Origin: Butyrivibrio sp. | GTDB lineage: Bacteria; Bacillota; Clostridia; Lachnospirales; Lachnospiraceae | Assembly: GCA_017446685.1 (NCBI GenBank) | Contig: JAFSQI010000060.1 | Location: forward strand, 1-37,355 | Length of the DNA: 37,355 nt | Reading direction: 5' to 3' | Part shown: in pieces, positions 1 through 37,355 of the stretch | Numbering within the stretch: the first letter of the stretch is position 1 | Layout: the number at the start of each line of letters is the position of its first letter | Made by a program: the position numbers and the translations under genes | The notes under the pieces: model-generated | Databases searched by the model: none | What the model was told of the DNA's origin: nothing | What the model saw: the letters and a program-made list of their open reading frames with translations, nothing else

Positions 1-2
1 AC

Positions 3-147
3 GTTACTGTTCACTCGCATACTGCTCGCTCCAGTAACCACTTCGCGCATTCATTCCAAATCGACTTCGTCGATGGAATGCGCTCACTCCTGCATCATGT
101 TCTCACGAAATGCGCAGCTTAGTGCGCATTTCTGTCTGAACAGTAAC
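3..147. repeat. nested palindromic (MITE/REP-like) element at end of operon
   Basis: An 11-bp perfect inverted repeat, GTTACTGTTCA at 3-13 and TGAACAGTAAC at 137-147, encloses two further hairpins. The first pairs GCGCATTC (45-52) with GAATGCGC (76-83) and has an inner stem ATCGAC/GTCGAT (60-65/69-74). The second pairs GAAATGCGCA (107-116) with TGCGCATTTC (123-132). This compact nested dyad looks like a small non-autonomous mobile or REP-like element. It overlaps the 3' end of the LacI-type gene. The left boundary may continue beyond the window. Element identity is inference; the pairing is seen directly. Confidence 0.55.
107..132 (-). terminator. hairpin overlapping the regulator stop codon
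   Basis: A 10-bp perfect stem with a 6-nt loop contains the TAA stop (119-121) of the LacI-type gene in its loop. On the minus strand no clear T-tract follows, so it may act as a 3' stabiliser or a Rho-independent-like stop of modest strength rather than a classic terminator. It is also the inner hairpin of the palindromic element at 3-147. Confidence 0.35.
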
Positions 148-1183
148 TACTTGATTCCCTTTTTACAAGGTGGCTTACAACCCTAACTTCACGTTCACCG
201 GTATAGCCTGATTTTTTCTCAGTCAGCTGCGCAATAATATTCATCACCGCTTTAGCATACTCTCTGTAATCACAACCAATTGATGTAAGACTTGGCGTTA
301 CTATCTCTGATAAATAAGTGTTGTCAAATCCGGCAACCGATATGTCTTTCGGAATCAAGAAACCATTTTTGACAAGTTCCTTCTGTACACCGATGGCAAC
401 AGACTCATTTATTCCTATTATAAAAGAAGGAATATCCCTGCCATATTCTTCCATCAAAAGCTCTACGCACTTTCCTCCGCCGTATGAATCAAAGTTATCG
501 TATTCAAGAATTTTTCGATTTTCTTTTGAAATTCCAAGCTCTTTTAACACCTTGTCGAACTGCTGCCACTTTTTTCCGGTTGGAATGTACCTTCCGTCTC
601 CGCCTACAATAGCAAATCTTCTGTGTCCCTTTTCATAGGCATCTGCAAGAAGATTTTTAAGTGCTTCATCATCATCAACCTGCACTGCAATAAATTTCCC
701 GCCAACAGAGTTACCATTAGTAATGATTGGCGTATTTTTCCCCGCCTTTTCCAATATTTCCAGATAATCTACAGGAATATCATAAAGATCTGTAGGACCA
801 CCTACCTGTAACAAAACATCCACCTGTTTTTGCTCAAGAAGTGCGATCTGCTTTCCGGCAGATTCGTTGTCGTTATAATAATTACAAAGAATAACGTTAT
901 AATCGTGATCAAGCGCTTCTCTTTCAAGCATGGTAAACATAGTTGCAAAAAAAGGATTTATTACATCCGGAACGAGCATACCGATTGTTCCGCTACGTCT
1001 CGTGGTAAGTCCCTTGGCAAACGCATTTGGCTTAAATTCATATTCTTCGATTACCTTTAATACTTTTTCTTTTTTCTCTTTTGAAACGTAGCCGGTTCCA
1101 TTCATAGCTCTGGAAACAGTTGTGGTCGATACTCCTGCCATTTTGGCTATATCGTATATTGTAAGCTTCCCTTTTTCATCCAT
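119..1183 (-). CDS. LacI-family transcriptional regulator
   Basis: 354 residues. The N-terminal helix-turn-helix (about residues 8-55) carries TIYDIAKMAGVSTTTVSRAM and then the hinge segment GLTTRRSGTIGMLVPD, both diagnostic for LacI/GalR proteins. A periplasmic-binding-like effector domain follows (about 62-345; PDVINPFF, GFDNTYLSEIVTPSLTSI). It begins 4 nt after the upstream permease stop, so it is the last gene of the sugar-transport operon and is probably translationally coupled. The likely target is the dyad at 14755-14768 at the head of the operon (inference). The last residues after KRESS are encoded by the palindromic element at 3-147, an unusual C-terminal tail. The sugar ligand cannot be told from sequence. 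Confidence 0.93.
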   Translation of the reverse strand: MDEKGKLTIYDIAKMAGVSTTTVSRAMNGTGYVSKEKKEKVLKVIEEYEFKPNAFAKGLTTRRSGTIGMLVPDVINPFFATMFTMLEREALDHDYNVILCNYYNDNESAGKQIALLEQKQVDVLLQVGGPTDLYDIPVDYLEILEKAGKNTPIITNGNSVGGKFIAVQVDDDEALKNLLADAYEKGHRRFAIVGGDGRYIPTGKKWQQFDKVLKELGISKENRKILEYDNFDSYGGGKCVELLMEEYGRDIPSFIIGINESVAIGVQKELVKNGFLIPKDISVAGFDNTYLSEIVTPSLTSIGCDYREYAKAVMNIIAQLTEKKSGYTGEREVRVVSHLVKRESSSYCSDRNAH

Positions 1184-1187
1184 TACA

Positions 1188-2159
1188 TCAACCTACCAAT
1201 CCGGAATTCTCCATGTTCTGAACAAGTTTTCTCTGGCCGATAAGATATACTATAAGAAGCGGAATGAGATAAATAAGGACACCCGCCTGTTTAACAGCAT
1301 CAAACGCAAAATCGTTGACTGCAGGAATGCCAAACCATGTCTGAACCGCATTCAGTACATAGGTCTTATTAGCTCCTACAAAGGTCTTTGATAAAAGAGT
1401 ACTCATAAGACCTGCATCTGAGTAAAAATAATTGGTGTAATAAATATCGGCATAATTCCATACAAATGCAAGGATTGAAACTGTCGATATGATTGGAATC
1501 GCATTTGGAATCATTATCCTGAAATACGTTCTTATAAATCCGCAGCCGTCTATACCTGCTGCCTCCTCAAGCTCTTTTGGTATATTCCTGAAAAACTGGG
1601 CAAAAAGGAAAATAAAAAGACTCTGATTTACTCCAAATCCAAACACAGCAAGAAGCACAAGCGTTACAGGATTATCAATCAGGTCAACCTCTCCTCTTGA
1701 GGTAAAAACATTCATTATCCCCAGGAAATCAAAATGCTTAAAGAAGATATACTGTGCAAGAAGAAGTGACTGCCTCGGTACCAGGAAAACCAGCACCACC
1801 AGAAAGTATGCAATTTTACTAAAAACGAACTTAACTCTTGCCATGGCATATCCAACCATTGCAGAAAAGAAAACCTGAATCAGCATAATAAGTGCGGCAT
1901 AAAGCACTGTTTTTACCAGCGTAAGGATTCCGGCAGGCATAACAAATCTTGCGGCTGCCTTAAAGCTTGTAATCGAGAATTTCTGCGGAAGCCATATTAC
2001 ATTTGGATTTCCAAGATCCTCAATTCTTGAAAAGATTGTCGGAACCAGCTTAAGAAGCGGATACAAAATAGAAAAACAAAGTCCCGCAATCAGCAAGATC
2101 AGGAAAACACTTGTAACTATTTCTTTTATCTTTTGTTTGATCTGATATGAATTACTCAT
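1188..2159 (-). CDS. carbohydrate ABC transporter permease, MalG-like (pair 2)
   Basis: 323 residues with about six hydrophobic segments. The cytoplasmic EAA loop reads EEAAGIDGCGFIRTYFRIMI, which docks the ATPase in MalG-type permeases. ATG at 2159 is chosen because GGGAAGGTGG lies just upstream; a longer reading starts with TTG inside that site. The start overlaps the stop of the preceding permease by 8 nt, so the two are translationally coupled and probably form a heterodimer. A long extracytoplasmic loop around residues 20-75 and an insert near residues 235-280 are larger than in a minimal MalG. No ATPase is encoded nearby, so a shared MsmX/UgpC-type ATPase is presumed (inference). Confidence 0.9.
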   Translation of the reverse strand: MSNSYQIKQKIKEIVTSVFLILLIAGLCFSILYPLLKLVPTIFSRIEDLGNPNVIWLPQKFSITSFKAAARFVMPAGILTLVKTVLYAALIMLIQVFFSAMVGYAMARVKFVFSKIAYFLVVLVFLVPRQSLLLAQYIFFKHFDFLGIMNVFTSRGEVDLIDNPVTLVLLAVFGFGVNQSLFIFLFAQFFRNIPKELEEAAGIDGCGFIRTYFRIMIPNAIPIISTVSILAFVWNYADIYYTNYFYSDAGLMSTLLSKTFVGANKTYVLNAVQTWFGIPAVNDFAFDAVKQAGVLIYLIPLLIVYLIGQRKLVQNMENSGLVG

Positions 2160-3051
2160 AACGTCTTGCCACCTTCCCAAGAATCAGTACAACTACTATT
2201 AGTACAAATAAAACATTGAGTATGTATACTACAGAAAGAGCTGAACCAATACCTATCTTGTTCTGCTCAAAGGCAAAGCTGTATACTTCTTCAGCAATCT
2301 GTGACTCAAGAAACAGTTCAACTATCGTGTACACTACAACAAAAAGAATAATGTGCATAATAGACGGGATTGTCACCTTCCAGAAGGTCTCGTAAGCTGT
2401 TGCACCCTCAATCCTCGCAACCTCATACAAACTTGGTGAAATTGACTGAAGCGCCGTCAGATAAATCAGCGTCTGAACTCCGGCATGGCTTATAAGGTCA
2501 AAGATATTGTCAACATATCCCATTATCGGTGTCAGCACTCTTAACGGAATACCTGTATAATTCAGCAAAAGAACTGATACAAAGCTCTCTGAAAATAGTC
2601 CGCCTCCGGTCTCAGTCAGCTCTGAACCGGTTGTCATCGCCAGCATATCAGTCACAAGCGGCAATCCTAAAATAATAGGTAGAAAGAATATCATTCTCAC
2701 AAAAGCTCTTCCTCTGAACTGTCTGTTTGCAAGAAGTGCCATAAATAAACTAAATACCGTTATAAGCGGAACCGATGTCAGCATGTTCATATTCTGATTT
2801 GCAAACAGTTCAGTCAGTGTCTTTGAATCTGTTGTAACTTCAGACTTAAACAGGTTCACATAATTTTTAAAACCACTTGCTGTAAATTCCATTCCGCCGT
2901 TTGCTCCGACAGAAACGGATTGAAAAGAATAAAAAACTGTTCTAATGATCGGAATAAGGAAAAACATGATAAATCCAATGAAAAACGGCGATAAAAATAA
3001 TAGCCCGTACAGATTTCTGCGCATGTTTCTTGTCATCTTTAATTTCTTCAT
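2152..3051 (-). CDS. sugar ABC transporter permease, MalF-like (pair 2)
   Basis: 299 residues. The N-terminal segment LYGLLFLSPFFIGFIMFFLI is typical of MalF-type permeases, and the EAA loop reads EVARIEGATAYETFWKVTIP near residues 210-230. About six membrane segments are visible, with a large loop between the first two. The ATG at 3051 is preceded by GGGAG at good spacing and begins one base after the stop of the DUF5696-like gene. It partners with the permease at 1188-2159. Its position after the DUF5696-like and Yip1-like genes, away from the first permease pair, suggests a second import channel in the same operon. Confidence 0.9.
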   Translation of the reverse strand: MKKLKMTRNMRRNLYGLLFLSPFFIGFIMFFLIPIIRTVFYSFQSVSVGANGGMEFTASGFKNYVNLFKSEVTTDSKTLTELFANQNMNMLTSVPLITVFSLFMALLANRQFRGRAFVRMIFFLPIILGLPLVTDMLAMTTGSELTETGGGLFSESFVSVLLLNYTGIPLRVLTPIMGYVDNIFDLISHAGVQTLIYLTALQSISPSLYEVARIEGATAYETFWKVTIPSIMHIILFVVVYTIVELFLESQIAEEVYSFAFEQNKIGIGSALSVVYILNVLFVLIVVVLILGKVARRYE

Positions 3052-3052
3052 A

Positions 3053-5632
3053 TTACTGCTCTCCCTCGAAACAATAGCTCATGGCTTTAATTACAGTTCC
3101 GTCTTCCAGTGTCACATCAAACAGATTGTAATTAACAATCACACAGACTCCGCTTTCGTACTTTGTACTATATACATTTTCTGCCAGAACTCTGTGATCT
3201 GTTATTTGTGTTGTTCCGATTTTTTCAAGTACTTCTCCGCACTTAGCGTATACCCGCTCAATGCTGTCTTTCTGATTTGAAAAGTTCACAGCGTATAAAT
3301 CTGTGTAATCTGAATTTTTCAAAATATCTTCACTTTTATAAGTAAGAACATATTTAGGTATAATTCCAAGCTCCGCAGCCTGAAGGACATAGTATTCTTC
3401 TCCTTCAGCCGACATATTCACATGCTCGGAGGTTAGATCAGTCAACCCGTTAAGCGCTAGTTCCTTGAAGGGAACGGAGTATGTAAATGTGGCGTAATCA
3501 CTGCTTTTTCTGCTTATATCCGTAAGCATGTCCCCATATCCGGCATAAACAAAAAACGGATCACTTATCACCAGATCATGTTCTTTTGAAATTGCATCAA
3601 AACTCTCATTTAAAACCTCCTGTCCATCATAGGGGTCTGTCATAGATGAGTTGTTATAATCTGCATAGTACTGCTTTGCCATTGTGCCAAGATACAGATT
3701 TTCATATTTTCCGCTGTTCTTCAAAAAACCGTTTACAACGCCGTTTAAATACTTTGGCGAAATCAGCTCATAATATGTCGCAGAAGAATCTTTTGCCCCT
3801 GACAAAATGCCTGTTGCGCTGTTATAACCTGAAATAGTGGCAGTTATATTACCAAAATCTCTGATACTGTTTTTGGAAGACCTATATCCCACACCCTTTT
3901 CATAAATTCTTTCAGGGCTTATTCCAAAACTCAAAGAAATATCGTTGTCCTCTGCATAACTCATAAGGCTTTCTAATTCCTTTTTGGAACCGTTAAGTGA
4001 TACAAGACTGCTCTTATTGTTAAGCTTTGAATTGACTCCGCCATTAAATGCGCCTTCATAAGTAACTGACAAATTCTCATTTTCAAGCTCTTTTAACATA
4101 TCAATAAGCTCTGAATATTCAGTCATTGAAACAGTTCTGTTATAAGGAACTCCAAGAAAATGGTCTCTGATATCGAGCGCCCCATACACATCAAGGTACA
4201 TCAGATTCTCATCTCTATACGTAAGTTTCCTGTTCCACTTATTGGCAAGATAGTCTCTGTAAGACATTGCCATATCGAAGTAGCTTTTCTTTTTGCCAAA
4301 AAACTGATATCTAACCCTTAGATTAACATTTGCGACATCAGTAGAAACCAGATAATTTGCGGTATTATCGCTATATGGTCCGTAGACCTTTACTCTCATA
4401 TACTGTGAGGTATCAAAAGATGCATAGGCTTTGTTACTTACTGCCCCATCCTCACCTGTGCTTGCAAGCTCGGCATTCATGTATCCTGTCTGTGCACCTT
4501 CTTCGATTATTGCAAGAAAACTTTGCTTTTCTTTTTCAAGTTCTCCGTAAATCACTCCAAATACAGGCATGTCGAGCGTTTCGCCGTATTCTTCCTTGTA
4601 ATAATAATCTGTGAAATAATCATTATCATAAAAAGCTCTTTTATAATTCGGAACCCCCGAAAGATATCCATTCACTTTCATAAGTGCACCGCATCCGTCA
4701 GGAATAAGAAAATATCCGTCCTCAAGCTGTGATACAGTTGCCGCTCCCATATTTGGAAGAACCTGAACGTTCTGAATAGTAAAATAGTCATTTAAAGAAA
4801 CCATTTCACTTGTGGGAACTTCAACAACCATCTCATCTCCATCAAGTGTTATATATAGATTTAGATTGAACTGCGGAATCTCTGTCTCTGCTAAAGAAAA
4901 GCCAAACTCTTCGGCATCATCCTTTAACATATCGGTGTCATAACCAACAATCTGCGCAATGCTGATCATCTGCTTAGTAGCAGAAGTAGGAGGGTTCCCC
5001 GTATAAGTAACTGCATAACACTCCTCTGTGATACTCTTTTTATACACAAGTCCGAGAGTTGTCACATATCTGGTGTACTCATCATCTGTGATAGTTCCGG
5101 CACTTTTGGCATCTTCAAGTCCCTTTTTAAAGACTTCCTCAAATCTTTCTATACTCATCTTTTTAGGAAGATATGCGTAGAAAATATTAGATTCCCCCTG
5201 ATTAAGGTCCATATGAATCTTTATGCCATTGCCTATCTTGTATACTTCATAGGTAGAAAGAGCTGTGCAGTAAGTATCTGAATCCCAGGTATACAAAGTG
5301 TTATCTTCACCAAGGAAACTTATATTTAAAAGAGCTGTATCTTTTCCCTGAGCACTCCCTTTAATATAGGAAAGCCACTCTGTTCCTTCCTTGGAATTGG
5401 TCACCCTGATTCCCATAGTCTTTGGATCAAACATCAGCTTGGTGCTTTCTCCCTCAGCAGCAACAAATTCTTTACCTGTAATATCAACCTGAGTCTCATT
5501 TGCATTTTGGTAAGTATTTTCCACTTCCCTGTTTATCGTTTCTTTTTTCATTGTAAGAGCCGGGACCGCAGCATATATTACGAAAACTCCGGCAACAATT
5601 CCAAGTATTCCAGCCACAATTTTTCTTTTCAT
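3053..5632 (-). CDS. DUF5696-like large exported membrane-anchored protein
   Basis: 859 residues. An N-terminal hydrophobic segment (about 5-28, IVAGILGIVAGVFVIYAAVPAL) with no lipobox Cys indicates an exported protein anchored by its N-terminus. The rest is soluble. The first half (about 50-450) is rich in predicted strands and aromatic residues. From about 470 to 800 alternating strands and helices (MYLDVYGALDIRDHFLG, LSFGISPERIYEKGVGYRSS, LVISDPFFVYAGYG) suggest a glycosidase-like barrel, but I cannot point to a catalytic pair. I associate this architecture, next to Yip1 and sugar permeases, with the DUF5696 family (from memory, moderate certainty). It may process or hold an oligosaccharide outside the membrane; this is inference. 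Confidence 0.7.
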   Translation of the reverse strand: MKRKIVAGILGIVAGVFVIYAAVPALTMKKETINREVENTYQNANETQVDITGKEFVAAEGESTKLMFDPKTMGIRVTNSKEGTEWLSYIKGSAQGKDTALLNISFLGEDNTLYTWDSDTYCTALSTYEVYKIGNGIKIHMDLNQGESNIFYAYLPKKMSIERFEEVFKKGLEDAKSAGTITDDEYTRYVTTLGLVYKKSITEECYAVTYTGNPPTSATKQMISIAQIVGYDTDMLKDDAEEFGFSLAETEIPQFNLNLYITLDGDEMVVEVPTSEMVSLNDYFTIQNVQVLPNMGAATVSQLEDGYFLIPDGCGALMKVNGYLSGVPNYKRAFYDNDYFTDYYYKEEYGETLDMPVFGVIYGELEKEKQSFLAIIEEGAQTGYMNAELASTGEDGAVSNKAYASFDTSQYMRVKVYGPYSDNTANYLVSTDVANVNLRVRYQFFGKKKSYFDMAMSYRDYLANKWNRKLTYRDENLMYLDVYGALDIRDHFLGVPYNRTVSMTEYSELIDMLKELENENLSVTYEGAFNGGVNSKLNNKSSLVSLNGSKKELESLMSYAEDNDISLSFGISPERIYEKGVGYRSSKNSIRDFGNITATISGYNSATGILSGAKDSSATYYELISPKYLNGVVNGFLKNSGKYENLYLGTMAKQYYADYNNSSMTDPYDGQEVLNESFDAISKEHDLVISDPFFVYAGYGDMLTDISRKSSDYATFTYSVPFKELALNGLTDLTSEHVNMSAEGEEYYVLQAAELGIIPKYVLTYKSEDILKNSDYTDLYAVNFSNQKDSIERVYAKCGEVLEKIGTTQITDHRVLAENVYSTKYESGVCVIVNYNLFDVTLEDGTVIKAMSYCFEGEQ

Positions 5633-5654
5633 AATGTCATGCCTCTCAAAAATA

Positions 5655-6272
5655 TTAGCGTGTTCTGATTATTTCCCTGACAATGTCTGTTGCAAAAGAA
5701 AACATCTTTTCCTCAAGTGTCAGAAACAGTACAACCAGGAAAACTATCAAAACGGCTGCTATAAAAGTCACAAAAATAGAAGCCAGATTTTGGAATAGTC
5801 CGTATTCATGAGCAACGCACAGCCCTGATACCACAAGGAATACGAACCACACAATTCCGATTCCTTCAAGCATATACAAAAGCATTGCTTCGTCCAGAAT
5901 AATAAAATTGCTAAGGACAGTCACCAAAAGGTCAGATACAATAAGTGGAATAAGGCAGTAACACATAATTGTGTATATACCCTGCATATTTCCTTTTCCT
6001 CCAAATAATGTTGTAACAGACCAGTTACTGATACAAAAAAGTATCACCAGTACAACACTTGACATAAAGATCGATATGCTGTTAAGCTCCGACATATCAT
6101 TGAGGTTAAGTATAAAACCTGTATACTGCGCTCTGGCACATTTCATAATTCCATAAATCGCCAGTACTATGCTGGCAAGAAGAACGCTTCCTTTATCCCT
6201 AAACCTTATTTCATAGAACCCGTCAAAGGGATGCGTCATGGAAAAAAACATATAATGCAATTTTTCTTTCAT
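5655..6272 (-). CDS. Yip1-family-like membrane protein
   Basis: 205 residues. The N-terminus (MFFSMTHPFDGFYEIRFRDKGS) and about five hydrophobic segments follow the YIP1-like pattern found beside sugar permeases in Firmicutes: a short cytoplasmic head with HPFDGFYEIR, then membrane helices at about 28-45, 65-88, 100-125, 130-155 and 165-190. The start is supported by AGGGAGGAG seven to nine bases upstream. It sits between the NHL/TPR protein and the DUF5696-like gene, all with gaps of about 20 bases. Role unknown; assembly or gating of the two permease pairs is a guess based only on position. Confidence 0.7.
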   Translation of the reverse strand: MKEKLHYMFFSMTHPFDGFYEIRFRDKGSVLLASIVLAIYGIMKCARAQYTGFILNLNDMSELNSISIFMSSVVLVILFCISNWSVTTLFGGKGNMQGIYTIMCYCLIPLIVSDLLVTVLSNFIILDEAMLLYMLEGIGIVWFVFLVVSGLCVAHEYGLFQNLASIFVTFIAAVLIVFLVVLFLTLEEKMFSFATDIVREIIRTR

Positions 6273-6290
6273 AGCTTTTTTCTCCTCCCT

Positions 6291-7769
6291 TTAAGCCTTT
6301 GCCTTTCCGGCTCTGTTGTACTTTATCTCAGACCAGATAAGTAGTCCTACAAGGATCACGAATATCACTGCTATTATCTTAAAGTGTGCCTTAAGCCATA
6401 GTCCTCTGTAGCCGTAAAATGCCTTGGAATAATACTTTCTGGATCCTCCAAGGTTAAAATAGTACATTGCCTTTTCATACTCATCTTTCATGAGGTAGTT
6501 CTTGCCTATTCCCGTATACCCAACCTCATAATTTGAGTTATATTTTACAGCCTCTTCAAAATATACAAGGGCTTCATCCCATCTGCCGTTATAATACTCT
6601 TCACTTCCGCTTAGCATTGCCTTTCCGAAAGCTGTAGGTGCAAGGATATAGGCACAGCCAAGTGTAGAATCTGTTATCACAAGCTTTTGCCCAAGCCAGC
6701 TTATACCTGTAGGAGTTTTAAACTCACCTTTTAGATTGCCAAGTGAACCAAAGGCTATAAGCTGCTCACCGTCAAAATCATAAATAAAGACTCTTCCTCT
6801 TCTCTGATCAAGAACTGCATAGACACCATAGTCAGTGACAGCTATATCCACAAACTGGCTTGAGTCTTCTGTTTTTATATCACCTTTAATATAAGTATTT
6901 CCCTCTTCTCTTATTACGTTCTCACCCTTGGAATTAAGTCTGAAAACCATATCGGTAGCAGCCGAATCGTAAGTAACCGCCATCACAAATCCTTCGCCGT
7001 CTATTGCAACATTATTGAATGCAGGTGCAAGTGTCTTGCTCATCTGTGCCTTTTGTTCATCTGTTGCAAGCGATTTCCAGAAATAATCAATGAGATTGAC
7101 CTTAGGAACATTTACTCCGTAATATCCGATAAAAGATCCGTCACTGGCTAGTTCTATAATTCCTTCATAACTTGACTGAACAACCACAAAAATCCTGTCC
7201 GCCTCATCCACTGCAACTTTTGACGGTTTAAAATCCGTCGAACCTGTCATATTTGAAGGCTTTGTTATCTTTCTTAAAAATGTGTAATCATCAAGATTTA
7301 GTACTACCACACATCCGGCTTCAGAATCAGCTATGTACAGTTCATTTGTCTTTTCATGAACATAACATCCCTCAGGACTCTTTAATGTGACCTGATTTCC
7401 ATCATCATCAAGCTGAATTGTTCCTTCTTTAGTCCAGATAGCTTTTATAGACTGCAAAAAAGATCCTTCACTGTCATATACATTTATTCTTCCGGATTTT
7501 TTATCACTTAGGAAAATTCTGCCGTCAGAGCTTGTGCACACATCATCTATCCCCTGAATAGCTATTCCTCCTGAATTATCTGTATCTATCACTCTTTCAA
7601 GTGAAAATGCAGCCGGTGAATCAACCACATTTCTGTCAGCATCATAGATATATCCGTCATAAACGTAGCTTGTTCCATCTGAAGCATATGCTGTTGTGGA
7701 AATACTGATGCACCCAAGTGCAATACTCATGGCGCAGGCAAAAAAATTGAGTTTAGTTTTTTTCTTCAT
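6291..7769 (-). CDS. NHL-repeat/TPR exported membrane protein
   Basis: 492 residues from the ATG at 7769, which has AAGGA nine bases upstream; ATGs at 7778 and 7775 are also possible and would overlap the upstream stop. A signal peptide (FFACAMSIALGCISISTTAYA) is followed by NHL-type propeller repeats (about 60-370; VCTSSDGRIFLSDKKSGRI, GCYVHEKTNELYIADSEAG). TPR-like helices follow (about 385-450; YYNGRWDEALVYFEEAVKYN), then a C-terminal membrane helix (IIAVIFVILVGLLIW) with a short positively charged tail. The propeller and TPRs therefore face outward, tethered by the C-terminus. It probably acts as a protein-protein scaffold for the transporter; the partner is not known. Confidence 0.8.
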   Translation of the reverse strand: MKKKTKLNFFACAMSIALGCISISTTAYASDGTSYVYDGYIYDADRNVVDSPAAFSLERVIDTDNSGGIAIQGIDDVCTSSDGRIFLSDKKSGRINVYDSEGSFLQSIKAIWTKEGTIQLDDDGNQVTLKSPEGCYVHEKTNELYIADSEAGCVVVLNLDDYTFLRKITKPSNMTGSTDFKPSKVAVDEADRIFVVVQSSYEGIIELASDGSFIGYYGVNVPKVNLIDYFWKSLATDEQKAQMSKTLAPAFNNVAIDGEGFVMAVTYDSAATDMVFRLNSKGENVIREEGNTYIKGDIKTEDSSQFVDIAVTDYGVYAVLDQRRGRVFIYDFDGEQLIAFGSLGNLKGEFKTPTGISWLGQKLVITDSTLGCAYILAPTAFGKAMLSGSEEYYNGRWDEALVYFEEAVKYNSNYEVGYTGIGKNYLMKDEYEKAMYYFNLGGSRKYYSKAFYGYRGLWLKAHFKIIAVIFVILVGLLIWSEIKYNRAGKAKA

Positions 7770-7774
7770 GATCA

Positions 7775-8671
7775 TCATTCCTTAATACCGGTAGTAGCCA
7801 TTGTTTCTATTACATTGCTCTGTGAAATAACAAATACTGTCACCGGCACGATTACTATTATCAGTGAAACTGCGGATGCAACACCGGTTCTTGATATTCC
7901 TCCGCTAACAAGCTGTGATAAAACATAGCTTAGCGGCTTTAATTCTTCCGAGTAGATAAATACACCGCCCGTTGTTCCCCACATCTGCTGGAAAGACAAA
8001 ATAATAAGTGTTATCCACGCAGGCTTACAAAGAGGCATAACTATCTTGAAATAAATCTGAAACTCATTAGCTCCATCAATCTTAGCTGATTCAAGCAGCG
8101 CATCAGGTATCTGCACCATGAAGTTTCTCATAAGGAAAAGTCCCAGCGTTCCGCCGACAGCAGGCAGGATAACTGCCCAATATGTGTTTATCAGCCCTAA
8201 CCTGCTCATGATAAGGTAGTTTGGAATAGCCGTAACCGTTGATGAAAACATAAGTGCATATACGATTACCTGATTCATAACCTTTGAACCGGGAAAAACA
8301 TATTTTGCAAGCGGAAAAGCGGCCATAGAGCCAAGAAGTACCGTTCCACCCGTTCCAAGCCCGGTTATAAGAAGTGTATTAAAGATGTATCTCGTAAGAG
8401 GAACATCGAATCCTTCAATAATATTTTTTAAGTCAAAAAAATTGTTGAGTGTTGGATTATCAACCGTAAGCCTCGGAGGGAAGATAAATATCTCACTGAA
8501 AGGTTTGAAGGCACTCACCACTATGTACCAAAGCGGAAACAAACTAAAAATTCCAAAGCCCGCAAGAAGAACTGTCAAAAAAATATCTCCGCCAAGGCTT
8601 CTGTTCTGTCTTTTTATTTTTCTGGTTTTAATCGCCTTAATTATTTTTCCTTCTTTTCTCGAAGTCTTCAT
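7775..8671 (-). CDS. carbohydrate ABC transporter permease, MalG-like (pair 1)
   Basis: 298 residues, six predicted membrane helices. The EAA loop ESAKIDGANEFQIYFKIVMP near residues 190-210 and the C-terminal TMATTGIKE resemble MalG-type CUT1 permeases. A basic cytoplasmic N-terminus (MKTSRKEGKIIKAIKTRKIK) precedes the first helix. The ATG follows GGAGAG at suitable spacing and lies 4 bases after the MalF-like gene. It forms the first permease pair with the gene at 8676-9593. Confidence 0.92.
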   Translation of the reverse strand: MKTSRKEGKIIKAIKTRKIKRQNRSLGGDIFLTVLLAGFGIFSLFPLWYIVVSAFKPFSEIFIFPPRLTVDNPTLNNFFDLKNIIEGFDVPLTRYIFNTLLITGLGTGGTVLLGSMAAFPLAKYVFPGSKVMNQVIVYALMFSSTVTAIPNYLIMSRLGLINTYWAVILPAVGGTLGLFLMRNFMVQIPDALLESAKIDGANEFQIYFKIVMPLCKPAWITLIILSFQQMWGTTGGVFIYSEELKPLSYVLSQLVSGGISRTGVASAVSLIIVIVPVTVFVISQSNVIETMATTGIKE

Positions 8672-8675
8672 AACC

Positions 8676-9593
8676 TTACTCTCCGATTTTCCTAAGTAAT
8701 TTCTGAATAATAATATTTATTAGCATCATCATAAGAAAAAGAATTACCGCTATAGTGCAGGCATAACCCATCTGATATCTTATGTTTCCATAGTCATGAA
8801 GATGAGTCAGTATAGTGTGTCCCGCATAGTCAACAGATGGGAATCCCACCAGGTCAATTGAGAGCTGTGATACCGATAAGGAGCTTGTTATCTGCATTAC
8901 AGCACCAAACAAAAGCTGCGGCTTCATGGAAGGAAACGTAATAAACCAAAGCTCCTGCCATCTGTTTCTGATACCTTCAACTGCTGCTGCCTCATAGAGC
9001 GCCCTGTCAACAGTCTGAAGACCTGCTATGAATGTCAGAAACGAAACGCCAAGCGACAGCCATAACTGAACAACCACAAGTATCGGCATAATGTAACCGG
9101 CTGTTGCAAGCCACTGCACTGCGTCAGTAGTTATTCCCAGCTTTAAAAGCCAGGCGTTCGCCCATCCGTATGTATCTGATGAAAACAGAATCTTCCAGAT
9201 AAGATATGCATTTCCTGATATTGACGGAGCATAGAATACAAGCGTCATAATGGCTCTTGGTATTCTTGGAAGCTCATTAACAAGCCAGGCAAATATAAAG
9301 CACATGATATAGCTGACAGGTCCGGTCACAATCGCAAAAAACAAAGTGTTTTTTACCGCGATAAGAAAAATGTCATCCTCTACAAAAAGACTTATATAAT
9401 TGGAAAGTCCTATAAAACTCGGAGCTGACACCATATCAAAATCTGTGAAGCTGAGCGCTATGGCAATCAGAACCGGAAGTACTGTAAACAGCACAAATAT
9501 TATTCCGAAGGGAAGAATCATCAGATACTTGTATTTATTTTTCTTCCACACAACAGAGAACGGTTCTCTGCTTATTTTTTCACTTTGCTTCAT
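8676..9593 (-). CDS. sugar ABC transporter permease, MalF-like (pair 1)
   Basis: 305 residues from ATG 9593; a GTG two codons upstream overlaps the AGGAG site and is less likely. Six membrane helices are visible and the EAA loop reads EAAAVEGIRNRWQELWFITF (about residues 200-220), characteristic of MalF/UgpA-type sugar permeases. The start lies inside the end of the upstream solute-binding fusion gene (14-nt overlap), so translation is coupled. The adjacent fusion protein and the lipoprotein at 12606 are the obvious delivery partners. Confidence 0.92.
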   Translation of the reverse strand: MKQSEKISREPFSVVWKKNKYKYLMILPFGIIFVLFTVLPVLIAIALSFTDFDMVSAPSFIGLSNYISLFVEDDIFLIAVKNTLFFAIVTGPVSYIMCFIFAWLVNELPRIPRAIMTLVFYAPSISGNAYLIWKILFSSDTYGWANAWLLKLGITTDAVQWLATAGYIMPILVVVQLWLSLGVSFLTFIAGLQTVDRALYEAAAVEGIRNRWQELWFITFPSMKPQLLFGAVMQITSSLSVSQLSIDLVGFPSVDYAGHTILTHLHDYGNIRYQMGYACTIAVILFLMMMLINIIIQKLLRKIGE

Positions 9594-12507
9594 AAGCACT
9601 CCTTTTACGGATCAACTCCTTATTTATTGTCTCAACATTAAGATAAAGACTTTCTCTTGGGTTGCTGTTGTTGGACACTACATCCGAGTATGCATAGGAA
9701 ATCATTCTGTTTGTCATATAGTATCCGGGAACAGCGGGAATTCCTTCCGAATGCTCAAGTTGAGCATATAGCTCTTTAAGCTCGGCATTGCTCCAGGGAA
9801 GCTGCTCCAAAACCTCAAGGTTGGCTGTCGCAACTCTTGCGGAAGTTCCCATAACAGATTCAACTGTCTGACAGTATTCAAGCTGTGTATCACTTTCCAT
9901 CCACCATTTAAGGAACTTCCAGGCGTTGTCAAGATCATCTGTCTGCTTCATGATAACTGTATTGACTGTATCCACCAAAACCTCGTTATCGATAGTTCCG
10001 TCTTCTTTCTCAGTTCCGGGAATCACTGCAAAATCCCAGTTTCCTTTGATCTCCGGAGCAAAGATTTCCAGCTGGCAGAATGTCGTATAATTTATTATGC
10101 CTATCGGAACTTCTCCGGTTCTGAATCTGTTTGAAAAGTCCATCTGCTTATCAAGTCCGTAGTTAGTATACAGGTCTGTATAATCTTTAAATGCCTCCAT
10201 AGCAGCCTGCGAACTAAGTCCTGACTTTATTCCATAGTCACTTCCTTCACCCTCGTAAGCGTCACCACCGTACTGTTTTACAAGTGAAAGATAAAAATTC
10301 AGATTTCCGCTTCCATCATTTAAATATGCATTCGGAATATATGCGCTGTAGTTATTCTGCTGCAGAACAGGAAGCATCTTTATAAACTCTGTCCAGGTAG
10401 ATGGGACATCGAGATCCAGCTTAGATAAAATGTCTTTTCTGTAAAACATCATCATAAAATTGGCTGACTCCGGAAGTCCATAAACTGCTTCATTAAAGCT
10501 TGCTGTCTTTAAAGCACTTTCAGGAAATACCGCTGCTGTTTCTTCGTAGCCCTCAAGCTTGGTAATATCTACAGTTGCATCTCTCATTGCAAAATCCTGC
10601 GTTGTTGCCTGTGATAGACCTATAACAACATCCGGACCGTTTCCTGCAAGAGCCGCTCTTAAAACCACATCTGCCGGGATAAGCTGTATTCTTACCGGAA
10701 TATCTGTATCCGGTGTAAAATCATTATCCACAAGGCTCTGAATTATCTGTGCCTGTTCTTTTCCATAGGATGCAACCCAAACTGTAAGCGGCTCACTTGC
10801 CGCAGCCTCAGATTCACCAACCGAATTTGTGTCAATTACAAATGATGCCAAAAATCTAAGTGTTCCATTTATAAGTCCTGCCAGAAATGAATCTGATGTA
10901 TCTGATAATTTTCCATCAGGAGCAGCTACTACAATTTCATCAAGCTCAAGCGGCATCTCAGATACTTTTACTATCCAGGTTCCCACAGCAGAAATATTAT
11001 TTTTTAGCTGGGGAAGCTCTTCTATAACCTTTTCAGGATTCTCCGAAAGACCTTTTGCTTCAATAGCCATTTTTTGAAGAAGCGCTGTGTTTTCGCCTTT
11101 TTCACCAGTGATTTCAACTATTTCGTCAACAATCTGTGAAAGTCTCTTAGACTCTTGTTCCATACTGGTCTTAAATTCAGGTATTTTTGTCTTTATCTGA
11201 TAATCAATATATTTGCTGGGAGACTGTCCCGTGAGCTGTACCACGCCAAGGTACGCTTCGTTGAGCACTTTAAGACTCTCTTCAACCTCAGTTACTATTC
11301 CGCCAAAGGGTCCCATGACCGTTTCAAGAGTAATTACGTTCTCTCCGGCATTTAGATGGAAAAGAACCGGCTGACCTTCAGCGTCGGATATCACATACTG
11401 TGTCATATCCGAGCTGTAATCAAAACCGACTGCACTCACCTCTTTATATGGGACTAATCCGTTTACATACAGCCTTCTGTAACTTGTTACCCCGCGGTTC
11501 GTACTCTGTCTGCCCTTAAAAGAAAGCTCATACAATCCTTCATTTTCTACATTTATTGTCCAGGACACCGCATCCGAAGGTTTATTCCAGCTGCCTCCTC
11601 CGATTGTATTGTATCTGTTCAAATAAGCATGATAGGGTGTGACCAGAGAGTCCGAATGATTTTTCTGTACAGAAATTGAAGTGGAACTCTTATTTATACT
11701 TATTAAATTTCCCCCTGCTCTCTCTGCCTCCATACAGATTGTTTCACCATCATAGACACTATAGCTGGCTTTTAAAGAACTGATTGCTTCAGCATATGAA
11801 GGTGCTTCTTTTCTTGTTTCAAAGCAAATGCCCGTAAACTCCAAAGGTTCTTTTATTGTTTCAAAAGAAAGAGTGTGGTCTCCCTTTGAAAGATAAAACA
11901 GCATCGGCTCTCCCACACGTCTGTCTGCATCCTCAACATACCATTCATTTGTTTCAAAAACCTCATAGGCGTTAGGTCTTAATTCATTTCCTGCCTTAGT
12001 CTGAATTTCATCATCCTGCCACCATCTCCTTATTACAATCTGCTGACAGTCCTCATATGGGCTCTTTCCATCAACAAAGAGTTTTCTCTGAATATCAGAT
12101 GTTGTTCCCGGAAGCGCAAGATAAGAAATCTTTAGATTGTAAAAGCCTGCCTCTGCTGCCGTAAAGTTAAAAGAAACAGTTCCGTCTCCTTCTGTTATAA
12201 GCCCGGTATCTGTCATAGATGCCTTTAGTTCGCCGTCAGCTTTGAAGGAAGATAAGTCTATATCTATGACTTTATCTGAAGTTTTCCCGTCAAATCCGTT
12301 TTCCTCAAGATATTCCTCATAGCTGTTATCGCAGGAACTTGTTTCAAAGCCTGAATACGAAGAAGTTGCCGCTGTTATTACGCATTTTTCTCTCACAAAA
12401 ACCGACGGCAGTACAAGCAGGATCACAATTGCCGCACCAATGCCTGAAAGTACATATTTTTTTGCTGATTTAGTTTTCTTTTGTCCGTTAATTTTTTTCA
12501 TCTTCAT
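9580..12507 (-). CDS. membrane-anchored solute-binding protein fused to two CBM-like modules
   Basis: 975 residues. ATG 12507 is preferred because AGGAAAAC lies just upstream and the longer reading would translate the hairpin at 12526-12555. An N-terminal membrane helix (about 17-37) has no lipobox. Two beta-sandwich, galactose-binding-like modules follow at about 82-227 and 255-405; the second has ETICMEAERAGG, FKGRQSTNRGVTSYRRLYVN and GENVITLETVMG, as in CBM6/35-like or malectin-like folds. A helical linker (about 430-520) leads to a family-1 extracellular solute-binding domain (about 574-975; NGPDVVIGLSQATTQDF, GLPESANFMMMFYRKDIL). The fusion is nearly twice the usual binding-protein size and probably docks glycans at the membrane. 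Module families are assigned by eye. Confidence 0.87.
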   Translation of the reverse strand: MKMKKINGQKKTKSAKKYVLSGIGAAIVILLVLPSVFVREKCVITAATSSYSGFETSSCDNSYEEYLEENGFDGKTSDKVIDIDLSSFKADGELKASMTDTGLITEGDGTVSFNFTAAEAGFYNLKISYLALPGTTSDIQRKLFVDGKSPYEDCQQIVIRRWWQDDEIQTKAGNELRPNAYEVFETNEWYVEDADRRVGEPMLFYLSKGDHTLSFETIKEPLEFTGICFETRKEAPSYAEAISSLKASYSVYDGETICMEAERAGGNLISINKSSTSISVQKNHSDSLVTPYHAYLNRYNTIGGGSWNKPSDAVSWTINVENEGLYELSFKGRQSTNRGVTSYRRLYVNGLVPYKEVSAVGFDYSSDMTQYVISDAEGQPVLFHLNAGENVITLETVMGPFGGIVTEVEESLKVLNEAYLGVVQLTGQSPSKYIDYQIKTKIPEFKTSMEQESKRLSQIVDEIVEITGEKGENTALLQKMAIEAKGLSENPEKVIEELPQLKNNISAVGTWIVKVSEMPLELDEIVVAAPDGKLSDTSDSFLAGLINGTLRFLASFVIDTNSVGESEAAASEPLTVWVASYGKEQAQIIQSLVDNDFTPDTDIPVRIQLIPADVVLRAALAGNGPDVVIGLSQATTQDFAMRDATVDITKLEGYEETAAVFPESALKTASFNEAVYGLPESANFMMMFYRKDILSKLDLDVPSTWTEFIKMLPVLQQNNYSAYIPNAYLNDGSGNLNFYLSLVKQYGGDAYEGEGSDYGIKSGLSSQAAMEAFKDYTDLYTNYGLDKQMDFSNRFRTGEVPIGIINYTTFCQLEIFAPEIKGNWDFAVIPGTEKEDGTIDNEVLVDTVNTVIMKQTDDLDNAWKFLKWWMESDTQLEYCQTVESVMGTSARVATANLEVLEQLPWSNAELKELYAQLEHSEGIPAVPGYYMTNRMISYAYSDVVSNNSNPRESLYLNVETINKELIRKRSAYEAK

Positions 12508-12525
12508 CAGTGTTTTCCTAAATCC

Positions 12526-12555
12526 GAGGGCTCCCGGAAAACTTTGGGAGCCCTC
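12526..12555 (-). other. intercistronic hairpin between the two binding-protein genes
   Basis: A perfect 10-bp GC-rich stem (GAGGGCTCCC / GGGAGCCCTC) with a 10-nt loop. On the minus strand an A-tract precedes it and only a weak GGATTT follows, so full termination is doubtful. Position between the first binding-protein gene and the rest of the operon fits an mRNA stabiliser or partial terminator that raises binding protein above permease, as known for malE-type operons. Function is inference. Confidence 0.6.
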
Positions 12556-12605
12556 AGCTTTTTTCATATGATTTTGTTCAAATATCTCAAACTTAGAACA
12601 GTGTA

Positions 12606-14711
12606 TTACTCTACCTTTACTGTAACCTCAGCCTCGCTTGTGTTTCCTGCATAGTCAGTAGCTGTAAGCTTAACTGTATATTCACCCGGAGTAGTTACAT
12701 CAAGAGTAGAAAGATCTGCTGTAATATTTCCTGTGATATCAAGTCCGTCAGCATCTACTGCACTTTCAACAAAATTCTTCCAGTCAATTGTTGATGCATC
12801 TGTATCAAGTGCTACTGCATCAGTTTCTTTCTTAACTTCAATTACAGGTGCTTCCTCGTTCTTGTCATTGTAGATAACAACCTTTGCTGATGCGCTTCCT
12901 TCGTTATCTGAGCTATCCTTAACTGCAACCTTTACAGCCTTTTCATATATGCCAACAGTAGCTGTATCAAGTTCCTCAGAAATTGTTGTTGTTCCTGTTG
13001 TAATATCAATTTCTCCGTCTACGGAGTCTGTAGCTTCAAAATACTCAGCAAGATCAACTGTACTTAAATCTGTTCCTACAGGTATAATAATGTCTTTTGC
13101 ACTTACAGAAGGTGCCTGGTTGTCATGTACTTCGTTTGATGCAAGGAGTGCTTCCATGTTGCTGATCTGATTTGTGAAATCTGAAATGTTAGCTTCTACT
13201 GCAACTGCATAATTATCAGAGAATCCATCAACGCCACAGAGGCTCTTTCCAAAAATGTCATCCCATGCAACTCTTAAGTTAAGAAGGTCTGCATAGTCAT
13301 TTCCAAGGTGCTGTGAAATATAGGTAAATGCGTCAAGAACTCCCTGACCATATGTCTCGTTATAAATATCAAAGCCAAAGCCTGCTGCCTGTGAAGCTGC
13401 CTGTGATGATGTATATTCTTTGAGGTTATCTACACCACCAAGTGTCTTGTAGTATGTGAGCCAGTAAAGTCTGTAAGCCTTAAGTGCAAGCTCTGTCTTT
13501 TCAGCATCAACACCTTTTAAAATACCTACTGAATCTCCAAGTGTAATAACCTGAGAATAATCAGCGCTGTCAGCATCAAGTCTGTCAGCTCTTGGCCATG
13601 GAACAATTCCCATTGACTCATCTCTGTCTGCAAGAGTTGAACCTGCTGAAGCTATAAGCCAGTCAGGGCAGTCTGTAAATACTGTGCCGCCTCTTGAAAA
13701 ATCAGCCTGTGATCTGCACCATTCAGGTGTGTAGTTATCATCATAGTAACCACAGTCACTCATATAGCCTTCATCCATAAGTGTCTTGATAAATGCAAGT
13801 GCATCTACAGCTTCCTGTGAGTCTACGCCAAGTCCGTCTGAACCGTAAATAGCAGCTCCGTTGGAATACATTGCAGAAAGTCCTGCAAATCTGTGGTCTG
13901 TCTCATAAGCCTGAACTGTTGAATAGATATTGCCCTCTACTGCAGGCTCTGTATTAGCATAGTAAGCGGAAATCTTTGAAAGATAATCCTGGAATGTTGA
14001 CCATGTCCATTCTCCCTTTGCAAAAAGATCTGTAGGATAAACTGTATTTCCGTTTTCGTCCTTTAATGTGTCTACCTTCTCGATCATGCTTGCATTGAAG
14101 ATAAGTGGCCATCTTGGTATAAATCTTTCTGTGAAGCTCAAAAGATAATTATGTCCATATAACTTGTCATAGAACATCCAACTTGTCTCATCATCAGAAA
14201 AAACATCTGCATAATTATCAAGTTCCTGTAATACGTTCTGAGCAAGAATTGTTCCCTCAGCACCTCCCCAGATAGTAGCTATATCACAAACAGGATCACC
14301 TGCAAGAACGCTTGTCATAAGCTCAACTCTTGTATCCTGACTATACTGAACAAATTCAAATTCAACATTAAGTTCATCCTTGATAGCCTGGAGACCTGCA
14401 AGTGCTGCCTGTCTTTCATTTTCAGCCATTGTGTACTCACCAGTCACATCGTCAACATTATTGGGATCAAGACCTGCAACCCAGTGTGTACCATATTTGA
14501 TTACAACAGGCTCTCCCGCTGTTTCAACAGGTGCTTCGGCTGTTTGCGTTTTTTCCTCAGTCTGCTCAGCCTGTGATGTGGTTGTATCAGCAGAAACCTG
14601 GCTTTCTGTACCGGATGATGAACTTCCGCATCCGGCAAGTGAAGACATTGCAAAAGCTGCTGAGAGTCCCACTCCCATCACTCTCTTTGCCCAAATACTA
14701 TTTCCCTTCAT
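12606..14711 (-). CDS. extracellular solute-binding lipoprotein with C-terminal Ig-like modules
   Basis: 701 residues from ATG 14711, preceded by AAAGGAGGAAGAAT; the longer reading (to 14777) lacks a site and covers the operator. The signal peptide ends in the lipobox-like LAGCGSSSSG, so it is a lipoprotein. A family-1 solute-binding domain occupies about 50-500 (KYGTHWVAGLDPNN, CDIATIWGGAEGTIL). Two DUF5011/HYR-like Ig modules follow at about 533-620 and 620-701, the last with GEYTVKLTATDYAGNTSEA. It is the first gene after the promoter and so probably the most abundant product, with an intercistronic hairpin behind it. Ig-like tails are unusual on binding proteins and may contact cell wall or partner proteins. 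Substrate unknown, probably an oligosaccharide. Confidence 0.9.
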   Translation of the reverse strand: MKGNSIWAKRVMGVGLSAAFAMSSLAGCGSSSSGTESQVSADTTTSQAEQTEEKTQTAEAPVETAGEPVVIKYGTHWVAGLDPNNVDDVTGEYTMAENERQAALAGLQAIKDELNVEFEFVQYSQDTRVELMTSVLAGDPVCDIATIWGGAEGTILAQNVLQELDNYADVFSDDETSWMFYDKLYGHNYLLSFTERFIPRWPLIFNASMIEKVDTLKDENGNTVYPTDLFAKGEWTWSTFQDYLSKISAYYANTEPAVEGNIYSTVQAYETDHRFAGLSAMYSNGAAIYGSDGLGVDSQEAVDALAFIKTLMDEGYMSDCGYYDDNYTPEWCRSQADFSRGGTVFTDCPDWLIASAGSTLADRDESMGIVPWPRADRLDADSADYSQVITLGDSVGILKGVDAEKTELALKAYRLYWLTYYKTLGGVDNLKEYTSSQAASQAAGFGFDIYNETYGQGVLDAFTYISQHLGNDYADLLNLRVAWDDIFGKSLCGVDGFSDNYAVAVEANISDFTNQISNMEALLASNEVHDNQAPSVSAKDIIIPVGTDLSTVDLAEYFEATDSVDGEIDITTGTTTISEELDTATVGIYEKAVKVAVKDSSDNEGSASAKVVIYNDKNEEAPVIEVKKETDAVALDTDASTIDWKNFVESAVDADGLDITGNITADLSTLDVTTPGEYTVKLTATDYAGNTSEAEVTVKVE

Positions 14712-14754
14712 ATTCTTCCTCCTTTTTTGTGCACTATTATTTATTACGCGGATG

Positions 14755-14768
14755 TGCAACCGCTTCCA
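14755..14768 (-). promoter_or_regulatory. LacI-family operator
   Basis: TGCAACCGCTTCCA is an imperfect dyad around a central CG (10 of 14 positions symmetric), the hallmark of LacI/GalR operators. It begins about where transcription from the promoter at 14776-14804 should start, a classic repression position. The likely binder is the operon's own LacI-family protein; CcpA (cre site) is the alternative. Confidence 0.6.
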
Positions 14769-14775
14769 TATGTGC

Positions 14776-14804
14776 ATATTAACCTATATTTTTTATGATG
14801 TCAA
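14776..14804 (-). promoter_or_regulatory. vegetative promoter of the sugar-transport operon
   Basis: Read on the minus strand: TTGACA (14799-14804), a 17-nt spacer and TAATAT (14776-14781), followed by the LacI-type dyad. The 5' leader to the first ATG at 14711 would be about 60 nt. A six-of-six -35 and five-of-six -10 make this the clearest promoter in the window. Confidence 0.75.
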
Positions 14805-14845
14805 ACAACATTTTATACAAATTTAATAATTAAAATTTAGTAAAA

Positions 14846-14870
14846 TGCCCTACATAATAGGCAACAAAAA
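14846..14870. repeat. 25-nt direct repeat, copy 1
   Basis: TGCCCTACATAATAG, then G, then CAACAAAAA. The same 25 nt recur at 23529-23553 with a single G/A difference, in the same orientation. The copy lies just past the terminator stem of the acetyltransferase gene and its A-run forms that terminator's T-tract. Together the two copies bracket the giant kinase-like/acetyltransferase pair. Confidence 0.8.
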
Positions 14871-14892
14871 AGCGCTCACTATTGTGAACGCT
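14865..14892 (-). terminator. intrinsic terminator of the kinase-like/acetyltransferase operon
   Basis: On the minus strand the stem AGCGTTCAC / GTGAGCGCT (tetraloop AATA; one G-U pair) is followed by TTTTTTG. It lies about 50 nt after the acetyltransferase stop at 14943. The single non-Watson-Crick pair is a wobble only in the minus-strand RNA, which fits minus-strand use. Confidence 0.8.
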
Positions 14893-14942
14893 CTTTGTTT
14901 TTGAATACTGTTAGAGAATTTTTCAGGGTACTACAGCGCTTT

Positions 14943-15884
14943 TCATTCATGGCTCTTTGTAAGAACACTGCATATATCTGCGAAACTCTGTATCGGTTCA
15001 AACTCCTCCATCGCATTATAATAGTTATCTACCGAGGTTGAGCATAAGGAAGTCTCAACAGGGTCTTTTTTCACAAGATCTTTTACCAAATCAAGATCCT
15101 TGTCATTGTACTTGATCACATGGACTTTTTTATCCATACCGTACTTTTTTGATGCTGCCATTGTCGCTCCAAGGCAGAGATCCATGTCATCCTTCCTGTC
15201 TTTTCCGCAAAGACCTGTTACATAAAGATCATCCTCACTGTTCTGGACAAGGATGGTTCCCTTTATGCCTTTCTCATCCAAAAGAACCCTTGACACATCA
15301 GGGTCTGCAAATTCATCGGCAAAAGCCGGATCATACAGAAAATTATCTTCATCATTATCAATCAAGTATTTCTTCAGCTTAAGCTGCTGCCCGGCATCAA
15401 GGCTTTTTAGGGCTCCGGTATCAGAGTAATCCTTTGCCGCCTTTGCCATATTGGGATTTTTTAAAAGATCTTCCACTGAAAAAATCCACTCTCCGGAATG
15501 TTCATCCTCGTCTGTAAAATTAAAATCAGACAAAAAATCTTCCTCAAAGACACAAAGCTTATCTCTATCGGGAAGCCTGTCCCTGCTGAGATAGAGCCTG
15601 TCACAGCCTGCAGAAACCGCCGCCTTAAAGGCATAACCCATAAGAGTGCTTCCAAGTCCACGCTTTCTAAGTTCCTCCCGAACAAAAATCCATTCCACAA
15701 TGACCTTTTTTTCCATCATATGAAGGATCATAAGGGCGGCAGGAACATCGTTCCCGCCGTCCTTTCTCTCCAGCACTGTTCCAAGACATACTCTGTCCGG
15801 GAATAAAGCCCTTTTTAGTAATCCAAAGGGATCAAGTTCTGCAAAATAATCAAGATGTTCCTCGAGTACAATTGCAGTTTTCAT
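14943..15884 (-). CDS. GNAT-type N-acetyltransferase with a second C-terminal domain
   Basis: 313 residues. The N-terminal half shows the GNAT acetyl-CoA loop in VREELRKRGLGSTLMGYAF (R-x-x-G-x-G) after the strand KKVIVEWIF, and a following strand CDRLYLSRD. The C-terminal half (about 160-300) has a second alpha/beta segment with TILVQNSEDDLYVTGLCG and no clear acetyl-CoA loop, so it may be a degenerate GNAT repeat or a substrate domain. ATG overlaps the stop of the giant upstream gene by 4 nt (ATGA), so translation is coupled and the two proteins probably act together. The substrate is unknown; the giant partner is a candidate (inference). Confidence 0.82.
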   Translation of the reverse strand: MKTAIVLEEHLDYFAELDPFGLLKRALFPDRVCLGTVLERKDGGNDVPAALMILHMMEKKVIVEWIFVREELRKRGLGSTLMGYAFKAAVSAGCDRLYLSRDRLPDRDKLCVFEEDFLSDFNFTDEDEHSGEWIFSVEDLLKNPNMAKAAKDYSDTGALKSLDAGQQLKLKKYLIDNDEDNFLYDPAFADEFADPDVSRVLLDEKGIKGTILVQNSEDDLYVTGLCGKDRKDDMDLCLGATMAASKKYGMDKKVHVIKYNDKDLDLVKDLVKKDPVETSLCSTSVDNYYNAMEEFEPIQSFADICSVLTKSHE

Positions 15885-18800
15885 AAATCATTTCCTCTCA
15901 TTCTGTTCCACATCATCTTTATAAATTCCGTCGTTGTAAGGTTTCTCTTTTGTATATCCCCCTGAATCCTGAAACCATACTTCACGGATTTGAAGAAGCT
16001 TACCCTCTTTAAAGCTTCCCTGTACTTAACATCGATTACATCTCCCATTACATCAACGAAGGTCTTTGGATCATCATAGTCGATGGCAAACATTGCATTA
16101 CCTTTCCTGCTTTCGCCAAAGGAAATAAACACCGGCATCCTGTAGGCCTCCACAAAGTTATTTAAAAGCTCCTCCTTATTAGGCGCATCTGCCGGGGCAG
16201 CCTTATAAGCATCAAAGGCTTCCTTAAGCCGCTGACCGTATATGGGATCTGCAAAAAACGGTTTAAGCTCTTCTTCTGCCTGCGGAAGATTTGCAGGAAC
16301 TCTGAGCTTTGTTTTGACATTTGCAAATATCTTATCTAATTTATAATACGACTCACCCTTTTCTTTGTCACGCTGTTTCCTCTGAGCCAGGTCATTTACC
16401 TCTACGCCATCATAAAACTCCTCGATGCGGGCAACTAACTGAGACTCCGCTCTTTCCAGGTAGCTTTGCTTTGTATGGCCTATTCTCTGTATTACAATAT
16501 CTTCCAACGCCTTAAGTTCTTCCTCGTTCTTACCCTCATCCTGAGCTTTCCAGAGATCTCTTAGCGCTCCAAGTATATTAAACTCTGAATAGATATGCAT
16601 GATTTCTGTGGCAATGCCCAGCTTCTCCTCATATGGAATCTCGTCAAAGTGAGCTGCGTAATCCTGAACCTGCTGCTGTGGTGATCTGCCGTCGTTCTGC
16701 ATGTTAAAGCCATGGTCAGTGAGTACCTGATAAAATTTTGATATATCGAAAAAATTCGATCCAACAAGACCATGCTGCTGTTTTATCATTCTTTCTGAAC
16801 TCAGCGTCGAGTTTATAAGTATTGAAGGATCCTCACTAAGCAGTGTGGCAAGGCTGTCGAAATCCTCATGGAAAATATTCTCAAGACTCTTTCTAACGCC
16901 TTCATTACGACTCTTAAGCAGCGGCCTTAGATCTTCTTCCTTGTCAGATAAAACTGCAATCTTCATATTGCCCGCAGCACCTGCATCTTCATTGATAGTC
17001 TTATCAAATTCTGACTTTACATCCAGTATTGTTGCATTCTGAGCAGCCTGAAGCTGTCTTAAGATTTTTTGCATTTCTATGACTTCCTTGTTAAAGGAGT
17101 CAAGAGTATTCATAAGTCTTATCTGGCACTGCTGGAAGCCGTAGATAGCCGGCGGAAGCTCAAATCCCAGTTTCTGCGCCCTTACAAGAGCAGCTGCTAT
17201 CCTCTCAGCACTTGAATGATAGTCTCCAAGCTTCATTACCTCAGAAAATACAGCCTGCAGCTCATCCTTCTTTGTCTCAAGAAGCTTAGTGGAATCTTCT
17301 CCAAGGAGCGCTGTGAAGCCCTCCATAAACCCTGAGCCGCTGCCTGCTGCTGCTGCCATCAGCATCATGGTTATCTTTTCCTGTTGGAACTTATCCAGCT
17401 TAGTAGCATTACCAAAATCGATCACGGTTAGTCTGTGGCTGTCCAGCATTATATTGCCGGAATGAAGGTCGCCGTGGTAATACCCTTCCCCGAAAACCGC
17501 CTCTGTAACCCACTTTTCAGAGAGCTTGCAGAGCATTTGCTGCTGTCTTTGTAATGTGGCAAGTTTTCTGGAAAGATCCGCTATTGTATTCTGCACATCT
17601 GCTCCATTGGAAACGAAGATCTTGGGGTTTTCACCCTCCATAATGAGCTTACCTTCTTCGTCCTTTTTGTAGAACTTACCTACAATATCATCACGGTCTT
17701 TTCTTGACTTTTTAAGGACATTGATGACAGTATCCCCGTTAGCCCTGTTCACCATCATTGCATTCGGTGTGGGATTTGCAAGACTACTTACTTTCATGGA
17801 CTCAACATGATTTTCATTGTCATCATAAATTCGGCCGCGCTCACAGTTTGCTGCCTCGATGGTAAGGTCAAGCTCCTCCATATAACGTGTCAGAAGGCCA
17901 TCATAGGTCTTTGCCATTCCTTTGCCGGCCTTTGCTGCACATTTCTGCATGATCTTCTTTTCCCTCAGCATCCTGTTACGTACATCAGGGCGAAGAAGTT
18001 TGATAACGACTTCACTGGGAGTAAGGCTGTTCCTTGTATAGACCTTGCAAAGAAAAGCCTGTCCCACAGATGCTGCACCGAGGGATCTTGTTACTTCGAT
18101 CCTCTCTATCCTGCCGTTGGATCTCTGAACCATTGAAAGAAGCTGAGCCTCCACGATTGGTCTCGGGATTGGAGCAAGGTTAGATTTCATATCATCAAAA
18201 GCATCCTGCATTCCGGCAGGGATCATTGAATCCGGAATTCCCTGAAGGATTTTCTGAAGTAGTGGTCCTGCTCCCTTGAACAAGCCTCCAACCATTGGCG
18301 CTATGGCCTTGTTTTTCTGTTCCTCAGTGGCATCTTCGGGAAGGTTTACAGGTTTTGCATTCCTTATGGCTGAAGCAAACATGCTCCTGACATCGAGAAT
18401 ATTGCTGTCTGCAACGTAGGTGGACAAAACATTTCTTACAAACTGTCCTTCACCATCATTGCCCTTCATGGAGTTATTTACCATCTTAGTGAGCTGCGCT
18501 TTTCCAAGGTCAATACGACGCTGTCTCTCTTCGTCCTCAATTCCCTGTTCCTTATAATATGGCACCTGTTCTATGGGTTCAGGCTGTACAGCCTCTCCCA
18601 TATTCTTGTTGATGTACTTTTCCATCTCCGCCTTTGCCCCACGCAAAAGCTTATGCACCTTCACCTCCAGTTCCTTCTGGATATCGGCGGCCTCCTGGAG
18701 CTTTTCATTTAAATCAGCTCCATCCTTATTTTCCAGCGCACGCTTCGTGCCGAAAGTAATAAGATAATCATCCGACATTGTAAGAAGCATATAATCAATA

Positions 18801-21800
18801 AAGGAATCATCATCCTTACCGGCATCCTCTATCTCTTTAGCCCATTTTTCATCCTCAATGAAATCCTGAGCATCTCTTTGCGCTTTTCTTTCCTCACGGG
18901 CTTTCTTTCGCTCTTCACGGGCTTTCTGGCGCTCTTTGATCTTTTCTATTTCATCATTGCGCTTTTGCTCCCTCTCCCGGATCTGAGGATCGATATTCTC
19001 CTCTTCTTTTTTCTCCTCCTGCTTTTTTTCTTCTTCCTTCTCCTCTTTCTTTTCTTCTACCTTATCTTCCTGCTTTTCTTCTTCCTCGTCATCGTCGCCA
19101 CCGCCCAGCCAGCTAAATGAGAAGAAGCTCTTTACCTTGGCCTGTAGCCTTTCCTGCTCTTTTCTTTGCTTTTCAATTCTTTCGGCTTCTTCCTTATCAA
19201 GCTGTTTTTCAAGTTCAGCAATAGCATCCAGGTGCTCCTGGTTATAATCAAGCCTCTGCCCCTCTTCTAATGCCTTCAGGGCTCTTTCATCCTGCTCTGC
19301 CTGCCTGCGGTCTTCTTCTTCTTCCTTAAGGTCAGCTATAACCTGTTTATCATTTGCCCATTTTTCTGAGCGCTTTTGTTTTTTCTGCTCAACCTGCCCC
19401 CTCTTGGCATTTCTTAACTGTTCCCTGCCATTTTCACGCTCTCTGGCAGCAGCCTGTTCTTGCCGAAGAAGAGGTATGGCCAGCTCGCGCGCTTTTTCAA
19501 GATACTCAAACACATCTTCTGTAATAAACGCCTTATCAATGCCAAACATTGACAGGGGCAGCTTATCAGCAAAGGTATTAAGGAGCTGCTTTGTCTTTTT
19601 CACATCTCCCATCCACTTTCCGATGACATCTCCGTACTTTTTCACGATATTGAAAAGTCTCATGCCGGGCTGTGTCTCATTATCCATATCCCAGGTATCC
19701 TGAGAATAAATGATCTCTGCCACAACATCCAAAAGCTGCTGCTCGTCATAACTCCATTCTGAAGGCTTGATCTCCTGTTTTATCCTATTCTCACGCTCCT
19801 GGCGCCTTTGCTTTATCTGCTCAATTTCTACATCCAGCTGCCTTCCGATTTTTTCGTATTCCTCCTTGACTTTGCGAATGGAATCAACAGACTTGTTGAG
19901 TTTCTCCTTCTCTTCATCAAGAAGATCATCATCGTCCTTGAGACTGACGAGATTTATTGCAATCTCATCTCTTCTTTTTTCAAATTTTTCCCTCGCCTCG
20001 TTTACTTTCTGAGAACGGCTTTTCTTAACATTTTCGTTGAGTTCATGAAGCTTTGCCTCATAGTCTGCAAATGCTTCATTAAGGGCTGTCTCCCCTTTTT
20101 TCTGAGAAAGGGCTTTGCTCTGAATCTGCTCCCTGATCTGCATGGCAGTCCTATCATATTCGTCAGAAAGCCGGAGTTTTTCATCTACAGTTTCATCAAT
20201 CTCATCTATCAGCGAAGAAAGCACACCGTTTCTAAGGTCAGTCATTCTGGTGAATTCCCTTGAAAGCTCATCCTTCCTCTTGGCAGCGGTCTCCTCCTTT
20301 ATCTTACCGGTCTTTACCTTCTCCTCAAGCTTTTGAAGTTCTAAAGCGTAAGCAGCTTCCGCATCATTCTGCATCTTAAGCCTATCGGCAAACACTTTAT
20401 TAATGGCTTCTTCTTTTTCTTTCGGGACAGGGTGAAACACCTCCATCATAGGAGCCTGAAGCTGACTCTGTTCCAGTGTGAGTTCAGCACGTTTTTTCTT
20501 GTTTTCTTCCTTTTTCTTCTCAATCTCCCTGACACGCTTATCTCTTTTTTCTATAACGCTGTCAAGCTGTTCTTTTGCCTGGTAGATATTCCCTTCGGCT
20601 TCTATACGTTTTTTTTCTTTCTCCGTCTGCTCCTTTAGATCTTTTTCCTCTTCGTATTCATCAGTATAGACAACCTTAGTCTTAAGAGTACCATCCTCTA
20701 TGCTCTTATCGCGAATGCGCAAAAGCTCAAGGGTATCCTCGCCGTTTACCTTAATATCCGTAATTGTCTCAAGATCAGCGCTCTTAAGCTCGTCATAATC
20801 GGCTTTCACATCCCTGTAGTCTTCTACCAGCTTGTTATGACGCTTTTTTGTTTCTTCCGCGGCTTTTTGCTCATCTGCCCTTTTCTTTACGTCCTTTTCT
20901 ATGGCAGCTTTCCACTCCCAGAAATTCAGAGGCATGTTCTCAAGGGAGTGAATCTGCTGATCATTCTCAACTACCTGGAAGTCACCCAGCACTGCACCAA
21001 GATCCCGCGTCTTCTCACGCCTGTAGAAATCCTTCCATTGATTGAACTTACCTCGAATCAGATTAAGCTCACTAATCTTTGATTCCATCTGTGTGTCAGC
21101 CTTAAGCGCCGCCGTTTCATACTTAAGGTTTTCCTGGTCTATCTGAAGGTTGACGGCAAGTAATGCGTCAGACGCTTCTCTGGTTCGCCTGTCAATTCGC
21201 TCGGTTCTTCTTCTAAGCTTCAGATCCTGTCTCTCATTCCACTCTGCAAGATGCCTCGAACTTTCTTCGGTTAGTTCATGAATATTTCTTTCAAGTTCCT
21301 TAAAGAGCCATTTCTCTTCTGCTTCAAAAAGCTCCTTATTATCCTTATTCTCTTCTCTGGCTTTCTTTACATCCTCTTCATATTTTTTCCGCAGTACATC
21401 TATCTTCGCGGCATGACCTTCCATATATTCCGTTGCATAGTTTGCACGCTTAATAATCTGATCGGCCTCGAAGTCCTTTTCTCTCTGTGCCTGCTCGAGA
21501 AATTTGTTCATTCTCGCAGTAAGCTGTTCCTTTCTATAGGCTAGCTCCCATAGCCTTTCGTCATGTTTCTGCATAGCTTCATCCTTTAAGGACTCAGCCT
21601 CATTTCTAATGCTCTGCTCCTGGATATTAAGACTCTGCTCGTAAAGAATTGCTTCCTCAGGAAATTCTATATCAGGCTGTTGCTGCTGGTTTACAGGCTG
21701 AGCATTTTGTACCTGCTGGGGCTCATTTTCCTGGTTCTGCCCCTGTACTTGGTTTTGACCCTGTACCTGGTTCTGAGCCTGAACCTGCTCCTGATTCTGG

Positions 21801-23389
21801 TTCTGCGCCTGATTCTGTGCATTTTCAAGAGCCTGTTCATTTTCCTCTTTACTAAACTTATCCAGTTCCTCTTTCTGCTTAAACTGCTTTTCCATGCTCT
21901 CAATGGATCTGAAGCCTTCCTGACGGGCACTTTCGTTTAGCTGGTTTCTCTTATTTTTCAGTTCCTGAAGTTTAGTTCTTTTTTCCGCTTTCTTGGCGTT
22001 CTTATCGCCATACTCATAGTCATTGATCTTTTTAAGAGCCTGCGCACTGCTGAGCCTGCCGCCTTCCATGCGCTTTGCCATTCTTACGATTTCCTTTGAT
22101 GGAATGTTGGTGAGCTTTATATTTGGAATTCCCAGCCTTGTTCTAAGGTAAGCTGCGGCAATTTCGGCGTAGCGGCTCTTTTTAAGATCTGTGGTCTCAT
22201 TTGTTATGTTTTCTGTCTCCAGCATGATCTTTTTTGTATTTTCAACACCAAATATCTTCTCATTCTCCACCATATTAATTCCAAGCTTATGGACAAGGTC
22301 ACTGGCAGAGATATTGAGGTTGCTTACTTTAGTAAGCTTATGCCCCTCTTCATCTACATAATTGTATCCCAGATCAAGAGTACCGTCTTCCTTTTGAAAG
22401 AGGTTCACAATATTCTCTCCCACAATAAAGGAGCAGCAGTTCTTTTCACCCTCTTTAAAGCTGGCCAGCATATTCCGGACATTCATAAGAAAGTCTCTGG
22501 CAAATTTCTTGTCCTTGGCATTCTGTCCATAGTTTTTGACCAGAATATCAGCAGGCACTTTCAAATTTACGGCATCATAAAAGAGCCGCATCTCACCGGC
22601 CATGTTTTCTTCTTCCATCATTGATATGCTAAAGGAATAATAAGAATAGTTTTTAAGTGAGCTCTGGCTTTTTTCCATCTCTTCTTTTTCTGCTTCTGTA
22701 TAAGAACCTGATTCATTCATATATCTTTGTGAATCAACTATAAGGTCCTTTACACATTCAGCATTAGCGCCCATTTTGCCGCGGAAAACCATCTGCTTGG
22801 CGAAGCTTAACTTGTTCATCTCGTCAAGCATATTGTTCATGGTAGCACGAACAAGCTGATATCTCTCAATTCCTTTTGGTGAAGATGGTTCCCTGTCACC
22901 AAGATAAGCCCTGCAGGCTACGATGGCATCCTGATACTTAAAGGCTGCATCCTCCAAAGCCATGGCTCTCTTAAGACCGACAGCCCTGGAAGTGTCCCCG
23001 GGCGCAATGTTTTGCCAGATCGGTGTCACAAGCATAATTTCAACTGCTTCCACAGTTTCCTTGACACGCTGCATCTTATCGCTGTCTTTTTTATAACGGC
23101 GGGAATTAAGGAGCATATGTGCCAGATTTCTTCCCTTCATGGATTTAAGCTTTGATTTCTGAATGTTACTCAACTTAAACTGCTTTGAGTTCTCAATGGC
23201 ATAGCCTATAAGCTCATTTTCACGTATGGCTTTTTTTACAGAGACATCCGCAGCATCCTTCTGCCTCTCTCCATATTTCATCGGCACGAACTCATGATAT
23301 GGGTTCTGCTCATCTTCAAAATTAGTCAGCCTGTTGACCTCAATGTTTATCTTGTTTATTTCATTTTTGTTAAGTTTTAAGAAATCCAT
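15881..23389 (-). CDS. giant coiled-coil protein with ABC1/AarF/UbiB-type kinase-like domain
   Basis: 2,502 residues from ATG 23389 (GGAAGGAGCAGATT upstream; longer readings lack a site). Residues 1-515 are helical and unrecognised. A Q/N repeat tract follows (about 520-570), then long charged coiled coils (about 590-1420) and a nearly pure E/K segment (about 1426-1510). The kinase-like domain shows GPLLQKILQGIP (about 1710, a variant of the family KxGQ motif), the Ala-rich loop GAASVGQAFLCKV, VVIKLLRPDV (ATP lysine), EELDLTIEAANCERG (Glu), HGDLHSGNIML (catalytic Asp and metal Asn) and VIDFGNATKL. All key residues are present, so it may bind or hydrolyse ATP. About 500 further residues follow. 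UbiB proteins are usually about 550 residues with membrane helices; none are visible here. Function unknown. Confidence 0.85.
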   Translation of the reverse strand: MDFLKLNKNEINKINIEVNRLTNFEDEQNPYHEFVPMKYGERQKDAADVSVKKAIRENELIGYAIENSKQFKLSNIQKSKLKSMKGRNLAHMLLNSRRYKKDSDKMQRVKETVEAVEIMLVTPIWQNIAPGDTSRAVGLKRAMALEDAAFKYQDAIVACRAYLGDREPSSPKGIERYQLVRATMNNMLDEMNKLSFAKQMVFRGKMGANAECVKDLIVDSQRYMNESGSYTEAEKEEMEKSQSSLKNYSYYSFSISMMEEENMAGEMRLFYDAVNLKVPADILVKNYGQNAKDKKFARDFLMNVRNMLASFKEGEKNCCSFIVGENIVNLFQKEDGTLDLGYNYVDEEGHKLTKVSNLNISASDLVHKLGINMVENEKIFGVENTKKIMLETENITNETTDLKKSRYAEIAAAYLRTRLGIPNIKLTNIPSKEIVRMAKRMEGGRLSSAQALKKINDYEYGDKNAKKAEKRTKLQELKNKRNQLNESARQEGFRSIESMEKQFKQKEELDKFSKEENEQALENAQNQAQNQNQEQVQAQNQVQGQNQVQGQNQENEPQQVQNAQPVNQQQQPDIEFPEEAILYEQSLNIQEQSIRNEAESLKDEAMQKHDERLWELAYRKEQLTARMNKFLEQAQREKDFEADQIIKRANYATEYMEGHAAKIDVLRKKYEEDVKKAREENKDNKELFEAEEKWLFKELERNIHELTEESSRHLAEWNERQDLKLRRRTERIDRRTREASDALLAVNLQIDQENLKYETAALKADTQMESKISELNLIRGKFNQWKDFYRREKTRDLGAVLGDFQVVENDQQIHSLENMPLNFWEWKAAIEKDVKKRADEQKAAEETKKRHNKLVEDYRDVKADYDELKSADLETITDIKVNGEDTLELLRIRDKSIEDGTLKTKVVYTDEYEEEKDLKEQTEKEKKRIEAEGNIYQAKEQLDSVIEKRDKRVREIEKKKEENKKKRAELTLEQSQLQAPMMEVFHPVPKEKEEAINKVFADRLKMQNDAEAAYALELQKLEEKVKTGKIKEETAAKRKDELSREFTRMTDLRNGVLSSLIDEIDETVDEKLRLSDEYDRTAMQIREQIQSKALSQKKGETALNEAFADYEAKLHELNENVKKSRSQKVNEAREKFEKRRDEIAINLVSLKDDDDLLDEEKEKLNKSVDSIRKVKEEYEKIGRQLDVEIEQIKQRRQERENRIKQEIKPSEWSYDEQQLLDVVAEIIYSQDTWDMDNETQPGMRLFNIVKKYGDVIGKWMGDVKKTKQLLNTFADKLPLSMFGIDKAFITEDVFEYLEKARELAIPLLRQEQAAARERENGREQLRNAKRGQVEQKKQKRSEKWANDKQVIADLKEEEEDRRQAEQDERALKALEEGQRLDYNQEHLDAIAELEKQLDKEEAERIEKQRKEQERLQAKVKSFFSFSWLGGGDDDEEEEKQEDKVEEKKEEKEEEKKQEEKKEEENIDPQIREREQKRNDEIEKIKERQKAREERKKAREERKAQRDAQDFIEDEKWAKEIEDAGKDDDSFIDYMLLTMSDDYLITFGTKRALENKDGADLNEKLQEAADIQKELEVKVHKLLRGAKAEMEKYINKNMGEAVQPEPIEQVPYYKEQGIEDEERQRRIDLGKAQLTKMVNNSMKGNDGEGQFVRNVLSTYVADSNILDVRSMFASAIRNAKPVNLPEDATEEQKNKAIAPMVGGLFKGAGPLLQKILQGIPDSMIPAGMQDAFDDMKSNLAPIPRPIVEAQLLSMVQRSNGRIERIEVTRSLGAASVGQAFLCKVYTRNSLTPSEVVIKLLRPDVRNRMLREKKIMQKCAAKAGKGMAKTYDGLLTRYMEELDLTIEAANCERGRIYDDNENHVESMKVSSLANPTPNAMMVNRANGDTVINVLKKSRKDRDDIVGKFYKKDEEGKLIMEGENPKIFVSNGADVQNTIADLSRKLATLQRQQQMLCKLSEKWVTEAVFGEGYYHGDLHSGNIMLDSHRLTVIDFGNATKLDKFQQEKITMMLMAAAAGSGSGFMEGFTALLGEDSTKLLETKKDELQAVFSEVMKLGDYHSSAERIAAALVRAQKLGFELPPAIYGFQQCQIRLMNTLDSFNKEVIEMQKILRQLQAAQNATILDVKSEFDKTINEDAGAAGNMKIAVLSDKEEDLRPLLKSRNEGVRKSLENIFHEDFDSLATLLSEDPSILINSTLSSERMIKQQHGLVGSNFFDISKFYQVLTDHGFNMQNDGRSPQQQVQDYAAHFDEIPYEEKLGIATEIMHIYSEFNILGALRDLWKAQDEGKNEEELKALEDIVIQRIGHTKQSYLERAESQLVARIEEFYDGVEVNDLAQRKQRDKEKGESYYKLDKIFANVKTKLRVPANLPQAEEELKPFFADPIYGQRLKEAFDAYKAAPADAPNKEELLNNFVEAYRMPVFISFGESRKGNAMFAIDYDDPKTFVDVMGDVIDVKYREALKRVSFFKSVKYGFRIQGDIQKRNLTTTEFIKMMWNRMRGNDL
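18860..19110 (-). repeat. E/K-rich low-complexity coding tract
   Basis: Inside the giant gene, the coding strand is almost all purine and encodes runs such as EEKKEEKEEEKKQEEKKEE, then KAREERKKAREERKAQRD. The segment separates the coiled-coil half from the kinase-like half and is probably a long charged single helix or flexible spacer. Confidence 0.75.
21690..21830 (-). repeat. Q/N-rich tandem repeat tract in the giant gene
   Basis: Imperfect tandem repeats of about 18-21 nt encode QNQVQGQNQVQGQNQ and related units. The segment sits between the N-terminal helical region and the coiled coils. Slippage could vary its length between strains. Confidence 0.75.
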
Positions 23390-23528
23390 AATCTGCTCCT
23401 TCCGATGCTTAATGCTTATACATATCTTTTCTTCACTATAAAATGTGTACAAAGGTCATATATTAATACAATACTCTATGATTTATACGAATGACAATGA
23501 CCATCTGTAAAAACAGGAGCTGTCCCCG

Positions 23529-23553
23529 TGCCCTACATAATAGACAACAAAAA
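23529..23553. repeat. 25-nt direct repeat, copy 2
   Basis: TGCCCTACATAATAG, then A, then CAACAAAAA; 24 of 25 bases equal the copy at 14846-14870, same orientation. Again a terminator stem lies on its high-coordinate side. Confidence 0.8.
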
Positions 23554-23590
23554 GGGGCTGTGAAAAAATGAGAAATCATTTTTCACAGCC
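23549..23590 (-). terminator. intrinsic terminator of the HD-GYP gene
   Basis: A long stem starting GGCTGTGAAAAATGA pairs with TCATTTTTTCACAGCC around a TTTC loop (one bulged A), followed on the minus strand by CCTTTTTGTTG. It lies about 65 nt after the HD-GYP stop. Confidence 0.85.
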
Positions 23591-23654
23591 TCTTAATTAT
23601 TGTTTGATTTTATCAAACCCTCATCAAGTTTGATTATCCTTTAAAATCTTATTT

Positions 23655-24776
23655 TTACAGTCTTTTTTCGGCTTCTTCAGCTGCCTTCGTCTGAACCACC
23701 AGCTTCTCCATATCATACCTTGCAAACTCAAAGCATGCCAAAAGCTTTGGTGAAAATGCTCCTGTTTCTCCGCCTTTAATCATTGAATACGCCTTGTCCA
23801 TCGGATAAGCTGCCTTGTAAACTCTGTCGCTGACAAGAGCATCATATACATCTGCAATAGCTGTAAACTGGGCAGCAATGGAGTTCTCTTCACCCTTCAA
23901 ACCGTCAGGATAACCGCTTCCATCCCATCTCTCGTGATGGTGCCTGCAGATATCAAGGCACATTTCATAATATTCCTTGTCCTGCACATCCTTTAGTCGC
24001 TCTATGATTTCACTTCCCCTTGTGGTATGTGACTTCATAACATCAAACTCTTCGCTCGTAAGTCTGCCCGGCTTTAGAAGTATTGAATCCGGAACAGAAA
24101 TCTTTCCTATGTCATGCATAGCAGATGCCTGCGTCATAACATCGATGAGATGAGGATTAAGTCCCATTTCAGGATAATTATTCATGGCGGTTATTGCCAG
24201 AATTCTTACAAAGCCCTTTATTCTTTTTAGATGATAGCTTGATTCCATGCTTCTAAACTCAACAATATTTGCTATTGTATCAATAACACGCTCATTGCTG
24301 TTGCGAAGCTTTTCCTCCTGCTTTTTAAGATAAAGAAACTGTTTTTTCAGAACTCTTGACTGATCATCCACCTGGGTCTCAAGATTGTTCTTGTGATCAT
24401 AAAGTTCAACAGTTCTTGATACTCTTTTATCTACAATAACAGGATCGAAAGGTTTATGTATAACATCCGCTGCGCCCTTCTGATAACTTGTACGTTCAGC
24501 ATCAGTTGACGTATCAGCAGTTATCATAAGAACCGGAATTGTCTCATTAAGATTATCTTTTTCCTGCATAGCTTCAAGGACGGCATAACCATCCATCACA
24601 GGCATGACAATATCAAGAAGAACAGCAGCAAGCGATTCACCATACTTTTCCATCATTGTCATCGCTTCCAAGCCATCGCCGGCTTCTATGATATTATACT
24701 TTCCTTTAAAAATCTCACCGAGAATTCCTCTGTTGATTTCATTATCATCAACAATGAGAATTGAGCGGTCTGCCAT
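23655..24776 (-). CDS. response regulator with HD-GYP c-di-GMP phosphodiesterase domain
   Basis: 373 residues from ATG 24776, six bases after GGAGGG (a longer reading would start with TTG in that site). Receiver domain about 1-125: ILIVDDNEIN acidic pair, phosphorylated Asp in AVLLDIVMPVMDGY, conserved Lys in DVIHKPFDP. A coiled linker (about 130-165) leads to an HD-GYP domain with ASAMHDIGKISVPD and RWDGSGYPDGLKG, the metal and GYP motifs, so c-di-GMP hydrolysis is expected. No histidine kinase is nearby; it is an orphan regulator. It lies 59 bases after the thiolase stop with no terminator between, so read-through is possible, and it has its own strong terminator. Confidence 0.93.
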   Translation of the reverse strand: MADRSILIVDDNEINRGILGEIFKGKYNIIEAGDGLEAMTMMEKYGESLAAVLLDIVMPVMDGYAVLEAMQEKDNLNETIPVLMITADTSTDAERTSYQKGAADVIHKPFDPVIVDKRVSRTVELYDHKNNLETQVDDQSRVLKKQFLYLKKQEEKLRNSNERVIDTIANIVEFRSMESSYHLKRIKGFVRILAITAMNNYPEMGLNPHLIDVMTQASAMHDIGKISVPDSILLKPGRLTSEEFDVMKSHTTRGSEIIERLKDVQDKEYYEMCLDICRHHHERWDGSGYPDGLKGEENSIAAQFTAIADVYDALVSDRVYKAAYPMDKAYSMIKGGETGAFSPKLLACFEFARYDMEKLVVQTKAAEEAEKRL

Positions 24777-24835
24777 AAATGCACCCTCCAATTATAAGAA
24801 AAAATAATACAACGCTCTCTTCAAACTATATTTAA

Positions 24836-26017
24836 TTATCTCTCAACAATTGCTGCACAGCCCATTCCACCGCCTACACAAAGTGTGGCAAGTCCCTTGT
24901 GGACGTCACGTCTTTGCATCTCATAAAGAAGTGAAACAAGGATTCTGTTTCCTGAGCATCCAACAGGATGTCCAAGAGCAATTGCTCCACCATTTACATT
25001 AAGCACGTCACTACTAAATCCCAGGTCATGCTGAACTGCAACTGATTGAGCAGCAAATGCTTCATTAGCCTCAATGAGGTCAAAATCTCCGATTGAATAT
25101 CCAGCCTTAGCCATAACCTTCTTGGTTGCTGCTACAGGACCGATTCCCATGATACTTGGCTCTACACCTGCAAGCTCACCTGCAATCCATGTTCCGAGCG
25201 GCTTAACACCAAGCTCTTTTGCCTTTTCCTCACTCATAACAATGATTGCACTGGCAGCATCATTGATACCTGATGAGTTTGCTGCTGTTACTACTCCGCC
25301 GTCCTTCTTGAAAGCAGGCTTTAAGTGAGAAATACTCTCAACAGTTACACCCTTTCTTGGTCCTTCATCTGTATCAAAAATAATTGTCTCTTTCTTTTTC
25401 TTTATTTCGACAGGAACGATTTCTTCCTTGAATTTGCCAGCTGCAATTGCTGCCTCAGCCTTATTCTGTGACCATGCTGCAAATTCATCAAGCTGCTGCC
25501 TTGTAAGGTGCCACTGCTCAGCAATATTCTCAGCTGTGATTCCCATGTGATAACCACCAAATGCATCTGTAAGAGCATCCTTGATCATAGCATCCTGAAG
25601 TTCTCCGGAACCCATTCTGTATCCGTATCTGCCCTGCTGCATAAGGTAAGGAGCCATTGACATATTTTCCATTCCACCTGCAACAATAATATCAGCATCA
25701 CCCATTCCAATGAGCTTAGCAGCAAGATTTACACAGTGAAGACCTGATCCGCAAAGTACATTTATAGTAGTAGCCGGAACCTCTACAGGAATTCCCGCAT
25801 TAATTGCTGACTGTCTTGCCGGATTCTGTCCAAGACCTGCCTGGATAACGCATCCCATATAAACTTCATCAACCTGTTCAGGCTTAACACCTGCTCTCTT
25901 AAGTGCCTCCTTAATAACTATAGCTCCAAGAGCCGGTGCCGGTGTAGTTGAAAGGGCACCTCCCATTGTTCCGATTGCTGTTCTGCACGCACCTGCAAGT
26001 ACTACTTTTCTCGCCAT
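24836..26017 (-). CDS. thlA: acetyl-CoA acetyltransferase (thiolase)
   Basis: 393 residues, the usual length, from ATG 26017 with GGAGGAAG upstream. It condenses two acetyl-CoA to acetoacetyl-CoA, the first step towards butyryl-CoA. Catalytic Cys is in [14 protein letters not shown] (about residue 88), His in [14 protein letters not shown] (about 348) and the second Cys in [10 protein letters not shown] (about 378). The N-terminus [19 protein letters not shown] is typical. The rest of the butyrate gene set is not next to it here. It has its own promoter (26048-26077). The symbol follows clostridial naming; atoB is equivalent. Confidence 0.95.
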
Positions 26018-26047
26018 AACTTCCTCCATTTTTTGTATAAAAATTAA

Positions 26048-26077
26048 ATTATAATTAATTTTATCACTTTTTAACAA
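26048..26077 (-). promoter_or_regulatory. promoter of the thiolase gene
   Basis: On the minus strand: TTGTTA (26072-26077), an 18-nt AT-rich spacer and a perfect TATAAT (26048-26053), about 30 nt before the start codon at 26017. Confidence 0.6.
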
Positions 26078-26143
26078 TAATCACATCATTAATACACAAT
26101 ATTATGTCCGCTCATATACCGCCCGCCAACTAAACTGCAAGCA

Positions 26144-28165
26144 TCAGCTTTTAAAGAAGTCAACTTCCTTATGCAGCTTTTCGGCTATATTTTTCAGATT
26201 ATCTGCAGAGCCGGCAAGAGTGGTTACGGTTGCCGAAAGCTCCTGCATGGAAGCACCTGTCTGTTCAGAAGATGCTGCATTTTCCTCTGATATCGCAGAA
26301 AGAGCACTCATAATATCAACCACAGCATCCTTTGAGGTTTCACAGGTATCCGCGCCCTGTGATATGAGCCCTACACCATCCACTGTGCTGCTGATATCTC
26401 CGAGCATTCCGTTTACTGCCTCCAGGGTCTTTGAAAGTGCAAGCTGCTGGTCTGTATTTCCCTGTCTTACCTGCTCAGCAGCAAGTACCGCAGCCTTTGA
26501 CTGCTCCAAAAGTTCATCCATCTCTTTTCTGATATCATCAGCCATCTGCTTGGAATCGTCAGCAAGCTTGCCGATTTCCTCCGCAACAACCGCAAAGCCT
26601 TTTCCGGCTTCACCGGCTCTTGCCGCCTCAATAGAAGCATTAAGTGACAAAAGATTTGTCTGGGTTGCTATAGAGGAAATTCCCTCTACCTTTTCATTTA
26701 TAGTAGAAACCGCATCCTGCGTTGCCTGAATAGTCTGTGAAATACCGTCTATCTTATTGGTCATCTCATTTGAAGACTCCTGCAGAGAAGAAAGCGATTT
26801 TCCTGAGACCTCTGATGCCTCTTTCATCTTTCCGGCAAGACTAGTCAGATTATCAGATGAACTCTTTACATCTATAACAGCTTCACCAATCTTACCTACA
26901 TTTTCTGTAGCACTTTGTATCTCATCCGACTGCTGTGTTGCACCTGACGCAATCTCCTGAACTGCATTTGAAACATCCTCAGCAGTCATGGAAATCTGAT
27001 TTGCCATATCAGCCAGCTCCTCCGAGGAGGTGCTGACATTTTCAGCGGATTGCTTAATATTTCCCACTATTTTCTGAAGCTCATCAATTACAATATTGGT
27101 GTTTTTTATCATCTCACCAAATTCATCTTTTCTGTTCTTATATTTGTCGATTAATGTAAATCTTCCATCAGCCAGCGCAGAGATGGCACTGTTTACGAAT
27201 ACTATGGGATGTGCAAAGTTTTGAGCAACCATAATAGATAGTCCCACTGAAAGAGCTGTCATTACAATTCCAATAACCAGCATAAGCATAGCAGAAGAGG
27301 TTGCAACATCATTTATAGTTTTTGAATCTGTTGCAGAGCAGATAGTCCACCCGGTCGTGGGGGATTTGACATAAGCGATAACAGCCGAGTATCCTTTTCC
27401 GGTATCTGCCTCGTAATATCCCGAATCAAGTCCGCTTGTCATAAACTCAGAGCTGCTTCTGTCTTCTTCGTTTTCAGATGTAATCTCATATTGGGAATGT
27501 GCCGCAACAATTCCGGCCTTATCTGCGATAAATGCATCAGAAGAATGTTCTGCCAAAAATTCATGAAAAACAGAAAGATCAAAATTTCTTTGTGCCACAC
27601 CGATAATCACATTACCATCACCATAAATAGGAACAGCGAAAGTACACTGTCTCATACCGGTAGATGTCGATATGATGACATCCGAACAGTTTGCCACACC
27701 TGAAAGTGCCTGCTTGAAGTAATCTCTTTCATGCACATCTACAAGCTTTCCGCTTGTACGCAGGATCTGCATTCCGTCAGTACCTGTCAAAACAGTACTA
27801 TTTCCATCTGCCATGTAATCATCCGCCCTTTTAAGGTAATTAAGGGTTTTTATCATAAAGTCAGAATTATCCGGATGCTGCATATAACTTACTGTTGAAG
27901 GCGCTGCGGCAATAGTTTCAAGCAACCTGATATTTTCCATAACTATTCCTTCAAATTCGGCAGAAATATAACTGGCTTCCCAATTAAGACTATCAACCGC
28001 ATCCTGCATAGCTTTTGAAGTCGAACTGAAATAGCTTACCGAAAGTGCAACTCCCATCGGAACAATAGTTACAATCAGCATCATAATAATAAGCCTGGTC
28101 TTAATGCTGTTTTTCCAACTAATACTGCTCTTTTGGATCTTTTCTTCTGTTTTTTTCCTAGCCAT
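26144..28165 (-). CDS. methyl-accepting chemotaxis protein, dCache-type sensor
   Basis: 673 residues from ATG 28165 (GGAGGAAAAAAT upstream). A basic N-terminus leads to membrane helix 1 (about 22-45, [21 protein letters not shown]). An extracellular double-Cache-like sensor follows (about 46-285; [36 protein letters not shown]). Membrane helix 2 (about 288-312) leads to a HAMP segment and a signalling domain (about 390-670). The hairpin tip is [22 protein letters not shown], where CheA/CheW bind. Cache domains of this kind often sense amino acids or small organic acids, but the ligand cannot be told. No pentapeptide tether is visible at the C-terminus (ends VDFFKS). Confidence 0.95.
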
Positions 28166-28208
28166 ATTTTTTCCTCCGGTGCCGATAATCCGTTATCAGC
28201 TTTGAACT

Positions 28209-28228
28209 AAAAAGCCTTACGGCTTTTT
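28209..28228 (-). terminator. terminator-like hairpin in the chemoreceptor leader
   Basis: AAAAAGCC GTAA GGCTTTTT on the minus strand: an 8-bp stem with a GTAA (GNRA) tetraloop whose 3' arm ends in five Ts. It lies about 100 nt after the cbiO stop and only about 43 nt before the chemoreceptor ATG, so it may end the cobalt operon or attenuate the chemoreceptor mRNA. A second small dyad (GATAA-CGGA-TTATC) follows before the ribosome binding site. Confidence 0.6.
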
Positions 28229-28328
28229 CAGAGACGTCGACACTTAAATTATATTTTATACGAAGGAAAAAGTGTTTGTTTTTTCGTTAATATAATAAAA
28301 TATTTATGTTTTTACTTTTTTTTTATAA

Positions 28329-29078
28329 TTATTCAGTTCTCTGAAGTCTCAGAGGAAGCTCCAGGCCGTGAGACAAAAGCAGTTCTTCATTTCCAAGAAT
28401 TTCTTCTCTCTTACCGTCGGCAATCACAGTTCCGTTATCAAGCAAAATTACCCTTGTACATGTGTCCATTATGAAATCGAGGTCATGGGAGGTAATTAAC
28501 TTAAGGGACTTTATTTCATTTAAAATACTTATCAGATTCTTTCTGTTTCTTGGATCAAGTGCAATTGAAGGCTCATCCATTATGATAATGTCAGGCTCCA
28601 TGGCAAGGATAGTTGCGATTGCTGCCAGTTTTTTTTCCCCGCCTGACAATTTATGGGTGTATTTCTTTCTTAGCTCTGTAATGTGAACCTTTTCAAGAGC
28701 ATTTTTTACCCTTCTCTCCACCTCACTGTCAGATAATCCGTAGTTCTGCGGTCCAAATGCCACATCGTCCTCTACTTTTGACAAAAAAAGCTGGCTGTCG
28801 GAATCCTGAAACACGTATCCAATATGCTCTCTGATATGATTAAGATTCTGCTTATTTACAGGATGACCTGCCACCTCTATTTCGCCCTGATAATCAAGAT
28901 ATAGTCCCACCAACAGCTTCATCAGCGTAGACTTTCCAATACCATTAGAGCCTATAATTCCAATGCTTTCCTCATCCTTTGCACAAAGATTTATATTCTT
29001 TAATACCTGCTCGTCTCCCTCATATGAAAATGAAAGATTTTTAATTTTCAACAATTCTCCATGTATACCTGTATGCAT
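28329..29078 (-). CDS. cbiO: cobalt/nickel ECF transporter ATP-binding subunit
   Basis: 249 residues from ATG 29078, whose codon overlaps the cbiQ stop (TAATG) and is preceded by AGGTGG. It powers Co/Ni import with CbiM and CbiQ. Walker A is IGSNGIGKSTLMKLL, the Q-loop YVFQDSDSQLFLS, the signature LSGGEKKLAAIATIL, Walker B DIIIMDEPSIALD and the switch His in LITSHDLDFI. The order cbiM-cbiQ-cbiO with tight overlaps is a standard energy-coupling factor operon. Confidence 0.94.
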   Translation of the reverse strand: MHTGIHGELLKIKNLSFSYEGDEQVLKNINLCAKDEESIGIIGSNGIGKSTLMKLLVGLYLDYQGEIEVAGHPVNKQNLNHIREHIGYVFQDSDSQLFLSKVEDDVAFGPQNYGLSDSEVERRVKNALEKVHITELRKKYTHKLSGGEKKLAAIATILAMEPDIIIMDEPSIALDPRNRKNLISILNEIKSLKLITSHDLDFIMDTCTRVILLDNGTVIADGKREEILGNEELLLSHGLELPLRLQRTE

Positions 29079-29902
29079 TATTTCCACCTGATAAATAAAA
29101 ATATTACAATCCACAATGCAGGATAAACAAAATCTGACAGCTTTAGTTTCTTTTTCTTTATCCTGAAATCACCTTTGAAGCCTCTTAAAAGCATGCTCTC
29201 ATAGACAATGCCTGCCTTATCCATACTCCTTAAAAGCCACTGTCCCACAAGTGTTCCCCAGGCTTTGTAATGAATGCCCTTCTGGGACGGCGCTCTTAAT
29301 CTGTATGCCGTAACAATCCTGTCAGCTTCCATTGCCATAACTCCGAAATACCTGTAAATCAGCATAATTACTATCACTATTGTCTTTGGAACATGTATTA
29401 AGTTGAGCGCGTAACAGATATCGTCAATTGAAGTTGTTGCAATAAGAATATATGCAGAAAGAACCGCATAGAATCCCTTTAGCATCAAAGTAATCATAGA
29501 CAAAACACCACCGGTTACCGGTATTACAGTGAACGTAGCTAAACTATATCCACTCAAGGACAGATCACTCGGTATTACGCCATTTGACGTAATATAAAAC
29601 AATACATTTTTATCAAAAAAGGGATTTAATATACCTACAAACAATACAAGCGGCAATATAAGCCTCATTCTGTAAAGACCATCTTTTAAAGAAAGCTCTC
29701 CAACTATAAAACCAAATATCGGGTAAATAGACATCATAATCAATGAAACAAGATCATACTTGTCAAAAGATACAACAATAAAGATATATAAAACGCTAAG
29801 AAACAGCTTTCCCAGAGGATGAAGTTCATTCATCCAGTGAGAACGCTGCTGCAGAGTTTCTAATTTATTTAGTTCATTTAAATTTTTCTCAATTGAATTC
29901 AT
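29078..29902 (-). CDS. cbiQ: cobalt/nickel ECF transporter transmembrane subunit
   Basis: 274 residues from ATG 29902 (a TTG two codons upstream is possible; no strong ribosome binding site is visible, so coupling to cbiM 17 nt upstream is likely). About five hydrophobic segments and the C-terminal cytoplasmic motif ESMLLRGFKGDFR, the Arg-Gly coupling element of ECF T-components. The N-terminal WMNELHPLGKLFLSVLYIF is typical for CbiQ. It links CbiM to CbiO. Confidence 0.92.
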   Translation of the reverse strand: MNSIEKNLNELNKLETLQQRSHWMNELHPLGKLFLSVLYIFIVVSFDKYDLVSLIMMSIYPIFGFIVGELSLKDGLYRMRLILPLVLFVGILNPFFDKNVLFYITSNGVIPSDLSLSGYSLATFTVIPVTGGVLSMITLMLKGFYAVLSAYILIATTSIDDICYALNLIHVPKTIVIVIMLIYRYFGVMAMEADRIVTAYRLRAPSQKGIHYKAWGTLVGQWLLRSMDKAGIVYESMLLRGFKGDFRIKKKKLKLSDFVYPALWIVIFLFIRWK

Positions 29903-29919
29903 AATCAAAGAATATATTA

Positions 29920-30924
29920 TTATGAATTATTTTTCAATTGCTTTGAAAAGAATTTAAATGCATAACATGCCCCCACAGTTATAAGTACAACTACGAGAGA
30001 ACCTGCTATACCTGAAAAACTTGTTCCGACAGCCGATTCACTTCCCTTAAAAGCATAATCAGGAAGAAGTGCAGTGGTTTCCTGTATGGACTTGGCCGCT
30101 GAATAAGCTCCTCCTTCTGCCTCAAGCTCGCTTGTTCCGGCAACCTGCTCCATAGACCACTCAAGCCCATCCGGAAATGCTGATGCAAAAAGTGAAATTG
30201 CACCGCCACAAATAGCAGCAGCTACTGCAATAACAAGAACTGTATTTTTTAATGAAAGCTTTCCCTCAGCACTGCTCTTTTCACCGATTCCCCATAAGAG
30301 CTCCGGTCTGGCTTCATAAATAAATACAAGAACTGCTGCTGTTATAAGTCCTTCAACAAAACCTATAGCAAGATGAATTGGCTGCATTGTTGCCAAAAAA
30401 ACTGTAAACGGAAGCTCTGTAACACCTGAAAGCAGTGTCTCTATTGTCACTGAAAAAGCTCCCATCTGTAATGTCAGAACACATCCAAGTATTGATGCAG
30501 CAATTATTTTTATCCTGCTTGCTCCCTTTCTCATTATCGGGCGCCATATCAGAAGCGCCCCCACAAAGCACCCGTAAAATGCCATATTCCAGATATTACA
30601 GCCAAGTGCTAAAAGTCCTCCATCTGCAAATAACAGGCACTGAACAAGAAGTACACCTATCATTGTCAAAAAACCTGCGTAAGGTCCCAAAATTGCTGAT
30701 AACATCATACCACCACAAAGATGGCCTGATGAACCTGTCCCCGGAATAGTAAAGTTAAGCATCTGAGTCGCAAATACAAATGCTCCCATCACTCCCATTA
30801 CAGGTATTTTTTTAGGGTCGTTTTCCTCCCTTACCTTTTTTACAGATACACCTGCTGCCCCTGTAGATAAAACATACATTGTTCCGGCAACTGCAGGTGC
30901 CACCAAAGCATCCGCCATATGCAT
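29920..30924 (-). CDS. cbiM: cobalt/nickel-binding S-component with fused C-terminal domain
   Basis: 334 residues from ATG 30924, giving the classic N-terminus MHMADALVAPAVAGTMY, where His2 is part of the metal site; GGGAGGAAA precedes it. Residues about 1-215 form the CbiM membrane domain (GMMLSAILGPYAGFLTMIGVLLVQ, GGLLALGCNIWNMAFYG). The C-terminal part (about 230-334) has two membrane helices around an outer loop with AFPDGLEWSMEQVAG, matching the PDGKN/CbiN-like domain usually made by a separate cbiN. So the fusion replaces CbiN. Co versus Ni cannot be decided from sequence. Confidence 0.93.
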   Translation of the reverse strand: MHMADALVAPAVAGTMYVLSTGAAGVSVKKVREENDPKKIPVMGVMGAFVFATQMLNFTIPGTGSSGHLCGGMMLSAILGPYAGFLTMIGVLLVQCLLFADGGLLALGCNIWNMAFYGCFVGALLIWRPIMRKGASRIKIIAASILGCVLTLQMGAFSVTIETLLSGVTELPFTVFLATMQPIHLAIGFVEGLITAAVLVFIYEARPELLWGIGEKSSAEGKLSLKNTVLVIAVAAAICGGAISLFASAFPDGLEWSMEQVAGTSELEAEGGAYSAAKSIQETTALLPDYAFKGSESAVGTSFSGIAGSLVVVLITVGACYAFKFFSKQLKNNS

Positions 30925-30975
30925 AAACCGTTTCCTCCCTTTATAACTTAGATTTTCATTATTTAACTCTTTAAC

Positions 30976-31004
30976 ATAATAAAGGGAATGCAGATACCTC
31001 ACAA
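30976..31004 (-). promoter_or_regulatory. promoter of the cbiMQO operon
   Basis: On the minus strand: TTGTGA (30999-31004), 17-nt spacer, TATTAT (30976-30981). It is about 50 nt before the cbiM start. The palindrome at 31006-31017 is one base upstream of the -35. Confidence 0.55.
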
Positions 31005-31005
31005 G

Positions 31006-31017
31006 CCCCCTAGGGGG
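31006..31017. promoter_or_regulatory. CCCCCTAGGGGG palindrome, probable metal-regulator operator
   Basis: A perfect 12-bp G/C-tract palindrome touches the -35 of the cbi promoter in an otherwise AT-rich gap. It has no loop, so it is unlikely to be an RNA hairpin. C/G tracts around TA resemble operators of the CsoR/RcnR (DUF156) metal sensors. NikR sites look different. The regulator itself is not in the window. Confidence 0.5.
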
Positions 31018-31055
31018 TTAAAATTTTCAGTAAATGTTACTGTTTAAACAAAACA

Positions 31056-32168
31056 TTAACGAAAGACTTTCCTAATCGCCTCGTCATATGGCGCGTGTAA
31101 AACTCCATATTCAGTTACAATTCCTGTAATCAGTTCATTGTCTGTTACATCAAAGGCAGGGTTGTATACCTTTACCCCTTCCGGAGCCATGCGCTCTTTG
31201 TACCACATTTCGGTTACTTCTTCAGGCTTTCTCTGTTCTATATTGATTGCATCTCCTGTTGGAGTATTAATATCTATTGTAGAAGTTGGTGCACACACAT
31301 AAAAAGGAACATTATAACGCTTTGCAACCGTTGCCACTACGCTTGTTCCAATCTTATTTGCTGCATCACCATTTGCTGCAACCCTGTCACAACCTACAAA
31401 TATCGCATTGACAGCTCCTGTTTTCATTAGAGAAGCTGACATATTGTCACATAAAAGAGTCGTATCTATTCCTGCTGATTGAAGCTCAAATGCTGTAAGT
31501 CTTGCTCCCTGCAACAGAGGTCTTGTCTCGTCACAGTAAACCTTTATATTCATACCTCTTTCATGAGCAAGATACATTGGCGCTGTAGCAGTTCCATATT
31601 TACATGTTGCAAGCTGCCCTGCATTACAATGAGTAAGTATCCCGAAGCCGTCCTTTATAAGCGTAAGACCGTTTTCTCCTATTCTGCGGCACACATCGAT
31701 ATCTTCTGCCTTAATCTTTTCAGATTCTTCGCGCATTTTTTTTACTAGTACTTCTCTTATTTTTTCAAAAGACTTTCCTTCTTCGCTATCGCAGCTACTT
31801 ATCTCATCAGTATAGTCTGCATATTCCTTGTTTACATGCTCTTTCATACGCTTTAATGCCCACGATAAGTTGACCGCTGTTGGTCTGGAGGAATTAAGAT
31901 AATCACTCTTTTCACTAAATTCTTCCATGAATTTTTCAAAAGTATCAGCCTTTGAATGCTTCATTAAAAGATAAATTCCAAATCCCGCTGTAACACCGAT
32001 AGCCGGTGCCCCTCTTACCTGAAGAAGATAAATAGCATCCCATATTTCTTTTGCCGTATGAAGTCTTATAAGCTCTATTTTGCCCGGAAGTAACGTCTGA
32101 TCGATAATCTCAATTGCATCATCTTCATCTATAAGACTTACTGTTTCATAATCTAAAATACTTTTCAC
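31056..32168 (-). CDS. mtnA: S-methyl-5-thioribose-1-phosphate isomerase
   Basis: 370 residues. I choose the GTG at 32168 because AGGAG lies seven bases upstream and the resulting VKSILDYETVSL fits the family start; the longer ATG reading runs through repeats. It converts methylthioribose-1-phosphate to the ribulose form in methionine salvage. Motifs: QVRGAPAIGVTAGFG, the catalytic Cys in GILTHCNAGQLATC, and the Asp in FVGCDRVAANGDAANKIGT. These separate it from eIF2B-like relatives. No other salvage genes are adjacent. Related enzymes can act on other pentose phosphates, so the exact role is likely but not certain. Confidence 0.9.
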   Translation of the reverse strand: MKSILDYETVSLIDEDDAIEIIDQTLLPGKIELIRLHTAKEIWDAIYLLQVRGAPAIGVTAGFGIYLLMKHSKADTFEKFMEEFSEKSDYLNSSRPTAVNLSWALKRMKEHVNKEYADYTDEISSCDSEEGKSFEKIREVLVKKMREESEKIKAEDIDVCRRIGENGLTLIKDGFGILTHCNAGQLATCKYGTATAPMYLAHERGMNIKVYCDETRPLLQGARLTAFELQSAGIDTTLLCDNMSASLMKTGAVNAIFVGCDRVAANGDAANKIGTSVVATVAKRYNVPFYVCAPTSTIDINTPTGDAINIEQRKPEEVTEMWYKERMAPEGVKVYNPAFDVTDNELITGIVTEYGVLHAPYDEAIRKVFR

Positions 32169-32237
32169 CTTTGTTCTCCTATATATTACTCTGGTTATTA
32201 ATCCTTGCAGCAGCAAATCCATTATAACAAAAACTGC

Positions 32238-32285
32238 CGCAAAATGAGCACTGTTCATAAAAAAGTAACGCAAAATGAGCACTGT
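32238..32285. repeat. 17-bp direct repeat pair upstream of mtnA
   Basis: CGCAAAATGAGCACTGT occurs at 32238-32254 and 32269-32285, a 31-bp period. Repeated short blocks like this are found at the ends of IS21-type elements; no transposase remains, so origin is uncertain. Confidence 0.7.
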
Positions 32286-32436
32286 CGCAGGCGGATTGGC
32301 ATGGTAAAAAACAGAGAAGTCTGAAGGTGTTATAATCTTCCACCTGAAACTATTTCGTTGTTTTCTTTATTCATAAGCTCTGCAACCATGTCCTACTGCA
32401 AGAGTTGTAAGATAATATTCCAATATATTTTCCCTA
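32286..32436. other. decayed intergenic stretch upstream of mtnA
   Basis: No intact gene. On the minus strand two overlapping frames read LEYYLTTLAVGHGCRAYE and MVAELMNKENNEIVSGGRL, each stopped quickly, as if one small reading frame had been shifted. I cannot name a parent gene. No clear promoter for mtnA is visible. Confidence 0.4.
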
Positions 32437-32580
32437 CTATCTTTTTACCACGTAGAATCTGTATAGTTTTTCTTTCTCGTCATCGATATCCTTATACATC
32501 TTAGTTTCCATCAATTTAAATCCACATTTTTCAGCCGTCTTCCAAGATGGTACGTTTGCATCCTTGATCTTAGTAATCAC
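32437..32580 (-). pseudogene. C-terminal remnant of a GNAT acetyltransferase
   Basis: A 47-codon minus-strand reading from a GTG at 32580 contains NVPSWKTAEKCGFKLMETK and ends LYRFYVVKR. The N-x-x-S-x-x-x-x-E-K-x-G-F motif is the conserved C-terminal part of RimJ/RimL-type GNAT enzymes. The acetyl-CoA loop and N-terminal two thirds are missing; the reading starts inside the stop of the upstream 413-residue gene. Best read as a truncated leftover, unrelated to the intact GNAT at 14943. Confidence 0.65.
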
Positions 32581-33818
32581 ATAATATGCTTCTCAGCATT
32601 GATCATACTTGTATTTGCCACCTGCTTTACAACATCAAATACTGAGCCCATCATACCCATGATGCCTCCGGACTCTTCTCCATCTCCGCCCGGTTTATTT
32701 GAGCCTATCATCGCAACATTCTTGGACACTGTATGAACAGCGCTTTCCTGCTCCTCTGTGCAGAAAACTTTTGCGCAGTTCTTGATCTGGAGTCTGTCGC
32801 AGATGAGCTTTGGCTCTACATCCTTATCTATTGATAACATGGCACAGTTCATTACTCTTACGCCCTTTTCATTAGCCATAAGAAGTGCCCTGTCAACTTT
32901 CGCCTTAGCACTGTTAACTATATTCTTTCCCTCAAAAAGATATTCAACTTCACCTGCATCAATATCAACATGCTTCATTTCCAGATACATGCTCTCCCTT
33001 ACAGTAAGGGTTCCTGTCACAGTCAGCTTTTCCAACTTATCAAGCCTTGTAAATTCTGTTGATACTGTAAGATCTCCGTCAACATACAACCTGCTTCCAC
33101 TTTTATCAAACAGGGCATCATTTAGTTCTGCATCGCCTTTTACAAAAGTCATTTCTTCAGGGATTACATTTATCCTGGTTGAAATATCAAACAATCCGGC
33201 AAGCTTCTCCACCTTGCTCTCACGCATGACCACGCAGGGAGTCTCAAATCTCACATTCTTCTCCACTAACTTGTCTGCGTCAACTGCGTCTTCGATAATA
33301 AGCTTTTTAGCGATATAGTACTTTTCGTTTTCCTTAACCCGGAGCGGAAAGAACTTATCCATAACAAATTTTGAATCAAGCATGACTGCATCCTCAGGAT
33401 AAATTACTGTTGGCCCATTTATGAGCATTTTGTCAGTATACCTTTTCATACTTCTCGGGCAGTATAATGGACCATTTACACGCATATATACATACTGTTC
33501 CATTACCTCCTCAGAGCCGGGCTCGATTGTGACTTTTCCATTAGCGAACAGGATTACCTTATTCTGTGGTTTCGCCCCCTTTGAAATAACTTCTTTTCCA
33601 TTATTAATCCTGCTCTCAACAATCTCATCCTCAGCCACATCGACAATTGCCTCACTATTGATAACAGCCCCAAGCTTGTTCAGGATTTCCCTGCTCCTTG
33701 GGCTGGCAATAAGCACTTCTGCATTTATGATTATCCTCTTATATCCTTCGTAAACATCTTCCTTCATCTGTCTTGAATCACATACTTCTGCATTTATAAC
33801 AAGATTTTCTTTTGACAT
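32577..33818 (-). CDS. unrecognised protein coupled to ECF sigma factor, repeat-strand rich
   Basis: 413 residues. No signal peptide or membrane helix is clear. The middle (about 90-350) is a succession of short strand-like units such as SRLYVDGDLTVSTEFTRLDK, KLTVTGTLTVRESMYLEMK and VMNCAMLSIDKD, suggesting a beta-helix or bactofilin-like stacked fold. Short INAEV units occur near residues 9 and 31 and again as INAEK at the end. A Gly/Met-rich segment (about 375-395) precedes the C-terminal helix. It begins 6 nt after the sigma factor stop (GAGG upstream), so the pair is coupled. It may be a sigma-controlled structural or sensing protein; function unknown. Confidence 0.75.
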   Translation of the reverse strand: MSKENLVINAEVCDSRQMKEDVYEGYKRIIINAEVLIASPRSREILNKLGAVINSEAIVDVAEDEIVESRINNGKEVISKGAKPQNKVILFANGKVTIEPGSEEVMEQYVYMRVNGPLYCPRSMKRYTDKMLINGPTVIYPEDAVMLDSKFVMDKFFPLRVKENEKYYIAKKLIIEDAVDADKLVEKNVRFETPCVVMRESKVEKLAGLFDISTRINVIPEEMTFVKGDAELNDALFDKSGSRLYVDGDLTVSTEFTRLDKLEKLTVTGTLTVRESMYLEMKHVDIDAGEVEYLFEGKNIVNSAKAKVDRALLMANEKGVRVMNCAMLSIDKDVEPKLICDRLQIKNCAKVFCTEEQESAVHTVSKNVAMIGSNKPGGDGEESGGIMGMMGSVFDVVKQVANTSMINAEKHIM

Positions 33819-33824
33819 TCCTCT

Positions 33825-34301
33825 TCACCTCTTCCAATAGTTTTTCATTGATGTTCTCAGTGTTTTTCTCGCCATACTCATCTCATATCTGACCGTACCT
33901 GATGGCATCTCAAGTATCTTTCCGATATCTTCAGCAGTATAGCCTTCCACATATCTCATGTACATTATTACGCCCTGCCTGCCCGGAAGTTCTTCCAAAA
34001 GCTGCGACCACTCAATCCTGGAATAATCTTCAGGCTCCTCCATCGATTCAGAAATTTCATCATCAGGACTTTTCCTAAGTGTTCCGGCTCTAACTGCATC
34101 TATGTAGATGTTGCGTGCTGTTCTATAGAGCCATGATCTCACCTGTTTTTCATGAAGTGTTCTCAGTAGTTCCTGATTTACAGTTGCCCTGACAAAGGTT
34201 TCCTGAACAACATCTTCCGAAAGCTGTCTGCTGTCGCACATTCTGTAGATGTATGCAAGCATATCTTTATTGAATTGTTGAAAAATCGCTTCAAGTTCCA
34301 T
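33825..34301 (-). CDS. ECF-type RNA polymerase sigma factor
   Basis: 158 residues from ATG 34301 (MELEAIFQQFN, the usual start of region 2); an ATG at 34340 would add 13 residues. Region 2 shows MLAYIYRMCDSRQLSEDVVQETFVRA and WLYRTARNIYID. Region 4 shows ELPGRQGVIMYMRYVEGYTAEDIGKILEMPSGTVRYEMSMA split over about 110-145, with the DNA-binding helix-turn-helix. No anti-sigma factor with a zinc finger or membrane anchor is adjacent; the next gene is the 413-residue protein. The start has only a weak ribosome binding site, so it may depend on translation of the overlapping upstream ORF. Confidence 0.9.
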   Translation of the reverse strand: MELEAIFQQFNKDMLAYIYRMCDSRQLSEDVVQETFVRATVNQELLRTLHEKQVRSWLYRTARNIYIDAVRAGTLRKSPDDEISESMEEPEDYSRIEWSQLLEELPGRQGVIMYMRYVEGYTAEDIGKILEMPSGTVRYEMSMARKTLRTSMKNYWKR

Positions 34302-34462
34302 CGTTCTCTTTTCCCTACAGCACTCTCTCCCATCCTCCATATTTCTGCAAGCGGCACAGAATACTCAAGCCGCTCGCTCTTTGCCCATGCCGGTACAGAG
34401 TATACATTCCCTATAGCACAGCCAGAGCCATATATTTCCATGTACATATTTCGGGTATCCAT
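34178..34462 (-). CDS. small overlapping ORF with strong ribosome binding site ahead of sigma factor
   Basis: 94 codons. ATG 34462 is preceded by AAGGAGGAACCGTC, the best site in this unit. The first 53 residues (from MDTRNMYMEIYGSGCAIGNV) lie upstream of the sigma factor and the rest overlaps it in another frame (from WNLKRF on it is just a shadow of sigma region 2). It could be a leader ORF that couples translation to the sigma factor, a small protein, or a gene whose own stop was lost by a frameshift. No family recognised. Confidence 0.4.
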   Translation of the reverse strand: MDTRNMYMEIYGSGCAIGNVYSVPAWAKSERLEYSVPLAEIWRMGESAVGKRERWNLKRFFNNSIKICLHTSTECATADSFRKMLFRKPLSGQL

Positions 34463-34490
34463 GACGGTTCCTCCTTCATGTGAAATACCC

Positions 34491-34500
34491 TTCGGCCGAA
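34491..34500. promoter_or_regulatory. TTCGGCCGAA palindrome in sigma-factor leader
   Basis: A perfect 10-bp GC-centred dyad, slightly extended to CCTTTCGGCCGAAGG on the minus strand, 30 nt upstream of the small ORF start and downstream of the proposed promoter. Could be a repressor site. Confidence 0.35.
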
Positions 34501-34526
34501 AGGTCTTTTGTCCTTCTATTAGTTAA

Positions 34527-34552
34527 GACGTAATGGATGAAAAAAGTGTTGG
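34527..34552 (-). promoter_or_regulatory. possible ECF-type (autoregulatory) promoter
   Basis: Minus strand CCAAC (34548-34552), 17-nt spacer, CGTC (34527-34530). ECF promoters commonly have an AAC-containing -35 and a CGTC -10 at about 16-17 nt. Placed about 65 nt before the small ORF and about 225 nt before the sigma factor start. Confidence 0.4.
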
Positions 34553-34564
34553 AAAAATTTTGAA

Positions 34565-34602
34565 AAAAATTTGAAAGGCGGCAAGAACCAGTCCTGTCGC
34601 CT
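34565..34602 (-). terminator. probable terminator of the orphan lipoprotein gene
   Basis: On the minus strand GGCGACA and TGCCGCC pair (one A-C mismatch) around an 11-nt loop, followed by TTTCAAATTTTTTT. It lies about 170 nt after the lipoprotein stop and just ahead of the proposed ECF promoter. Confidence 0.5.
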
Positions 34603-34772
34603 CATAAACAACTATCGACATATGGGTGCCAAATATGATTATTTCAAAATCATCTTTGCAACGGTTATCTTCGGATATAATCGACGCTGTGCTTTTTCTG
34701 TGACATACAAAAATAGCCTATTTTACATGAAAAAGCGAATAATTATCCAATTCGAGCCTTCACCTATACCCG

Positions 34773-37103
34773 TCATGAATGCTCGCTCAAATACAGAGAT
34801 ACTCTACTCTGTATTATACTTGCAACTTCCTCAGAGCTTTTCTGACCTGCAAGATAAGCACTTGCTTCCTCGTAAATAATATCAGATATATCCTCATTTC
34901 TTGGAGAATGTTCAGTAATAGACTTTGCCAGCTTATAAAACTGATTAGCCTCATTTTCAGTAATGGCATCAATCTCAACTTCATACCCATTCATTGATAT
35001 CGAACGCAATGACTCATGTTCCTCACCATTTTCATCAACATAGGACGAATTATCCTGTGCCTTTTTTAGCAATGCTTTAAATGCTTTTTCACTTACTGGA
35101 AGTGAGCCGTCTATCTTGTCCTGAAAATCATCAGTGAGAAAATATCTGGTAAATTCCCAGGCTACATCTTTGTTCTTGCACGTACTGCTTATAGCAAGCT
35201 GCATTGTAGGGTTTATAAAGGAATCTGCCCTATCAACAGCGGGTAAACCATTGTATACTACATCTTCATCAAAATAGAGATTTTTTGCCCACACATAATC
35301 CTCAATACTATAAATGTTTGCCGGTAGAAGAATTGCTTTTTTATCTCTATACATTGATATATTTTCATTTTCGTCCGATTCTTCCGGAAGTATACTGATA
35401 TAGTCTAGAAGATTTATAAAACTAGGGTTTGTAAAATCACACGTTCCTGACTCATAATCTACTAATTCCATGCTGGCAAGCCAGTATAAATCTCCTGAAT
35501 CCTCCTGCGACATATCACCAAACATCATTGCAGGATCAACATTTCTTTTTTGGCAAAACTCTTCATAATTGGACCAGGTAAGTGTTTCGCCATTCATCAT
35601 CTCAGAATCAGCAATACATGTATCAATTGCGAAATGTGGAATCAACGTATATAGCTTTCCTTTCCTCTTTCCACATTCAATAACATTTTTAAAATAGGTA
35701 TTGCCTGACAATTCCTCATCGTTATAGAAATAATCATCAAGTGCTATGAATAGCCCCTTATTTATATAATTATCAAAGTCATCCACTGTCTCAGCGTCAA
35801 TTATATCCGGTCCATTTCCAGATACAATATCAAGATTAAGGCGTTCTAATCCATCTAAAAAATTTTGCGGATCATAATAATCTTTGAGCACAATCTTGTA
35901 TTTATCATTATTCCTATTAAAGTTCGCAACAGCATTCCTAATGCCATCTGACGCAAAAACTGTTGCCATTGTCAAAGTTTCTTTTTCTGAAGCAATAGCA
36001 TCATCCCTTGTAAGCCTGGAATAAACGTAATTCACGTCATAATCATTGACATCGAATGATACTACAAAAAGGTTATCTTCGTCCTCTTCAAAAATTTCAT
36101 TTATACCATAATTGATCGTAATGTCTGAAGAAATATAATCGCAAATCTTTTGGAGATTTTCTCCATCTATATCAAATCCATATATCCCATCATATCTGTT
36201 TACAAGAAAATCATAGTTTTTTCCCGGATAAAGGGAGCCCCCCTCAAGATTATCCTTCACGCATTTGCCTGTAACTTCAGAAAAAGATTGTTTTTTGGAA
36301 TCATACTTATAAAGAGTACTATCCATTTTTTCATTAGTCTGCATCAGATAAACGCTGCCATCCCTTAATGCATATATTTTCCTACAAGAATAATTACCAA
36401 AAGAATAATCAGAGAGAATATCGCTATTTATACGTTCTTCCTTGCTGGATTCCGAGTCAAAAACAGACATTCCTTTGTTAGATACCGTAACTATGCCTAC
36501 TCCTTTTGCATAGACCATACCTGATAGTCCCATGTTATCGCTTTTATCTTCCTCATTTACTGGTATTTTCCAAACTATATTTCCATCTGATGCTATTTTT
36601 ACCACATATTGATCTGGAATATAATATACATCTTGTGTTCCATCCGAATTCTCAACTATAGTCGTATCTTGGCTATTATACACGCTTAATATCGAATAGA
36701 AGTTCCCGACATCATCCATCGCCAGATAAGAATAGTTTCCCACACCATCCTCGGTTTTGATGACAACCTGTTGTCCCGCTTTTTCACCTGTATATTTAAC
36801 AATGCTTGCACTGCCGGGCACTTCTTCGTTTCCGTAGCACTGCTGTAACCCATAAATGCCATCATCCGCCTGAAATAAATACGGAATTAAGCCCCCATCT
36901 GGATTATTGATTTCCAAATCATTTATTCTAAATGTCAGATTTGCTTCGCTTTCAGCTGATGCAGAACTATTGACTTCAGTTGTTCTTGTATTTCCACATG
37001 CACTACATAAAACCATAACTGCACATAAAATCCCAGATACTATTCCCCTTTTGTTCATACTCTTGAATTTTGGACAATTAATCTTTTTTATAAAAATCCC
37101 CAT
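34773..37103 (-). CDS. orphan solute-binding lipoprotein with propeller-like N-terminal half
   Basis: 776 residues. ATG 37103 has AAGGAG nine bases upstream; ATG 37058 has only a weak site but would give a shorter signal peptide. The lipobox is VLCSACGN, Cys about residue 36. Residues about 50-365 are repeated strand units (GIYGLQQCYGNEE, YSYLAMDDVGNFYSILS, GSVYLMQTNEKMDSTLYKYD) typical of a beta-propeller. From about 378 a family-1 solute-binding domain begins (ATVFASDGIRNAVANFNRNN, GNGPDIIDAETVDDFDNYI, WEFTRYFLTDDFQDKIDGSLP). No permease is adjacent; it has its own promoter and terminator. It may be a sensor or an auxiliary binding protein. Substrate unknown. Confidence 0.86.
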   Translation of the reverse strand: MGIFIKKINCPKFKSMNKRGIVSGILCAVMVLCSACGNTRTTEVNSSASAESEANLTFRINDLEINNPDGGLIPYLFQADDGIYGLQQCYGNEEVPGSASIVKYTGEKAGQQVVIKTEDGVGNYSYLAMDDVGNFYSILSVYNSQDTTIVENSDGTQDVYYIPDQYVVKIASDGNIVWKIPVNEEDKSDNMGLSGMVYAKGVGIVTVSNKGMSVFDSESSKEERINSDILSDYSFGNYSCRKIYALRDGSVYLMQTNEKMDSTLYKYDSKKQSFSEVTGKCVKDNLEGGSLYPGKNYDFLVNRYDGIYGFDIDGENLQKICDYISSDITINYGINEIFEEDEDNLFVVSFDVNDYDVNYVYSRLTRDDAIASEKETLTMATVFASDGIRNAVANFNRNNDKYKIVLKDYYDPQNFLDGLERLNLDIVSGNGPDIIDAETVDDFDNYINKGLFIALDDYFYNDEELSGNTYFKNVIECGKRKGKLYTLIPHFAIDTCIADSEMMNGETLTWSNYEEFCQKRNVDPAMMFGDMSQEDSGDLYWLASMELVDYESGTCDFTNPSFINLLDYISILPEESDENENISMYRDKKAILLPANIYSIEDYVWAKNLYFDEDVVYNGLPAVDRADSFINPTMQLAISSTCKNKDVAWEFTRYFLTDDFQDKIDGSLPVSEKAFKALLKKAQDNSSYVDENGEEHESLRSISMNGYEVEIDAITENEANQFYKLAKSITEHSPRNEDISDIIYEEASAYLAGQKSSEEVASIIQSRVSLYLSEHS

Positions 37104-37133
37104 GCAGGAATGCTCCTTTTTTGCATAATACTA

Positions 37134-37162
37134 ATCATATAAATGAGATAGCCTAATATCAA
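37134..37162 (-). promoter_or_regulatory. promoter of the orphan lipoprotein gene
   Basis: On the minus strand TTGATA (37157-37162), 17-nt spacer, TATGAT (37134-37139), each five of six to consensus, about 30 nt before the start codon at 37103. Confidence 0.6.
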
Positions 37163-37223
37163 AAACTCCAATAATTAGTTCGTATATAATGTTCTATCGC
37201 TCATCTCGACAAAAGAGAATTCA

Positions 37224-37355
37224 CTAAATGATATAATTAACTATTGCATATATCAAATGGCATATTGAAAATGCGGAGATTGGGATAATTGCTATATAGT
37301 TCTTTCTATCAAGAGCAAAAAATAAGAACGCCAAACACGGTGGAATAGTCAATCC
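37224..37355 (-). CDS. C-terminal end of a membrane protein (cut by window edge)
   Basis: An open minus-strand frame enters from the window edge and ends at TAG (37224-37226). The 43 visible residues form two hydrophobic stretches, GLTIPPCLAFLFFALD and YIAIIPISAFSICHLIYAIV, joined by a short RKN turn and ending NYII. This looks like the last two helices of a small integral membrane protein. The gene continues beyond the window, so no family can be given. Confidence 0.6.
   Translation of the reverse strand, partial: GLTIPPCLAFLFFALDRKNYIAIIPISAFSICHLIYAIVNYII

Follow-up and report, generated by a model that had tools for sequence, protein, structure and literature searches.

A giant UbiB/ABC1-type protein and a GNAT-like partner in a putative laterally mobile two-gene cassette of Butyrivibrio sp.

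UbiB/ABC1 proteins are ancient, and their biochemical role is presented as still disputed in part of the text of PMC4718504, which we also follow for the roles of the UbiB motifs discussed below (Ala-rich loop and ExD). ABC1 proteins that act outside quinone work are already known, such as mycobacterial Rv3197 (MABP-1) and MSMEG_1954, and according to the abstract of PMC8696161 a mycobacterial ABC1 protein has ATPase activity and is connected with macrolide resistance. Here, we describe a giant ABC1 protein encoded in a 37,355-nucleotide stretch of Butyrivibrio sp. (contig JAFSQI010000060.1, hereafter the window). It shares with COQ8A/ADCK3 and Escherichia coli UbiB the kinase-like fold, the N-terminal helical extension, the Ala-rich loop, ExD, and the catalytic and DFG motifs, whereas it differs from the UbiB family in carrying a hydrophobic residue in place of the KxGQ glycine, in lacking a membrane helix, and in its variable helical C-lobe insert, coiled-coil context, frequent pairing with a GNAT gene, and lateral mobility. 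Rv3197 and MSMEG_1954 are likewise bacterial ABC1 proteins outside UbiB and are structural matches to the model of the giant but, unlike the 2,502-aa protein, have chains of 439-452 aa without the giant scaffold. Among the matches listed in a search of open-licence PMC papers, no description of the giant and GNAT cassette was found; what is new is a family with modules beyond the kinase, the reading of its C-terminus as a C-lobe with an insert, the overlap and pairing with a GNAT gene, and a cassette of ~8.6 kb.

The preliminary description had placed an open reading frame of 2,502 residues at 15881..23389, where it is indeed present; its strand, absent from that description, is now assigned as minus. 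The gene and its parts are as follows.

15881..23389, minus strand: giant ABC1 protein, 2,502 aa (ATG at 23389, stop at 15881-15883)
22178..23152, minus strand: NT module (residues 80-404), helices and a four-stranded sheet in the predicted model
21590..21889, minus strand: Q/N-rich tract (residues 501-600), by composition
19820..21592, minus strand: coiled-coil-like region (about residues 600-1190), heptad-like period, fast-evolving
19562..19822, minus strand: CEN module (residues 1190-1276), by profile, 69/78 giants
18770..19192, minus strand: E/K-rich linker (about residues 1400-1540), by composition
18302..18544, minus strand: PRE module (residues 1616-1696), helices ahead of the kinase, by profile, 77/78 giants
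17300..18319, minus strand: ABC1 kinase core (residues 1691-2030), by Pfam PF03109 and predicted fold
18242..18253, minus strand: KILQ, variant of the UbiB KxGQ (residues 1713-1716), by motif alignment
18068..18079, minus strand: Ala-rich loop GAAS (residues 1771-1774), by motif alignment
17453..17476, minus strand: catalytic loop HGDLHSGN (residues 1972-1979), by motif alignment
17411..17419, minus strand: DFG (residues 1991-1993), by motif alignment
17048..17257, minus strand: POST module (residues 2045-2114), conserved, interpreted as kinase C-lobe helices
16190..17047, minus strand: kinase C-lobe insert, helical and variable (residues 2115-2400), by predicted model
15974..16186, minus strand: CT module (residues 2402-2472), final helices covered by the COQ8A alignment
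14943..15884, minus strand: GNAT-like partner, 313 aa, whose start codon overlaps the stop of the giant (ATGA)

The embedded ABC1/UbiB-like domain proposed earlier is confirmed by Pfam PF03109, which matches the giant well above its cut-off (E 1.4e-15, 57.6 bits against 22.9) and also recognizes 21 of 24 other giants at E<=0.01. A kinase-like fold at the motif region, for which a structure comparison had been suggested, was found in the predicted model of the C-terminal region, which is COQ8A-like including the N-terminal helical extension and matches the structures of COQ8A, Rv3197, and MSMEG_1954. In sequence searches of the PDB, the kinase alignment gave Rv3197 (5yjz) as the best match (E 3.2e-6), and the alignment of the whole C-terminal region gave no match at E<=0.001. 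The UbiB equivalog TIGR01982 scores 60.8 bits, far below its cut-off of 487.55, and the best 19-residue hydropathy mean is 0.98 compared to 1.78 in E. coli UbiB, in agreement with the absence of membrane helices claimed previously; only two of the 78 giants attain 1.6. These model-based and profile-based results support a genuine UbiB/ABC1-type fold without a membrane helix, distant from the UbiB equivalog.

All of the motifs named in the preliminary description (ATP lysine, Glu, HGDLHSGN, DFG, and the KILQ variant) could be located by motif alignment, with Lys1797 at the ATP lysine position and with ELD at 1839-1841 and Glu1845 present. Their conservation was counted in 85 sequences, a set that omits the tandem kinase paralogue n484, a near-copy of n474 that was kept in the tree. 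At the KxGQ position, K and Q occur in 85/85 and Gly in 0/85, the third position being L in 63, M in 19, V in 2, and I in 1. The Ala-rich loop follows the pattern G-(A 83/S 2)-A-(S 84/T 1) with an invariant third-position Ala (85/85); ExD has E in 85/85 and D in 81 (N in 4); both H, D, and N of the catalytic loop are invariant (85/85); and DFG has D and G in 85/85 with F in 77 and Y in 8. As judged from the alignment, the kinase core retains all catalytic residues and most of the putative UbiB brakes (Ala-rich loop, the Lys and Gln of KxGQ, and ExD). Four further ABC1 profile matches in the genome, three of them above the cut-off, were rejected as paralogues or canonical UbiB because these ORFs, on visual inspection of their N-terminal sequences and surroundings, resemble ordinary Ser/Thr kinases; the assembly is 88.75% complete.

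Outside the kinase, the NT module (residues 80-404) has a confident predicted model, for which structure comparison returned no clear fold match, and the last element of this model is a predicted 67-residue helix (448-514). The Q/N tract and the E/K stretch of the preliminary description are evident from composition (42 Q/N in residues 501-600; 29 K/R and 37 D/E in residues 1401-1500). The coiled coil that it had also proposed is consistent with this helix and with a hydrophobic 3.5-residue period in residues 600-1190 that beats 200/200 shuffles, the basis being periodicity and a model, and the additional suggestion of a cytoskeletal-like role finds nothing beyond this coiled coil to support it. 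The coiled-coil-like region (about 600-1190) has an omega of 0.68, and residues 574-1425 are 35% identical to the giant of the G044 genome. A separate 500-residue C-terminal domain had been assumed; instead, the COQ8A-aligned stretch includes two conserved modules (residues 2045-2114 and 2402-2472), and residues 2115-2400 are best read, on the predicted model, as an insert within the kinase C-lobe.

The giant is not a one-off oddity, as could have been supposed earlier, since the analysis covered 78 homologous loci in 50 assemblies, mostly of Lachnospiraceae, with eight in Succinivibrionaceae, patchily spread over two bacterial phyla. Carriers of a homologous giant include Succinivibrio dextrinosolvens DSM 3072 (L112) and Lachnospiraceae bacterium XBB2008 (L119, presumably an isolate). 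The modules outside the kinase are conserved across the family by profile, so that the architecture recurs: PRE is present in 77/78 giants (53/54 of those held out of profile building) and CEN in 69/78 (45/54 of those held out), with a GNAT gene as a frequent neighbor. On this profile evidence, the giants form one coherent family. The 62 giants regarded as complete are ORFs clear of contig ends, some of which may be fragments of broken genes, such as one of 755 aa in L052. TCAD9 (ternary complex associated domain 9; PF19974) gave a weak local match in 18/24 giants at E<=0.01, covering ~30 residues at the catalytic loop, with four giants scoring 15.4-24.1 against a cut-off of 40 and no match to the window giant at E<=1; a ternary conflict system was therefore dropped.

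The partner passes the cut-off of the acetyltransferase family PF00583 (Acetyltransf_1; E 9.6e-8, 32.8 bits against 20.7), but is ~310 aa long with a second half unmatched by Pfam, and its PDB sequence matches are at E 1.7e-4 and weaker. The acetyl-CoA loop motif of GNAT proteins is [QR]xxGx[GA]; the partner has RKRGLG, and the motif is intact in 38/57 aligned neighbor partners. A GNAT-like gene lies immediately 3′ of the giant in 40/70 loci, and no gene of the GNAT cluster was found in the eight Succinivibrionaceae loci (one of which has zero neighbor ORFs and one three), so the partner is not universal in the family. The GNAT-A profile matches at E<=1e-40 in 10/12 giant genomes compared to 1/49 others, a contrast that is partly built in because seven of the ten contributed profile rows by adjoining a giant; in the remaining three (G009, G010, and G051), the GNAT gene sits on a different contig from the kinase giant.

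Both genes lie within a segment whose limits and surroundings are as follows.

14919..23517, no strand: two-gene cassette (giant and GNAT), ~8.6 kb, with limits drawn where similarity to two near-identical copies stops
14846..14870, plus strand: 25-bp direct repeat, left copy, flanking the cassette
23529..23553, plus strand: 25-bp direct repeat, right copy, flanking the cassette
23655..26077, minus strand: flanking gene pair, HD-GYP response regulator and thiolase

The two copies, 94-98% identical, lie in two other assemblies with unrelated flanks and are truncated by contig ends. One (L045) is 98.4% identical over window positions 14919-17487, where its contig ends, and the other (L046, in the same record as L043) is 97.9% and 93.6% identical over 16115-23517; neither has homology to the window past 14919 or 23517, and both come from metagenome assemblies that each display one cassette end. 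The 25-bp repeat occurs only twice in the 3.24-Mb assembly, both times flanking the cassette, and a flanking direct repeat of at least 15 exact bases was found in 1/51 loci, namely the window itself (shuffled flank pairs average 0.05). The HD-GYP and thiolase pair is retained in the 29 other congeneric loci read, and relatives without the cassette have the HD-GYP gene. At the level of sequence, lateral movement is shown, and the giant and GNAT genes look like a recently transferred two-gene cassette whose passage can be traced and whose edges resemble those of an insertion. Searches of phage and plasmid records gave no member of the family, and viral contigs gave three weak matches of <=44 residues each, so a phage, plasmid, or viral origin gained no support.

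What such a cassette does may be read in several ways. The reading we favor, whose chances we put a little short of even, is a conflict-type accessory cassette with a UbiB-like ATPase/kinase giant and a GNAT-like partner. It builds on the modelled fold, motif conservation, modular family, frequent pairing, and lateral movement, and proposes that a conserved N-terminal globular module leads through a long coiled-coil-like arm to a C-terminal UbiB/ABC1-type nucleotide-binding domain. This domain may act as an atypical kinase or as an ATPase held in check by its brakes, and its switching may depend on a ligand of the N-terminal module or of the rapidly evolving insert in the C-lobe. The partner would acetylate or otherwise regulate the giant or its target, and the benefit would lie outside core metabolism, in an accessory role such as competition, defense, or some other form of conflict. 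The effector-like or accessory role suggested previously draws some support from the patchy distribution and lateral transfer, whereas its defense-like counterpart, in the sense of a defense island, gains no support from context: defense families number 54 among 132 ORFs near giants and 65 among 132 control ORFs. PADLOC 2.0.0 found no family at E<=0.1 for the giant or the GNAT protein. The lack of excess among neighbors counts against the favored reading, as do the absence of matches among phage and plasmid records, the loci lacking GNAT, the partly built-in co-occurrence of GNAT-A and giant, the incomplete conservation of the CoA loop, the single locus with a direct repeat, and the single-ended, metagenomic nature of the near-identical copies. 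A rival reading in which the giant is a delivered effector that acts in another cell (a bacterium or gut protist), with the GNAT-like protein as chaperone or immunity partner, appears improbable. Quinone or isoprenoid lipid housekeeping, to which the similarity of fold and motifs to UbiB might point, is very hard to reconcile with a patchy, laterally moved, multi-copy family that lacks the KxGQ glycine throughout, and with the absent membrane helix and low TIGR01982 score of the giant, in line with the earlier proposal of a role other than quinone synthesis.

A fairly unlikely alternative is an internal signaling scaffold, in which the giant would serve as a regulated platform with kinase/ATPase function, controlled by partner switching of the RsbU/V/W type and by c-di-GMP-type signaling, with GNAT as modifier. 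An HD-GYP regulator precedes the window giant, one locus (L071) has the row SpoIIE-like, HATPase-like, STAS-like, GNAT, giant, GNAT (the first three named by sequence reading), and Pfam confirmed SpoIIE adjoining giants in G002, G044:C10, and G058. By home-made profiles of two sequences each, SpoIIE occurs in 13/78 and STAS in 10/78 giant loci (1,199 kb), compared to 1/20 and 0/20 control windows (400 kb), which were positioned by hand in G000, G058, G189, G240, and G416 at a distance from the known giants. However, each of the 20 giant-bearing genomes searched has 2-25 SpoIIE matches, SpoIIE and a kinase giant lie no more than 10 kb apart in about five cases where roughly one is expected, and relatives have the HD-GYP gene without the cassette. 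In addition, Pfam tallies of non-GNAT neighbors are near the control (GGDEF 3 vs 3), with SpoIIE and STAS at two each among the 132 ORFs and absent from the control's best 25 families listed; these Pfam and PADLOC tallies cover the best 25 families listed, and the neighbor sets omit 28 ORFs by length and the ORFs recognized by GNAT or module profiles. Set against the controls (20 windows and 132 ORFs), neither a signaling neighborhood nor a defense island shows more than a weak excess, and both were set aside.

A mobile ABC1 branch that has kept its catalytic residues and most of the UbiB brakes without membrane helices offers an independent system to probe the function of the fold. The NT module together with GNAT is also found without the kinase; kinase-less NT proteins include those of L145, L149, and L152. 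A bolder version, possible but rather doubtful, is that gut bacteria share a new class of mobile conflict/defense cassette: a coiled-coil giant would carry a UbiB-type braked ATPase/kinase as motor or effector end, with a cognate GNAT-like partner and a kinase end swappable on the same N-terminal module.

The giant ORF, which runs on the minus strand from an ATG at 23389 to a stop at 15881, encodes a protein with a divergent ABC1 domain, placed in that superfamily by both its fold and its profile match. The preliminary description had proposed an ABC1/UbiB-like domain, which was confirmed by a Pfam ABC1 match over cut-off (E 1.4e-15; an APH match was marginal) and by hhalign of E. coli UbiB against the C-terminal alignment (probability 96.8, E 2.2e-10), in which KFGQ was paired with KILQ and HADMHPGN with HGDLHSGN. 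Assignment as a strict UbiB was rejected, and the protein is not filed as such, since it fails on KxGQ, on the equivalog score (the NCBIfam UbiB match is far under cut-off) and on membrane helices, whose absence had also been correctly noted.

The predicted catalytic residues are intact in the window, and Lys1797, Glu1845, His1972, Asp1974, Asn1979, Asp1991 and Gly1993 are invariant in the kinase alignment of 85 domains (the window, 78 giants and 6 tandem paralogues). The brakes of UbiB named in a review include an Ala-rich loop, ExD and KxGQ (PMC4718504). They are mostly retained in the giant family: the loop position equated by motif with COQ8A Ala339 is Ala in 85/85 domains, ExD is kept in 81/85, and KxGQ has its K and Q in 85/85 and its Gly in 0/85, which agrees with the earlier reading of KILQ as a variant. 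Given the invariant catalytic residues and largely kept brakes, a braked ATPase or atypical kinase would be expected, not a standard protein kinase.

The architecture, whose recurrence the preliminary description had proposed to check, is indeed recurrent. Of 61 congeneric genomes, 12 (counting the window's own) contain relatives of residues 1631-2115, and the kinase alignment as query returned the same 12. A scan of a species-representative collection yielded 240 relatives, the best 80 of which, representing 78 loci in 50 assemblies (17 with at least two loci), form the family set; going by record title, eight loci belong to Succinivibrionaceae, eight are more loosely labelled (Clostridiales, Eubacterium, 'bacterium') and the remainder are from Lachnospiraceae. 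The 62 giants clear of contig ends span 755-2,740 aa. Six module profiles recur across the family and, because 24 of the 78 giants were used to build these profiles, the fair figures are those of the 54 held-out giants: NT 42, CEN 45, PRE 53, KIN 54, POST 54 and CT 46. In the kinase tree (86 rows), the 10 Succinivibrionaceae rows all fall to one side of a branch with full support; support for their position among Lachnospiraceae is poor, and the tree is unrooted. Two almost identical 1,483-aa kinase paralogues occur in a Succinatimonas assembly and in Succinivibrio dextrinosolvens ACV-10 (L120 12388-16836 and L121 14208-18656), beside giants that diverge more than they do. Locus L031 (3515-13820, G000:C4) contains a second giant ORF of 2,076 aa, in a region with no match in an NT profile search; next to it are smaller genes and an ORF of 564 aa that matches ABC1 weakly.

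The start codon of the GNAT-like gene (313 aa) overlaps the stop of the giant (ATGA). A gene matching GNAT-A or GNAT-B, the profiles for such partners, lies directly 3' of the giant in 40 of 70 loci and, when both sides are counted, is adjacent to it in 43 of 78. At E<=1e-40, GNAT-A was detected in 11 of 61 congeneric genomes, including 10 of the 12 that carry a kinase giant, a co-occurrence that leans on profile make-up, as 7 of these 10 genomes supplied profile rows; match and giant are on different contigs in G009, G010 and G051, and G017 and G032 have a kinase giant with no match at this threshold. At E<=1e-10, 16 of 61 genomes matched, six without a kinase giant. The NT module was found in 20 of 61 genomes, eight of which lack the kinase. 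Of the loci around 11 GNAT-A genes that lie apart from any kinase giant, which were chosen for their GNAT and include two pairs of near-copies, eight contain an NT-module ORF and no locus has a kinase. One such locus (L151 9066-11204), where GNAT-flanked NT and CT modules occupy separate ORFs with no kinase, looks like the remnant of a decayed or rearranged giant.

Features relevant to mobility are as follows.
14919..23517: cassette (giant, minus strand, and GNAT-like gene)
14846-14870 and 23529-23553: 25-bp direct repeat just outside both cassette ends, 24/25 identical
23655..26077: HD-GYP response regulator and thiolase genes

In blastn comparisons, near-identity of other copies to the window stops at the cassette limits. 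Locus L045 (G044:C43) is 98.4% identical from 14919 as far as its contig end, and L046 (same record as L043, G017:C106) matches at 97.9% and 93.6% up to 23517 and is broken at its contig end, each showing one end. The thiolase and HD-GYP genes are paired in 29 other loci listed, of 58 genomes with a match, and in at least 14 of those 29 the next ORF is rlmL-like. In G007, the cassette sits between genes that we take to be ribF and rpsO-pnp; among 29 other ribF loci listed, rpsO lies within ~200 nt in seven (the window's own genome included) and within ~1 kb in two, and 20 have no rpsO within 1.5 kb. The 25-bp repeat arose in none of 100 shuffles, and no third copy of its 23-bp core (<=2 mismatches) was found in the whole assembly, nor was a recombinase gene seen within the cassette. 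The cassette is read as mobile; binning errors are possible. A 145-bp dispersed repeat occurs at window 3-147, L033 5910-6054 and L174 15381-15525; the window copy is 98.6% identical to that in G000:C4 and 90% to that in G007, where the repeat ends beside the cassette's GNAT gene.

The original observation is right, and its setting in a mobile giant-GNAT cassette makes it more interesting than it was alone. The findings are consistent with an accessory system that has spread laterally. A conflict role, including the defence-like one suggested earlier, was not substantiated: neither giant nor GNAT matched known defence families, defence genes near giants showed no excess, and no copies were found in phage or plasmid records. 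Partner-switching-type genes, which would favor signalling, adjoin the giant at L071 and L041 (Pfam SpoIIE at the latter's place) and are not general across loci. On these grounds a role in conflict is given modest weight and signalling a smaller one. Near the giant in L062 (2179-6369), a preceding 1,397-aa ORF has a calpain-like peptidase match just under cut-off (21.8 vs 23.8 bits), and in the window (32577-34340) a 413-aa protein with no Pfam match at E<=0.01 directly follows an ECF sigma factor gene.

Selection differs along the giant; the omega values come from small counts, and the contrast between regions matters, not the exact values. Between the window and L046, omega is 0.54 for the whole giant, 0.11 for the CEN-linker, 0.20 for the kinase, 0.60 for the N-terminal part, 0.68 for the Q/N tract plus coiled coil and 1.56 for the insert (2115-2400). 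Against L045, it is 1.05 for the GNAT gene and 0.68 for the C-terminal part of the giant, and against L051 the kinase has an omega of 0.09 at a dS near 2.
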